Assembly (NCBI GenBank): GCA_947447485.1
Contig: CANFJP010000002.1
Location: forward strand, 1-62,350
Direction: 5' to 3'
Length of the DNA stretch: 62,350 bases
Source: Chitinophagaceae bacterium
Lineage (GTDB): Bacteria > Bacteroidota > Bacteroidia > Chitinophagales > Chitinophagaceae
Shown here: piece by piece, positions 1 to 62,350 of the stretch
Layout of the letters: each line of letters opens with the position of its first letter
How positions within the stretch are numbered: position 1 is the stretch's first letter
Position numbers and translations under genes: made by a program
The notes under the pieces: model-generated
Databases searched by the model: none
The model's input: only the letters and a program-made list of their open reading frames with translations
What the model was told of the DNA's origin: nothing

Positions 1-243
1 AATAGTATAAAAATAAACACCTATCCAAATCCTAGTGCTGGAATTTTCAATTTAACATTAGAGAGCGAATCAACTGAAGATGCTTATATCGAAGTGTTTG
101 ACTTATTTGGGAAAAGATTGTTTCAAACCAACATGTATCATAATCAGAAAGTGTCATTTGGCAGTGATTTAAGGCCAGGTAGTTATTTTGTAAGAGTAGT
201 TCAAGGACAAAAAATCATTTCGCAAAAGATTATTAAGTTATAA
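1..243 (+). CDS. C-terminal fragment of a secreted protein with type IX secretion (Por/T9SS) sorting domain; 5' end outside window
   Basis: Frame 1 reads ...YPNPSAGIFNLTLESESTEDAYIEVFDLFGKRLFQTNMYHNQKVSFGSDLRPGSYFVRVVQGQKIISQKIIKL*, typical T9SS C-terminal signal (YPNP...G.Y...). Confidence 0.85.
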   Translation, partial: NSIKINTYPNPSAGIFNLTLESESTEDAYIEVFDLFGKRLFQTNMYHNQKVSFGSDLRPGSYFVRVVQGQKIISQKIIKL

Positions 244-278
244 TAAAACTGTTTAGATTGGATATATAAATTCAAGTC

Positions 279-1670
279 TTAATATGCATTTTTATCGCCT
301 TTAAATACACTGTATATGGTTAAGAAAACAATCTTAATATCTAGCCATACGTTCCAGTTTTCGAGATACCAGAGATCATTGGAAACCCTCATTTTAATTT
401 GAATAGGGTTGGATATCTCTCCCCGATAGCCTTTGATTTGAGCCCATCCAGTTATGCCTGGTTTGAGGAAATGTCGAATCATGTATTCGTCTATAATTTT
501 TGAGTAATCATTGGTATGTTTAACCATATGGGGCCTTGGCCCTACAATACTCATCTCGCCTTTTAAGACGTTGATAAATTGAGGAAATTCATCAATACTT
601 TTTTTTCGAATAAATTTTCCAATCTGTGTAATCCTTGTATCTGATTTGGTCGCTTGTAGATTATCCGAGACATGATTCAATTTCATGCTTCTGAATTTAA
701 GGCAGTTAAATGGTTTTTTATTTTTTCCGGTTCTTTTTTGTGAAAAGAAAATGGGTCCTTTCGAATCAATTAATATCAATAGTCCAATTATCGGAATCAT
801 CCACGATAAAAAAAACATAATAACAAATAAACTAATTATTATATCTAAGATTCTTTTTTTTACTCTATTGCCTACATCTTCTAAAGGTTCATTCCTTAAA
901 GACAAAATGGGAAGATCTCGAATATAATCAACTACAATCGGTTTATTTAAAAAAAACGACAAATTGGGAACAATTTTAAAACGGATACATGCCTTCTCTG
1001 CTTGATCCATTAAAGAGTATATGTGTAGATTTTGTTCTGGAGTAATTGTTGAAAAGATCTCTTGTACATCAAGTGTGGAAGCTACCTTGATGGTATCTTT
1101 TAAATTGCTGAGTATAGGGTAGTGGGTGAGTTCTTTTATTTTAATTTCATCATCTGCAAATCCTATTAAATTGCTATTGATTGCATCTTCTTCAAAGTAG
1201 GAAGCCAATTTTTCTGACGTTTCATTGTATCCAACGATCATGACTCTATTAAAAAAATAAAATTTCTTTTTGAAATAATTTCTGATTCCAACATATATAA
1301 ATCTGTTTAAAAGAAGACTCAGCGCAAATAGTATTGTAAATATCAAGATGAAATATCTAGATACTTGTTGATATTTCACAAAGAATAAAAATGACAAAAC
1401 CGTTATTATCCAAAATAAATAAACTTGGAGCGTATTTTTAATAAATGGCTCAAAATGAATAATTATTTTTTCAATGTATAAACCACTTAAAAATGTTAGC
1501 AATATCCAGAATAGATTTATTGTAACAGCCAGTATCAAATAATCAGAAAAAATGTAATGTTCATTGATAATACTTAAAAATACAATTCCTATTACATAAG
1601 AAGTGTTTAGTAATACTAAGTCTAATAGAATAAGGCTTATTTGCAGATATCTTCTAAATAGCCGATTCAT
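279..1670 (-). CDS. Exopolysaccharide polyprenyl glycosylphosphotransferase (WcaJ/initiating sugar transferase)
   Basis: 463 aa; N-terminal TM segments, C-terminal bacterial sugar transferase motifs (KRILDIIISL..., KFRSM, DEFPQFINVLKGEMSIVGPRPH). Confidence 0.92.
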   Translation of the reverse strand: MNRLFRRYLQISLILLDLVLLNTSYVIGIVFLSIINEHYIFSDYLILAVTINLFWILLTFLSGLYIEKIIIHFEPFIKNTLQVYLFWIITVLSFLFFVKYQQVSRYFILIFTILFALSLLLNRFIYVGIRNYFKKKFYFFNRVMIVGYNETSEKLASYFEEDAINSNLIGFADDEIKIKELTHYPILSNLKDTIKVASTLDVQEIFSTITPEQNLHIYSLMDQAEKACIRFKIVPNLSFFLNKPIVVDYIRDLPILSLRNEPLEDVGNRVKKRILDIIISLFVIMFFLSWMIPIIGLLILIDSKGPIFFSQKRTGKNKKPFNCLKFRSMKLNHVSDNLQATKSDTRITQIGKFIRKKSIDEFPQFINVLKGEMSIVGPRPHMVKHTNDYSKIIDEYMIRHFLKPGITGWAQIKGYRGEISNPIQIKMRVSNDLWYLENWNVWLDIKIVFLTIYSVFKGDKNAY

Positions 1671-2784
1671 TGATTAATAAATTAGATTGCTTTTCTATGG
1701 TTTTATCTTCATAAATAGAATTGATTTTTTTTACAATTCTTTTAGCTGTTTTTCCATCCCAAAATATAGGCACAGTTCCTTTTTTCCATTTGTCATCTAT
1801 TATTTTTTTGATGTATCGTTTTAATTTTAATAAATCGTTTCCTATTAGTTCGTTGGTGCCTATAGCAACCGTTTCTGGTCTTTCTGTAGTGGTTCTCATG
1901 GTCAGGCAGGGGATATGCAAATAAGTGGCTTCTTCTGTTATTCCTCCAGAATCTGTAATGATTCCTTTGCTATTCTTGATTAAGTAGATAAATTCAAGAT
2001 ATCCTTGCGGGTCAACCATTAATATGTTTTTATAATTTAAACTCTTTGAATCTATATTAGCTTTTGTTCTTGGATGAACGGGAAATACTACGGGTATGCC
2101 CAAAGTTGAATTGCTAATGGTAGTTAACAGATTGTCTAAATTTAAAATATTGTCAACATTGGAAGGCCTATGAAGTGTTAATAAAAAGTATGGTTGATTT
2201 TCTTTTAGGAATGTAGGTTTTTTAATTTTATCAATATTTTGAATCAGCGTATCAATCATTGTATTTCCTACTAAATATATACGATTTGTCATTATATTTT
2301 CTGCTTCTAGATTTCTACTTGCCATTGTAGTGGTAGTAAAAAAATAATCCGAAATAGAATCAGTTACCATCCTATTTATTTCTTCTGGCATATTCATATC
2401 ACGAGATCTTATTCCTGCCTCTACATGAGCAACATCTATGCAAAGCTTTTTTGCTGTTATTGCACAAGCCATAGAAGATGTAACATCGCCTACTACTAAT
2501 ACAATATCTGGCTTATTGTTGATCAGTTCTTTTTCGAATTTTATCATAATCGCTGCTGTTTGTTCTGCTTGCGATCCTCCTCCACATTCTAAATTATTAT
2601 CTGGTTTGGGGATGCCTAATTGTATAAAAAAATCACCACTCATTGATTGATCGTAGTGTTGCCCTGTATGAATCAATCTATATTCAATATTATTCCCATT
2701 GGTTTTTGACTTATTAATTTCTTTAATAATAGGGGCTATTTTCATGAAATTAGGTCTTGCGCCAGCTACGATTGTTATTTTCAT
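1654..2784 (-). CDS. wecB: UDP-N-acetylglucosamine 2-epimerase (non-hydrolysing)
   Basis: 376 aa; GARPNFMKIAP, HTGQHYD, VVGDVTSSMA, HVEAGIRS, EEINR, TLHRPSNVD, TDSGGITEEA. Confidence 0.93.
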   Translation of the reverse strand: MKITIVAGARPNFMKIAPIIKEINKSKTNGNNIEYRLIHTGQHYDQSMSGDFFIQLGIPKPDNNLECGGGSQAEQTAAIMIKFEKELINNKPDIVLVVGDVTSSMACAITAKKLCIDVAHVEAGIRSRDMNMPEEINRMVTDSISDYFFTTTTMASRNLEAENIMTNRIYLVGNTMIDTLIQNIDKIKKPTFLKENQPYFLLTLHRPSNVDNILNLDNLLTTISNSTLGIPVVFPVHPRTKANIDSKSLNYKNILMVDPQGYLEFIYLIKNSKGIITDSGGITEEATYLHIPCLTMRTTTERPETVAIGTNELIGNDLLKLKRYIKKIIDDKWKKGTVPIFWDGKTAKRIVKKINSIYEDKTIEKQSNLLINESAI

Positions 2785-2794
2785 AAATTGATTT

Positions 2795-3400
2795 TTATAA
2801 GTATTCTTTTACTTTAACGCCGTTTCTTTTAATAATGTATGCAGGAACACCCACTACAACTGTATTGTCTGGCACGTCTTTTACTACTACTGCATTTGCT
2901 CCAATAACTACATTATTGCCAATTGTAATCCCTCCAATGACCTTAGCGCCAGCATTGATGGTTACATTGTTTTTAATTATTGGACAATCTTCTTTATTTG
3001 AAAATCCTATACTTACTTGTTGGTTTATCCAGCAATTCTTGCCAATTGACTTTGCCCCAATCATGGTTGAAAATCCATGTTGAATAAACAATCCTCCTCC
3101 AATATTTTGATTGGTGAGATACAATGATGAAAGTTGAGGGTAAAACAAGTTTAGCAATTTTTTAATTTTCCCTACTCTCAAATAAAATACATTTCTAAAT
3201 TCTGGATAGCTATGAATTAAATACAATAGTCCTATTCCTGTTTTTAATTTTATATCATACACATCCATCCACTTGTTTATATCCTCTCTGATAACATGCT
3301 TGTTTTTGCTTACTACGTAAATACAATAGAATGGTGCGTATAGCATTATTATTAGAAATAATTTAATTTGTTTTACTATGTTGATTGAATTTATTGACAT
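2795..3400 (-). CDS. Serine acetyltransferase-like hexapeptide-repeat O-acetyltransferase
   Basis: 201 aa; left-handed beta-helix repeats (IGKNCWINQQVSIG, ITIGNNVVIGANAVVVKDVPDNTVVVGVPA). Confidence 0.85.
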   Translation of the reverse strand: MSINSINIVKQIKLFLIIMLYAPFYCIYVVSKNKHVIREDINKWMDVYDIKLKTGIGLLYLIHSYPEFRNVFYLRVGKIKKLLNLFYPQLSSLYLTNQNIGGGLFIQHGFSTMIGAKSIGKNCWINQQVSIGFSNKEDCPIIKNNVTINAGAKVIGGITIGNNVVIGANAVVVKDVPDNTVVVGVPAYIIKRNGVKVKEYL

Positions 3401-3407
3401 TTTTATA

Positions 3408-4295
3408 TTAATATACTAAGTCGTATTCATTTTGATATATTCTATCATATTCTTTTATGTAATTGGCTGTTTCGTTGATATGTTGTTTGGAAGATGCTCC
3501 AAATAAGATAGAGTTAATGTTTGGGATGCTGCAGATGTAATCAATTGCTTCTTTGGCTGGTATAGCTCCCCCTCCAAATATTTGCATTGCAATCAGCCTC
3601 ATTTTGTTGTTTCTAATTGTCTTATGATATTGTTGTATTCCTCCTGACATTCTAAATCCAGCCTTATTTATGGAGCTACAAATAATTGGATTATATATGT
3701 CCATCTCATTCAGTGCATTTACCAATGCGGGTAGATTCATTGTTATAAACCCTGCTTCTGCATCGTATTTCTGTTTTATATAATCATGATAGGCTTTTAA
3801 GATATCTTTCATCCCTAGTCCTAACAATAAGTCTGTAACAACATTTTGTAGGAAAATGATTGGAGTATGTATGTTTTTAAACATTTTCATTTCAGCATCA
3901 ATCATTAGTTCCATTATTGCTATATAATCTTTTGAAACAACAGCCATGCCCCCTTTTAAGAATGACCCTAATAAATTTCCTGGAACATATTCCTTAATTG
4001 TTCCTATAATTCCATACTCTGTTATTGCATTTGCATACTTATGAGCATATGGCATACAAGGGTAGATAGTAAAATCTTCATATTTTGATTGGTCTGCTCT
4101 AATAATGTCACAAATGTTTTTAATTCGGTCGTGGGTGGTACACATGAAAGTATTAATATCCATTTCTCGTGCAATGTCAATTGTATCAACAATGCTTTTG
4201 TCATTTTTAAATTGTATAGCAATTGCTCTTGCTTTTGTTTCAGAAATATGGTTGACTCCAAAAAATTGGTTGTCTCCAAATAAAATCCTATCCAT
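3408..4295 (-). CDS. Conserved protein of polysaccharide loci, probable TIM-barrel (aldo-keto reductase/aldolase-like) fold; function unknown
   Basis: 295 aa ORF in operon context; RILFGDNQFFGVNHIS start and PNINSILFGASSKQHINETANYI end resemble the C-terminal pattern of aldo-keto reductases. Confidence 0.6.
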   Translation of the reverse strand: MDRILFGDNQFFGVNHISETKARAIAIQFKNDKSIVDTIDIAREMDINTFMCTTHDRIKNICDIIRADQSKYEDFTIYPCMPYAHKYANAITEYGIIGTIKEYVPGNLLGSFLKGGMAVVSKDYIAIMELMIDAEMKMFKNIHTPIIFLQNVVTDLLLGLGMKDILKAYHDYIKQKYDAEAGFITMNLPALVNALNEMDIYNPIICSSINKAGFRMSGGIQQYHKTIRNNKMRLIAMQIFGGGAIPAKEAIDYICSIPNINSILFGASSKQHINETANYIKEYDRIYQNEYDLVY

Positions 4296-4296
4296 A

Positions 4297-5310
4297 TTAG
4301 CTTAGTTTATATTTTTTAATTTGATTGATTATTTTATCCGTATGTAAAGCTGTTTCAAATGTGTTTTTTCTATTTTTATTTTGCATAATTATAGAATCGA
4401 TAAAATAGTCTATTTGAGCAGAATATTCTTCTCCTCTTAAAAAGAAATCTACTGGCTTGGATAATGTTGTAATATTTTTAATATTCCAACCTTTTGTATA
4501 TCCATTTGGGCATTCATTTGTATTAAAATAAACTTGTAACTCAGTGGTATCTGCAATAATTTTTCCTTTTGTTCCATTGATCGTTATGGATGTTGTCATT
4601 TTCCTGTACGTTTCATCGCTCCAATTTACTGATATGCTACCCGTTATATTATTTTCCGTTTCAAGCAATGCGTATACGGCATCTTCAACATTTTCTGAAT
4701 AAATTGAATTGAGGATAGTTCCACGTACGTTTTGTATGGGAGCAACTAGATAATTGACTAGATCTATTACATGCGATGCGTAATCCATTAAACAGCCGCC
4801 ACCTTCCGCTGGGTTGCTTCTCCAATTGCTTTGTTTCCTTTTAATTACTACAGGTCCGTATGATTCTCCTTCGAAGTGATTGATGGTTCCAATATGTCCA
4901 CTTGTTACAATGTTTTTAACCTCTTCAAAAGTGCCTATAAACTTATTGTGGTATCCTACTTGGTTTATTACGTTTCTCTCTTTAACCATTTTAACTAATT
5001 GCTCTCCCATATCTAAATCGATGCAAAATGGCTTTTCCACAAATACATGAATGTTTCTTTCTATTAAATCTTTTACGATGTTACTATGGAATTTTGTTGG
5101 GACAGACACAACTACAGCATCAGGACTTACGCTTTCAAGCATTTTTTTATAATCATTAAAAATATTAAATGAAGTGTATTTTTTTAACATGTCTGTTGAG
5201 AATTTGGAAGTGTCAGCTACACCAACAATTTCAACTTTTGGATGAGCTCCTAAAATAGATAGATGTGAAATACCCATTTTTCCAATTCCTATGATTGCAA
5301 CTTTTATCAT
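4297..5310 (-). CDS. Gfo/Idh/MocA family NAD(P)-dependent oxidoreductase
   Basis: 337 aa; GIGKMGISHLSIL Rossmann start, VEKPFCIDLD, GGCLMDYASHVIDLVNYL. Confidence 0.92.
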   Translation of the reverse strand: MIKVAIIGIGKMGISHLSILGAHPKVEIVGVADTSKFSTDMLKKYTSFNIFNDYKKMLESVSPDAVVVSVPTKFHSNIVKDLIERNIHVFVEKPFCIDLDMGEQLVKMVKERNVINQVGYHNKFIGTFEEVKNIVTSGHIGTINHFEGESYGPVVIKRKQSNWRSNPAEGGGCLMDYASHVIDLVNYLVAPIQNVRGTILNSIYSENVEDAVYALLETENNITGSISVNWSDETYRKMTTSITINGTKGKIIADTTELQVYFNTNECPNGYTKGWNIKNITTLSKPVDFFLRGEEYSAQIDYFIDSIIMQNKNRKNTFETALHTDKIINQIKKYKLS

Positions 5311-6335
5311 TTTTTACCTAAGTTTACTATTTCACTTTTTAATAAAATGTATGCTTTTTCTCCTTTTATCATTAATTCTTGTGCGGGATTTCTTTTTTCA
5401 ATATTGTATATAATATTTTGTATTTTCTTTGCATTAATATTTGCGTCGTGTGTCATTAGTCCTTTTGAAATTATATACTGGTCTACTGCCAGTAATTTAT
5501 CTTGATATACAGAAATGGTAGGGATACCTATAATCGCCATTTCTCTAGTCATAGACCCGCCTGCTCCAATAAAGACGCTACAATTTGATGCGATGCTTTC
5601 AAATGATAAGGGTTTTTCAGGAACCAAACAGTATTTAAATTTTTCATTTGTATAGTGTATCATTTGCTCATTGTCTCTAGGAAGAATGGTGATATTGAAG
5701 TCATGTTGAAGATTGATTATTGTTTCGTCTAAAAAATTTACTTTTCCTTTATAATATTGTGCAGTCTGTGGTTCTGGTCTTATGTATATATTATTTTTTT
5801 TATGGTTCATATTTAATCTATTTTTATAAATCTCTTTACTCTTGCTCCATAAGTATATTCCTTCTTTTACTCCAGGGTATTGAATTACTTTATTTCTTGA
5901 TATTCCCCATCCAATTATTTTGTCTATAGATAAGTTTTCAGGAATCAGTATTTTAGTTGCGAAATAAAAACTAGGCTTATTTCCCCAAGCGTGTTCATTG
6001 TCATTCGTATATATTGAGGGAATACCTAAAAGTTTTGCTACAATAGGGGAATGGAATGAGCTTTGAGAGACAGCTATATCTATCTGTTGGTTCTTTAGAA
6101 AGTTGGCAAGTTGAAATATTCGAATAGGGTATCCTGCAATTTTTTTAAAAATATTTTTTCCATAGTGTTCACCAATTACTGTAAAATCTAGTTTTTTTTG
6201 ATTCAACAGATCAATTGTATTTGCCAATGGGCGTGCTGTGATTATTATTTCATTGCCTTCGCTTTCTAATTCTTTGATTAAATCAAAAAACATATTTATA
6301 TGAGGCGAATTCGAAAGGTCGAACCATATTTTCAT
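5307..6335 (-). CDS. DUF354 family GT-B fold protein
   Basis: 342 aa; MKIWFDLSNSPHINMFFDLIKEL start and IGAGGSMTREMAIIGIPTISVY. Confidence 0.85.
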   Translation of the reverse strand: MKIWFDLSNSPHINMFFDLIKELESEGNEIIITARPLANTIDLLNQKKLDFTVIGEHYGKNIFKKIAGYPIRIFQLANFLKNQQIDIAVSQSSFHSPIVAKLLGIPSIYTNDNEHAWGNKPSFYFATKILIPENLSIDKIIGWGISRNKVIQYPGVKEGIYLWSKSKEIYKNRLNMNHKKNNIYIRPEPQTAQYYKGKVNFLDETIINLQHDFNITILPRDNEQMIHYTNEKFKYCLVPEKPLSFESIASNCSVFIGAGGSMTREMAIIGIPTISVYQDKLLAVDQYIISKGLMTHDANINAKKIQNIIYNIEKRNPAQELMIKGEKAYILLKSEIVNLGKK

Positions 6336-7520
6336 TTAAATGTTTTCAGATTTTGGAAGAAAGTGGTTAAGGTATATGCTCATTGATAAAAACATCCATG
6401 CTTGAGACCAACGCATATAGGGTATTTTAGAAGTAAATATTTTGTTTATTTGATAATAGAAATAACCTTTTTTAGATTGCATTTTGTCTATTGTTCTATT
6501 CAATACCTGATCTAACAATGTTTTCTTTTCTTCAATTTTACCGAGCTTTTTAAGTGTGATGATTAATTGTGATGGCGAATGGATGTCAATAGGATAGGTT
6601 GAATGATTATAGTACTTAGAAATACCTTTTTCAGTAAAAAAGTTTTTTATATAATAGTAAAATCCTCTTTCTAATGCACCTTCAAAGCTATTGTCATTGG
6701 TATATAGCATGTAATCGGAAATGCATTCTAAATTGTAACCTGTGTGAAAATTATCTACCCAGTTATGAAATGAATGATTACCATAGTTCCATGATCCATT
6801 TTCGTGTTGTTTTAAACAGCAATATTTTACTGCATTTTTAGCTGTATCTATTAGTATAGATTCTTTAGTGTAAAAATATGTTCTTGCTAATAGTCTTGCT
6901 CCTAAGAATGAAGCATTGTATACCACGCTATTATCTAATGGGGAATAGGAGAATGCTATTGAATTGTCTTTTCCTTTTGTTCTATTCAAATCTTTTAATA
7001 TAAAATCACATGTACTTCTTGCAATCTTGATCAATGATTCATCTTTAGTTATTTCATATGCATCTAGCAAAGAATTTGCTATAAAAGATGAAACGACTAT
7101 TGTAGGAGTATTTTTTGGTTGAAAAAATGCTTTGGATTGCCAATCAAAATTGTATCCCCAGCAAGCCCCAGAATACCCTTTTGTTATACTTGTATGTATT
7201 CTATTTATAAAATAGTTGATTTTTTGTAAATGATGCTCGTTTTCTTCATGTTGGTATAAATGACAGTAGCCTGAAAGGAATAGTCCCAGTGCTTTTGGAT
7301 TATATTCAGGTTCTATACCGGCAATTTTCCTCATATTTATGGGGGATCGTTTAAAAAACTGAATCCATACCAATCTTGCTAAGGAGCTTTTATTAAATAG
7401 GGGTATTTTTTTAAAAACGGAACTATTTAGCCCATCGTATGGGTCAAAGCCTTTGTATTCAGCTTCCTCACAGTATGCTTTTAATTTATTAAATGATTTC
7501 TTTATTTTATCTATTGTCAT
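6336..7520 (-). CDS. Putative cytoplasmic alpha/alpha-toroid (six-hairpin-like) sugar-active protein of the polysaccharide locus
   Basis: 394 aa; helical repeats with aromatic/GxW motifs (GACWGYNFDWQSK, HENGSWNYGNHSFHNWVDNFHTGYNLE); no signal peptide evident. Confidence 0.55.
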   Translation of the reverse strand: MTIDKIKKSFNKLKAYCEEAEYKGFDPYDGLNSSVFKKIPLFNKSSLARLVWIQFFKRSPINMRKIAGIEPEYNPKALGLFLSGYCHLYQHEENEHHLQKINYFINRIHTSITKGYSGACWGYNFDWQSKAFFQPKNTPTIVVSSFIANSLLDAYEITKDESLIKIARSTCDFILKDLNRTKGKDNSIAFSYSPLDNSVVYNASFLGARLLARTYFYTKESILIDTAKNAVKYCCLKQHENGSWNYGNHSFHNWVDNFHTGYNLECISDYMLYTNDNSFEGALERGFYYYIKNFFTEKGISKYYNHSTYPIDIHSPSQLIITLKKLGKIEEKKTLLDQVLNRTIDKMQSKKGYFYYQINKIFTSKIPYMRWSQAWMFLSMSIYLNHFLPKSENI

Positions 7521-8592
7521 ATAAAGATTTTTTATTTCTATTTATGGTTAGATGTTCATTGATTATCGTGGAATAGAAGCTCTTACAATCGTTGGTGTCT
7601 GACTCTGTATTTATTTTAATTAGATTTTTATTATTATTAATTAATTTATTGAGTTGTAATTCTAAGTCATCAACATCCCTGGATTTAAATAGGAATGTCC
7701 CAATTGGTCTTGATACTATATCTGAAGCCAATACTTTTTTCCCAAGAAAGATGGATTCTCTAATTGTTATAGCATCCCCATCTGTATTTGTAGGCCTTAG
7801 TACAATATTTGATTTCTCAATGAGTTTAACGAAGGAGAGATTTTCATTTAATAATAAAAAGCTATCTTCTAATGATAATCTTTCTATAAGTTCTTGTGCT
7901 TGATAGTATCTTTCAGCGCCGTTTTCAAGTGACGAAACATTAAAAATAAAACATATGAGTTTTTTTTTATTGATTAGTTTACTGGTTACTTCCAAACAAA
8001 TATCAAGACCATATAAATCTTCATTATTGTAAGTGTCAAGTCTTGAGGCATTGGCGCATATTATAATTTCATTATTAAGTCTTGCTTTTGCTATCCTTTC
8101 TATAACTAGTTTTGGCAAGACAGCTTCTTCCGACATTGAAGGCGGCAAAAAAGCATGCTTAACGATACATTTGTCAATTGGTAAAGATATTTTTTCAATC
8201 ATATCTGGATTTACCAGAATTATTTTATCGGCTAGTGTATATATTTTGCTATCTATGAATCTAAAAGGAAATCTTTTCTTTTTTTTATATCCATGTATTG
8301 TTATGATTATTTTTTTTCTAAGTAGTTTACCAATAACAATATGCATTTTTTTTAAAAGGTTACTTCCGCTATGGATATATAATAGATCAGCAGCAATCAT
8401 TTTTTTAATATACGGCACCGGATTAAAACTTCTGATATTATAGAATTCACTTTTTATAATGCTAGACTCATCTATAAAGTCTAAATTAAAATCATCTTTA
8501 ATTAAACTTTTGAGTCTAGAGATATGAATACTGATTCCTCCCGCTGGCGGAGGCAAGGGGCCGGTAATAAGAATATTTGATCTTCTTGCCAT
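7507..8592 (-). CDS. GT4-like glycosyltransferase
   Basis: 361 aa; ITGPLPPPAGGISIHISRL N-terminus; VLRPTNTDGDAITIRESIFLGKKVLASD C-terminal donor-site region. Confidence 0.82.
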   Translation of the reverse strand: MARRSNILITGPLPPPAGGISIHISRLKSLIKDDFNLDFIDESSIIKSEFYNIRSFNPVPYIKKMIAADLLYIHSGSNLLKKMHIVIGKLLRKKIIITIHGYKKKKRFPFRFIDSKIYTLADKIILVNPDMIEKISLPIDKCIVKHAFLPPSMSEEAVLPKLVIERIAKARLNNEIIICANASRLDTYNNEDLYGLDICLEVTSKLINKKKLICFIFNVSSLENGAERYYQAQELIERLSLEDSFLLLNENLSFVKLIEKSNIVLRPTNTDGDAITIRESIFLGKKVLASDIVSRPIGTFLFKSRDVDDLELQLNKLINNNKNLIKINTESDTNDCKSFYSTIINEHLTINRNKKSLYDNR

Positions 8593-8607
8593 ATATTAAA
8601 TGACTTT

Positions 8608-9867
8608 TTAATTTTTAATTATAAGTTTATATTTATCATTAGCTGAGTATGTTAAATTTTCCCGTTTGCAATAAGTGAATTTTATTTCTATATCTTCTCC
8701 TAACATTCTAATTAAATTGGATTTTAGTTGATTTTCATGTTGATCTTGAAAAGGACTATCTACCACCAGTTTTACTTCTATATGATTGGCAGCCCTTTTT
8801 TGATGTATTTGAGCTATTTCTAAATGATCAATTCCCTTAAAAGCGTGATCTATGCATCCTACAATACTTCCATCTTTCAATTCTAAGGTATCTCCTGCAC
8901 GGCCCTTAATATCAGTTATTTCTGGTGTTACAATATTTTTGTTTAACCCAGTTGATTTTACATGAATCACATCGTCTACAGCGTATCTAATTAAGGGGAA
9001 TTGTGTATTAATTAATGACGTTGTTATTACGTTATCTTTTTTGTATTCATTGATTGAGTAAAGGGGTAAAGGATAATAATCAAATCTTGAATCTTGTGCA
9101 AGGCCGATTGTCCTTTCTACATTACCATACCAGTCAAAAATTTTTGTTTGTAAGAAAGCTTCAATTTTATTTCTTTGAAATTCATACATTGTTTCTGATG
9201 ATGTAAATGATATAGGTATTTGTAATTGCAACTGTCTTTTTTCTAACTCTATGCATAATTTGTATAAATAACTGGGGAATGCTTCTATTCCATCAGGATT
9301 AAAATCTTTTATCATTGAAAAATAAGATTCAATTGTATCATTATTTATGTTGACGCTTGAGATGTAAAGAGTGTTTGATTTTTTATTAAAATTGTAATTT
9401 GTATCTTTTCCTAGTTTTCCTCTTATTGAAACAAGGCGTTCTCCATTTTTAAACCCATGCATCATACGGTATTGTCTTAAGTAGGCTTGTTCAGTTATCA
9501 TGTCTATTGGAGTCCTATATACAGTTAGGGGCGACCCAGTTGTTCCACTGGTTAATCCTTTTATTTTAAAAATATCATTTCCTATATAAATGTTGTCTTC
9601 GTTATTTTTAATGTCTTTTCTTGTTATTATAGGCAAAAGGGTGATATCTGATAAGTCTTTTATTTTATTTAATGTTATTCCATGATTTTTATAAATTTTA
9701 TTATAAAACGATGACTTTATAAATGTATTTCTAAACAGATTTATAAATCGATCATTGTATAAATTCAATAATTTTTCAGAATCAAGTTCATATAAATAGG
9801 ATATTTGTTTTATTTTCTTTAATGTTAGCAGGTTGTTTTTTGAATAGTATTTAAAAAGTTCATTCAT
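8608..9867 (-). CDS. Phenylacetate-CoA ligase-like (CapK/PaaK) adenylate-forming enzyme
   Basis: 419 aa; KGLTSGTTGSPLTVYRT AMP-binding P-loop, FDWYGNVERTIGLAQ, GRAGDTLELKDG. Confidence 0.85.
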   Translation of the reverse strand: MNELFKYYSKNNLLTLKKIKQISYLYELDSEKLLNLYNDRFINLFRNTFIKSSFYNKIYKNHGITLNKIKDLSDITLLPIITRKDIKNNEDNIYIGNDIFKIKGLTSGTTGSPLTVYRTPIDMITEQAYLRQYRMMHGFKNGERLVSIRGKLGKDTNYNFNKKSNTLYISSVNINNDTIESYFSMIKDFNPDGIEAFPSYLYKLCIELEKRQLQLQIPISFTSSETMYEFQRNKIEAFLQTKIFDWYGNVERTIGLAQDSRFDYYPLPLYSINEYKKDNVITTSLINTQFPLIRYAVDDVIHVKSTGLNKNIVTPEITDIKGRAGDTLELKDGSIVGCIDHAFKGIDHLEIAQIHQKRAANHIEVKLVVDSPFQDQHENQLKSNLIRMLGEDIEIKFTYCKRENLTYSANDKYKLIIKN

Positions 9868-9876
9868 TATAATTTA

Positions 9877-10806
9877 TCATTCATGTTGTTTCCTAACAAA
9901 TAGATTATTTTTAATTTTATTTAGATAAATTTTAATTTTATCTATTGGGCTGAATATGATTCTTAGTCCATCAATTACTATTATTTCATCTAAGAAATTT
10001 ATTGTGTGTATTCCGTTCGAATAGACTGAGTCGATAGGGGGCTCTATTTCAATGACGGCATCTTCTGAAAACTCAGTTTCACTTAGTTTATTGATTTTAA
10101 AAATTGTAATAGATTTCCCATAATATTCTTCATTGTTTTGTGCTGGACGATAGACACTGTTTTCAAACTTTATGAAATTACCTGCTGGCCTGCTTCCATT
10201 CAATGATTTTTTAACCGGATTTAAATGATGCTCCTCATAGGGCCCTTTTAAATTTTGTGAATAGTAAATGTATAATTCTGAATTGCTATTATTTCCTAGA
10301 TGTGTACCGAATAGCCAGTATTTATTTTTATGAAATAAAATAGTTGAGTCTAGTAGTTCTATGTTTTCTATAAGTATTGTTTGGTTTATCAGCTTATCTT
10401 TTTCAAAATCATATTCGTAGCTAAATAATTTATTATTAGCACTCGATTCTGGAATAATATAAAGTTTATTGTCAATGCTCAATGTTTTAGGGTAGGAGAT
10501 GTGTTTGCCTGTATTTAAAACTAATTTTGATGAGATAATATTTAGATTTTTATCAATCGTTGTAACTGATAGTTTACCATATCCCTCTATCAAACACATA
10601 TCTTCATAAATTATTTTATAATCCCCTTCTTTGTCATTAAATATGAATGGATCTGCAAAAAGCCTTGTTTTCTTTTTTGGGCAAATCCATTTGTATTTCA
10701 AATGGGGCTTTTCATTCTTTAAGAAATCAGAAAAATTTCCTTTTGCTATTCCAATATTCCATTGTTTAATATGAAGTTTGTTTTTTGTTTTTCTACTGAT
10801 ATTCAT
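9877..10806 (-). CDS. Beta-propeller glycosidase/glycosyltransferase-associated domain protein (glucosamine inositolphosphorylceramide transferase-like C-terminal domain)
   Basis: 309 aa; FADPFIFNDKEGDYKIIYEDM, SRPAGNFIKFENSVYRPAQN pattern typical of this propeller family. Confidence 0.6.
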   Translation of the reverse strand: MNISRKTKNKLHIKQWNIGIAKGNFSDFLKNEKPHLKYKWICPKKKTRLFADPFIFNDKEGDYKIIYEDMCLIEGYGKLSVTTIDKNLNIISSKLVLNTGKHISYPKTLSIDNKLYIIPESSANNKLFSYEYDFEKDKLINQTILIENIELLDSTILFHKNKYWLFGTHLGNNSNSELYIYYSQNLKGPYEEHHLNPVKKSLNGSRPAGNFIKFENSVYRPAQNNEEYYGKSITIFKINKLSETEFSEDAVIEIEPPIDSVYSNGIHTINFLDEIIVIDGLRIIFSPIDKIKIYLNKIKNNLFVRKQHE

Positions 10807-10817
10807 TTTATTGTATT

Positions 10818-11561
10818 TTATTTATATCTAAAATCGATTTTTTCAGATATTTTTTTAAGTATATGATATCCTAAAGTGTTATAATTAACACAGGTTGTTA
10901 TTTTTCCTCCAAATTGCATTTTGAATTGATTAATACCTTTTAAGCTTTCGTTTTGAGTATTGTATGCATATCCTCCAAAGTCGTAGGTTTTAAATCCATT
11001 TCCTTTGAAGTAGAATATGTCTTCAATAGTTAGTAGTTTATTTGCTATTCCTGTTACTTCTTTATTAAAATTGGAATCTAGTCTTTTTGAGCATGATTGA
11101 TACAGCCTTACAATTCCTAAGTGACGATCTATAATATAACTATGTGCGGCTATGATTTCGTTATTTAACAAAACAAAAGTAGTTTTAAAGCTATCTCCTA
11201 AATATTCGATTGTTTTTTTATTAGCAGGATATAGATTTTTAAGTTTCGCAAAATCATTATAGATTGAAATGAATTCTTCTGTATTATTTTCGAAATCACA
11301 TAAAAAATTGTATTTCTGAGCTCTTTTAACTTCGTTTTTTATATTCGAAGAAAATTGTTTTGTAATTTCTTCCTGTTTCTTTTCTAATGACAATTCAATT
11401 GTGTGACTATTGTATTTAACACATAATGTATTGTTTTTTCTATTAACATTTTTTATAAAACTATAAGATCTTAATGTGAACAAGTTGCTGATTCTATTTT
11501 CAAAATAGAACCAAGTGTCTTTTATGTTTACTAAATAAAAATTTCTTTTAATTTCAATCAT
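10818..11561 (-). CDS. GNAT/FemAB-like acyltransferase
   Basis: 247 aa; IKNEVKRAQKYNF, IIAAHSYIIDRHLGIVRLYQSCSKR, KTYDFGGYAYN. Confidence 0.7.
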   Translation of the reverse strand: MIEIKRNFYLVNIKDTWFYFENRISNLFTLRSYSFIKNVNRKNNTLCVKYNSHTIELSLEKKQEEITKQFSSNIKNEVKRAQKYNFLCDFENNTEEFISIYNDFAKLKNLYPANKKTIEYLGDSFKTTFVLLNNEIIAAHSYIIDRHLGIVRLYQSCSKRLDSNFNKEVTGIANKLLTIEDIFYFKGNGFKTYDFGGYAYNTQNESLKGINQFKMQFGGKITTCVNYNTLGYHILKKISEKIDFRYK

Positions 11562-12703
11562 TTATTTTCTATTACTTTGTTATAAAAATCCAATGTTTTA
11601 TTTGCTACTTTTTTACAATCGTATTTCAACATGGCTAATCCTTTTCCCATTTGCCCCATTTTGTTTATATCATTGCTATTGTCAAACAATCTTTTAAGTA
11701 GTTCAACAAGTCTGTTTTGTTCAGTTAATTTATATAAATAACCATTCACATTTTCCTCTATCATTTCTGGTATTCCACCTACCGACGAAGCTATTATTGG
11801 CTTTCCAGCAGCCATCGCTTCTGCAATTACCATTGGCAATGATTCGTGCTTTGAGCATACCACCAATATGTCTATTTCAGACAATAATTCTCGTGTATTA
11901 TACTGTGAGAGCCATCCATGAAATGAGATTTGATTTTCTATTCCCCTTTCATTTATAAAATTTTGTATTTTTTTTCTGTATGTATCATTACTAAAACCTC
12001 CAATTACATCTAATTTGTATATATAATTTTCTTTTTTCAGTGCATCCAATGTTTCTAATAAAAGTGATAAGTTTTTGTTATTATCAATGATTCCTATATA
12101 TAATAATTTATTTGTTGTTTTTTTTTTCTCTTTAATTTTAAAGTATTCTTCTCTTATAGCATTGGGAATTATTATTTCATTAATCAGATGTATGTTTTTT
12201 ATTCTATTTTTAGAGAATTCGGATAAGTGAATAATGTTTTTAGGCGTCATTAGTTTTTGAATCAATCCATTGAAATACCATATTATTTTATCCTTCACTT
12301 TTCCTTTTCTTTTTGCTTCCTCTAAAGACATTCCATGAATTGTTTGAATAATAGGCCGTTTGTATACTCCAAGTAATCTTGTAAGCATAAATGAATTGCC
12401 TTCTTGGTAATGAATAACTGATGGATTAAATTCTTTTATTTGTTTTTTTAATATAAATGGAGCATAAGTCAAATAATTAAGAGAATGGTATGGGAATATG
12501 CCTTCGTTAAAATACACAATGTCTATATTTTTGGAAAATTTATAGGTCAACTGTTTTTTTACTTCTCTTGTAAAAACTAATACCCTCATTTCAATATGTA
12601 ATTCTATAAAGCCTCTTAATAGGTTTATTGTGGCAGAATGCACACCCCCTTTTATATTTTCAATATTCAATGGCAATCCTGGCACACACATTAGTACTCT
12701 CAT
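11558..12703 (-). CDS. GT4 family glycosyltransferase
   Basis: 381 aa; GGVHSATINLLRGF, HESLPMVIAEAMAAGKPIIASSVGGIPEMIEENVNGYL. Confidence 0.93.
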   Translation of the reverse strand: MRVLMCVPGLPLNIENIKGGVHSATINLLRGFIELHIEMRVLVFTREVKKQLTYKFSKNIDIVYFNEGIFPYHSLNYLTYAPFILKKQIKEFNPSVIHYQEGNSFMLTRLLGVYKRPIIQTIHGMSLEEAKRKGKVKDKIIWYFNGLIQKLMTPKNIIHLSEFSKNRIKNIHLINEIIIPNAIREEYFKIKEKKKTTNKLLYIGIIDNNKNLSLLLETLDALKKENYIYKLDVIGGFSNDTYRKKIQNFINERGIENQISFHGWLSQYNTRELLSEIDILVVCSKHESLPMVIAEAMAAGKPIIASSVGGIPEMIEENVNGYLYKLTEQNRLVELLKRLFDNSNDINKMGQMGKGLAMLKYDCKKVANKTLDFYNKVIENK

Positions 12704-12706
12704 TTT

Positions 12707-13879
12707 TTAATTATTAAATTCTTTTACACATGTTGAATACGCTTTCATTAATACTTCTCTGTTTCTGATTTTAATATTTTCTTGATTTTCTTTCGTGATA
12801 TTTATTTCTAATTCTTTGTATTTGTCATTTTCCAATCCCTCCATAATTTTTGTAGCCAATGATTCAGCAGTTGGTTCGGATAATAATCCATTGTAATTGT
12901 TATTGATATACTCTGAAAATGACCCAACATTCATTGCTACAATTGATTTTCCTGCTGCAAAGGATGTCATTACAACACCACTTTGAGTAGCCTCTCTATA
13001 TGGACATATTATAAATTTTGAATTTTTAATTAATCCTGCTAATTCTTCTATTTTTATATGTCTTTCTTCTAAGTGTATATTGTTTTTATATTTAGCGATA
13101 ATATCTTTATTTATTTTGTAATTAAATACTGGTTCTCCGATTAGCTTAAACTGTTCATTTGGATAGCTTTTTAGAACAATGGGTATAGCATCAAGTAATA
13201 TGTCAATTCCTTTATAATAAGATAGTCTGCCAAAGAACAATAGATAACTTTTTTCTTTTGTAAAGTTTTTTATATTTTTTATAAATGAATAATATTGAAG
13301 CCTTATTATATAGCTTGGATTTTTTATTTTTTGAAAATATTCTTTGAATTGAATAGATGAATAATTTGAATAAAAGATAAATGCCTTTGTTTTATTATAA
13401 TACAACATTCCAGGTATATCTTCTCTCCAATTATATTCACCTGCGTGCGGTACAGGGTCGTGAAGTGCTATTATCATTTTTATTTTTTTTAAATAGGAGT
13501 ATAGCCCAATTGATCTTAGCGATATTGTATCGAAATGAATGATGTCTATATTGAATCTTTTCAAGTATTTCCCTACTAAATAAGCATTGTAGATTGTATT
13601 TATTGAAAGACATTTTTTAGATTTAAATACTACAAATTGTACACTGGCAACTCCTTCAAAGTATGGTTTGTACATTTTCCATACATCTATTCCTAGTATA
13701 TTTTCTGGTGTTTCAATCAGATTGGCATCATTAATACTTTCAACGTTTACAATTGTTGTTTTTTTTGATTCGTTGCTAATTTCAATGAATACATGCAATT
13801 CTACCTCATGTTTTATGCTTTGAATAGTTTCGATAAAAACATCCATAAAACTTGTAGAAGTATAATATCCGACTATCAT
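12707..13879 (-). CDS. GT4 family glycosyltransferase
   Basis: 390 aa; LLFFGRLSYYKGIDILLDA, CPYREATQSGVVMTSFAAGKSIVAMNVGSFSEYI. Confidence 0.9.
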   Translation of the reverse strand: MIVGYYTSTSFMDVFIETIQSIKHEVELHVFIEISNESKKTTIVNVESINDANLIETPENILGIDVWKMYKPYFEGVASVQFVVFKSKKCLSINTIYNAYLVGKYLKRFNIDIIHFDTISLRSIGLYSYLKKIKMIIALHDPVPHAGEYNWREDIPGMLYYNKTKAFIFYSNYSSIQFKEYFQKIKNPSYIIRLQYYSFIKNIKNFTKEKSYLLFFGRLSYYKGIDILLDAIPIVLKSYPNEQFKLIGEPVFNYKINKDIIAKYKNNIHLEERHIKIEELAGLIKNSKFIICPYREATQSGVVMTSFAAGKSIVAMNVGSFSEYINNNYNGLLSEPTAESLATKIMEGLENDKYKELEINITKENQENIKIRNREVLMKAYSTCVKEFNN

Positions 13880-13893
13880 TTATTATTATTTAT

Positions 13894-15321
13894 TTAATTA
13901 ATTACTAGTTTTTTATATAACTTATTCTTTTGTTGCAATACTAGCAACATGATAATCGTTGCAGTTCCCCAAAATGTTAGAAACACAATCTCTTTTTTAA
14001 AATAAATTGTCAATATGTAATATATTCCTACACTCAGGAATATGCCTATATAATTTGTAAGGACATTTATATAAGATGTTATTTTGTTTTTTATTAATAT
14101 AAAATCCTGAATTATATGAAAAATTGTAAATGATATAAATATTGAATAGTTAATGATTGATAGACTTTTATTTATTTGTAGTCCAACGGAGCAAATAATT
14201 ATATGTATAATCAATGTTGACAAATTGCATATCATATCTATTTTTTCGAATTTTATCGCAATTAATACGTTTGCCTGTAGAAAAGCTGTAGGGAAAATCA
14301 GCATTACTAAAAACATCTCAGTGCAATATTGTGCTGTATTAGTATATTTTGCACCAAATAGGATAGGGATGAGGATATTTGAATAAGAAAATATAAATGT
14401 AAAGGCTAACAAGCCATATATACTAAAGGGAATCATTGCCTTTTTATAAATTGACTGTAGGGCTTCTATTCCATTTTGGTATTCCCTTATCAATACAGGG
14501 TAAATGGTGGATGAAGCAATAATAGGCAAAATATATGCCAGTGAAAGCAATTTGAATGATATCCCATAATTAGCAACATCGCTTGATGATAATTTCTTTG
14601 AAATGATTATGTTCCCTATACTCCAGTATAGGACGGATATACTTCCTATGACAACAAAAAGCCAATTTTTTACTATGATTTTTTTAAATTCTTTAAATGA
14701 TACTTTTAATTTAATTATTTCTAAGAATTCAATCTGATTTGAACTTCCGTATTTTATAAATAAGTTAAGGCTGAATATTCTCAATAAAATCAATAGTAAG
14801 GTTAAGTATACAATTTCTATATGGATTTTTATTACAATACAAGCCAAAATGAATTTTAATAATGCTTCAATTGTAACAATGATCGAGCTCTTTTTTTGTT
14901 CTTGTTTCGCTATGTTTATATACTTTATTACATATATAACATTGTCTATTATGATGTTTAATCCTAATAATATTGATATAGATCTTATTAAGTGGCTTTC
15001 ATACAAGTAAAATGAAATGATGATATTAAGTATGTAAAAGGCAATACCTGTATAAAGCTGAATTTTAAAAAACTTATTAATTAATTCTATCTGTTTATCG
15101 CTGTTTAATAATTCCCTAATAAACCAATTTCCTAGTCCTAATGTTGAAAATCCTAATATTAAAGTATAAATTGTATTTGCAATAAGGTAATTAGAAAAAT
15201 CTTCTTTTGAATATTCCCTTGCTAATACAATAAAAAATACACTCAATAGTATATTCTGCAATATATTACCTGCGATACTCCATGCACCGTCTTTAATAAG
15301 TATATTTTTAGTTAATTTCAT
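13894..15321 (-). CDS. Oligosaccharide flippase (Wzx-like polytopic membrane protein)
   Basis: 475 aa, ~12-14 hydrophobic segments; KNILIKDGAWSIAGNILQNILLSVFFIVLAREYSKEDFSNY N-terminus typical of Wzx. Confidence 0.88.
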   Translation of the reverse strand: MKLTKNILIKDGAWSIAGNILQNILLSVFFIVLAREYSKEDFSNYLIANTIYTLILGFSTLGLGNWFIRELLNSDKQIELINKFFKIQLYTGIAFYILNIIISFYLYESHLIRSISILLGLNIIIDNVIYVIKYINIAKQEQKKSSIIVTIEALLKFILACIVIKIHIEIVYLTLLLILLRIFSLNLFIKYGSSNQIEFLEIIKLKVSFKEFKKIIVKNWLFVVIGSISVLYWSIGNIIISKKLSSSDVANYGISFKLLSLAYILPIIASSTIYPVLIREYQNGIEALQSIYKKAMIPFSIYGLLAFTFIFSYSNILIPILFGAKYTNTAQYCTEMFLVMLIFPTAFLQANVLIAIKFEKIDMICNLSTLIIHIIICSVGLQINKSLSIINYSIFISFTIFHIIQDFILIKNKITSYINVLTNYIGIFLSVGIYYILTIYFKKEIVFLTFWGTATIIMLLVLQQKNKLYKKLVIN

Positions 15322-15324
15322 TAT

Positions 15325-16623
15325 TTATTCAATTGGTTTTAATATCACTCTTTTGTTATGTACAATCATTAGGCAAATTATGGTAGCTATTAAAATCTGA
15401 ATTCTAACATCTCCTAAAGAATAGATTGTGTAGAATCCAATTAACCAACATATAATAGAGGATATTAGAATGATTAGTTCTAAGTTTTTTGTTATTATAA
15501 ATTCTATAAAGCTTTTTATTAATGTTATGATTATTATTAAAAAAAATGACAGGAATCCTATTATTCCATATTCAGTAAGAATTTTTAAATACCCACTTTC
15601 TGGGTGATCATAGTATAATATTTCGTTATCAACCATCCAAAACTGGTCTTGATTATGAATGGATACATAATTTGAATAGTTCCCGGGTGCAATGCCAAAA
15701 AAAGGGTTGTCAAGAAATATCTTATAGGCATCTTTCCATATTCCCAGTCTAAATAAGTATGAATCATTCAGATTGTCTCCTCTATTAAAAATTATAAACT
15801 TGTCTTTATATATAAATATGCCCAATCCGATAATGGATAGTATGATTATAGTGAATATTTTCAAGTCGATATTCCCCAATAGTATAATTAAAGTAAATCC
15901 TACTATCCACCCACCTAAAGCAGCTCTTCCTCCTGTGAATAGTATTGATATAATTACAGCAGTTAGAACTACATAATTAATCAGTTGCTTCTTTTTTTCT
16001 CTGTTATTAATTAATAAAAGAAAACTACTTACAGATAAAAATTGAGCATATTTTTGAGGGTCTTGGAAATAGCTTGGATATCTTATTGAATCGTCTTGAA
16101 ATACATTTCCATTAAGCGATTTTGAAATTGTAAAATCAAGTCCAACTATTACTTGGCATACTAAAAATAATAGAGATACTATTATAGATATCTTTATACT
16201 TTTTAATACTTCATTTATAAATTCTTTGTCATGTAAACACTCTTGTATTAATACTGTTATATAAAGTAAAATGGCTGTAATTTCTATAAATGCTTTTACT
16301 GTGTCTAGTATAATGCTATTTGAAAGTGCCACACCAATCAGACCTGAGATAATCATGATAGCGATAAGAATTGTATTTATATTTATTCTTAATTTCTGTT
16401 GTGTGTTTTCTTTTTTATAAAAAAAAATATAAAAAAAGAGAGTAGTAATTTCAAAATTATTTATTGCTAGATTTCCACTTAGTATATTTAATCCTATCAA
16501 AGGATAAGCGATTAATATAAATTTTATATATAATTGATTTTTGTTTCTTTTAGTAATAAATGTTATTATTAAAAAGACGATCAATACTGCAATAGTGAGA
16601 AATGGAATGTACTTTGAGATCAT
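15325..16623 (-). CDS. O-antigen ligase/polymerase (Wzy-like)
   Basis: 432 aa polytopic protein; FTGGRAALGGW, FRLGIWKDAYKIFLDNPFFGIAPGNY, HPESGYLKILTEYGIIGFL. Confidence 0.88.
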   Translation of the reverse strand: MISKYIPFLTIAVLIVFLIITFITKRNKNQLYIKFILIAYPLIGLNILSGNLAINNFEITTLFFYIFFYKKENTQQKLRININTILIAIMIISGLIGVALSNSIILDTVKAFIEITAILLYITVLIQECLHDKEFINEVLKSIKISIIVSLLFLVCQVIVGLDFTISKSLNGNVFQDDSIRYPSYFQDPQKYAQFLSVSSFLLLINNREKKKQLINYVVLTAVIISILFTGGRAALGGWIVGFTLIILLGNIDLKIFTIIILSIIGLGIFIYKDKFIIFNRGDNLNDSYLFRLGIWKDAYKIFLDNPFFGIAPGNYSNYVSIHNQDQFWMVDNEILYYDHPESGYLKILTEYGIIGFLSFFLIIIITLIKSFIEFIITKNLELIILISSIICWLIGFYTIYSLGDVRIQILIATIICLMIVHNKRVILKPIE

Positions 16624-16635
16624 ACTAATTAATTA

Positions 16636-17526
16636 TCATTTTCTATAAAACCAAACCCCTGTCATTCTGCATATATTTTCAGTAAAAGAGACATTTTCTA
16701 AAACATCAAATCTTGGTATTGAAAACCGTTGATTTCGATTATCTGTAGTTAAGTATTTTTGTTTGGTTGAAAAGGCAATTTCATATCCATTTCTTTTTAG
16801 GATTTCAATTTCACGTTCTTTAAACTCTCCATTCGGGTAGGCAAAGGATTTGATTGGCTTATTGATCCATTTTTCTAATATGTTTTTTGATTCTTTTAAT
16901 TCATATTCAACCAATCTAGTTGAGCATTTAGTTAGAATGGGATGTGATATTGTATGGCTGCCAATGATTATATTATTATGACTTGATATCTCTTTAAGTT
17001 CTTCAATTGTTAGTGCCTCTCTATCTATTTTAATTGTTGATTTAACTTGTAGTAAATTTTTTATTCTAAATGAGTTTGGTACTATTTTTAACTCATTCAC
17101 TGTTTTTTTAATTAATCCGATTGATTTCCCCTTTGATATATATGACCACCAAAATCCTTCTTCTTTTTCAATCGGGTCTGTCGTTGCAAAAATTGTTACT
17201 GGAACCTTGTATTTATTCGCTATTGATACGATGTTTATTTTATTATCCTTCCATCCGTCATCTACTGTAAATACAACGGTTGATTTTGGGAATTCTATTT
17301 CACTTTTTAATATTTCATTCAAATCTTCTACAGAAATAAATTTGTATTTATTTTTAATAAACCATTTTACTGTTGACTCAAATAGTTTTCTAGTAGGGTT
17401 ATGAAAATATACAGAAAGAATTATTTCTGAATTTGATGCTTTATTATTTATTTTTCTAACTTTTCCACTTAGTATCAATAAATAAGAAACAAAGTAGGCG
17501 CCTATATTTCTAATTGTAAATTCCAT
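16636..17526 (-). CDS. Polysaccharide deacetylase (NodB homology)
   Basis: 296 aa; VVFTVDDGWKDN, IIIGSHTISHPILTKC, KSFAYPNGEF. Confidence 0.9.
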   Translation of the reverse strand: MEFTIRNIGAYFVSYLLILSGKVRKINNKASNSEIILSVYFHNPTRKLFESTVKWFIKNKYKFISVEDLNEILKSEIEFPKSTVVFTVDDGWKDNKINIVSIANKYKVPVTIFATTDPIEKEEGFWWSYISKGKSIGLIKKTVNELKIVPNSFRIKNLLQVKSTIKIDREALTIEELKEISSHNNIIIGSHTISHPILTKCSTRLVEYELKESKNILEKWINKPIKSFAYPNGEFKEREIEILKRNGYEIAFSTKQKYLTTDNRNQRFSIPRFDVLENVSFTENICRMTGVWFYRK

Positions 17527-17536
17527 TAGTATTGGT

Positions 17537-18067
17537 TTAGTTTATATTCATTTCTTTCAGATTCACTTCATATTTTACAATGTCGCTCGCTGACATATTT
17601 ACTTCTGCACTAATGATGTATCCTATTGTTTTTAATATAGTAGTTACTCTGTTATCTTTGATTATATAGCTTTCATTGTACTCGTTTTCATTAGTTACAC
17701 CCAACTTTCTGTTTAAGGATACTGGTATTTTCTCTTTTTGAATATTTGAGTAATCATTGATAAATTTTTGAATAGCCAATATTTCAAAATCATTAATAAT
17801 TGCTTTTCTTCCTAACCAGTAAAAGAAATTTATTATATCTTCTGTTTTTTGTATTAATTCCATCTGATTTGATTCAATGTTAACAAATACCATACTTTGA
17901 AACAATGGCTCAAGAGTTTGCCTTTTTTTTTGTGAAGGCAGATCATTGTAAACTCTATTTAAGGGCAAGTAGTTTATAATGTTTTTTTTACTTAGTTGGA
18001 TCGATACTTTTCTTTCACAATATTGCTTAGTATATATTGCGTACCATTTCTTTTTCATATTCCTCAT
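17537..18067 (-). CDS. UpxY family (NusG paralogue) transcription antiterminator
   Basis: 176 aa; KKWYAIYTKQYCERKVSIQLSKKNIINYLPLNR NGN domain start; capsule-locus context. Confidence 0.85.
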   Translation of the reverse strand: MRNMKKKWYAIYTKQYCERKVSIQLSKKNIINYLPLNRVYNDLPSQKKRQTLEPLFQSMVFVNIESNQMELIQKTEDIINFFYWLGRKAIINDFEILAIQKFINDYSNIQKEKIPVSLNRKLGVTNENEYNESYIIKDNRVTTILKTIGYIISAEVNMSASDIVKYEVNLKEMNIN

Positions 18068-18112
18068 TTTTACTTATTTGTAATGTCGTTTTCACTGAAA
18101 TGTTATTTAATA

Positions 18113-20425
18113 TTATATGTATACTCCTTTGTTTACTCCATTTACATATTGATACCCATATCCATATTTACTACTTCCAATTCCTTTTCTCTTTAATCCA
18201 TTGAAAATAATAACTGGATTTCCTAGAGGCGTAGCTTTTATATTGTCATCAATTCTTTTGATAAATGATTTTGGTGTGCAATCATGTCTTACTATAAAAA
18301 TCGTAGTGTCGCATATTTTAGAGATAATATAGGCATCACTAAATAAATTGATTGGGGCTGAGTCTATTATGATCCATTCGAATGTATCTTCTAGGTATTC
18401 TTTTAGTAATTTCAATTTTTCTTCATCAAATAGTTCTTTATCACTTTCTTTATTTACCCCTGATGGAATGAAATAAAAATTATCATAACCAGGAATTTTT
18501 TCAATTATTTCGTCAATCAATGCATCTCCGTTTAAGTAGCCATTAATGCCTGTTTTTTTGTTGAATTCTTTTAAGATTTTATTTAATCCTGAATCATGTA
18601 TATCCATATCAACTAAAACAACCTTTTTACCTGATAATGCGTTACTTTTCGCAAGCTGGAAAGCTATAAAGCTTTTTCCTTCTCCGGTAATGCTCGATGT
18701 TACCAATATTTTTTTCGTATTTTCTAATAACAAAGATTTAAGGGAGACATTTATTTTTCTAATTTCTTCAGAAGTTATGTTTCTTTTTCTTTTATCTATT
18801 CCTGATCGATTTTCCTTTTTATTGTAACTTATTTCACCTATTACCGGAATGGTTGTCATGCTTCTAATTTCATCTCTATATAATATTTTATTGCTTAAAA
18901 AATCTTTTGCATTTACTAGTAGAAAACTGAGTATGCATGTTACAAAAATTGATACCAGATATATAATTGGCTTATTTGGACTTACTGGATATTTTGATGA
19001 TTCGGCCTTGTTTACTATTCTGCTGTCGGATATAGTAGAAGCATACGACAACTCGCTTTCTTCTCTTTTTTCTAATAGAAATGCATAAATCCCTTTTTTA
19101 ATATTTTCATCTCTGCTCATTTCAAGTATTTTTCTCTCTTTTTGAGGAATGCTACTTAATACTGAACTATATTGATTATTCGTATTATTGATATTGTTTT
19201 TGCTGGCTTCTAGATTTTTTTGCTGACTTACTATATTTTCTGAAATACTAGGCTTTATTTTGTTGATTTGATCTTTTAACGAAAACAGAATAGGGTTGTT
19301 TTCTGCCACTGTCATTTTTAATTTATCATATTCTAATTCTTTACTATTTAAATCTATTATTAATTTTGATAATGTTGGATCTGTAACTCCAAGTGTTGAT
19401 GGCATTACTGTTTTTTTATTTTTATTATTTGATTTAACGATTTGATCAATTTCAGTTAATACCGCAAGTTGCATATTTATTTCTCCCAATTTTTGATCAT
19501 TGCTACTTACATTTTGTAAATACAATTGCCCTTCAACTCCTATATCCGAAGCATTCCCTATTGTTTTGTATTGTTGCACATTCCTTTCAATTGAATCAAG
19601 GTCTTTTGACACACTAAAAAGTCTTTCTTCAACAAACTTCAAGGTGTTTTTTGCTAAATTGTTTTTTTCATTAATAGATGATATGTCATAAAATAATAGT
19701 AATTCATTTAATATATTTTCTGCTTTTTGTGGCACTTCATCTTTATAGCTTAAGTTGATAACGCTTGATAGTTTGCTTGCTGCTACTACTTTTAAATTTC
19801 TTAAGATGATATTAATGATTTCTTTTGGTGGGTACAATGAAAATGATAATTGTTTGATTTCGTTTGATGGGATATAATTTTCATTTGGTATGAATTTTAT
19901 TGTGCCAAAGGGAGTGTTAATCCATTCGTTTAAATTTCCCATTTTTTTGTTTTCTATTGCTATTGAACGGTCTCTTTTATTATAATTGAATTTTACATTT
20001 CTAACGCTTTTTATTTTATCCGGCGACTTTGATTCTATAGCAATGGGAGATATTGTGTATGCTGATATGTCTCTTATATTTCCTTTTTGAGATATTGGAG
20101 CATATAATTTTAACTTTATGACTACATCATTCATTAATGTTCTTGATTGTAAAACCTCAATTTCGTTTTCAATAATTTTTTTTGAATTGATCATATTCAA
20201 AGATTCCATCAGTTTAGAGTCATCATTACCCTTTTTTTCGTCTTTAATAATCATCGTGGCTGTAGCTTCATATAGGGGTGTTGTCAATTTGATGTATACA
20301 AATGCTGCCCCTAATCCTAGAATTGATAATATTATAAATACTGGCCAATAGGGTACTATTTTATCTAATAGCTGTTTTATTGTGCTTTCTTCATTTTTAA
20401 TTATATTATTTTTTACTAATTCCAT
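18113..20425 (-). CDS. Polysaccharide chain-length determinant / BY-kinase (Wzc-like)
   Basis: 770 aa; Wzz N-terminal domain, TSSITGEGKSFIAFQLAKSNALSGKKVVLVDMDIHDSG Walker A/A', WIIIDSAPINLFSDA, C-terminal tyrosine cluster YGYGYQYVNGVNKGVYI. Confidence 0.93.
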   Translation of the reverse strand: MELVKNNIIKNEESTIKQLLDKIVPYWPVFIILSILGLGAAFVYIKLTTPLYEATATMIIKDEKKGNDDSKLMESLNMINSKKIIENEIEVLQSRTLMNDVVIKLKLYAPISQKGNIRDISAYTISPIAIESKSPDKIKSVRNVKFNYNKRDRSIAIENKKMGNLNEWINTPFGTIKFIPNENYIPSNEIKQLSFSLYPPKEIINIILRNLKVVAASKLSSVINLSYKDEVPQKAENILNELLLFYDISSINEKNNLAKNTLKFVEERLFSVSKDLDSIERNVQQYKTIGNASDIGVEGQLYLQNVSSNDQKLGEINMQLAVLTEIDQIVKSNNKNKKTVMPSTLGVTDPTLSKLIIDLNSKELEYDKLKMTVAENNPILFSLKDQINKIKPSISENIVSQQKNLEASKNNINNTNNQYSSVLSSIPQKERKILEMSRDENIKKGIYAFLLEKREESELSYASTISDSRIVNKAESSKYPVSPNKPIIYLVSIFVTCILSFLLVNAKDFLSNKILYRDEIRSMTTIPVIGEISYNKKENRSGIDKRKRNITSEEIRKINVSLKSLLLENTKKILVTSSITGEGKSFIAFQLAKSNALSGKKVVLVDMDIHDSGLNKILKEFNKKTGINGYLNGDALIDEIIEKIPGYDNFYFIPSGVNKESDKELFDEEKLKLLKEYLEDTFEWIIIDSAPINLFSDAYIISKICDTTIFIVRHDCTPKSFIKRIDDNIKATPLGNPVIIFNGLKRKGIGSSKYGYGYQYVNGVNKGVYI

Positions 20426-20428
20426 TTT

Positions 20429-21226
20429 TTATTTTACTAATTGTGTGACTACCAAAGCAATAATCGACAAACCACTCAATATGCTGGGTAATAATTGTTG
20501 ATTTCTATTTGCTGTTATTATTTTTTGTTTATTAGGTTCTACATAAACAATGTCATTTGGTTGCAGATAGAAGTAGGGGGATGTTAAAAACTTTTTATTA
20601 TTTACATTTACTCTTGTAACATTTCTTATTCCATCTATCTCTCTTATTATTAATACATTTTCTTTCTTTCCATATATTGTTATATCTCCAGCCATTCCTA
20701 GCGCTTTTAATAAAGAGATCTTTTCATTAGGCACATTTATTACTGTTGGTTTGCTTACCTCTCCAATTACTGTTACTTCGTAATTCAAATGCCTAATTGT
20801 TACAATTGGGTCAATTAGTAATTTTTTTTCTACAATAGAATCTGTAATATGTTCCTTCAATTCTCTTTTTGTAATACCTGCCGCTTGAATATTTCCTAAA
20901 ATGGGTAACTGAATATACCCTTCGTTGTTTACCAGATAACCTCCTGCGCCTGTAGTATATCCATTTGTTCCGGTAGTAGTAGTGGCTTGTGAATTGGTAG
21001 TGTTAAACACCAATGACGCTTCTGCATTTAAGCTGCTTATATGGATACTTAAAATATCATTTTTTTGTATAATCGATTCTTGAAATGAATTTTTTATTTG
21101 AAATGACGTATCCTTTGCATTAGCTATATACGAAACTTGTTTTGTGTTTAAGCATGAACTAGATGCCAAACTCAAAATGAATAGTAATAGAAAAGATGTT
21201 TTATTTTCTAGTAGCGATAATATCAT
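20429..21226 (-). CDS. Polysaccharide export outer-membrane lipoprotein (Wza/SLBB domain)
   Basis: 265 aa; lipobox-like LASSSCLN, polysaccharide biosynthesis/export domain, SLBB-type VTVIGEVSKPTVINVP, C-terminal TM. Confidence 0.9.
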   Translation of the reverse strand: MILSLLENKTSFLLLFILSLASSSCLNTKQVSYIANAKDTSFQIKNSFQESIIQKNDILSIHISSLNAEASLVFNTTNSQATTTTGTNGYTTGAGGYLVNNEGYIQLPILGNIQAAGITKRELKEHITDSIVEKKLLIDPIVTIRHLNYEVTVIGEVSKPTVINVPNEKISLLKALGMAGDITIYGKKENVLIIREIDGIRNVTRVNVNNKKFLTSPYFYLQPNDIVYVEPNKQKIITANRNQQLLPSILSGLSIIALVVTQLVK

Positions 21227-21246
21227 GATATTATTTTAAATAATAT
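21217..21246. promoter_or_regulatory. Overlapping inverted repeats across the wza start codon (perfect 18-bp palindrome ATAATATCATGATATTAT at 21217-21234, plus ATATTATTT-T-AAATAATAT at 21228-21246)
   Basis: Read directly from sequence; middle arm can pair with either flank. Confidence 0.7.
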
Positions 21247-21379
21247 TGGGCGCTACATAAGACATTGTGGATAGGATTAAACTCTAAGTTGTTTGCATCT
21301 TAATACAGGCAAAACGATTTCTTTAAATAATAGGAGTCATTCGGAATGGGGGATAGGGTATTTTCTATAAGAAAGGATA

Positions 21380-21419
21380 AAAGAGAAGTATCTAAACGAA
21401 ATCAATGATGCTTCTCTTT
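21380..21419 (-). promoter_or_regulatory. Inverted repeat / stem-loop in wza leader (AAAGAGAAGTATC...GATGCTTCTCTTT)
   Basis: 13-nt arms with one mismatch or wobble, 14-nt loop; located at the predicted 5' end of the operon transcript. Confidence 0.55.
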
Positions 21420-21451
21420 CAAAGTTATATCTAAATTGAAAGACCTGCAAA
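21420..21451 (-). promoter_or_regulatory. Predicted Bacteroidota promoter for the wza operon: TTTG-N20-TAACTTTG
   Basis: Minus-strand -7 box TAACTTTG (21427-21420) and -33 box TTTG (21451-21448), 20-nt spacing, matching the Bacteroidota consensus TTTG-N~19-TAnnTTTG. Confidence 0.65.
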
Positions 21452-21647
21452 TCATCGAAATTCTAAATTGTGAATAATTAAATTTATAATTTAATAAAAT
21501 AAAGTCATTTATTTTTCGTTTGGTACTCATAAGCTTTTATTGGTGGGCTTTGCGTCGAAATAATTCATATTTTATCTTCATCAACTTTGATTGAATGTAT
21601 TACCTTTGTTATTCTAAATTATGACAACAATCATTTAATATTTTTTT

Positions 21648-22829
21648 ATGAAAGAAGTGTATGTTATTTCTGCAGTTAGGACTCCTTTAGGAAGTTTTGG
21701 GGGTTCATTGAAAGGGTTTTCCGCTACTCAATTAGGAGGATTCGCCATTAGGGGCGCTTTACAAAAAGCAGGGGTTTCTCCAAGCCTTGTAAATGAAGTT
21801 TTAATGGGGTCTGTTATTCAGGCCAATTTAGGCCAAGCGCCAGCCCGTCAAGCCGCAAAATTTGCAGGATTGCCCAATGAGGTGGTGTGTACTACTATTA
21901 ATAAAGTTTGTGCAAGTGGAATGAAAGCAATTGCTCAAGGAGCTCAAAGTATCTTATTGGGTGATGCCGATATCGTAGTAGCAGGAGGAATGGAAAGTAT
22001 GAGCAATGTCCCTTTTTATTCAGATTCAATGCGATGGGGAAATAAGTATGGTAACGTACAATTAATTGATGGGTTAGTTAAAGATGGTCTTACAGATGTA
22101 TATGATGGTAAAGCAATGGGTGTGGCTGCTGAAATGTGCGCTTCAACTTGCAATGTGAGCCGCCAAGATCAGGATGCATTCGCAATAGAAAGCTATAAAA
22201 GAAGCCAAGCAGCTATTCAGAATGGCAAATTTGACAATGAAATTATACCAGTTGAAATTCCACAGAAAAAAGGTGATTCAATATTTTTCTCTAAAGATGA
22301 AGAACCATTTAATGTGAAGTTTGATAAAATTCCTGAATTGAAAAGTGCGTTTCAAAAAGACGGTAGTGTTACAGCTGCCAATGCATCTACTATGAATGAT
22401 GGAGCTGCTGCATTAGTACTTATGAGTAAAGAAAAAGCAGATGAACTTGGACTTAAGCCCATTGCGAAAATTAGATCATATGCTGATGCAGAACAAGCGC
22501 CAGAATGGTTTACAACCACCCCCTCAATTGCCTTGCCTAAAGCAATTCAAAAAGCCAATCTTTCAATTGAAGACATTCATTATTGGGAATTAAATGAGGC
22601 TTTCTCAGTTGTAGGAATTGAGAATACGCGTCGATTGAAATTAGATGCGGCTAAAGTGAATGTAAATGGAGGGGCTGTATCATTAGGTCATCCATTAGGT
22701 TGCAGCGGTGCAAGAATTATCGTAACCTTGATTAATGTGTTAAAACAAAACAATGGAGTGTTTGGTGCAGCAGGTATATGTAATGGGGGAGGCGGCGCAA
22801 GCGCGATGGTGATTGAAAACTGTCAATGA
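21648..22829 (+). CDS. Acetyl-CoA C-acetyltransferase (thiolase)
   Basis: 393 aa; VCASGMKAI active-site Cys, NVNGGAVSLGHPLGCSGARI, GICNGGGGASAMV. Confidence 0.96.
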   Translation: MKEVYVISAVRTPLGSFGGSLKGFSATQLGGFAIRGALQKAGVSPSLVNEVLMGSVIQANLGQAPARQAAKFAGLPNEVVCTTINKVCASGMKAIAQGAQSILLGDADIVVAGGMESMSNVPFYSDSMRWGNKYGNVQLIDGLVKDGLTDVYDGKAMGVAAEMCASTCNVSRQDQDAFAIESYKRSQAAIQNGKFDNEIIPVEIPQKKGDSIFFSKDEEPFNVKFDKIPELKSAFQKDGSVTAANASTMNDGAAALVLMSKEKADELGLKPIAKIRSYADAEQAPEWFTTTPSIALPKAIQKANLSIEDIHYWELNEAFSVVGIENTRRLKLDAAKVNVNGGAVSLGHPLGCSGARIIVTLINVLKQNNGVFGAAGICNGGGGASAMVIENCQ

Positions 22830-22856
22830 TCTTTAACTTTTATATAGTTTCCTCAA

Positions 22857-22888
22857 TTTGTTTGTGTGACTACTATAGAATAAATTTG
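22857..22888 (+). promoter_or_regulatory. Predicted promoter upstream of pdhB: TTTG-N20-TAAATTTG
   Basis: TTTG 22857-22860, TAAATTTG 22881-22888, 20-nt spacing. Confidence 0.55.
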
Positions 22889-22922
22889 TACAATTCAATA
22901 TCAATAAAAAATTGCTGATAAA

Positions 22923-23906
22923 ATGAGACAAATTGCCTTTAGAGAAGCTTTAAGAGAAGCAATGCAGGAAGAAATGAGGTTAGATGAACGTGTGTTTTTA
23001 ATGGGAGAAGAAGTGGCTGAATATAATGGCGCCTATAAAGTGAGCCAAGGAATGCTTGCTGAGTTTGGAGAAAAAAGAGTTATAGATACTCCTATTGCAG
23101 AATTAGGGTTTACTGCAATTGCAGTAGGCGCAGCTCAAAATGGGCTAAGACCTATTGTTGAATTCATGACTTGGAATTTTGCTGTATTGGCTTTAGATCA
23201 AATTTTAAATACTGCTTCTAAGATGTTGGCAATGAGTGGCGGACAAGTTGGTTGTCCTATCGTTTTTAGAGGTGCTACTGGCAGTGCCGGTCAATTAGGT
23301 GCCCAGCATTCTACCTCTTTTGAAAGCATGTATGCAAATATTCCTGGATTAAAAGTTATTTCTGTAAGCAATCCTTATGATGCAAAGGGATTACTTAAAT
23401 CCGCCATTAGAGATGATGATCCTGTTGTTTTTATGGAAAGTGAAGTGATGTATGGCGATAAAGGCGATGTTCCTGAAGGGGAATACCTTATTCCAATAGG
23501 CAAATCAAATGTAGTAAGACAAGGAACTGATATTACGATTGTTTCTTTTAATAAAATGATGAAAGTGGCGCTAGGTGCCGCAGAGGAATTAGCAAAAGAA
23601 AATATCAGTGCAGAAGTCATTGACCTTAGAACCATCAGACCATTAGATTGGTTTACTATTTTAGAAAGTGTTAAAAAAACCAATAGGCTTGTTATAGTTG
23701 AAGAGCAATGGCCTTTTGCCTCTGTGTCTTCTGAAATCTCTTACAGAATTCAAAAGGAAGGATTCGATTATCTAGATGCGCCCATTCGTAGAATTACATC
23801 CGCGGATGCACCCATGCACTATGCACCCAATCTAGTATCAGCTTATTTGCCAGATATTAGTAGAACGGTTAAGCTCGTTAAAGAAGTAATGTACCTTAGA
23901 AAATAA
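22923..23906 (+). CDS. pdhB: Pyruvate dehydrogenase E1 component subunit beta
   Basis: 327 aa; MRQIAFREALREAMQEEM, FMGEEVAEYNGAYKVSQGM, TPIAELGF, EEQWPFASVSSEI. Confidence 0.95.
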   Translation: MRQIAFREALREAMQEEMRLDERVFLMGEEVAEYNGAYKVSQGMLAEFGEKRVIDTPIAELGFTAIAVGAAQNGLRPIVEFMTWNFAVLALDQILNTASKMLAMSGGQVGCPIVFRGATGSAGQLGAQHSTSFESMYANIPGLKVISVSNPYDAKGLLKSAIRDDDPVVFMESEVMYGDKGDVPEGEYLIPIGKSNVVRQGTDITIVSFNKMMKVALGAAEELAKENISAEVIDLRTIRPLDWFTILESVKKTNRLVIVEEQWPFASVSSEISYRIQKEGFDYLDAPIRRITSADAPMHYAPNLVSAYLPDISRTVKLVKEVMYLRK

Positions 23907-23917
23907 CACTAGTTGAC

Positions 23918-24790
23918 TTGTCAGTAATTACCATCAGCATGAGAATACTATATACTATCATATTGCTGTTTAGTTTTACAATCGCCTATTCACAAAACTA
24001 TTTTGCGTCTGTATTTGTGGGAGCTTCAAATTATCAAGGTGATTTGCAAGACAAAATTTTTACATTGGTAAGATCTAAGCCTGCATTAGGCATGGGTTTT
24101 AATTATGAATTAAACGATCGAATGTTATTGAGCCTTGAATTTGCCAATGCAAACATTAGCGGAGACGACAAATTCAGTGTTAAAAATCGCAGTAGAAATC
24201 TGAGCTTTAATTCAAATATTACAGAGTTTTCATTAGGGTTTGAATACGTATTATTCAACTTATACGATTACAAAGTTTCTCCTTATTTCTTTACTAATAT
24301 TGGAGTATTTAAATTCAATCCGTATCTAAAATTAGATAACGGCGCTAAAATATTTCTTTCAGAATACGATACAGAAGGCCAAGGGTTTTATGAAGGAAGA
24401 AAAAAATACAAACTTCGGCAATTAAGCATTCCGTTTGGCGGAGGGCTGCAATGGGCCTTAACTAATAATACAAGGGTTGGTGTATTAATTGGGATGCGTA
24501 AAACCTTCACCGATTACATAGACGATGTAAGTTCAACGTATGTAGATAAAAATATTTTATTGCAAAACAGAGGGCAGAAGGCGGTGGATTTGGCTTACAA
24601 AGGAAACTTACTCCCCAATGGATCTCCTTATCCTGCGGATGGTGCAAAAAGAGGGAATCCCAATAACAAAGACTGGTATTATTTAGCTGGGGTGTCTTTG
24701 AGATTCAGATTAACAACCCCCTCACGTCATCAGTCATATACTTTTAAAATTCACAAATCAAAAACTACTTGTCCAAGTTCTCCTTTGTAA
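23918..24790 (+). CDS. DUF6089-like outer-membrane beta-barrel protein; true start probably ATG 23940
   Basis: Signal peptide MRILYTIILLFSFTIAYSQ; beta-barrel pattern NYFASVFVGASNYQGDLQDK... Confidence 0.75.
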   Translation: MSVITISMRILYTIILLFSFTIAYSQNYFASVFVGASNYQGDLQDKIFTLVRSKPALGMGFNYELNDRMLLSLEFANANISGDDKFSVKNRSRNLSFNSNITEFSLGFEYVLFNLYDYKVSPYFFTNIGVFKFNPYLKLDNGAKIFLSEYDTEGQGFYEGRKKYKLRQLSIPFGGGLQWALTNNTRVGVLIGMRKTFTDYIDDVSSTYVDKNILLQNRGQKAVDLAYKGNLLPNGSPYPADGAKRGNPNNKDWYYLAGVSLRFRLTTPSRHQSYTFKIHKSKTTCPSSPL

Positions 24791-24841
24791 TGATGGATAA
24801 CTTTAATTCAATAACTCTACCTTACATTGTAAATCTAATGA

Positions 24842-26707
24842 ATGGCTTATCGCTCACTTGAAGAATGTTTACTAGACCTTGAAAAGAATGGGCAACTAGT
24901 TAGGGTAAACGAAGAAGTAGACCCTATGCTACAAATGGCCGCTATTCATTTACGTGTTTTTGAAAATCAAGGCCCTGCAATACTTTTTGAAAATGTAAAA
25001 AACTCTTCTTATAGAGCGGCCTCAAATATTTTCGGAACATTGGAAAGAAGTAAATTTATTTTCAGAGAAAATTTAGAAAGGATTGAGCAGCTGATTGAGT
25101 TGAAAAAAAATCCAATTAAAGCATTCAAACATCCAATTAAAAACATAGGGGTAGGGTTGGCTGCTTTAAAAGCATTGCCATTGAAAAATCCATTGAAAAA
25201 TCCTGTATTACACAGTAAAATTAATGTGAATGATCTTCCATTGATTCAACATTGGCCTATGGATGGGGGTGCATTTGTTACTTTGCCACAAGTATATACA
25301 GAAGACATAGAACATCCTGGTATTATGAATGCCAATTTGGGAATGTATCGCATACAGCTTTCTGGAAATGAGTATATTCCTAACAAAGAAATAGGATTGC
25401 ATTATCAGTTACATAGAGGAATTGGTGTGCATCAAACCAAAGCCAATAAAAAAGGCTTGCCTTTGAAAGTGAGTGTTTTTATTGGCGGCCCGCCATCTCA
25501 TACTGTAGCCGCTGTGATGCCATTGCCCGAAGGAATTAGTGAGATGACATTTGCAGGAGTATTAGGAGGGCGAAGGTTTAGATACAAATATGTAAATGGC
25601 TTTTGTATAAGCTCGGATGCTGATTTTGTTATCACAGGGGAAGTATATCCTGGAGAAAATAAACCTGAGGGACCCTTTGGTGATCATTTAGGTTATTATA
25701 GTCTGCAACATTCTTTCCCTTTAATGAAAGTGCACAGTGTGTATGCGAAGAAAAATGCAATTTGGCCGTTCACGGTTGTTGGGAGACCACCTCAAGAAGA
25801 CACCAGTTTTGGTCAGCTAATACATGCCATTACAGGTAACGCCATTCAACAAGAAATCCCGGGGTTAAAAGAAGTGCATGCAGTGGATGCTGCAGGCGTT
25901 CATCCCTTGCTTTTGGCCATTGGTAGTGAGCGTTATACTCCTTATATGCCGGTGAAACAGCCCGCAGAAATACTTACGATTGCCAATCATATTTTTGGAA
26001 CAGGGCAGTTGAGTCTCGCTAAATTTTTATTTATTACAGCGGATGATCATAATCTATTACGCACGAGTGATATTGAAAAGTTTTTATCTTATATCCTCGA
26101 AAGAATACATGTAGAAAGGGATATTCATTTTTATACGAACACCACCATTGATACATTGGATTATTCTGGTGAATCATTGAATAGCGGGAGCAAGGTAGTT
26201 TTTGCAGCTTATGGAAATCCTATTAGAAAGTTAGCTTCTGTATTGCATGATCGAATGAACCATTTGAAAGGAATTGATCAATGTAAAGTCGTATTTCCTG
26301 GAGTTGTTGCCATGCAACGAAATGCTTTTGTGGATTATCAACATGCCAATCAAGAAATGAATGAAATAAGAGAACAGCTATCGGGTCTTTATAGTGAAAG
26401 AAATATTAGTGAAGGTATATTGCTTGATGAAATAGTGTTGATTGTAATTTGTGATGATGCATCATTTGTAGCCAAAAATATCAGTAATTTTTTATGGGTA
26501 TCTTTTACCAGATGCAATCCCTCTCATGATATGTATGGAATAGATTCTTTTACCGAAAATAAGCATTGGGGTTGTAAAGGGCCATTGATCATTGATGCGA
26601 GAATAAAGAGCCATCATGCACCAGCAGTTGAAAAAGATCCTGCAACAGAAAAGAGCATTGAGCATATTTTCAATAAAGGCGGAAGTTTATATGGAAAATT
26701 AAAGTAA
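24842..26707 (+). CDS. UbiD family decarboxylase (menaquinone biosynthesis type)
   Basis: 621 aa; MAYRSLEECLLDLEKNGQLVRVNEEVDP, QVYTEDIEHPGIMNANLGMYRIQL, PEGPFGDHLGYYSL. Confidence 0.93.
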   Translation: MAYRSLEECLLDLEKNGQLVRVNEEVDPMLQMAAIHLRVFENQGPAILFENVKNSSYRAASNIFGTLERSKFIFRENLERIEQLIELKKNPIKAFKHPIKNIGVGLAALKALPLKNPLKNPVLHSKINVNDLPLIQHWPMDGGAFVTLPQVYTEDIEHPGIMNANLGMYRIQLSGNEYIPNKEIGLHYQLHRGIGVHQTKANKKGLPLKVSVFIGGPPSHTVAAVMPLPEGISEMTFAGVLGGRRFRYKYVNGFCISSDADFVITGEVYPGENKPEGPFGDHLGYYSLQHSFPLMKVHSVYAKKNAIWPFTVVGRPPQEDTSFGQLIHAITGNAIQQEIPGLKEVHAVDAAGVHPLLLAIGSERYTPYMPVKQPAEILTIANHIFGTGQLSLAKFLFITADDHNLLRTSDIEKFLSYILERIHVERDIHFYTNTTIDTLDYSGESLNSGSKVVFAAYGNPIRKLASVLHDRMNHLKGIDQCKVVFPGVVAMQRNAFVDYQHANQEMNEIREQLSGLYSERNISEGILLDEIVLIVICDDASFVAKNISNFLWVSFTRCNPSHDMYGIDSFTENKHWGCKGPLIIDARIKSHHAPAVEKDPATEKSIEHIFNKGGSLYGKLK

Positions 26708-26729
26708 AGAGTGAAGAAGTAAACAGCCG

Positions 26730-27011
26730 TTATTTTATTACAACAAACTTTATTGTTTTTTCTCCGAGCGCTTCATTTACTCTTTGAATAATAGTTTCTT
26801 TCTGGTAAAGCAATTCATTTTTAAGGGGAGCCACAGAGGTGTTAATGTAAAGTGTTTCTCCAATGATTTTAATGCTGTCTGTATACTTGGCAATGGTAGA
26901 CCCCATAATATTTTCCCACACATCTTCTATTTGTGCTGCTTGAACCCCCGTTTTGAGTCTGCTGGTTTTTAAAAACTGCTTTAGTGCATCTTGAAATGAC
27001 CATTCTCCCAT
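26730..27011 (-). CDS. DUF721/DciA-like protein
   Basis: 93 aa; VWENIMGSTIAKYTDSIKIIGETLYINTSVAPLKNELLYQKETIIQRVNEALG; adjacent to recF. Confidence 0.82.
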   Translation of the reverse strand: MGEWSFQDALKQFLKTSRLKTGVQAAQIEDVWENIMGSTIAKYTDSIKIIGETLYINTSVAPLKNELLYQKETIIQRVNEALGEKTIKFVVIK

Positions 27012-27081
27012 AATACTGTAAAGATAATAAATGAAACTGGCGTGAAGGAGGTTATTTGTCAGCTTTCAATTAAATAATATG

Positions 27082-28230
27082 CTACAACTCAATAATCTGT
27101 CCGTTTATTTCAAGTTTTGTAAACTCATTAACCAGTCTATCTTTGTGCGTATCGGTAATAAATACTTGTCCTTCGTTATTGTTACAAACCCAATCTAAAA
27201 GATTTTTCATTCTTACGTCATCTAATTTTTCAAACACATCATCTAGTAGTAAAAGAGGAGAAAATCTTTTGCCTTCTTTAATCATTTCATATTCGGCCAA
27301 TTTGAGTGCGAATAACAAACTTTTGCGTTGTCCTTGTGAGGCAATATTTTTAAATGGTTGATCATTTAATTGCAATACCAAATCGTCTTTATGTATTCCG
27401 CAAGAGGTTCGTTGAATGGCGCGGTCTTTTTGTCTGTTTTCAATTAGCAGCTGCTCTAATTTTTTATTCTTCAATTTGCTTTCAAATGACACCTGAATAA
27501 CTTCATCAGAAGAGGCTATTTGTTTATAAAATCTATCAATTAAGGGAAGCAGTTTTGCGGTGAAATCAATTCTCTTATTGTAAATAATTTGGGCAGGCTC
27601 CACTAATTGCTGGTCTAATATTTCTAACAGTGATTCGTCTATTTTTCCTTGAGCAGCTTCTTGTTTTAAATGACTGTTTCTATGTTGTAAAATCTTATTG
27701 TATTTAATTAAATTCAATAGGTATTCGCTATCAAGCTGACAAATAGTTGCATCAATATATTTTCTTCTTTCTTCACTATTGCCAGTGATTATTTCAATAT
27801 CATCTGGCGCAATAATTACGGTGGGCAGTAATCCGATGTGTTCTGATAGTTTATCATAGAGCACATCATTTAAGTAAAATTCTTTTTTCAGTCCGGCTCT
27901 ATGAATGCAAATTACATGTTGCTTTGTTTCCGAATTTTCAAATGCGGCTTCAAGTCTAAATCCTTCCTTATCGAATTGAGTATTAAAAGCATCAGAGGAA
28001 AAGTAGCTTTTAGTAAAACAACAATAATAAATTGCATCTAAAAGATTCGTTTTGCCTTTACCATTTAAGCCACAAATACCCACTACTTTTTTATCGAAAT
28101 CAAATTGCTTGAAATCGTAATTTTTAAAATGAGTGAGCATTATTTTTTTAAGTAATAACATGTAATCTGCAATATACGAATGGCGTAAATATATTGGGCT
28201 ATTTAAATGGACCAAAGCAGATAGGGGCAA
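27082..28230 (-). CDS. recF: DNA replication/repair protein RecF (start probably internal, MLLLKKIMLTHFKNYD)
   Basis: GICGLNGKGKTNLLDAIYYCC Walker A, RRKYIDATI, ASQGQRKSLLFALKLAEYE, LLLLDDVFEKLD. Confidence 0.95.
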   Translation of the reverse strand: MPLSALVHLNSPIYLRHSYIADYMLLLKKIMLTHFKNYDFKQFDFDKKVVGICGLNGKGKTNLLDAIYYCCFTKSYFSSDAFNTQFDKEGFRLEAAFENSETKQHVICIHRAGLKKEFYLNDVLYDKLSEHIGLLPTVIIAPDDIEIITGNSEERRKYIDATICQLDSEYLLNLIKYNKILQHRNSHLKQEAAQGKIDESLLEILDQQLVEPAQIIYNKRIDFTAKLLPLIDRFYKQIASSDEVIQVSFESKLKNKKLEQLLIENRQKDRAIQRTSCGIHKDDLVLQLNDQPFKNIASQGQRKSLLFALKLAEYEMIKEGKRFSPLLLLDDVFEKLDDVRMKNLLDWVCNNNEGQVFITDTHKDRLVNEFTKLEINGQIIEL

Positions 28231-28349
28231 TGCTTATTACATCATTTAGCTAGCCTAATAGAGCGAAATTACCCTATGGAAATTGTTTTTATATTGAATG
28301 GAAAATTTTGCCATTTCTCCCTTATCTTTGGCACCTAAAATTAATAGCA

Positions 28350-29342
28350 TTGGCAACGAAGTTTTCTAAAGAAACTTATTTATACTGGTACGAATTAATG
28401 CTCCTTTTGCGCCGTTTTGAAGAAAAAACTGGCCAATTGTACGGGATGCAGAAAATTCGTGGGTTTTGTCATCTCTACATAGGGCAAGAAGCCGTTGCTG
28501 CTGGATGCATGACTGCAACTAATCCAGACGACAAATTTATTACTGCTTATAGAGACCATGCGTTGGCTATTGCTAAAGGGGTTTCCGCTAAAAGTTGTAT
28601 GGCTGAATTATACGGTAAGGCTACCGGATGCAGTAAAGGAAAGGGGGGGAGTATGCATTTCTTTGGCGTAAAAGAGAATTTTTTTGGCGGACATGGTATT
28701 GTGGGTGCTCAAATTGGTACAGGAGCAGGATTGGCTTTTGCAGAAAGATATCGTGGTACTCAAAATGTGGTACTTTGCTTTTTTGGTGATGGAGCTGCAC
28801 GTCAGGGGATGCTACATGAAAGTTTTAATATGGCTATGTTATGGGATTTGCCCGTTGTGTTTATTTGTGAAAATAACAATTATGCAATGGGAACTTCTGT
28901 AGCAAGAACTAGTAAAACATTAGATATTTATAAAACGGCTGATGCCTATGAAATGCCAGCAGATACGGTAGACGGGATGAGTCCAGAGGCTGTTCACGAT
29001 GCTGTGCTTAGGGCTGTAAATAGAGCAAGAGAAAAAGGAGGCCCTACATTGTTAGAAATTAAAACTTATAGATACAAGGGGCATAGCATGAGCGATCCTC
29101 AAAAATATAGAACCAAGGAAGAGCTTGAAGAGTATAAAGATAAAGACCCTATTGATCATGTCTTGAAAGTCTTAAAAACCGAATACAAGGTAGCCGATGC
29201 TGATATAGAGCTCATTAATGAAAGAGTGAAGAATGAAGTAGAAGAATCTGTAACATTTGCAGAAGAAAGTCCTTGGCCAGATGACAATGAATTATTAAAG
29301 GATGTATACATACAGGAAGATTACCCTTTTATAACAGATTAA
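28350..29342 (+). CDS. pdhA: Pyruvate dehydrogenase E1 component subunit alpha (called ORF starts 28308; TTG 28350 favoured)
   Basis: KFSKETYLYWYELMLLLRRFEEKTGQLYGMQKIRGFCHLYIGQEAVAAG, ThDP motif GDGAARQGMLHESFNMA..NN; TATCTTTG (-7-like) at 28323-28330 lies inside the called 5' extension. Confidence 0.93.
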   Translation: MATKFSKETYLYWYELMLLLRRFEEKTGQLYGMQKIRGFCHLYIGQEAVAAGCMTATNPDDKFITAYRDHALAIAKGVSAKSCMAELYGKATGCSKGKGGSMHFFGVKENFFGGHGIVGAQIGTGAGLAFAERYRGTQNVVLCFFGDGAARQGMLHESFNMAMLWDLPVVFICENNNYAMGTSVARTSKTLDIYKTADAYEMPADTVDGMSPEAVHDAVLRAVNRAREKGGPTLLEIKTYRYKGHSMSDPQKYRTKEELEEYKDKDPIDHVLKVLKTEYKVADADIELINERVKNEVEESVTFAEESPWPDDNELLKDVYIQEDYPFITD

Positions 29343-29390
29343 TTATTTAATTTATCAACCTTACATATTTTACGTTAAACAATATATAAA

Positions 29391-30116
29391 ATGGCAGAAA
29401 ATAAAGAATTGAACCAAGCGGATGAATCTAGTCTTGTAATTGAAAAAGCAAAAAATTTCTGGACAAAACATAGCAAAAAAATCATTTACATAGGTGCTGC
29501 TCTTATCATTTTGTCTACTGGTTGGATTGGATATCAGAAATTCATTGTTGAGCCCAACGAACAAAAAGCCAACGAAATGATTTTTTTAGCGGAAAATATT
29601 TTTGATAAAATGGCCACCACTAATTTTAGCAAGGATTCTGTTAGCATTGCTTTGAATGGTGGCACACTAGATGGAGCCAATGTAATTGGTTTATTGAAAG
29701 TGATAAATAATTATGGAAGCACCTTGGCTGCTAATCGCGCAAAGTATATGGTGGGTGCTAGTTATCTTCAATTAAAAGAGTTTGATAAGGCAATAAAATA
29801 TTTGAAAGATTTTGATGGCAATGGAGCAGATCAAGTGCAATGCAAAGCCTATTTAATGTTAGGCCATGCTTATGCAGAAAAAAATCAAACCGAAGATGCG
29901 CTAAGTTATTATAAGAAAGCTTCTTCTGTAAACAAGAAGGATGAAGTGGTTACGCCAGATGCCCTTATGATTGCTGCTTCTTATGCTGCAAAAATTGGCA
30001 AAACAGAAGATGCAATAGAATTATTTAAGAATTTGAAAGAAAATTACGCTACTTATATTTCTGTAAGCAATGGCGATGTAGAAAAACAATTGGCTCGTTT
30101 AGGTGAGTTTAATTAA
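29391..30116 (+). CDS. YfgM-like tetratricopeptide membrane protein
   Basis: 241 aa; one TM near N-terminus (IIYIGAALIILSTGWIGY) followed by TPRs. Confidence 0.8.
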   Translation: MAENKELNQADESSLVIEKAKNFWTKHSKKIIYIGAALIILSTGWIGYQKFIVEPNEQKANEMIFLAENIFDKMATTNFSKDSVSIALNGGTLDGANVIGLLKVINNYGSTLAANRAKYMVGASYLQLKEFDKAIKYLKDFDGNGADQVQCKAYLMLGHAYAEKNQTEDALSYYKKASSVNKKDEVVTPDALMIAASYAAKIGKTEDAIELFKNLKENYATYISVSNGDVEKQLARLGEFN

Positions 30117-30151
30117 ACGCCTTATAATGACGAATAAATATTTTACAACAG

Positions 30152-30180
30152 GCATCCGATTACAATTGGGTGCTTTTGTT
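30152..30180 (+). terminator. Rho-independent terminator after TPR gene
   Basis: GCATCCGATT-AC-AATTGGGTGC stem followed by TTTTGTTT. Confidence 0.75.
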
Positions 30181-30214
30181 TTTATAATTCATTCATGATT
30201 GTAATTAAAGTAAA

Positions 30215-30934
30215 ATGAAAGTACAATTATTTATACCTTGTTTTGTAGATCAGCTGTATCCTCAAACTGCTTTTAATATGGCAAAAGTGCTTGAGAAGGC
30301 AGGTTGCGAGGTGTTGTATAATACGAATCAGACTTGTTGCGGTCAACCCGCTTTTAATGCGGGATTCTGGGACGATGCAAGAGATGTGGCTGCTAAATTT
30401 TTAAAAGACTTTGATGGCGTTGATTATATAGTAGCTCCCAGTGCAAGTTGCGTGGGCTTTATAAGAAATTACTATCCTAAATTATTTGAAAACAGTTCTT
30501 CACACCATCAAGTTAAAAGCCTTACTAATAGAGTGTATGAGTTTACGGAGTTTCTAACGGAGGTTATTAAAATTGAAAGCTTTGGAGCTTCATTACCGGG
30601 TAAAGCCACTTATCATGATAGTTGCGCGGCTTTAAGGGAATGTAAAATAAAATCGGCTCCTAGAAAATTATTAAGTCATGTAAAAGGGTTGGAATTAGTA
30701 GAAATGATAGACACTGAAACTTGTTGTGGATTTGGTGGAACTTTTTCTGTTAAGTACGAGCCTATATCAGTGGCGATGGCTGATCAGAAAATAAAAAATG
30801 CATTGGATACCGGTGCGGAGTATATGATCTCTACAGATATAAGTTGTCTAATGCAATTACAAGGCTATATTCAACAGAAAGAATTGTCGTTAAAGACAAT
30901 GCATATCGCAGATGTGTTGGCTTCAGGTTGGTAA
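30215..30934 (+). CDS. LutA-like (Fe-S)-binding protein with two CCG domains
   Basis: 239 aa; TCCGQPAFNAGFWDDA and TCCGFGGTFSVK. Confidence 0.9.
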   Translation: MKVQLFIPCFVDQLYPQTAFNMAKVLEKAGCEVLYNTNQTCCGQPAFNAGFWDDARDVAAKFLKDFDGVDYIVAPSASCVGFIRNYYPKLFENSSSHHQVKSLTNRVYEFTEFLTEVIKIESFGASLPGKATYHDSCAALRECKIKSAPRKLLSHVKGLELVEMIDTETCCGFGGTFSVKYEPISVAMADQKIKNALDTGAEYMISTDISCLMQLQGYIQQKELSLKTMHIADVLASGW

Positions 30935-30961
30935 TAATTAATTCATTGATAAATATTTCCT

Positions 30962-31372
30962 ATGGCTTATTGGCTTGTAAAATCCGAACCATTTAAATAT
31001 AGTTGGGATCAATTTGTGAAAGACAAACAAACCTTTTGGGATGGAGTAAGAAATTATAGCGCACGCAATAATTTAAAAGCAATGCAAAAAGGAGATGAAG
31101 TATTTTTTTATCATAGCAATGAAGGGGTTGAAATTGTGGGCATTGCAAAAGTTGTAAAAGAACATTATCAAGATCCTACTACAGAAGAGGCGGCTTGGGT
31201 AGTGGTAGATTTAAAGCCAATAAAAAAGTTAAAGAAATCAGTGACACTTGCTCAAATAAAGGCAGACAAAAGATTTGCAAACATGGATTTAGTAAGATTA
31301 GGCCGACTGTCTGTTCAAACAGTTAAAGAAAAAGAATGGCAGCTAATACTTGAATTAGCTAACGAGAAATAG
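30962..31372 (+). CDS. EVE domain-containing protein
   Basis: 136 aa; MAYWLVKSEPFKYSWDQF, WDGVRNYSARNNLKAMQKGDEVFFYHSNEGVEIVGIA. Confidence 0.93.
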   Translation: MAYWLVKSEPFKYSWDQFVKDKQTFWDGVRNYSARNNLKAMQKGDEVFFYHSNEGVEIVGIAKVVKEHYQDPTTEEAAWVVVDLKPIKKLKKSVTLAQIKADKRFANMDLVRLGRLSVQTVKEKEWQLILELANEK

Positions 31373-31373
31373 G

Positions 31374-32669
31374 TTAATCTTTTTTTTCAATAAAATTAAT
31401 TCCCCATTCTTTCAATTCGTGTAACACGGGATCGTAAATTTCTTTGATTATAGGAATGTGAATACCCGTTAGATTTATTTTCCCATGTAAGATCATTTTC
31501 GCGGCAATTCCAAGGGGTAGGCCAACCGTTTTAGCCATCGCAGTATGAATGTGATCATCGCCTTTTACTACTAATGAACTGTCAATATGATGTGTAGTAT
31601 TGTTTAATACATAATCGATTTCATGTAACATTACAATCATGTCTTTATCGCCAGGCTGCAAGGCTAGTTTGTTCTCAAGTGCAAATTGCAACACATCTGC
31701 TGCACTGCACAATCCTTTATTGATAAGCGTTTTCGAATCATTAACACCTAAATAAAGCAGCTCAGCAGATAAGGGTTGATCAGCGGGTATGTTGAATTTT
31801 TTAAAGTGTTCAGCAAAAAATGCCTCAAGTGTTTTTCCATCCGTTTGATATTGATGAACTTCATTTGTCAAATGCAAATCAATGACTTGTTTCCATCCAT
31901 TCATGAATGCCGGATAACGCAATGTTGTTCTGATGAAAGTTTCAACATTTTCTAATTGATATACATCAATATAAGACAAGCTGTTTCTATTAGGGTAGAA
32001 GCTGTAAATCTCTTTGGTGGTATTTTCTACAGTAACTTTTCGGCTAGGGTCAAATAAATGCTCATATGTTTCAGTTACCACTTGTCCGTCCATTTTATAG
32101 ACAGCGCCTGATTTTCCTGCAAGGACTACATTTCTTGGGTTCCAGCTTATTTTATAATGCCAAGGATTGTTATCACTTTCTGGTGCAACCAATCCACCGC
32201 AATGGCTTTTAAAAGAGATCACAGTTCCGCCATTCGCTTTAATTTGATCCAGAATTTGCATGGCACTCATATGGTCGATTCCTGGATCTAGTCCCATTTC
32301 ACATAAAAAAAGAATCCCTTTCTCCTTTACAGCTGATTCTAATGACTTGATCGATTCATCGGCATAAGATGCCGTAAGTAGATTTTTACTGAATTGTATA
32401 CAGTCTTTTGCAATTAAGATATGCAGGGCAGGGGGCATCATTGAAATAACAATATCGGCCAACTCAATGAGTGGCTGACGTTTGTTGGAATCGTTGATAT
32501 CAAGTGCTATACTTCGCGCATTTTTATGAAGCTTGGTTTTTGCATCAATGACATCTTTATTTACATCGGCAATTGTCACCAACCAATGATTAGTGGAGGA
32601 CTCTTTTAAGAGATAATCTATCAAAGAAGAGGCAGATTTTCCGGCACCAAAAAGCAGTATATTTTTCAA
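31374..32669 (-). CDS. Saccharopine dehydrogenase (Lys9-like C-terminal domain)
   Basis: 431 aa; MKNILLFGAGKSASSLIDYLL, LCEMGLDPGIDHMSAMQILD, FKSHCGGLVAPESDNNPWHYKISWNPRNVVLAG. Confidence 0.93.
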   Translation of the reverse strand: MKNILLFGAGKSASSLIDYLLKESSTNHWLVTIADVNKDVIDAKTKLHKNARSIALDINDSNKRQPLIELADIVISMMPPALHILIAKDCIQFSKNLLTASYADESIKSLESAVKEKGILFLCEMGLDPGIDHMSAMQILDQIKANGGTVISFKSHCGGLVAPESDNNPWHYKISWNPRNVVLAGKSGAVYKMDGQVVTETYEHLFDPSRKVTVENTTKEIYSFYPNRNSLSYIDVYQLENVETFIRTTLRYPAFMNGWKQVIDLHLTNEVHQYQTDGKTLEAFFAEHFKKFNIPADQPLSAELLYLGVNDSKTLINKGLCSAADVLQFALENKLALQPGDKDMIVMLHEIDYVLNNTTHHIDSSLVVKGDDHIHTAMAKTVGLPLGIAAKMILHGKINLTGIHIPIIKEIYDPVLHELKEWGINFIEKKD

Positions 32670-32860
32670 AAAGTATATTTTTAGGCAAGTTAATTTTTTG
32701 CGGCTACTTTACCAAAGAACAAGCTGAATAAACCTCGATTTTTACATAGAAAAAACTTGTCCACAAATCTCAAAATTTGTGCAAAAACTTAGTCTAAAAA
32801 GGACTCATTTTTAATAAAAAAACACCTTTAAATAACTACCTTTGTAGCCTATTAATTTAT

Positions 32861-35485
32861 ATGGAAAATCAAGGACAATTTGAGGGATCAAATCCCAACA
32901 ACAGAGGCAAAATAATACCTGTTAACATTGAGGAACAAATGAAGACATCCTACATCGATTATTCGATGAGTGTGATTGTTGGAAGAGCACTTCCTGATGT
33001 TCGCGATGGGTTAAAACCAGTTCATCGTCGTGTTTTATTTGGGATGAATGAATTGGGGAATGCCAGTAACAAAGCCTATAAAAAATCTGCCCGTATTGTA
33101 GGAGAGGTGATGGGTAAATATCATCCACATGGCGATGCGTCTATTTACGATACAATGGTAAGGATGGCCCAAGATTGGTCAATGCGTTATAAAATGATTG
33201 ATGGTCAAGGTAATTTTGGTAGTCAGGATGGAGATCCTCCAGCAGCTATGCGTTATACTGAAGTAAGAATGGAGCGATTCGCAGAAGCGATGATGGAAGA
33301 TATCGACAAGGATACAGTGGATTATCAATTGAATTTTGATGACTCTTTAAAAGAGCCAACGGTATTGCCTACTCGAATTCCTCAATTGCTTTTAAATGGG
33401 AGTAGTGGTATTGCGGTAGGGATGGCTACCAATATGATGCCTCATAACTTGAATGAGGTGATTGATGGCTGTATTGCATATATCGAGAACAATGATATAA
33501 CACTTGATGAACTGATAAAGCATGTAAAAGCACCCGATTTTCCAACAGGCGGAATTATTTATGGATATGAGGGGGTTAAAGCTGCCTTATTTACTGGAAG
33601 AGGCAGGTTGGTTTTAAGAGGTAAAACAACTGTTGAATCGGATGCACGTGGAAGAGAAAAAATAATCATTACCGAAATTCCTTATCAAGTTAATAGAGAT
33701 ACACTTACTCAAAAAATTGGTGAATTAATCAATGATAAAGTAATCGAAGGTATCAGCGATGTTAACAATGAAAGTAACAACAAAGAAGGAACTCGTATCG
33801 TTGTTGAACTTAAAAAAGATGTAGTAGCGCAAGTAATCATTAATCAATTATATAAGTATTCTGAATTACAAACTTCTTATGGTATCAATAATGTGGCGCT
33901 GGTAAAAGGCAGACCAAGGATATTGAATATCAAACAGCTTATTTCTGAGTTTATAGAATTCAGACATGAAGTAGTAGTAAGGCGTACAAAATATGAATTA
34001 CGCAAAGCTGAAGAAAGAGCTCATATATTAGAAGGATACATTATTGCACTAGATAATCTTGATGCAGTAATAAAATTAATTAGAGAGAGCGCTACTCCGG
34101 TTATTGCTCAAAATGGGTTAATGACTTCATTTGGTATGTCTGAACTTCAATCGAAAGCAGTTCTTGAGCTTCGTTTGCAACGTTTGACTGGAATGGAGAT
34201 AGACAAAATTAGAGAAGAGCATGCTGAAATTATGCGCTTGATTCAAAAACTTAAAAATATTCTTGAAAACGAAGGACTTCGTTTTGAAATCATCAAAACG
34301 GAATTGAATGAAGTGAAAGCAAAGTTTGGTGATGTGCGTAAATCAGAAATTGTTTATGCGGATGATGAAATCAATATGCTTGATCTAATTGAAGATGAAG
34401 ATGTGGTAGTTACTATCTCTCATCTGGGTTATATCAAACGTACTTCTGCTTCAGAATATCGTCAACAAAGGAGAGGTGGAAGAGGCGCAAAAGGAAGTAG
34501 CACTCGTCAAGAAGATTATATTGAACACCTGTTCGTTGCATCTACACATCATACGTTATTGTTCTTTACTGAAAAAGGCCGTTGCTTCTGGCTTAAAGTA
34601 TATCAAATTCCGGAAGGGGATAAAACAAGTAAAGGGCGTGCGTTGCAAAACATGATACAAATTCCACCAGATGATAAAGTAAGAGCTATCATTGATATCA
34701 AGAATCTAGAAGATGAAGAAGCTGTTAAAGGAAATTACATCGTGTTGTGTACTAAGAAAGGGATTATAAAGAAAACTGATTTAAAAGATTTCAGCAGACC
34801 AAGACAAAATGGTATCAATGCAATTAATATTCTAGAAGGAGATCAGTTGCTAGCAGCATCATTAACAGATGGCAATTGCGAAATCATGATGGCTGTAAAA
34901 AGTGGTAGGGCCATTCGATTCCATGAAACAACTGTTCGTAGTACCGGACGTGGAGGGATAGGTGTTTATGGCATTGAAGTGGATGAAAGTAAAGACGAAG
35001 TAGTAGGAATGATTTGCATCAACAAAGAAGATAAAACAAAAACCATTCTGGTAGTTAGTGAAAAGGGATATGGAAAACGTACATTCTTAGATGACCCAGA
35101 AACAGGAGAAGCAAACTATAGAGTGACCAATCGCGGAGGAAAAGGTGTAAAAACCATTAATGTAACCGATAAAACGGGCAGATTGGTTGGATTGCTTGAT
35201 GTAAAAGAAAATGAAGATCTGATGATTACCTGTGTGAGCGGTGTAACCATTCGGATGGCTGTGAAAGACATTAGCGAACAAGGAAGAGCTACACAAGGGG
35301 TAAAATTGATAAAAGTGGATGATGGAGATGAAATTGCAGCCATCACACAATTAGACGAAATGGAGGAAGAAGAACTAGTTGGACCAACTCTTGAAGATGT
35401 CGATTCTAGTGATAGTGAATCTAATCCTGATATTTCTGATTCGTCAGCAACTACAGAAGGATCAGATCCAGTTGCTGAAGTATAA
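32861..35485 (+). CDS. gyrA: DNA gyrase subunit A
   Basis: 874 aa; DYSMSVIVGRALPDVRDGLKPVHRRVLF, PHGDASIYDTMVRMAQDWSMRY, QRRGGRGAKG box, acidic C-terminal tail. Confidence 0.97.
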   Translation: MENQGQFEGSNPNNRGKIIPVNIEEQMKTSYIDYSMSVIVGRALPDVRDGLKPVHRRVLFGMNELGNASNKAYKKSARIVGEVMGKYHPHGDASIYDTMVRMAQDWSMRYKMIDGQGNFGSQDGDPPAAMRYTEVRMERFAEAMMEDIDKDTVDYQLNFDDSLKEPTVLPTRIPQLLLNGSSGIAVGMATNMMPHNLNEVIDGCIAYIENNDITLDELIKHVKAPDFPTGGIIYGYEGVKAALFTGRGRLVLRGKTTVESDARGREKIIITEIPYQVNRDTLTQKIGELINDKVIEGISDVNNESNNKEGTRIVVELKKDVVAQVIINQLYKYSELQTSYGINNVALVKGRPRILNIKQLISEFIEFRHEVVVRRTKYELRKAEERAHILEGYIIALDNLDAVIKLIRESATPVIAQNGLMTSFGMSELQSKAVLELRLQRLTGMEIDKIREEHAEIMRLIQKLKNILENEGLRFEIIKTELNEVKAKFGDVRKSEIVYADDEINMLDLIEDEDVVVTISHLGYIKRTSASEYRQQRRGGRGAKGSSTRQEDYIEHLFVASTHHTLLFFTEKGRCFWLKVYQIPEGDKTSKGRALQNMIQIPPDDKVRAIIDIKNLEDEEAVKGNYIVLCTKKGIIKKTDLKDFSRPRQNGINAINILEGDQLLAASLTDGNCEIMMAVKSGRAIRFHETTVRSTGRGGIGVYGIEVDESKDEVVGMICINKEDKTKTILVVSEKGYGKRTFLDDPETGEANYRVTNRGGKGVKTINVTDKTGRLVGLLDVKENEDLMITCVSGVTIRMAVKDISEQGRATQGVKLIKVDDGDEIAAITQLDEMEEEELVGPTLEDVDSSDSESNPDISDSSATTEGSDPVAEV

Positions 35486-35508
35486 GCGCAATATTTTTTT
35501 TCTTATTG

Positions 35509-35545
35509 ATATGGCTATTCGAAAGGGTAGCCATATTTCGTTTTA
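35509..35545 (+). terminator. Rho-independent terminator downstream of gyrA
   Basis: ATATGGCTA ... TAGCCATAT perfect 9-bp stem followed by TTCGTTTTATT. Confidence 0.65.
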
Positions 35546-35733
35546 TTATACTGTTGGTATTTCAATTGAACAATCCATCATTTCAAAGGAGCCTAGTAAA
35601 GACTGTCTTTATTTCTATTATATCTATTTAACATAATATTAATTATAGGAAAGAAAAGTATTTAATTAAAACGATATCAGTGAGTTAGGCTACATCTAAT
35701 CTAAGTTGCATTTAAATAAGGTAGCTTTGCAAT

Positions 35734-37062
35734 ATGTCTAGTAAAATGGTTTCTATAGAAGGGATTTTAAGTAATCTTAAGATTAAAGAGTTAAACGCAA
35801 TGCAGCATGCTGCAATAAATGCGTTAGAGGAATTCGATAAAGTAAAATTATTGTCAGATACTGGCTCTGGTAAAACCCTGGCCTTTTTGATTCCTTTATT
35901 GAAATCATTGCAACCCGATCAGAAAACCACTCAAGCCCTGATAATGGTTCCTTCTCGCGAACTAGCCTTGCAAATCGATTCGGTACTAAAACAAATTCAA
36001 TCTGGTTATAAAATCACCTGTTGCTATGGCGGTCACAAGCGCGAAATAGAAGAAAATAATCTTGTACAGCCACCAGCTATCATTATCGCAACCGCCGGGC
36101 GTATGGCTGACCATATTCGAAGGAATAATGTAGACACCAATCAAATTAGATTCTTAGTGTTAGATGAGTTTGATAAAATGTTAGAACTTGGATTTTTGGA
36201 AGAAATGGAATACATTTTACAATCTTTACCTGCAATTAATAAGCGTATCTTAACCTCTGCAACCGAAGCTACGCCTATACCTCCGTTTACTCAGATGTAC
36301 GATGCTCAAACTATTAATTTTCTGAGTGGTGAAACAAAAGATTCAAATACTTTGAGTATTAAAACAATATTATCAACTGATAAGGATAAATTAAATACAC
36401 TATTACAGCTTATTTGTTATTTGAATGATACGTCTACTATAGTTTTTTGTAATCACAGAGAATCGGTAGAAAGAACTAGTCAGTTTTTATCTGAACAAGG
36501 CATTGTAAATGTATTTTATCATGGTGGCATGGAACAGCACGATCGTGAAGTTGCACTTTGTAAGTTTCGCAATGCAAGCTCAAACATTCTCGTAACAACC
36601 GATTTGGCTAGCCGTGGCCTTGATATTGCAAATATTAGAAGCGTGGTTCATTATCATCTTCCTTCTACAGAAGATGCCTTTCTTCATCGCAATGGCCGAA
36701 CTGCTCGTATGGATGCCACTGGCAGTGTCTTTTTAATTATTGGGCCCGAAGAAGAAACGCCTACCTATATTACCAATGCAGCTCAATCATTTGAATTGCC
36801 TGAAAAGTATAGTATCCCTGAAAAGCCCAAATGGAGCACATTGTTTATTGCAGCTGGCAAAAAGGATAAAATTAATAAGATTGATGTGGTTGGGTTCTTA
36901 ACCAATAAGGCAAATCTTAAAAAAGACGAAATTGGCCTAATTGAGGTAAAAGACTTCGCATCTTTTGTAGCAGTACGAAAATCTAAAATTGGACATGTAA
37001 TTGAGGATGTAAAGAATGAGAAAATAAAGAACAAGAAGGTAAAAATAGCCATTGCTCGTTAA
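35734..37062 (+). CDS. DEAD/DEAH-box RNA helicase
   Basis: 442 aa; DTGSGKTLAFLIPLL, VPSRELALQ, TAGRMADHI, LDEFDKM, TSATE, TDLASRGLDIANI, HRNGRTAR. Confidence 0.95.
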   Translation: MSSKMVSIEGILSNLKIKELNAMQHAAINALEEFDKVKLLSDTGSGKTLAFLIPLLKSLQPDQKTTQALIMVPSRELALQIDSVLKQIQSGYKITCCYGGHKREIEENNLVQPPAIIIATAGRMADHIRRNNVDTNQIRFLVLDEFDKMLELGFLEEMEYILQSLPAINKRILTSATEATPIPPFTQMYDAQTINFLSGETKDSNTLSIKTILSTDKDKLNTLLQLICYLNDTSTIVFCNHRESVERTSQFLSEQGIVNVFYHGGMEQHDREVALCKFRNASSNILVTTDLASRGLDIANIRSVVHYHLPSTEDAFLHRNGRTARMDATGSVFLIIGPEEETPTYITNAAQSFELPEKYSIPEKPKWSTLFIAAGKKDKINKIDVVGFLTNKANLKKDEIGLIEVKDFASFVAVRKSKIGHVIEDVKNEKIKNKKVKIAIAR

Positions 37063-37069
37063 GAAACCA

Positions 37070-37726
37070 TCACAACTTATCTTCTTTAATTAAAGTTTCA
37101 ATATCATCTATAAGTCTTTCTATTTCAATTTGTAATGTTCCGTTATATACTCCTCTGATTCTTCTTTTTTTATCTATTAATATGACATTTTCGGTATGCA
37201 GGAACTCATTGCCTGTTTGATAATACCCTATCGTATCCCCTGCATAGTATTCCTTCTTTGCCAATCTGTAAATATCATCTTGTTTTCCTGTTAGCAATCT
37301 CCATTTTCCATCATCATTCACTCCCCTAGCATTTGCGTATTTCTTCAATACGGACACACTATCCAAATCTGGGGTTACAGAATGCGATAAGATCATAACG
37401 TTCTTATCGTTTTTGAAATGAGCCTGAACCAATAGCAGGTTTGCTGTCATTTTTGGACAAATACTGGCGCATCTGGTAAAAAAGAAGTCTGCCACATAAA
37501 TTTTCCCATCTACTGTTTTCTCTGTTACAGACTGGCCATTTTGATCAATAAATGAAAAGGCAGGAATATGATGAATGCTATCATATTTTTTATCATCTGT
37601 CGCAATCCATTCCGGCGTAAAGTCGGGCTTATTAATAAAAGGCATGGAAGATATGCTTGGTTGCTGTTTGCACCCTAGAAGCATACACAATACAATGAGA
37701 AGTTTATTTTGTTTTAATTGAATCAT
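37070..37726 (-). CDS. SCO family (Sco1/SenC/PrrC-like) protein
   Basis: 218 aa; lipoprotein-like N-terminus, FFFTRCASICPKMTANLL CxxxC motif, FLHTENVILIDKKRRIRGVYNGT. Confidence 0.9.
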   Translation of the reverse strand: MIQLKQNKLLIVLCMLLGCKQQPSISSMPFINKPDFTPEWIATDDKKYDSIHHIPAFSFIDQNGQSVTEKTVDGKIYVADFFFTRCASICPKMTANLLLVQAHFKNDKNVMILSHSVTPDLDSVSVLKKYANARGVNDDGKWRLLTGKQDDIYRLAKKEYYAGDTIGYYQTGNEFLHTENVILIDKKRRIRGVYNGTLQIEIERLIDDIETLIKEDKL

Positions 37727-38312
37727 AAGGGTTAGTGCAAATTTTTAAACCAAGCAATCCGTATTTTTTACCATCTTTAATTACATAATTCGCTCTAACA
37801 GTTCCATCAGCCCACCACAAGCGTTGGCTTCCATTTTCGTGTCCTTTTGTATAATGAAATTGTTTGATTAATAATCCACTGGATATCCATTCTCTGAAAG
37901 CTCCATCGTATTCGTCGTTGTATGCAGTAAAATAATATTTCTGTTGTCCATTTGGCCACCAGCCTTGATGAACGCCTTCTTTTTTTCCGTTAATGTAAAA
38001 TCGTATTTCTTGCAATTGCTTTTTGGAAAACCATTTCTTTTGAAACCCTTCTTCTACTCCATTAAAATAAGAATCAAGACTAACAGTATCTCCCGCATCG
38101 TTTATACTATATCTGTAGCCTGTATATAAAATATTTTTGAAGAAGAGGGTATCCTGGTGTATTCGAAAATTAGAATCGATGGAATTAATAAAAATCGATG
38201 GAACAGCTTTGGCTATTTTAGGTTCAATTAAAAAATCATTCTTCTTAGTATTGCAAAATTGAAAGCAGCTACTAAAAAGAATGACTATTAAATAAGTTCT
38301 TATTTGATTCAT
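37704..38312 (-). CDS. YwqK-like MORN-type repeat protein
   Basis: 202 aa; repeats such as GKKEGVHQGWWPNGQQKYYFTAYNDEYDGAFREWISSGLLIKQFHYTKGHENGSQRLWWADGTVRANY. Confidence 0.85.
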   Translation of the reverse strand: MNQIRTYLIVILFSSCFQFCNTKKNDFLIEPKIAKAVPSIFINSIDSNFRIHQDTLFFKNILYTGYRYSINDAGDTVSLDSYFNGVEEGFQKKWFSKKQLQEIRFYINGKKEGVHQGWWPNGQQKYYFTAYNDEYDGAFREWISSGLLIKQFHYTKGHENGSQRLWWADGTVRANYVIKDGKKYGLLGLKICTNPYDSIKTK

Positions 38313-38351
38313 TAAATCAATTTTACATTAAAATTGACAAAAGTTTTTTTA

Positions 38352-39410
38352 TTACTGCGTTACTGTGCCTGCTGTTCCATAGAAACCATTCCCATTTAAG
38401 TAAGGCGCATCGGCTGTAAAATGATAATGATAGATTCCATTAGGATATTCATTGGTTGCATGAGTATGACCATGATATTGATCTAGTCCGGTTGGAGTAG
38501 CGCCGCCTATTTCTTGTGGGCCATAAACAGGAAATCCATCTAATAAAAAACCCATTAAAGCAGATTTATTTGCATAAACTGTTGTTAGATACAATGGCTC
38601 TACATGATGATGATACATACCCGACATTTGAGGATGACCCCACCATTGATCAAATCCATGAATTTCTCCACCAATGGCAACACCTCCGGCAGCATATTGA
38701 TTGAAAAATGGTACGCCATCTAATCCAATTCCAATTACTCCCATGGGAGTAGTAGCATGAGTTGAAGCCATGCTAGGATTTATAGGAATTTTTAAAGTAA
38801 TATTTTGAGTGGTGATACTATTGGGAGCTTTAATAAACGTGCTATCATGAAATGTTGGGCCAAAGAAATTTTCATACAACGCGTTTGATGTAGGCCAATA
38901 AACACTTTTATAATTTGGCTGATCGTATGACTTAATTGTTACATAAGTCCCGTCTGAAGTAATGCTATATGCACCATAAATAGAATCGTAAACGGTTCTC
39001 GTAGTACCCCCTCCTCCACCAGAATTTACTGTTAAAGTGATGCTACATGATTGGCCTCCGAAACTAATAGGGAAACTAGCAACTCCAGATGTTGAAGGTG
39101 TTCCAGCTATCGTATAGGATAGGTTTCCTGTACTACTCGTTAATGTGCCTGCTTGCAAACTAGCAGTAAGGCCGGTAACACCTGTTGAATTGATAGAGCT
39201 CCCCGCTAAATAAACCACTCCATTACCACCGGCATAGGGAACAGTAGCAGTAGCAGAATAGGCAACATTAGCCGTTGCAGAAGCGGAAAAGGATCCACTG
39301 TTACAAGCCAATGAAGTAATGCTTGCAGCAGTACCATTGGTAACATTGTTTTTCTTACAAGAGATTGCTATCAATGACAAGCATGTAAAAAGGATAATGG
39401 GTAATTTCAT
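38352..39410 (-). CDS. YHYH domain lipoprotein
   Basis: 352 aa; lipobox ISCKK; C-terminal GMYHHHVEPLYL...QYHGHTHATNEYPNGIYHYHFTADAPYLNGNGFYG. Confidence 0.9.
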   Translation of the reverse strand: MKLPIILFTCLSLIAISCKKNNVTNGTAASITSLACNSGSFSASATANVAYSATATVPYAGGNGVVYLAGSSINSTGVTGLTASLQAGTLTSSTGNLSYTIAGTPSTSGVASFPISFGGQSCSITLTVNSGGGGGTTRTVYDSIYGAYSITSDGTYVTIKSYDQPNYKSVYWPTSNALYENFFGPTFHDSTFIKAPNSITTQNITLKIPINPSMASTHATTPMGVIGIGLDGVPFFNQYAAGGVAIGGEIHGFDQWWGHPQMSGMYHHHVEPLYLTTVYANKSALMGFLLDGFPVYGPQEIGGATPTGLDQYHGHTHATNEYPNGIYHYHFTADAPYLNGNGFYGTAGTVTQ

Positions 39411-39491
39411 ATAGAAAATGTTTTTTTATTAGATGTTGCTTTATGTGAAATCCTTCGCAATTAAGTATAAAATTATCAATTTTATTTATAA

Positions 39492-42332
39492 TTAAAAGCC
39501 AGGTCCACCCCTCATTATTTTCATATCTCCCCCACCACCAGGAAAGCCCATTTGCTGAGTTCCTTGTTGATCAGATTTAAATTTGTTCAATCGGTAGACA
39601 AAAGTCATTAAAAAATACCTACCAAGTCTATTGGTACGAGTGTCTGTATACCCTGTACTACTTACTGTTCTACTTATTCCAATGTTTTCGTTTAATAAAT
39701 CTAGTCCTTGAAGTTTAATAGAGCCATTTTTCTTATTGAACAATTGTTTTTCAATAGTGGTACTAATAATTAGAGGATTCGTATTTACATTGGTGGAGTA
39801 ACCGGTATTGATTGTTTTGTCTATATCGTAGCTAAGAATAAAATCTTTTGGTAGAAAAAATCTAGCATTGTTTGATAATGTCCATGCAACAGTATTAGAA
39901 TTTAAATCTGTTTGTAAAGAATACTTACTATTATTTAAACCATAATTAGCACTGAAGGTGGTTTCAAGCCATTTTTTAATTTTTATATCGGTTGATAAGC
40001 GTTCTCCAATCACCCAGTTTTTTCCTATGTTTTTATTTGAAACATTTAAGCTGTCTATCAAAAAGGAGACATTGTTATTATAACTAATATTCCCGCCTAT
40101 ATTAAAAACGTACTTCCTATTTTTGATAGGCTTTGAAATATTGTAAAATGCAAGAACAGTATAATAGCCATTGCTATTTAAATAGCTTGTTTCTTGAATT
40201 CCTTTTTGTAGTAATCTAGTGCTATTAACAATCTTGTCTTGGGTAAAGGATGCTGAAATATTTCCAAAGAATACATTGCCGCTGATAAAATCAAAATTAT
40301 TATACCGCATACTGAAGGTATTGGTAAACTCTGGTTTTAAATTCGGATTCCCTATAGTGATGTATGGTGTGTTTGTATTGTCAACTATTGGCTGTAGTTG
40401 GCTATTGCTTGGCTGATTGCTACTCCCGTTGTAATTGATATTGAGCGATCGACTTCTGGAAAAATTATAGGCAAATCTGATAACAGGATAATAGTTGATC
40501 ATCGAATTTGAGAATATACTATTACTTGAAATAGAATTTGTTTGTATGGTAGCCGGTTGAACAGAAAGGCCTACTGTATAATTGTATTTCTTTTCTGTGG
40601 TACGGAAATTGATGCCTAATCGATTTGTTTTATAAATATTATCATAAATATTACTAGAAGAGTCTACATAAGTAATTGCGCTTGAAATAGGATCGATGTT
40701 ATACGTTTTTCTGTCATTCCCTACTTGCTGATAGTTGTAAGCATAATTAAATTCTAGGTTTCTCTTTTTTGACAAAGGTTCTGTATAGGATGCCTTCACT
40801 CCATAATTTTTATTATTGTTATCCTGTAATATATTTTGAGCAAACTTGTCATCAAAAGGGGTAGTATTTGGTAAATAATAAGTTGTAAGGTTTTCGTAAT
40901 CTTCATCTGTTTGAGTAGATGATTTACCAGCATTAACAGTGAGGGATAAGGTCCTGCCTCTTTTTGAAAATCTATGATTGAATAAAAGCGAGCCATTTAA
41001 ATTGGGGCTTTTAGAAAACAAGGTATCGCCCATTGATCCATCTGATATTAATAAAGTGTGATTTGCAACAGAATTAAAATCAGATACGTATTGGGTATTG
41101 GTTTTATTGTATGTAACAGATGGACTGAATTTCAAATAGTTCATTGAATCAATTTTATATTCAATGTTGAAAGAAAAACGATGATTATCTGAAATAGAAG
41201 CATTATTTGATTCTTGAATATAGCTACTGCTGCTATTGGCGAATAAATTTTCTTGTGTAGATGTTTTTAATGTATTAGAATTTCGATCTGAAAAGCTATA
41301 GCTACCATAAACGGAGATTTTACTTCCCCATTGATCTCTATAATTCAGGCCAATTGATTTATTTATATTGATGCCGTCATTGTTTCCAGCGTTTCCTATA
41401 ACTGATCCTACTCCACCTCCCCCTCTGCCAATTCCCATTGATCTAGCCATGCCACCCATCATGTTTCCCATTGAGCCTCCTCCCGAAGAGCCAAAATTAA
41501 AAAGGCTTGCATTGGTGTTGTTTATATTGCCAAGAACAGACAGTTGTTGTTCATTATTAAATTTATTAAATGAAATAGATTCTAGGTGTCTATTTTCGGT
41601 GCCCGCACCTGCAGTAGCATTACCAAAATATCCTTTGTTCTTGTCTTTTTTTAATTGAATGTTAAGTGTCTTGGAAGGGTCGCCATCTTTGATTCCTGTA
41701 AAGGCTGCTTGATCTCCATAATCATCTATTACTTGAATTCGATCCACCATATCAGCATTGATTTCACGCGTTGCGGTAGTTACATCGCCACTGAAAAAAT
41801 CTTTTCCATTTACTTTTACTTTGGTGACTTGTTTCCCTTGAGCTGTTACGGTGCCGTCTTTATCTACTTGCACACCAGGTAAGTTTTTTAGCAATGCTTC
41901 TACATTGTCATTTTTACGGTACATCGTACTGTCAATCTTATACGAAACGGTATCTTCTTTAATTTGTACTTTTTGCGATTCAAGTGTCACATTTGATAGC
42001 ATATCGCTTGTAGGTTGAAGAAATATATCGTCTATTTTTTTCTCACCCTTATCAAGTGAAAAGCTGTAATCGTTTATAAATGTTTTGTATCCAATATAAG
42101 TAACCCGGATATAAAATTTAGCATACTTAACGGCAGCGAATCTAAAATCTCCTTTTTCGTTTGTCAGGGTTTTAAGGGTATCTGTTTGTCCTTTTGCATA
42201 AAGAGACACACTTGCATTCTGAAGCAGGCCGTCAAAGTTTTTAACATTTCCATTAATTGAAATAGGAGCTTGTTGGGCGCTACTATTGATTGATAGTAGT
42301 AGTAATGCAATAAAAATAACAGGATGCTTCAT
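39492..42332 (-). CDS. TonB-dependent receptor-type outer-membrane beta-barrel protein with carboxypeptidase-regulatory-like domain
   Basis: 946 aa; signal peptide, ISINGNVKNFDGLLQNASVSLYAKGQTDTLKTLTNEKGDFRF, plug KIDSTMYRKNDNVEALLKNLPGVQVDKDGTVTAQGKQVTKVKVNGKDFF; Gly/Met-rich stretches. Confidence 0.9.
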   Translation of the reverse strand: MKHPVIFIALLLLSINSSAQQAPISINGNVKNFDGLLQNASVSLYAKGQTDTLKTLTNEKGDFRFAAVKYAKFYIRVTYIGYKTFINDYSFSLDKGEKKIDDIFLQPTSDMLSNVTLESQKVQIKEDTVSYKIDSTMYRKNDNVEALLKNLPGVQVDKDGTVTAQGKQVTKVKVNGKDFFSGDVTTATREINADMVDRIQVIDDYGDQAAFTGIKDGDPSKTLNIQLKKDKNKGYFGNATAGAGTENRHLESISFNKFNNEQQLSVLGNINNTNASLFNFGSSGGGSMGNMMGGMARSMGIGRGGGGVGSVIGNAGNNDGININKSIGLNYRDQWGSKISVYGSYSFSDRNSNTLKTSTQENLFANSSSSYIQESNNASISDNHRFSFNIEYKIDSMNYLKFSPSVTYNKTNTQYVSDFNSVANHTLLISDGSMGDTLFSKSPNLNGSLLFNHRFSKRGRTLSLTVNAGKSSTQTDEDYENLTTYYLPNTTPFDDKFAQNILQDNNNKNYGVKASYTEPLSKKRNLEFNYAYNYQQVGNDRKTYNIDPISSAITYVDSSSNIYDNIYKTNRLGINFRTTEKKYNYTVGLSVQPATIQTNSISSNSIFSNSMINYYPVIRFAYNFSRSRSLNINYNGSSNQPSNSQLQPIVDNTNTPYITIGNPNLKPEFTNTFSMRYNNFDFISGNVFFGNISASFTQDKIVNSTRLLQKGIQETSYLNSNGYYTVLAFYNISKPIKNRKYVFNIGGNISYNNNVSFLIDSLNVSNKNIGKNWVIGERLSTDIKIKKWLETTFSANYGLNNSKYSLQTDLNSNTVAWTLSNNARFFLPKDFILSYDIDKTINTGYSTNVNTNPLIISTTIEKQLFNKKNGSIKLQGLDLLNENIGISRTVSSTGYTDTRTNRLGRYFLMTFVYRLNKFKSDQQGTQQMGFPGGGGDMKIMRGGPGF

Positions 42333-42431
42333 ATGAGATTTTTGCGATATAATTAGTTAGTATACAATTAGATGCAATTTCGGGTTTTTTCACCCTTTTT
42401 ATTTGTTAATCTTTTTAATGAGCCATGCATG

Positions 42432-43487
42432 CTATTTATTACTGAAAGATTCTATAAATTGTACAATTTGTGTATTAAATGAAGAGCTCTCCTCGAATAA
42501 AAAATGATGTTCTATCGGCAGAACATATAGGGGGTATTCAGCCAACTCTGTACCAAATTTTTCTAATCTGACTGCATCTTTTTCAGTTGTAACAATTATT
42601 TTATTTGCAGATTTTAGTAATTCGAAATGATTTTTTATATCCGAAAGGTCATCGCTTGAAAATATATGATGATCTGGGTATCGAATCATTTCATAGCTAG
42701 CAGTAGATTGTGTTAAATAGTCTTTTAATGGTTTTGGATTTGCTATCCCACATAGCAATAGCACATCAGTCGTTTGGTCAATCGTGAATGTATTTTTATT
42801 AAATAAGTGATAGGCTTCACCATAAATAATATCTGTAAAGAATATTTGTTGATGAGACAAAGGATGTAGTTCTTTTATGAGTGCAATTTTCTCCATTTCA
42901 GACAAATCGCTTTTGCATTTAGTAACTACAATGATATCAGCTCTCTTACTGCTAAGTTTGATGTCTCTCAAATCTCCGGCAGGCATCATCAAATCGCGTG
43001 TATATAAATTCTTATATTCTGTAAGTAAGATGTTTAATCCTGCCTTCACCATTCTGTGCTGAAAGCCGTCGTCTAGAATAATTGCTTGAGTAGCAGGTTT
43101 TAATTGAAGTAATTGAGGGATAGCTAAAATCCTTTCTTCTCCCACCACCACAGTAATAGAAGGGAATTTTTGGTGAAATTGCATTGGCTCATCACCTATT
43201 TCAATTGCTGAAGTAAATTCATTCGCAATAGCAAACCCTTTTGTTTTTCTTTTATACCCTCTGCTTAATGTAGCAATATTATAACGATTCATCAGTAACC
43301 TGATTAAATATTCGGTCATAGGACTTTTTCCAGTGCCTCCAACTACTAGGTTGCCAACACATATTATAGGAAAGTTGAAGCTTGCCGATTTTAATATTTG
43401 TTTGTCGTATAATATATTGCGCAGCCAAATCACTGCGCCATAAACTAATGAAAAGGGGAATAAAAAATATCTAAAACTTTTAAGCAA
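42432..43487 (-). CDS. lpxK: Tetraacyldisaccharide 4'-kinase
   Basis: 351 aa; FPIICVGNLVVGGTGKSPMTEYLIRLL, LSRGYKRKTKGF, LLDDGFQHRMV-type (ILDDGFQHRMVKAGLNIL). Confidence 0.95.
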   Translation of the reverse strand: MLKSFRYFLFPFSLVYGAVIWLRNILYDKQILKSASFNFPIICVGNLVVGGTGKSPMTEYLIRLLMNRYNIATLSRGYKRKTKGFAIANEFTSAIEIGDEPMQFHQKFPSITVVVGEERILAIPQLLQLKPATQAIILDDGFQHRMVKAGLNILLTEYKNLYTRDLMMPAGDLRDIKLSSKRADIIVVTKCKSDLSEMEKIALIKELHPLSHQQIFFTDIIYGEAYHLFNKNTFTIDQTTDVLLLCGIANPKPLKDYLTQSTASYEMIRYPDHHIFSSDDLSDIKNHFELLKSANKIIVTTEKDAVRLEKFGTELAEYPLYVLPIEHHFLFEESSSFNTQIVQFIESFSNK

Positions 43488-43497
43488 TTTGAATATT

Positions 43498-44067
43498 TTA
43501 AGAGGTAAATGAATAATGATTTTTGGGCGTGATGCAATAGTTTAATGGTACGTCATTTTCATTGGTGTCCGTAATGTTATCACAGGGATCAAAATAACTA
43601 AACCCAATTTTAATAACATTGCTATTGCATTTTTTTAAAAATCGATCATAGTAGCCCTTTCCGTATCCTACCCTACTCCCATTCATGTCAAAAGCTAATA
43701 AGGGTACTAAAACCATTTCTAATTTGTTGGGTTGGATTTCAATTTTACTTTCTGGTTCAGGAATGCCATATAGATTTAAATTGAAAATAGTATCAACATC
43801 CACCAGCATGCTTTTCATTTCATTGTTTTGTGTACTAACTACTGGCATTGATATTGTTTGGTCGGGATTTTTAAAATTACAGTAATCTACAATTATTTGC
43901 GGGTCAAATTCGTTTTCAAAAGCTGCATAAGTCATGATGTTTGAAGGAATTTCTATTGGCAAGCGTTGAAATTGTATCAATATCAAATCATGCATTTTTT
44001 CTCTTTCTATTGCGTTTAATGCAGCTCGTTTTTCTTTGAATAGAATTCTTAATTCTTTTTTTGTCAT
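43498..44067 (-). CDS. 5-formyltetrahydrofolate cyclo-ligase
   Basis: 189 aa; VLVPLLAFDMNGSRVGYGKGYYDRFL. Confidence 0.93.
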   Translation of the reverse strand: MTKKELRILFKEKRAALNAIEREKMHDLILIQFQRLPIEIPSNIMTYAAFENEFDPQIIVDYCNFKNPDQTISMPVVSTQNNEMKSMLVDVDTIFNLNLYGIPEPESKIEIQPNKLEMVLVPLLAFDMNGSRVGYGKGYYDRFLKKCNSNVIKIGFSYFDPCDNITDTNENDVPLNYCITPKNHYSFTS

Positions 44068-44079
44068 ATTTAGTAATAT

Positions 44080-44619
44080 TTATTCTTGAATAAATATTGA
44101 AAATATCGTAGTCCCGTAATTTCGTTCTGTTTTATAATGGTTGAATTTTTTATAATCATTCCGTGGGGTGTGTTCTAATACAAACCATCCGCCACTTTTC
44201 AATAATCCTTTTTCGAAAATAGATGTGGGTAAATCGTCAATACTTGCTAGTGCGTATGGTGGCCCTGCAAAAATAAAATCAAATGTTTCCTTGCATGTGT
44301 TGATATAGGAGAACACATCTGATTTGATTACTTTAAAATTTTCGAATTCTAATGCAATGGAAGTTGTTTTTATGAAATCATACATTTTAGGATCTTTCTC
44401 AACAATCGTTAAGTCGGGAGCGCCCCTACTAGCTAATTCGTAACTTATACAGCCTGTTCCTCCAAAAAGATCAAGCGACTTTATCGATTCTATGTCGATG
44501 TTGTTTTGTAAAACATTGAATAGTCCCTCTTTTGCTATATCGGTTGTAGGTCTGGTATAGGGCATTTTTGTTGGAGGAGAAATTCTTCTACCCCCATGTA
44601 TACCACTGATTATTCGCAT
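44080..44619 (-). CDS. rsmD: 16S rRNA (guanine(966)-N(2))-methyltransferase
   Basis: 179 aa; MRIISGIHGGRRISPP, RPTTDIAKEGLFNVL, LDLFGGTGCISYELASRGA, FAGPPYA. Confidence 0.95.
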   Translation of the reverse strand: MRIISGIHGGRRISPPTKMPYTRPTTDIAKEGLFNVLQNNIDIESIKSLDLFGGTGCISYELASRGAPDLTIVEKDPKMYDFIKTTSIALEFENFKVIKSDVFSYINTCKETFDFIFAGPPYALASIDDLPTSIFEKGLLKSGGWFVLEHTPRNDYKKFNHYKTERNYGTTIFSIFIQE

Positions 44620-45428
44620 GAAGCCAATGTTGTTAAATGTCTTAAAAAATGTGCAGGTAAGAATTGTAGTTTCTCCTCTACAGAAACATTATCAGGTATA
44701 TTGTCAAATTCGATATTAATAAAGTAATTATACAATTGTTTGTATAATTGGGAGTCTTCAGTAATCATGCCACTTATCACTAATGTAATTTCTTCAACTG
44801 TAACTTCGTGTTGTTGACATATATTTAATAAGTGGTATACTACATTTTCAGGTGTATTGAATTTGTAATGTTGAACGATTTCTAATACATCATTTTTAAA
44901 TAAGATTACTTTAATAGAATCATAAAAAATAGAGCAGATAAGTTTATTCTTATTTTCGGCCGTTTGTATTTGCTTGGTATTTGAATGAAATCGATTGGAA
45001 AGAGGAAAAGTTTCTTCTAGAAGTAAATCTATTTCTGTAGGGATGCTATAAACGTTGTAAATGTTTTTAGTTCTTATTTCATCTGATTTTATAGTAACGT
45101 TCATCAACTGACCATGCACAAGAGAAAGCATCTCTTCATTTAATGCTGGGTTAAAATAATTTGCCGGTACCAAAAGGGTTTCCTTAAAATTATAACCGAC
45201 AGTTACAGATCGATGTGTTTGACTATTTAAACAATTTGTATTAAAAATGTCTTTTACTGCAGCGATGATATTTTCATTTTCCTCAAAAGTATAAATGCAG
45301 ACTCCTTTTATGGTCATTGGATCTATTCCAGTCCAAAACAATGAAAGCCCAGTAGCCCCGATTTCTATTAGCAAATTTGCTGCAGTTGACTCAGATGCGT
45401 CAAGCGGTATATTATATACTGTTTTCAA
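44610..45428 (-). CDS. DUF3822 family protein
   Basis: 272 aa; actin-like ASKHA-type divergent protein conserved next to rsmD in Bacteroidota. Confidence 0.8.
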   Translation of the reverse strand: MKTVYNIPLDASESTAANLLIEIGATGLSLFWTGIDPMTIKGVCIYTFEENENIIAAVKDIFNTNCLNSQTHRSVTVGYNFKETLLVPANYFNPALNEEMLSLVHGQLMNVTIKSDEIRTKNIYNVYSIPTEIDLLLEETFPLSNRFHSNTKQIQTAENKNKLICSIFYDSIKVILFKNDVLEIVQHYKFNTPENVVYHLLNICQQHEVTVEEITLVISGMITEDSQLYKQLYNYFINIEFDNIPDNVSVEEKLQFLPAHFLRHLTTLASCE

Positions 45429-45431
45429 ATA

Positions 45432-45465
45432 TTTGTGTTAAGGCGGTAAAATTAGAATAATTTTG
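45432..45465 (+). promoter_or_regulatory. Predicted promoter for MATE gene: TTTG-N22-TAATTTTG
   Basis: TTTG 45432-45435; TAATTTTG 45458-45465; ATG begins 8 nt after the G. Confidence 0.55.
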
Positions 45466-45472
45466 CTACTTT

Positions 45473-46831
45473 ATGGAATCTACTGCATCAATAAATGAAC
45501 TTAAGGTTGAAGTAAATAACAAGCAAGTGCTTTCTATCGCGTTGCCTATTACTTTGGCTATTTTAGTTCCTCAGATCAATTTACTGATAAACAGCATTTT
45601 CTTAGGTCATGTAAGCAATGAGGCCCTAGGAAACGCAGGTATTACCGGTGTCTTCTATTTGATATTCGCTGTGGCTGGCCATGGCCTTAATAATGCTATG
45701 CAGACTGTTTTTTCTAAATATGCGGGAGGCGGTAAAAGTGAATATTTCAAGACAATATTATCACAAGGCATTAGAATTAGCCTTCAATTAGCATTATTTT
45801 TTATATTATTTACTTGGGTCATCTCTCCGTTGATTTTAAAACAAGTTGCGAATGCTTCTACTTATCCTGCTGAGATGAGTTTCCTTAAAATAAGGATTCT
45901 AGGACTACCCTTTTTGTATTTGTTTCAAATGGGGAATGCATTTCTGGTGTCCTCTTTAAATAGTCGTTATTTAATTATTGGATTTCTTTGTGAGGCGTTG
46001 GTAAACATTTTATTTGACTATTTGCTGATTTTTGGAAAAGCAGGATTCCCTATGATGGGTTTCAATGGAGCTGCTGTAGCCTCTGTAATTGCTGAATTTA
46101 CAGGATTGATAGTTGTGTTTGCCGTTATTGCATTCACTGGAATCAAAAAGAAATATCATCTATTAAAAGGATTCAAATTTGATCCCATTATTAATAAAGA
46201 AATTATTCGAGTGGCTATTCCGTTGGTTTTACAATATCTGATAAGTGTTACTACATGGCTTGTATTTTTCTTGTTAATTGAAACCAGAGGTGCCATGGCG
46301 AAGGCAATCAGCAATACGATGAGAAACGTTTTTGGATTGGTGGGCGTATTTGTCTGGGCATTTGCAGGAACTAGTAATACAATGGTCTCTAATTTGATTG
46401 GTCAAAATAGAGAAGACATGGTTATGCCCATCATTAGAAAAATATCTTATTGGAGTGTAGGACTTTGTTTATTTATGGTGTCAATTTTAAATTTCTTTCC
46501 AAGCATTTTTTTCAGATTATTTGGACAAGGAGAAGAGTTTGTTCAAGAAGGCATTCCTGTGATTAGAGTTGTTTCACTGGGTATCATGTTTATGAGTATT
46601 GCCAATATTTGGCTCAATGGAGTGACTGGTACTGGAAAAACAAAAGTTAATTTGCTAATAGAAATAATAGCAATTACGCTTTATCTCTGTTACACTTGGT
46701 ATTTTATGAAACATCATTATGTATCTCTTGCGATTGCATGGAGCAATGAATTTGTTTATTGGACTGTAATTTTTATAATGTCATTTTGGTATATGCAAAC
46801 CAACAAGTGGGAATCAGTAACCATCAAATAA
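45473..46831 (+). CDS. MATE family efflux transporter
   Basis: 452 aa; ~12 TM segments, ITLAILVPQINLLINSIFLGHVSNEALGNAGITG. Confidence 0.92.
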   Translation: MESTASINELKVEVNNKQVLSIALPITLAILVPQINLLINSIFLGHVSNEALGNAGITGVFYLIFAVAGHGLNNAMQTVFSKYAGGGKSEYFKTILSQGIRISLQLALFFILFTWVISPLILKQVANASTYPAEMSFLKIRILGLPFLYLFQMGNAFLVSSLNSRYLIIGFLCEALVNILFDYLLIFGKAGFPMMGFNGAAVASVIAEFTGLIVVFAVIAFTGIKKKYHLLKGFKFDPIINKEIIRVAIPLVLQYLISVTTWLVFFLLIETRGAMAKAISNTMRNVFGLVGVFVWAFAGTSNTMVSNLIGQNREDMVMPIIRKISYWSVGLCLFMVSILNFFPSIFFRLFGQGEEFVQEGIPVIRVVSLGIMFMSIANIWLNGVTGTGKTKVNLLIEIIAITLYLCYTWYFMKHHYVSLAIAWSNEFVYWTVIFIMSFWYMQTNKWESVTIK

Positions 46832-46838
46832 TTATTAA

Positions 46839-48791
46839 TTATTGAGTTGTCCAGGAATTATTTTTAAAATTAATATCCGGAAACACTTGTCCCTGGTCGA
46901 TCGTAACTGATTTTAATAATTCTTTTACGGGAATACGCACTTTAAATTCTGAGGTGTTATTCCATATTTCTACCGGCAATTTTATTTCTCCTTTGATGCC
47001 AGACATCGTTTCATAACTTAATAATACTGGCATAGCCATTTGCTGCAAATTGACAATAGTAACCAATGCTCCTTTTGTTGCATCGTTGTTTACTGATGAT
47101 ATTGATTGGTCTAATGAATAGTTTTCTATAAACCATCCTTTCCAGAACCACGTTAAATCTTCTCCCGCTGCATTGTCCATTGTTCTAAAAAAATCCCATG
47201 GAGTAGGATGTTTGAAAGCCCATTTGCTGATATACGTTTTAAAAGCATAATCAAATCTGTCTTCTCCTAGAATATAATTTCTTAGTAATTCTAATCCGAA
47301 TGCAGGCTTGTAATATAAAGCAACACCAATATTGCGCTCTTTCATTGCATCAGGAGTATGAAATATTTTTTCTGAAGTAGGATTAAATAAAGTGTAAGCA
47401 ATCTCTTTTCCGCTTGGAGGTATTGACTTGTATTCTCCATTATTAAAATCATCATCAGCTAGTGAGTTGATAAAAGTATTAAACCCTTCATCCATCCATC
47501 CGTATCTTCTTTCATTGCTTCCTACAATCATAGGAAACCAAGTATGTCCAAATTCATGATCTGTTACCCCAAATAAACTTTCGTCTTTATCTTTAGATCC
47601 ACAAAATACAATTCCAGGATATTCCATGCCACCCACATTACTCGCTACATTCACGGCTACAGGATAAGGATATTCAAACCATCTTTTACTATAGTTTTCA
47701 ATGCTGCCTTTTGAATATTCAGTTGCCCTACTCCATGCATTTTTCCCCATGCTTTCAATTGGATATACACTCATTGCCAAAGATTTTTTACCACTGGGTA
47801 AATTTATTTTGGCAGCATCCCATATAAAAGATTTTGAACTTGCCCAGGATACATCTCTTGCATTTGATAATTTAAAATGCCAAGTAAGCGTTTTTGCAAT
47901 TGGTCTAGAAGCTGGATCATTTATTTCCTTATCAGATCTGATGATGACTGTTTTATCGCTCAATGCTGCAAGGGATAATCTCTTTATTTGTTCTGTAGTA
48001 AGTACTTCAGCAGGATTTTGTAATTCTCCGCCCGCTATTACAATGTGAGATGCAGGCGCAGTTATTTTAAAATCAAAATCTCCATATTCAAGATAAAATT
48101 CACTTGGCCCAAGATAAGGATCTGTATTCCATCCTCTGATATCATCATATACACACATTCTAGGATACCATTGTGCAATGGTATAAATGTTTCCATTGGT
48201 GGTGGGTAAAATACCAAATCTATCAGCGCCGTAATTGGGAATATTGTAAGAATATTCAATTTTTAGTTTAATCAATCCTCCAGTAGGTTTAATTGCATTG
48301 TTCAAGCGCACCTGCATTCTTGTATCATTTACAATATAATTTGCGTCTTTATTTTCTGATACAATTTTAACCGACTTGATTTTATATCCTCCATTGAAAT
48401 TCGAATTGGCATCACCATATCGGCTTCTTCCTGTAGCGGGCATACGAGCTTGTCCTCTGCTTTCGCTATTGAAAAGATTTTGATCTAATTGTAGCCAAAT
48501 ATATTGAAGGGCTTGTGGGCTGTTGTTTTTGTAGGTGATTATAACAGAGCCACTGATTTCATTTTTCTGATCATCCAGCGTAACATTGATTTCATAATCA
48601 GCTTTGTTTTGCCAATACATATTACTGGGAGAACCTATCGCATTTCTTCCAATCATATCTCCCTCATGAACCGATAAGGGTGAGAATAATGCAAAGGGAT
48701 CATAAATAGATTCATTTGTTGCAGGAGTATTTTGTGAAAATGAATTAAATCCCACAAAGAGAGTAAAGATTAAAATTAAAAATTTATGCAT
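46839..48791 (-). CDS. M1 family metallopeptidase
   Basis: 650 aa; signal peptide; [10 protein letters not shown] and [29 protein letters not shown]. Confidence 0.94.
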
Positions 48792-48822
48792 GGTTATTTT
48801 TTAAGTTGATTATTTAAAATGT

Positions 48823-49614
48823 TTATTTACTCCATTTTCTTAAAAGCTCAGCGGCTTCACTTTTTATTTTAATATCATCTTCAGTTGCTATAGCTAAAGA
48901 AGGAATTATTTTTAAGGTTGTTATTGCTTTGTTTTTTTCATCATTTCTATAATATGCTTTAGCTAGCTCAAGGTAATTTAAACAAAAATAAGGATTTAAT
49001 TTCCTAGCTTTTTCATACGCTTCAATGGATGATTTTAATGATGCCGATGGAAGTCCACCATAGAAAAGGTTAGTCGCTGCTAACTCTATCATGGATAGAT
49101 TGCTTACCTCATAATTCCATTTTCCAATAATATGCCATGCTTTGGCATTATTTGGATTCAATCTAACAGCATTTTCGGCATACTTTTTTATCTGTTTTAC
49201 TTTACTGATTTTGTCTTTGCCACTCTTGGTTAGGGCTATTCTTCCTAGGGCTATACTCATGGCAACATTGGCATCATCGTTAGATGGGTAATGATTGTAT
49301 GCTATTGTAGCATATGATAAAGCAGATTGAAAATATTTATCCCTAGAATTAGTATTGAGCTCTCTATGTCCTATTCTACTGCACAATTCACTGCATTTAT
49401 ATAGAGTGGGTAAATTGAGTGGTTTTATTTTTAGTGCATCTATGAATTTTAAAAGGGCTATTTTTTCATTTAAGGAATTTTCATAATGAAGTCCTAATTG
49501 AAAAGTGCTATCAAAATTTTGAGCCTTAATATTTGCAGAATACAACAATGCAGCTATGAACAGAATGGTAATGGTGTAATATTTATTAAATCTCTTTGAA
49601 ATGAATGTGCACAT
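48823..49614 (-). CDS. TPR-containing periplasmic/secreted protein
   Basis: 263 aa; signal-like N-terminus; NAVRLNPNNAKAWHIIGKWNYEVSNLS repeats. Confidence 0.75.
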   Translation of the reverse strand: MCTFISKRFNKYYTITILFIAALLYSANIKAQNFDSTFQLGLHYENSLNEKIALLKFIDALKIKPLNLPTLYKCSELCSRIGHRELNTNSRDKYFQSALSYATIAYNHYPSNDDANVAMSIALGRIALTKSGKDKISKVKQIKKYAENAVRLNPNNAKAWHIIGKWNYEVSNLSMIELAATNLFYGGLPSASLKSSIEAYEKARKLNPYFCLNYLELAKAYYRNDEKNKAITTLKIIPSLAIATEDDIKIKSEAAELLRKWSK

Positions 49615-49616
49615 TT

Positions 49617-49967
49617 CTAAAATGTTTTTTTCAAAGTAATGCCCACTGAGCCGGCGAAATGTGATATGGGAGGATGCTTTTTCTTAATGGTAATATTAAT
49701 TTCTTTAATTCTTTTATCTAATAATTGTAATGAATGTACAATGTCTTCTGCAATGGTTTCAAGAAGAGGTGTTGGAATCGACATCCTTTCTTTTACAATA
49801 TGAAACGCATCTACATAATTAAGTGTGTCATTAATGTTAGTTACTGAAGGAATATCTCCAATATAGATATCTACAGAGACTTCAAAAGTATTACCAATTA
49901 TTCTTTCTTCCTCATGCAGGCCATGGTAAGAATAAAAAGACAGGTTATGTAAATGGATGGTATACAA
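49617..49967 (-). CDS. folB: Dihydroneopterin aldolase
   Basis: 116 aa; LHNLSFYSYHGLHEEERIIGNTFEVSVDI, ITIKKKHPPI. Confidence 0.93.
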   Translation of the reverse strand: MYTIHLHNLSFYSYHGLHEEERIIGNTFEVSVDIYIGDIPSVTNINDTLNYVDAFHIVKERMSIPTPLLETIAEDIVHSLQLLDKRIKEINITIKKKHPPISHFAGSVGITLKKTF

Positions 49968-49982
49968 TTCTTATAATATTAA

Positions 49983-50930
49983 TTAATGAAACCCTTTCTC
50001 TCCTAAAAATCTTTCTGCATCTAAAGCAGCCATACAGCCACTTCCCGCGGCTGTTACTGCTTGGCGGTAATTTTTGTCTTGAACATCCCCTGCCGCATAC
50101 ACTCCTTCAATATTTGTTTTACTAGTGCCAGGGATCGTTGTAATATATCCGGTTTCATCCATGTCTATCCAACCTTTAAAGATTCCGCTATTGGGTTCAT
50201 GACCTATCGCTACAAAAAAAGCACTTACGGGGATGTCTGTTTTTTCTTTAGTTTTATTGTTTAATATTCTAACGGCTTCTACTTTATTTTCTCCTAGGAT
50301 TTCATCCGTTTCGCTATTCCAGTAAACTTTAATATTGCTTGTTTGAATGACTCTTTCTTGCATTACTTTGCTTGCACGCATTTGCTCCTTTCTAACAATC
50401 ATGTGAACTGTTGTACATAACTTAGATAAGTACAGTGCTTCTTCTGCTGCAGTATCTCCTGCTCCCACAATCGCTACTTCTTTTCCTTTAAAAAAGAATC
50501 CATCACAAACGGCACAGGCGCTTACTCCATATCCATTTAGTCTTTGTTCACTAGGTAATCCAAGCCATTTGGCAGACGCTCCTGTGCTAATAATTACTGA
50601 ATTTGCTTCAATCCATTTTTCTTCATCGATTTGAACTTTTAGCGGATGCGATGAAAAGTCTACTGATGTGGCTAGTCCATATCTTATATCGGCACCCATT
50701 CTTGCTGCTTGCTTTTCGAAGTTTACCATCATTTCGGGCCCTTGAATACCCTCCGGATAGCCTGGATAATTTTCCACTTCTGTTGTAATGGTTAATTGAC
50801 CACCTGGTTGTATCCCTTGGTATAGAACTGGATAAAGATTGGCTCTTGACGCATAAATGGCTGCAGTATATCCAGCAGGACCAGATCCAATGATTAAGCA
50901 GTTTACTTTTTCAGCTATAGTTTGTTCCAT
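49983..50930 (-). CDS. trxB: Thioredoxin-disulfide reductase
   Basis: 315 aa; IIGSGPAGYTAAIYASRANL, CAVCDGFFFKGKEVAIVGAGDTAAEEALYL. Confidence 0.97.
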   Translation of the reverse strand: MEQTIAEKVNCLIIGSGPAGYTAAIYASRANLYPVLYQGIQPGGQLTITTEVENYPGYPEGIQGPEMMVNFEKQAARMGADIRYGLATSVDFSSHPLKVQIDEEKWIEANSVIISTGASAKWLGLPSEQRLNGYGVSACAVCDGFFFKGKEVAIVGAGDTAAEEALYLSKLCTTVHMIVRKEQMRASKVMQERVIQTSNIKVYWNSETDEILGENKVEAVRILNNKTKEKTDIPVSAFFVAIGHEPNSGIFKGWIDMDETGYITTIPGTSKTNIEGVYAAGDVQDKNYRQAVTAAGSGCMAALDAERFLGEKGFH

Positions 50931-50966
50931 GAATTAAATTGGTATTGAATTTTTAAATTGAGTTGA

Positions 50967-51842
50967 TTATTGTACGATAACAGTTTTATACCAGGCAGCG
51001 TATCCGCAAAATGCACCCAATGCACCATTTGATATATTTCCGATGACTTTATTGGGTTGAGCAAAAGGATTACCAATACTTTGATAGGCAAATTCCCATG
51101 TATTCCAAAATGTGTAAGTTGATTTATTGATGTTGCAAAATTTCAGTGTTACTATATCAGATTTAGTAAACAAATTTTCTTCTTCTGTAGGGGGATTGTT
51201 TTTATCAATTCCTTGTGGCAATTGAAAATCGTAGGTTGTTCCATCTATCACCTCGTCGTTAAAAACAGAATTTGCCCCAGGGAAAAAAGGGTTGCTATTC
51301 TTTTGTGTAAAATATCTTACATAGTTACCTAGGCCAGGAGGATCGGTGGCTCTAATAAATAACAATCTTTTTGTAGTATCCGGATTTAATGGAACTTTCT
51401 TAAAATACATTGAATCAGGAACTATGTTTAATGCTGGAATAAATGTTGTGGCATCGTATTGTTTTCCTTCTGTAATAATTTCTAATGTATAGTTTGTGTT
51501 TAATTGACCTTCAAAAGCGGTAGACAAATTAGAGGAGTCAATGCTATAGTAGTAAGCTGAAAATCCAGGAGCAAGTGAGTAAGAATATTCTTTCAGCTTG
51601 TGAGTTAAATTCCCATTTGAAATATATACCTCTGCATTCCTCACAAATGAATTGGCAAGAATGGCTGGAGATATTTGCGCAAAATAAGACTGACTTTTTG
51701 TAAGTACAACAATAGGAATCTTTCCGTTTTCTATTTGAGCATCTACCACCAATGTTGGAGAAGATTCATTCAAATCGAAATTTATATTTTTTTCACAGGA
51801 GCTGAGCATCAATATACTGAGCACCCACATCAACTTATTCAT
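50967..51842 (-). CDS. DUF4249 domain-containing lipoprotein
   Basis: 291 aa; lipobox LMLSSCEK; LVVDAQIENGKIPIVVLTKSQSYF pattern. Confidence 0.88.
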   Translation of the reverse strand: MNKLMWVLSILMLSSCEKNINFDLNESSPTLVVDAQIENGKIPIVVLTKSQSYFAQISPAILANSFVRNAEVYISNGNLTHKLKEYSYSLAPGFSAYYYSIDSSNLSTAFEGQLNTNYTLEIITEGKQYDATTFIPALNIVPDSMYFKKVPLNPDTTKRLLFIRATDPPGLGNYVRYFTQKNSNPFFPGANSVFNDEVIDGTTYDFQLPQGIDKNNPPTEEENLFTKSDIVTLKFCNINKSTYTFWNTWEFAYQSIGNPFAQPNKVIGNISNGALGAFCGYAAWYKTVIVQ

Positions 51843-51931
51843 GTAGCAAATTTACTAAAAATCAGGTATCAATAATGAGAGAATTAGATGTCTTTAAATA
51901 ATATATTTTAAACTTTCAACATCATTCAAAC

Positions 51932-51957
51932 AAAAAAGCCCTCATGGAAGAGGGCTT
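51932..51957 (-). terminator. Rho-independent terminator of the sigma factor gene
   Basis: AAGCCCTC TTCCAT GAGGGCTT followed by TTTTG on the minus strand. Confidence 0.85.
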
Positions 51958-51974
51958 GGTATAATAGTCTTTTA

Positions 51975-52832
51975 TTATCCTAAATAAGCTTTCAGCGCTC
52001 CGCTGTATCTTGCTTTCTGTAAGCGTTTGATAGCACGTTCTTTGATCTGACGAATACGCTCTTTGGTTAGATCGTATTTCTGACCAATTTGCTCAATCGT
52101 AACACCATTTTCGCCATCTAATCCAAAGTATGCATTTACAATTTCAGCTTCACGTGGACTTAAAGATTTCAGAACACGACGAATTTCATTTTTTAATGAA
52201 TCATGCATTACATCTTCATCCGTTTCATCTCCCCCTTTTAGTAAGTCGCCCATTGCAACGTCTTCTGCTTCATGAACAGGAGCATCTAATGAAGTATGTC
52301 TTGTATTGCTTTGAAAAATATTATTGATTTCTGTTTCGCTCATTTCCAACAGTTCAGCTAATTCTTCTGTTGAAGGCTCTCTCTCATGCTCTTGTTCAAA
52401 AGCCATGTAAGCTTTATTTGCTTTGTTATACGTTCCGATTTTATTTTGAGGCAAACGAACCAAACGTCCTTGTTCAGCTAAAGCTTGAAGAATTGATTGG
52501 CGAATCCACCAAACAGCATAAGAAATAAATTTAAAACCTTTTGTTTCATCAAAACGTTGAGCGGCTTTTATTAAACCAAGATTTCCTTCGTTGATTAAAT
52601 CACTTAATGAAAGTCCTTGATGTTGATATTGTTTGGCAACAGAAACTACGAATCTAAGATTGGCTTGAACCAATTTATCCAAAGCTCTTTGATTGCCCAT
52701 TTTAATTTTCTGCGCCAATGTTGTTTCCTCTTCAGGAGTAATCATTGAAATCTTAGAAATTTCTTGCAGATATTTTTCAACCGCTTGAGAATCACGATTC
52801 GTTATCTGAGTAGCTATTTTAAGTTGCCTCAT
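51975..52832 (-). CDS. rpoD: Primary RNA polymerase sigma factor (Bacteroidota RpoD/SigA type)
   Basis: 285 aa; GNQRALDKLVQANLRFVVSVAKQYQHQGLSLSDLINEGNLGLIKAAQRFDETKGFKFISYAVWWIRQSI, HTH DLTKERIRQIKERAIKRL; lacks long region 1.1. Confidence 0.95.
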   Translation of the reverse strand: MRQLKIATQITNRDSQAVEKYLQEISKISMITPEEETTLAQKIKMGNQRALDKLVQANLRFVVSVAKQYQHQGLSLSDLINEGNLGLIKAAQRFDETKGFKFISYAVWWIRQSILQALAEQGRLVRLPQNKIGTYNKANKAYMAFEQEHEREPSTEELAELLEMSETEINNIFQSNTRHTSLDAPVHEAEDVAMGDLLKGGDETDEDVMHDSLKNEIRRVLKSLSPREAEIVNAYFGLDGENGVTIEQIGQKYDLTKERIRQIKERAIKRLQKARYSGALKAYLG

Positions 52833-53093
52833 TTTATAAAATTAATTACAGATTTGATTCAGCACATTGACAATCAAAGAAGAAAAAAAGTTGTAAACGG
52901 TGCAAAATTATGCATATTTACTACTCAAATGGCTGTTTGCAAAGGTACAATTCAATTTTTGTATTTCATAGTGATTTTGATCTTTTTTAAAATCTTTTAA
53001 ATCGGTTATTAAAGCTTTCGTTCTTATGAATGGTCCCGTAAAACAGCTAATTCTTCTTTAAATTGGGTGAAGTTCAATGCGTACATTTGCAAT

Positions 53094-54110
53094 ATGATGA
53101 TTGATTTGCGTTCAGATACTTTTACAAAACCCTCGCCTGCTATGCTCGAAGCCATGCTTAAAGCTGCCGTAGGGGATGATGTTTTTAGAGAAGATTTAGC
53201 TGTAAACCAACTAGAATCTTATGCTGCAGCTCTTTTCGGAATGGAATCCGCTTTGTTTTGTCCCAGCGGCACAATGACCAATCAAATAGCCATTAAGTGC
53301 CATACCCAGCCCGGCAATGAGGTGATTTGCGAAAAATTAAGCCATGTGTATAATTATGAAGGAGGCGGAATCGCGTTTAATAGCGGTTGTCAGGTGAGGG
53401 CTTTGGAGGGGAATTTAGGAAGGTTGACTGCTAGTCAAGTGTTGGAAGCAATCAATCCTGATGATGTGCATAAAGCCCCCACTGCGTTGGTTTGTGTTGA
53501 AAATACCGCCAATAGAGGTGGTGGAAGTTGCTATGAAATAGCTGATTTAGAAGAGATTAGAACTATTTGCCTAAATAATAATATTAAATATCATTTAGAC
53601 GGAGCTCGCATTTGGAATGCGATGATAGCGAAAGGAGAATCGCCCAAACAATACGGTAATCTATTTGATAGTATCTCCATTTGTTTAAGTAAAGGTCTTG
53701 GCGCACCTGTGGGAAGTCTCCTATTAGGTGGGGAAACATATATTAACAATGCTCGTAGGGTTAGAAAAATACTGGGTGGAGGAATGCGTCAGGCAGGTTA
53801 TTTAGCTGCTGCAGGCATGTTTGCCCTTGAGCACAATATAGATAGATTAAAAGTAGATCATGATCATGCCACAATGTTGGGGAATGTGTTGAAGAATAAA
53901 GACTTTGTTGGGGAAATCTATCCAATAGAGACGAACATTATCATTTTCGAAGTAAAAGGCACCTACTCTGCTCAATCTTTTTCAGTGTTTCTAAAAAAGC
54001 ATAATATACTTTGTATTCCGATATCAGCGAATCAAGTGAGAATGGTCACTCATCTAGATGTATCTGCTGCTATGGTGAATGAACTAATTGGCATTATAGA
54101 AAAAATGTAA
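53094..54110 (+). CDS. ltaE: Low-specificity L-threonine aldolase (called ORF starts at GTG 53067; ATG 53094/53097 favoured)
   Basis: MIDLRSDTFTKPSPAMLEAM, VCVENTANRGGG, LDGARIWNA, SICLSKGLGAPVGSLL; -7 box TACATTTG 53082-53089 inside the called extension. Confidence 0.93.
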   Translation: MMIDLRSDTFTKPSPAMLEAMLKAAVGDDVFREDLAVNQLESYAAALFGMESALFCPSGTMTNQIAIKCHTQPGNEVICEKLSHVYNYEGGGIAFNSGCQVRALEGNLGRLTASQVLEAINPDDVHKAPTALVCVENTANRGGGSCYEIADLEEIRTICLNNNIKYHLDGARIWNAMIAKGESPKQYGNLFDSISICLSKGLGAPVGSLLLGGETYINNARRVRKILGGGMRQAGYLAAAGMFALEHNIDRLKVDHDHATMLGNVLKNKDFVGEIYPIETNIIIFEVKGTYSAQSFSVFLKKHNILCIPISANQVRMVTHLDVSAAMVNELIGIIEKM

Positions 54111-54141
54111 TTTGGTCATCTTAAAAATTGAACATTAAAAT

Positions 54142-55734
54142 ATGTTTCCCAAAATAAACCCCCTCAATACTCAATCCTGGAAAGCGCTGGAAAAAGAATT
54201 CTTGCAGGTAAAAAATATGCCTATTAAGAAACTTTTTGAGGAGGATGAAAATCGTTTTGAATCTAATTCAATTCAATTTGAGGATATATTATTTGATTAT
54301 TCTAAAAATAATATCAATGCTCAAACAAAATCATTGCTCATTCAACTAGCAAAGGATTGTAAGTTAAATGATGCGATGGATGCCATGCTTGGAGCAGAAT
54401 TTATAAATGAAACAGAAAACAGAGCTGTATTGCATACAGCCTTGCGCAATTTGTCTGCAAAGGAATTGCTGGTGGATGGGAAGGATGTGATGCCAGATAT
54501 AAAAAGAGTGCAACAACAAATGAAGTTGTTCTGTGAAAATGTGCACAATGGAAGTTGGAAGGGGTTTACAGGGAAAAAAATTCAATACATCGTTAATATT
54601 GGTATAGGAGGAAGCGATTTAGGGCCGGTGATGGTAACTGAAGGATTGAAACCATATTGGATACATGGCATTGAAACATATTTTGTAAGCAATGTAGACG
54701 CTTCACATATTGCGGAAGTATTCAAAAAAATCAATGCGGAAGAAACCTTGTTTCTAATTGCCAGTAAAACTTTTACTACTCAGGAAACAATGACCAATGC
54801 TCATTCGGCTAGAGAATGGTTTTTGAAGAATGGAGCAAATGAAGAGGATGTTGCTTCTCATTTTGTTGCACTTAGCACCAATGATTTAGCAGTTAAAAAA
54901 TTCGGCATCGATCCTGCTAATATGTTTGAATTATGGGATTGGGTTGGTGGGCGTTATAGTTTATGGAGTGCTATTGGATTATCTATAGCACTTACAATTG
55001 GATATGAAAACTATGCATTATTATTAAAAGGCGCCTTTGCTGCTGATGAGCATTTCAAAAAAACATCTTTTGAAAATAACATCCCTGTGTTAATGGCGCT
55101 GATAGGAATATGGAATAGAAATTTTTACAATACTCCTACTGAAGCATTGCTTCCTTATGATCAGTATCTACATCGCTTTGCTGCTTATTTTCAACAAGGG
55201 AATATGGAAAGCAATGGAAAGAGCATCGATAGGAATGGTGAAAAAGTTACGTATCAAACAGGGCCTGTGATTTGGGGCGAGCCCGGTACAAATGGACAAC
55301 ACGCTTTTTATCAATTAATTCATCAGGGAACACAAATCATTCCTTGTGATTTTATTGTTGCGGCTCAATCACATAATCCTCTCTCTGATCATCACATAAT
55401 ATTAATGAGTAATTATTTTGCTCAAACAGCAGCATTGATGAATGGTACCAGTCATGAAAATCCTTATAGAGTGTTTGAAGGAAACCGACCAACCAATTCA
55501 TTTTTGATAAAAAAGATTACGCCCTATACTCTTGGGCAAATGATTGCTTTATATGAACATAAAATTTTTGTTCAAGGAGTCATTTGGAATGTATTTAGTT
55601 TTGATCAATGGGGTGTTGAATTAGGAAAGGTATTAGCTAATACAATATTGCCTGAATTGAAGGACGACAATAAGATTCATTCACACGATGGATCTACCAA
55701 TGGATTGATCAATGCGTACAAAAAGATAAGATAA
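54142..55734 (+). CDS. pgi: Glucose-6-phosphate isomerase
   Basis: 530 aa; [49 protein letters not shown]. Confidence 0.97.
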
Positions 55735-55760
55735 GATCAAACGAATCACTTGTAATAAAA

Positions 55761-55787
55761 AAAGCCTTCAATTAATTTGAAGGCTTT
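55761..55787. terminator. Bidirectional terminator between pgi and the DUF3276 gene
   Basis: AAAGCCTTCAA-TTAAT-TTGAAGGCTTT perfect 11-bp stem with A/T tracts on both sides. Confidence 0.85.
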
Positions 55788-55806
55788 GCTGTGTATAATA
55801 TAAATT

Positions 55807-56256
55807 TTACCATTTGTCAACTTCCTCAGTACTTCCGTTGTCTCCTGTATCAGCAGAAGTTGTATCAGTTGGATTTTCTTTTACTGTCTCAGTTTGAGTG
55901 GGTTCAACCGTTTCGTTTGAATGCTCCTGATTTCCTGCAGGTTGGCTTCCCTCTCCTTCATAAGGCGTTTCATGGCTGAATGCATCAAAATCAAAATCAG
56001 GCATTAATTCTGTTTTCACATGCTCAACCGTTTCGTTAAGCCCTTTTAAAAACTTATTAAAATCTTCTTTGTATAAAAAGATTTTATGACGGTCGTATCC
56101 ATCAGAATCAAACCTTTTACGACTTTCTGTAATGGTTACATAAAAATCATTGCCTCTTGTTTCTCTTACATCAAAAAAGTAAGTTCTTCTTTTTCCAGCT
56201 TTTACACGAATACTGTAAACGCTTTCCATTTTTTTTTCGTTGTTATCGTACTCCAC
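55807..56256 (-). CDS. DUF3276 (PUR domain) protein
   Basis: 149 aa; VYSIRVKAGKRRTYFFDVRETRGNDFYVTITESRKRF, low-complexity acidic C-terminus. Confidence 0.9.
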   Translation of the reverse strand: MEYDNNEKKMESVYSIRVKAGKRRTYFFDVRETRGNDFYVTITESRKRFDSDGYDRHKIFLYKEDFNKFLKGLNETVEHVKTELMPDFDFDAFSHETPYEGEGSQPAGNQEHSNETVEPTQTETVKENPTDTTSADTGDNGSTEEVDKW

Positions 56257-56372
56257 GGTATTGTTTTAAATGTTTAAAAAATGAATATTTTTAAATATAG
56301 ACAAAGATAAATTTGTTTTTGATATGAAAAAATAATTGAGGGGTAAGCTTAAAGTGCCATTTTTGACTAATA

Positions 56373-58226
56373 TTAGGCATTTTTCTGCTCTTTTGATTGC
56401 CTCTCAAACATCTCAAAATAAAGCCCTTTTTGCTTCAAAAGCTCTTCATGAGAGCCAATTTCAGCTAATTTACCCTCCTCTAATACCAATATTTTATCGA
56501 ATTTAAAATAGGTAGATATTCGATGGGTGATGAAAATAGCCGTTTTGCCTGCTAAATATGGGGTAAGATTTTCTAAAATTTGTTGTTCAGTTTTACTGTC
56601 TATGGCACTTAGGCAATCATCAAAAATTAATATTTTGGAGTCTTTTAAGATTGCTCTTGCTATAGAAATTCGTTGTTTTTGTCCGCCGCTTAATGTAACA
56701 CCCCTTTCTCCCACGATGGTATTTAATCCATCAGGGAAATGCATAATCTCATTATAAATGCCCGCATTTTTTGCTGCGATAACAATTTCATCTAAAGACG
56801 CATTGTCTTTTCCGAAACGAATATTGTTTTCTATGGTATCACTAAATAGAAAGACATCTTGTGGTACATAGCTTATTTGTTTTCTTATTAGTTCTTTGTC
56901 AAATTTATTAATAGGAATCTCATCCAATGTGATGCTGCCATTTTGAACATCATACATTCTTAATAAAAGTTGAGCGATTGTTGATTTGCCAGCTCCAATT
57001 TTACCCAAGATCGCAACCTTCTCTCCTGCTGAAATAGTAAAAGTTAGATCCTTGATTGCTTGAATTCCAGTGTGGCTATAGGTAAAATTGATATGATTAA
57101 ATTGAATGTCTCCCTTTAATGAATTGTCAATTATAGGACATTCGTTTTTAATAGTAGGTTCAGTTAATAAAAATTCATTGATTCTTTTTTGAGATGCAAC
57201 TGCTCTTTGTGTAATACTGGCCGTCCAGCCAATGGCACTTACAGGGAAGGTTAACATCTGTATGTACATAACGAATTCAGCAATTTTTCCAATATTAGCG
57301 CCGGGTACATGATGAATTACATCTAATGAGCCAACCATAATTGTAATCAAGGTGCTCAATCCAATTAACAAAGCCATGCTAGGAAAATAAATGGCTTCTG
57401 TTTTTGCAAGTTCCAATGCATTGATTCTATATTTTTCACTATTGCTTTTAAAAAATCCAATCATTGCATTTTCTTGAACAAAAGATTTTATCACTCTTAT
57501 GCCAGAATATGATTCTTGAGCATTGGTGGTGAGGTCACTTAATTGGGATTGAATGCGTTCGCTTTTTTTATTAATAATATTATTTACAAAGAAAAGGGTG
57601 ATGGCCAAAATGGGTAAAGGGCACAATGCTACCAATGTGAGTTTAACATCTGATTGCAGCATGAAATAAAGGCTAAATCCTATTACAGCAGCTAGGTTTG
57701 CAAAATACATAATGGCGGGCCCTGTGTACATTCTAACCCTGCTTACATCTTCAGAAATTCTATTCATTAAATCTCCGGTACTATGTGTTTTATAAAATGC
57801 CATATCTAATTGCTGATAATGCGCATAAATTTCGTTTTTCTGATCATATTCAATATGTCTACTCATCACGATGACCGTCTGACGCATTAAAAACATAAAT
57901 ACACCACTAATAATGGCAATCAGGAATAAGATCAATCCCGTATAAAAAATTTTACTCTTAAATGGAATCTGGTTGAATTTTTGAATAATTAATTGAACAA
58001 TAAAATCGTACTCGTGATAATGTGTAGAAGAAATTATATGTTGTCCGTTTTTAACATCAATCGACGATACAACTGTATTGACAACATATCCGGTAAGTTG
58101 AGGAGATAGAATCCTAAAATAATTAGTGAGTATAACAAAAAATATTCCGAGGATGAAGCGCCAACGATATTTCCAGAAATATTTATTTAAAGCGGATAAT
58201 TCCTTCATTGAAGTAAAATTAAACAA
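56373..58226 (-). CDS. ABC transporter ATP-binding/permease protein (multidrug/lipid exporter type)
   Basis: 617 aa; ABC TM domain, GKIGAGKSTIAQLLLRMY, TLSGGQKQRISIARAIL, ILIFDDCLSAID. Confidence 0.95.
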   Translation of the reverse strand: MFNFTSMKELSALNKYFWKYRWRFILGIFFVILTNYFRILSPQLTGYVVNTVVSSIDVKNGQHIISSTHYHEYDFIVQLIIQKFNQIPFKSKIFYTGLILFLIAIISGVFMFLMRQTVIVMSRHIEYDQKNEIYAHYQQLDMAFYKTHSTGDLMNRISEDVSRVRMYTGPAIMYFANLAAVIGFSLYFMLQSDVKLTLVALCPLPILAITLFFVNNIINKKSERIQSQLSDLTTNAQESYSGIRVIKSFVQENAMIGFFKSNSEKYRINALELAKTEAIYFPSMALLIGLSTLITIMVGSLDVIHHVPGANIGKIAEFVMYIQMLTFPVSAIGWTASITQRAVASQKRINEFLLTEPTIKNECPIIDNSLKGDIQFNHINFTYSHTGIQAIKDLTFTISAGEKVAILGKIGAGKSTIAQLLLRMYDVQNGSITLDEIPINKFDKELIRKQISYVPQDVFLFSDTIENNIRFGKDNASLDEIVIAAKNAGIYNEIMHFPDGLNTIVGERGVTLSGGQKQRISIARAILKDSKILIFDDCLSAIDSKTEQQILENLTPYLAGKTAIFITHRISTYFKFDKILVLEEGKLAEIGSHEELLKQKGLYFEMFERQSKEQKNA

Positions 58227-58319
58227 AAAAATGTCGTTAATCAGTTTTCATTATCAGCATTTACTCCCCTGATTTATTTTACATTTGCAATGTTATTTTT
58301 TATTTCAAAATAATTACAA

Positions 58320-59039
58320 ATGAATCAAGCATTTCAGAATGTAGTAGAATTTAGAAGATCAAATAGAAAATTTGATGGCAATGTGCCAGTGCCCGATGAA
58401 GTGATTAAAGTGAGCTTGGAAAGAGCTATTTTATCTCCCAATAGTAGCAATATGCAATTGTGGGAATTTCATTGGATACATTCAAAAGAAGCGCTGCAAA
58501 CCATGGTGCCACTTTGTTTGAATCAACAAGCTGCACAAACGGCCCAGCAAATGGTTGTTTTTGTAACCCGAAAAGATAAATGGCGTGAAAGGGCCAAATG
58601 GAATCTCCAACGTGTAAAAGAATCTATTCAAGGAGAACCAAATCCTGTTCAGAAAAACATATTAAATTATTACGGCAAACTAATGCCTTTGATGTACAGT
58701 AGTGATCCTATCGGAATTATGTCTACCATTAGAAGAACAATTAGTTTTATGATGGGCTTGCGTAAACCATTTTACAGAGCTGGAGGAAAAGCCGATCAGC
58801 GTGTAACTGTTCATAAATCATGTGCATTGGCTGCACAAACTTTTATGTTATCTATTGCAGCAGAGGGTTTTCATAGTTGCCCAATGGAAGGTTTTGATGA
58901 AAAGCGCTTAAAAAAAGCATTGCAGTTACCTTGTGGTGCCGAAATCAACATGGTCATATCAGTTGGACTTGGAACGGAAGCGGGTATTTGGGGAAATAGA
59001 AATCGGGTCGCATATGAAGAGGTTGTTATTCAGAAATAA
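58320..59039 (+). CDS. Nitroreductase family protein
   Basis: 239 aa; VVEFRRSNRKFDGNVPVPDEVIKVSLERAILSPNSSNMQLWEFHWI. Confidence 0.88.
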   Translation: MNQAFQNVVEFRRSNRKFDGNVPVPDEVIKVSLERAILSPNSSNMQLWEFHWIHSKEALQTMVPLCLNQQAAQTAQQMVVFVTRKDKWRERAKWNLQRVKESIQGEPNPVQKNILNYYGKLMPLMYSSDPIGIMSTIRRTISFMMGLRKPFYRAGGKADQRVTVHKSCALAAQTFMLSIAAEGFHSCPMEGFDEKRLKKALQLPCGAEINMVISVGLGTEAGIWGNRNRVAYEEVVIQK

Positions 59040-59112
59040 TACCCCATATTATCATACTGTATTTGATTATCAAGTATTTCTGTACTTTTTTTTCAAAATA
59101 AGCCCCATAATT

Positions 59113-59144
59113 TTTGTTACTAAAACAATCAAACCTTACTTTTG
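59113..59144 (+). promoter_or_regulatory. Predicted promoter of tRNA-Ser: TTTG-N20-TACTTTTG
   Basis: TTTG 59113-59116; TACTTTTG 59137-59144; mature tRNA 5' end at 59149. Confidence 0.65.
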
Positions 59145-59148
59145 CCCC

Positions 59149-59236
59149 GGAGAGTTGGCAGAGCGGTCGATTGCGGCAGTCTTGAAAACTGTTGACTGTA
59201 ACAGGTCCTGGGGTTCGAATCCCTAACTCTGCGCCA
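59149..59236 (+). tRNA. tRNA-Ser(UGA), encoded CCA
   Basis: Class II cloverleaf: acceptor GGAGAGT/ACTCTGC (G2:G71 mismatch), anticodon loop CTTGAAA with TGA at 59183-59185, long variable arm, T-loop TTCGAAT, discriminator G, CCA 59234-59236. Confidence 0.95.
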
Positions 59237-59245
59237 GAAAAAATC

Positions 59246-59270
59246 AAATGCCCCCCAAAGGGGCATTTTT
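59246..59270 (+). terminator. Rho-independent terminator of tRNA-Ser
   Basis: AAATGCCCC-CCAAA-GGGGCATTT plus T tract. Confidence 0.88.
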
Positions 59271-59422
59271 CGTTGAACGAGCGATGAAAGTTTACTTTCA
59301 AAAGTGAGTGAAATGAAAAATGTGTCGGAACGAAGTTTCTGCATTTGATTTTTTGTATGCGGAAACCCTTCCGATGTCCGAGCAAAGCGAGGACAATCCC
59401 TAACTCTCCGCCAAGCTTTTAC

Positions 59423-59449
59423 AAAACCCACGATTTCGTGGGTTTTTTT
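59423..59449 (+). terminator. Second terminator hairpin following the duplicated tRNA tail
   Basis: CCCACGA-TT-TCGTGGG flanked by AAAA/TTTTTTT. Confidence 0.85.
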
Positions 59450-59620
59450 ATGAACGACAACGAACCAAGCAATGCTTGAGTGAGTTGGGATGATTGAAAA
59501 AAGCTGCAAAGTTTTGCAAAAGCTTGAAGCCTCCCCCATTTGGCATCATGCAATAATCCTTTTCACTCGCGTTGCGAGTAATCCTCATAAGAAAATAAAT
59601 AAAGAAATGGTAAGAATAAA

Positions 59621-60037
59621 TTACTTCACGCGAGCAAATGCTTCCATCATAAAAATGGCAGCTTCTGCAAATTCTTTTCCTTTGTTCATGCGGTCGAGGG
59701 CCGCTCTTTCGTAAGCCAATTCTTCTGTTTGTGTAGTTAGTACACCATATATAATTGGAATGGAAGATTGGGTGGCCAATGTACTGATACCGTTGGTTAC
59801 AAATTGACAAACATATTCGTAATGATCTGTATCTCCTTTGATAATGGCCCCTATAGTAATAATCGCATCATATTTTTTTGAATCCATTAGTTTTTTAGTG
59901 TAACTCACCAATTCAACAGCACCCGGGCATTCAAAGGTTTCAAATGGAGTGTTGAGTTGAGTTAAATGTGTAGCACACCCCTTTTCTAATAAATCAGTAT
60001 ACAATGGATTAAATGTTGCTTTGATGATGGCGATCAT
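59621..60037 (-). CDS. ribH: 6,7-dimethyl-8-ribityllumazine synthase
   Basis: 138 aa; FECPGAVELVSYTKKLMDSKKYDAIITIGAIIKGDTDHYEYVCQFVTNGI, PIIYGVLTTQTEELAYERA. Confidence 0.96.
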   Translation of the reverse strand: MIAIIKATFNPLYTDLLEKGCATHLTQLNTPFETFECPGAVELVSYTKKLMDSKKYDAIITIGAIIKGDTDHYEYVCQFVTNGISTLATQSSIPIIYGVLTTQTEELAYERAALDRMNKGKEFAEAAIFMMEAFARVK

Positions 60038-61272
60038 TATTGAATATTTATGCTGTGTTTTGCAATCGATAATTTTTCTTGTAAATATTTTTTATTGTGT
60101 GGATTTCCGATTGATGGAATTTGCAATGTGCTAAATGTAAATCCTGCATGTTGAAGAGAATTTATCTTTTCAGGATTATTTGTTATCAATTGAAAATTAT
60201 TTAAGTTCATTTTTTTTAATATCTCAATGGCATCTTGATAGGTTCTGCTATCTTTTGAAAATCCAAGAGATTCATTTGCTTCGTAGGTATTTTGTCCTTC
60301 TTCCTGCAGTTTGTAAGCAGCTATTTTGTTTCCTATTCCAATCCCTCTACCCTCCTGATCCTTTAAATAAATCACAGCACCATTTCCATTGGCTTCTATT
60401 AATTCGAGCGATTGATGCAATTGGCTTTGGCAATCACAGCGACTGCTCCCAAATATATCTCCCGTTTGACATTCGCTATGTATTCTTACAATTGGTTTGC
60501 TATTCGACACTTTTTTTGAGAGAACAGAATGCTCAATACCAGATAAGGTGTTTTTATAAATACTGATGGTGAAATCACCAAAAGATGTAGGTAAATTGGC
60601 TTCGGATAAAAGTGAGATGAAATGCTCAGATAGATTATCGGAAGTAGTGGTGATAATATGTTTAGTAAGTTTTCTATAATCAATAATTTGTTGAATGGTA
60701 ATTGCTTTTAATTGATGTGTTGCAGCGAATGCAATCAATCCTTCTCTTCTAAGCATGTTTCCATTTTCATCCATTACTTCACACATCACAGCAGCTGGCT
60801 CGTGACCTGTTAGGATGCACAAATCAACACTTGCTTCTGTATGTCCCGGTCTTACAAGTACTCCATTGTTTTTTGCTACCACAGGAAATAAATGTCCTGG
60901 TTTTATAAAGTCTGTTGATTTGCTTTCTTTAGAAGCAATCAATGATGCTGTGATAGCTCTTTCTTTTGCAGAAATACCCGTAGTGATTCCAAAGGAATGA
61001 TTTGCGTCAACAGAATCATAAAAAGCGGTACTAAATCTGTCTTTTGAATTGCTTGTAACAGGATGTAAGTTGAGTCTTTGAGCAACTTGTTCTGCCATTG
61101 CTATACAGATTAATCCACGGCCATGTACAGCACAAAAATTTATTTTTTCTTGAGTAGCAGCATCTGCAGGGAAAATAATATCTCCTTCATTTTCTCTGTT
61201 TTCATCGTCAATCACCAAAACGGGATTGCCCATTTTAAACGATGCTAATGCTTCTTCGATAGTATTAAACAC
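60037..61272 (-). CDS. ribBA: Bifunctional 3,4-dihydroxy-2-butanone-4-phosphate synthase / GTP cyclohydrolase II
   Basis: 411 aa; DDENRENEGDIIFPAD, RPGHTEASVDL; RIHSECQTGDIFGSSRCDCQSQL, DQEGRGIGIGNKIAAYKLQE. Confidence 0.95.
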   Translation of the reverse strand: MFNTIEEALASFKMGNPVLVIDDENRENEGDIIFPADAATQEKINFCAVHGRGLICIAMAEQVAQRLNLHPVTSNSKDRFSTAFYDSVDANHSFGITTGISAKERAITASLIASKESKSTDFIKPGHLFPVVAKNNGVLVRPGHTEASVDLCILTGHEPAAVMCEVMDENGNMLRREGLIAFAATHQLKAITIQQIIDYRKLTKHIITTTSDNLSEHFISLLSEANLPTSFGDFTISIYKNTLSGIEHSVLSKKVSNSKPIVRIHSECQTGDIFGSSRCDCQSQLHQSLELIEANGNGAVIYLKDQEGRGIGIGNKIAAYKLQEEGQNTYEANESLGFSKDSRTYQDAIEILKKMNLNNFQLITNNPEKINSLQHAGFTFSTLQIPSIGNPHNKKYLQEKLSIAKHSINIQ

Positions 61273-61273
61273 T

Positions 61274-61867
61274 TTAATTAATTTCTTTGGTTAATAACTT
61301 TTCTGTGTATTTAGCTAAAATATCAAATTCGACATTTACTTTATCTCCTACTTTTAATGTTTTCAAATTTGTTTTTTCCAGCGTAACAGGAATAATGCAA
61401 AGTTCTATTGTATTCTTGATTGTATTGTTTATTGTTAAACTAACCCCGTTGATTGTTACAGAACCTTTATACACTACATATTTAGAAAAAGTTGTAGGAA
61501 ATTCAATCGTAATTGTCCAGGCCTGGTCAGTTGTTTTGATATTAATTATACTAGCTGTTGTATCTACGTGCCCCAACACATAATGTCCTCCCATATACCC
61601 ATTCACTTGTAAAGGAAGTTCAACATTTACAATTTGTCCAATCTTATAAAATTGAATAATCGTTTTATCAATGGATTCTAATGAAACAAAGAAATGCAGG
61701 TTTTCTTGGTCGATTTTAATAACTGACAAACAAGCTCCGTCAATCGCTACGCTGTCGCCCAATGATACTTTGGCAGCAATTACAGGGGCGTTTATTACTA
61801 CAGTCCACCCTGTTTCGCTAGGGTTGATTGATTTTATAAGCGCAGAATGTACAATTCCGGTGAACAT
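61274..61867 (-). CDS. ribE: Riboflavin synthase (alpha subunit)
   Basis: 197 aa; MFTGIVHSALIKSI, GDSVAIDGACLSVI, GGHYVLGHVDTTASI, SVTINGVSLTI. Confidence 0.95.
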   Translation of the reverse strand: MFTGIVHSALIKSINPSETGWTVVINAPVIAAKVSLGDSVAIDGACLSVIKIDQENLHFFVSLESIDKTIIQFYKIGQIVNVELPLQVNGYMGGHYVLGHVDTTASIINIKTTDQAWTITIEFPTTFSKYVVYKGSVTINGVSLTINNTIKNTIELCIIPVTLEKTNLKTLKVGDKVNVEFDILAKYTEKLLTKEIN

Positions 61868-61910
61868 CTAAATTAAAAGTTTAATTTTAGCGCCACAAAG
61901 ATAAGATGTA

Positions 61911-62350
61911 TGAACCATCAAAGTTATCTAAATAAGGCATTTATATTGGCTAAAATGGCGTCTCCTAAGCAGGTAAGACCCAATCCTTTAGTTGGTGCCA
62001 TTGTTGTAGATAAAAACAATGAGATATTGGGTGAAGGATACCACCAGCTTTGTGGTGGCCCTCATGCGGAAGTTTTTGCGATTCAAGCAGCTTTAAAGAA
62101 AACAAGAGATTTAACAGGAACAACGCTTTATGTTACATTAGAGCCTTGTTCTCATCATGGAAAAACGCCTCCTTGTGTAGAGTTGATTTTGCAGCATAAA
62201 ATAGGAAGAGTGGTTATTGGCTCCATTGATCCCAATCCTATTGTTTCAGGGATTGAATTATTAAAACAAAGCGGCGTGGAAGTGTTAGTGGTTCCTTTGC
62301 CAATGATAGAAAAATTGAATGCAGTATTTATGACAAATCAACTTAAGAAA
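61911..62350 (+). CDS. ribD: Bifunctional diaminohydroxyphosphoribosylaminopyrimidine deaminase/reductase, partial (3' end outside window)
   Basis: MNHQSYLNKAFILAKMASPKQVRPNPLVGAIVVDKNNEILGEGYHQLCGGPHAEVFAIQAALKKT...LEPCSHHGKTPPCVELI. Confidence 0.95.

Follow-up and report, generated by a model that had tools for sequence, protein, structure and literature searches.

A structured repeat element directly behind tRNA and tmRNA genes of Bacteroidota, a candidate rtT-like tRNA trailer

The closest known system to the repeats described here is that of the tyrT/RtT repeats of E. coli (RF00391). These lie directly behind a tRNA gene, occur in tandem, and repeat the tail of their own tRNA. At tyrV of E. 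coli K-12, a copy of the tail recurs at a spacing of 178 nt, and it has the same T-loop start (AATCC) as in the Bacteroidota element reported below; the junction reads ..TAATCC, and a hairpin of the GAGCGAAGCGA type stands just 5′ of the tail copy. The RNA annotated at this locus, RttR, is 171 nt long, with its start 8 nt past tyrV and its end precisely at the CCA of the tail copy. RttR has been linked to the stringent response. Other described sequences share some of these features. The small GIY-YIG units and the SegB unit of phage lie after the terminator of a tRNA and end in a hairpin-disrupted copy of the 3′ part of that tRNA. The REP/REPIN and ERIC-like repeats are short intergenic imperfect palindromes, sometimes arrayed; they have no fixed association with tRNA ends and carry no copy of the neighboring sequence.

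The window, that is, the whole stretch of 62,350 nucleotides analyzed here, comes from a draft assembly of a Chitinophagaceae bacterium (1.83 Mb in 155 contigs, 94% complete). It carries a tRNA-Ser(UGA) gene flanked by a nitroreductase gene and ribH/ribBA, and two units were found behind this gene: 59237–59413 (tail copy included) and 59414–59559. Their parts are listed below with the scores of two covariance models, R1 (derived from four units that all lie outside the window) and R2 (built from 62 units).

59149–59236, + strand: host gene tRNA-Ser(UGA), with its tail at 59218–59236
59237–59394, + strand: unit 1 of the putative trailer element (P1, A, B, C, linker, and D variant); R1 47.7 bits, E 3.6e-9; R2 83.4 bits; predicted fold −58.5 kcal/mol, z −5.2 against shuffles
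59238–59251, + strand: P1 5′ arm of unit 1, AAAAAATCAAATGC
59246–59268, + strand: hairpin A of unit 1, terminator-like, AAATGCCCC CCAAA GGGGCATTT
59264–59322, + strand: hairpin B of unit 1, CATTTTTCGTT (59264–59274) with AATGAAAAATG (59312–59322), cap GAAAGTTTACTTTC (59286–59299); conserved in R1/R2
59327–59339, + strand: hairpin C of unit 1, GGAAC GAA GTTTC, with a GNA loop
59341–59354, + strand: P1 3′ arm of unit 1, GCATTTGATTTTTT
59376–59394, + strand: hairpin D variant of unit 1, GTCC GAGCAAAGCGA GGAC, immediately 5′ of the tail copy
59395–59413, + strand: tail copy, 18/19 identity to the tRNA tail
59412–59427, + strand: P1 5′ arm of unit 2, CAAGCTTTTACAAAAC
59414–59559, + strand: unit 2 of the putative trailer element, with greater divergence and no tail following; R2 47.3 bits, E 1.3e-7; predicted fold −42.8 kcal/mol, z −3.9 against shuffles
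59511–59526, + strand: P1 3′ arm of unit 2, GTTTTGCAAAAGCTTG
59542–59559, + strand: hairpin D of unit 2, GGCATCATGCAATAATCC, the true third boundary by the covariance model end

The original prediction held that the tail of the tRNA recurs in a diverged repeat module behind it. The tail AATCCCTAACTCTGCGCCA (59218–59236) is indeed repeated as AATCCCTAACTCTCCGCCA (59395–59413), at a spacing of 177. When the 400 nt downstream of the tRNA were shuffled 20,000 times with dinucleotide composition kept, none of the shuffles reached this identity of 18/19, and a search of both strands of the window found no other site within four mismatches of the tail. The two internal anchors that had been pointed out are also present (TGAACGA at offset 177 and AGTGAGT at offset 176); two exact 7-mers at offsets 176–178 compare with 0.085 expected (P 0.016). 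The repeat units behind tRNA-Ser(UGA) are thus confirmed as real, and their origin by chance is ruled out by the shuffles together with their recurrence elsewhere. The third boundary, which had been placed at a hairpin at 59565–59584, is better set at GGCATCATGCAATAATCC, with its end at 59559, where unit 2 ends in the covariance model. The strongest feature of each unit had been overlooked: it is an inverted repeat, formed by 59238–59251 and 59341–59354 (14/14) in unit 1 and by 59412–59427 and 59511–59526 (15/16) in unit 2. Protein-coding potential had been judged not evident, and the ORFs called mechanically there are unsupported. Rfam families gave matches to tRNA, tmRNA, and RNase P only; the sub-threshold matches in the window (Leu_leader and others) were judged to be due to chance.

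The likeness to the E. coli repeats stops short of membership. The RF00391 model gave 137.5 bits on E. coli, the positive control, whereas at its gathering score it matched neither the window nor 14 Bacteroidota loci. Conversely, R1 gave only 7.7 bits on E. coli tyrT, over 13 model positions, and R2 gave no match there. Moreover, the E. coli repeats are without P1 arms and are confined to one tRNA species, whereas the Bacteroidota element has many hosts; the protamine-like ORF tpr is annotated in E. coli only, and the Bacteroidota unit has no credible ORF. The Bacteroidota element is therefore not a member of RtT as defined, although by analogy it may work like RtT. In the open-access literature searched, we found no published description of such an element, and it appears to be uncatalogued so far.

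The element comprises about 150 bases and has, from the 3′ end of the tRNA, the order P1 5′ arm, hairpins A, B, and C, P1 3′ arm, a C-rich linker, and hairpin D. In the predicted structure, P1, A, B, and C form what looks like a four-way junction resembling a cloverleaf. The P1 arms vary with the tRNA, with their complementarity kept: AAAAAATCAAATGC/GCATTTGATTTTTT in unit 1, CAAGCTTTTACAAAAC/GTTTTGCAAAAGCTTG in unit 2, ATCAAAAAGTCC/GGACTTTTTGAT at Arg, and AAACACTATCAAGCC/GGCTTGATAGTGTTT behind a Pro tRNA of a relative (G009). In most units, hairpin A with its T-run, which together are terminator-like, lies directly behind the tRNA, and the same T-run is the 5′ strand of hairpin B. Hairpin C is of the type GAGCGAAGCGA with a GNA loop, and the GNA loops of both C and D are closed by C-G. 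Hairpin D imitates the T-arm of the host tRNA: it retains the T-stem strands of the host (CAAG/CTTG at Pro, GGG/CCC at Ser, GTG/CAC at locus L189), and the T-loop TTCGAAT is swapped for a small hairpin of the type ATCACCGAAGGTAAT. The D variant of unit 1 was also found in loci L213 and L173/L193. What comes after D is the own tail of the host at 13/16 or better in 36 of 72 cases; otherwise, the copy stops after AATCC and a few bases, and unit 2 of the window ends with AATCC and no further tail. Complete tail copies agree with the adjacent tRNA at a mean of 12.1/16, as against 8.4/16 with the tails of other tRNAs, and another unit sometimes comes after the tail copy. At both Ser loci of the present genome, the tail next to the tRNA body mismatches the 5′ strand of the acceptor stem, whereas the distal tail copy pairs with it perfectly; the mismatches are G2.G71 in Ser(UGA) (59149–59236) and T7.T66 in Ser(GGA) (L009, 1138–1225). 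The Ser(UGA) of the nearest relatives has the distal version of the tail.

The original prediction had proposed, as its test, a search for the unit beside other tRNAs, with each copy carrying the tail of its own tRNA, and such units were found at many tRNAs and at tmRNA. In the same genome, they occur also at Ser(GGA) (contig 6), Gln(UUG) (contig 15), and Arg(UCU) (contig 23). R1 found unit 1 of the window blind, at the score listed above, and likewise the Ser(GGA) unit (46.9 bits), and it gave matches in 46 of 148 related genomes. At 61 of the 74 loci among relatives, no more than 15 nt separate the start of the element from the end of a same-strand tRNA or tmRNA (the gap is 0 in the window); most of the exceptions are at a contig edge or follow a tail that has no tRNA body. 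R2 gave matches in 26 of 297 genomes spread phylum-wide, and its 28 distant loci lie directly behind a tRNA (21 loci) or behind a tail (the other 7). Its specificity can be seen from 51 control loci (Ser tRNAs without a unit, GIY-YIG loci, and E. coli tyrT), which yielded two weak matches, the best at 23 bits.

We also scanned GTDB blindly, with one genome per species, for the 19-nt D hairpin GGATCACYGMARGTAATCC by sequence only. At least 116 stretches were found, as compared with about 15 expected by chance according to our own arithmetic. Among the matches listed, nearly all stretches belong to Bacteroidota, a tRNA lies upstream on the same strand at 74 of 111 sites, the distance from the tRNA to the first copy of the hairpin is usually 111–155 nt, and 61 of 80 loci contain the full element with a score of at least 45 bits. 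Two further patterns were less useful: the matches of GATCAATGAANNTAATCC were mostly coding, and only the tRNA-linked ones were kept; a long gapped pattern was too strict (3 matches). Altogether, the hosts include Gln, Pro, Arg, Leu, Ser, Val, and Met tRNAs and tmRNA, and by the hairpin scan also Tyr, Cys, and Lys tRNAs. At the tmRNA locus (L206, contig C20 of G128), the element lies immediately 3′ of the gene, P1 reaches about 20 bp, hairpin A has no T-run, and the own tail of tmRNA comes after D. On these matches, the two units of the window are members of a Bacteroidota-wide structured family located immediately 3′ of tRNA and tmRNA genes, in the same orientation. As far as sequence allows, the existence, position, and fold of this family can be regarded as practically certain.

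Some matches stand apart from the others. Units behind tRNA-Pro occur in two metagenome-assembled genomes labeled Sphingomonadales and Alphaproteobacteria (L297 and L308), and either binning contamination or transfer may account for their placement outside Bacteroidota. Arrays with a shorter spacing around the D hairpin (about 105, 115, 121, and 45 nt at L307, L342, L327, and L336, respectively) are perhaps reduced variants. Among 2.9 million viral contigs searched for phages as carriers, one match was found, behind a tRNA-Ser-like tail, and phages were rejected as carriers.

The fold itself appears to be under selection. Double changes occur at all 37 pairs, with strong covariation in every helix. 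The covariation score was 0.618, as compared with 0.170 for shuffled sequences and at most 0.114 for slid structures, in alignments (A4 and A5) that were fitted to the structure and thus favor it in this score. When Watson–Crick rules only were applied, the median stem length was 13 pairs for P1 (5 in shuffled sequences) and 16 pairs for B (6 in shuffled sequences). P1 was missed by RNAalifold on the mixed alignment A2, because the arms are misaligned there. The mismatches in hairpin B are GA/AG (122), GT/TG (76), and AC/CA (6), and outside the T-runs GT exceeds AC by 38 to 5 (P 2.5e-7). On the opposite strand, the excess of G.A and G.T would become one of T.C and A.C; it therefore argues that the sense strand of the tRNA is the one that folds, and for hairpin B we take strand-specific selection on the sense fold to be shown in this way. 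Folding as RNA is the simplest reading of this pattern. Folding as sense single-stranded DNA is possible, since G.A and G.T are better tolerated than other mismatches in DNA too. The mismatches in P1 have no strand bias (19:19) and are too few to show one.

Among the three options offered originally, the structured noncoding RNA array is the best fit, and a mobile component also stood, in view of near-identical units at different tRNA loci. The att-like option gained no support: no integrase gene or island was seen between the tail copies, and their 177 nt hold a conserved fold instead of a credible ORF. We give a probability of roughly 0.6 to the reading that these units are an rtT-like tRNA-trailer RNA element, vertically inherited and spreading between tRNA loci. 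The units show a consistent position, a conserved fold with compensatory changes, a copy of the tail or T-stem of their own tRNA at the 3′ end, and tandem arrays. About half of the copies lack a complete tail after D, which counts against this reading.

Both vertical persistence and spread between loci are shown by comparing units. Orthologous tRNAs with matching flanks carry units at Ser(GGA) of G000 and G124 (91% over 1510 nt) and at Gln of G000 and G072 (72.6% over 1586 nt), and further orthologous sets were found at Arg(ACG), Leu(CAG), and Pro(GGG). Near-identical units also occur at different tRNAs: unit 1 of the window, at Ser(UGA), is 92% identical over 202 nt to the unit behind Ser(GGA) of G105, and the Gln and Pro units within G027 are 84.7% identical. 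Behind Arg(ACG) in G026, four near-identical units are arrayed at 153 nt. In most close relatives, the element is absent from Ser(UGA), which ends with one simple terminator hairpin; the element is therefore dispensable there. This spread, the sporadic presence with empty sites, the arrays, and the C-G-closed GNA loops of C and D would also suit the main rival, a MITE-like mobile DNA element specific for tRNA ends, in which the tail copy would be a target duplication and the hairpins would be recognized as single-stranded DNA by a trans-acting enzyme. No autonomous partner was found for it: no element locus contains a GIY-YIG ORF, so such a nuclease was rejected as the partner, and dependence on Y1 transposases, as in REPIN/RAYT, was rejected since element-rich genomes (e.g., G105, G027, and G080) are without PF01797. 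Moreover, a passive insert would not need the compensatory changes seen at orthologous tRNAs over 72–80% DNA divergence. We consider this rival rather unlikely; it is compatible with the trailer-RNA reading.

Other rearrangements were observed at tRNA genes of these genomes. In related genomes, small free-standing GIY-YIG ORFs adjoin tRNAs (L090–L119): a tRNA is present at 17 of the 24 loci with small ORFs, and at 10 of them the tail of that tRNA occurs a second time, as against none of 6 loci with long GIY-YIG proteins. The usual order is an intact tRNA, a terminator, the ORF, a broken tRNA copy, a tail, and a terminator; in the broken copy, an arm (mostly the anticodon arm, also the D or T arm) is swapped for a GC-rich palindrome. 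On contig C80 of the present genome (L011 and L119), a broken tRNA-Met copy lies upstream, with hairpins in the D and anticodon loops. These loci look like a SegB-like homing unit. On contig C41 of the present genome (L010), the tail of tRNA-Phe and a near-identical terminator are repeated 1286 nt downstream, a pattern suggestive of insertion at the 3′ end of the tRNA. At L050 (G032), the 3′ part of tRNA-Ser and its terminator are repeated in tandem, with a double hairpin inserted just behind the T-loop sequence GTTCGAATC; this repeat is distinct from the Bacteroidota trailer element.

A second rival would derive the units from tRNA tandem duplication by homing nucleases of the GIY-YIG type (phage SegB-like) that cut in the T-loop, the units being decayed leftovers of the repair. 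The published cut motif of SegB, RAWTSGAAC (PMC13096335), read on the other strand as GTTCSAWTY, corresponds to the T-loop GTTCGAATC; this would explain both cutting in many tRNA genes and the unit boundary, which does fall in the T-loop. D retaining the T-stem with its loop replaced, and the small GIY-YIG ORFs lying between copies of the same tRNA in the same group, also agree with such an origin. The small GIY-YIG units differ from the element in carrying a nuclease gene, in having mostly the anticodon arm disrupted, and in lacking the P1/B/C/D fold. Against this origin, R2 has no credible match in 30 GIY-YIG loci. Besides the lack of a GIY-YIG ORF in element loci, one genome with the element, G017, has a single GIY-YIG match (a 602-residue frame) and no small ORF, and the conserved cloverleaf-like fold would be left unexplained. 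We regard this origin as improbable. Lastly, an elaborate transcription terminator or transcript-end stabilizer of tRNA genes, releasing no RNA, would account for hairpin A and its T-run, but is highly improbable, given that the same tRNA in relatives ends with one simple hairpin, that the tmRNA unit has no T-run at A, and that B, C, the P1 3′ arm, and D are conserved beyond the terminator.

According to the trailer-RNA reading, transcription would read through from the tRNA into the element, which would form a trailer of the tRNA transcript. Since hairpin A resembles the own terminator of the tRNA and precedes most of the structure, readthrough must be assumed. The trailer would fold behind the acceptor stem, and tRNA 3′-end processing would then set it free as a small RNA. 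With a complete tail copy, the 3′ end of this RNA would imitate that of a tRNA, like the 3′ end of E. coli RttR. Recombination between tail repeats may yield the arrays, and units may be copied into trailers at other tRNAs; there, their 3′ end would adopt the T-stem and tail of the new host. More tentatively, and with considerable doubt, the family may represent a phylum-wide class of tRNA-linked RNAs, in which the 3′ part of a cloverleaf-like trailer imitates the T-arm and tail of the same tRNA and thereby yields either a regulatory RNA that is set free or a spare 3′ half able to compete with or replace that of the tRNA.

The tyrT repeats of E. coli seemed to be a curiosity of one locus, and the Bacteroidota family is much larger with the same architecture. 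Its fold is well defined and its hosts are numerous tRNAs as well as tmRNA, in a phylum whose members matter both in the gut and in the environment. The function of such repeats can be approached through it by comparison. Its covariance model can be deposited and used on existing RNA-seq data. The family would also be a new case of a sequence that moves between tRNA loci while taking on the tail of its host.
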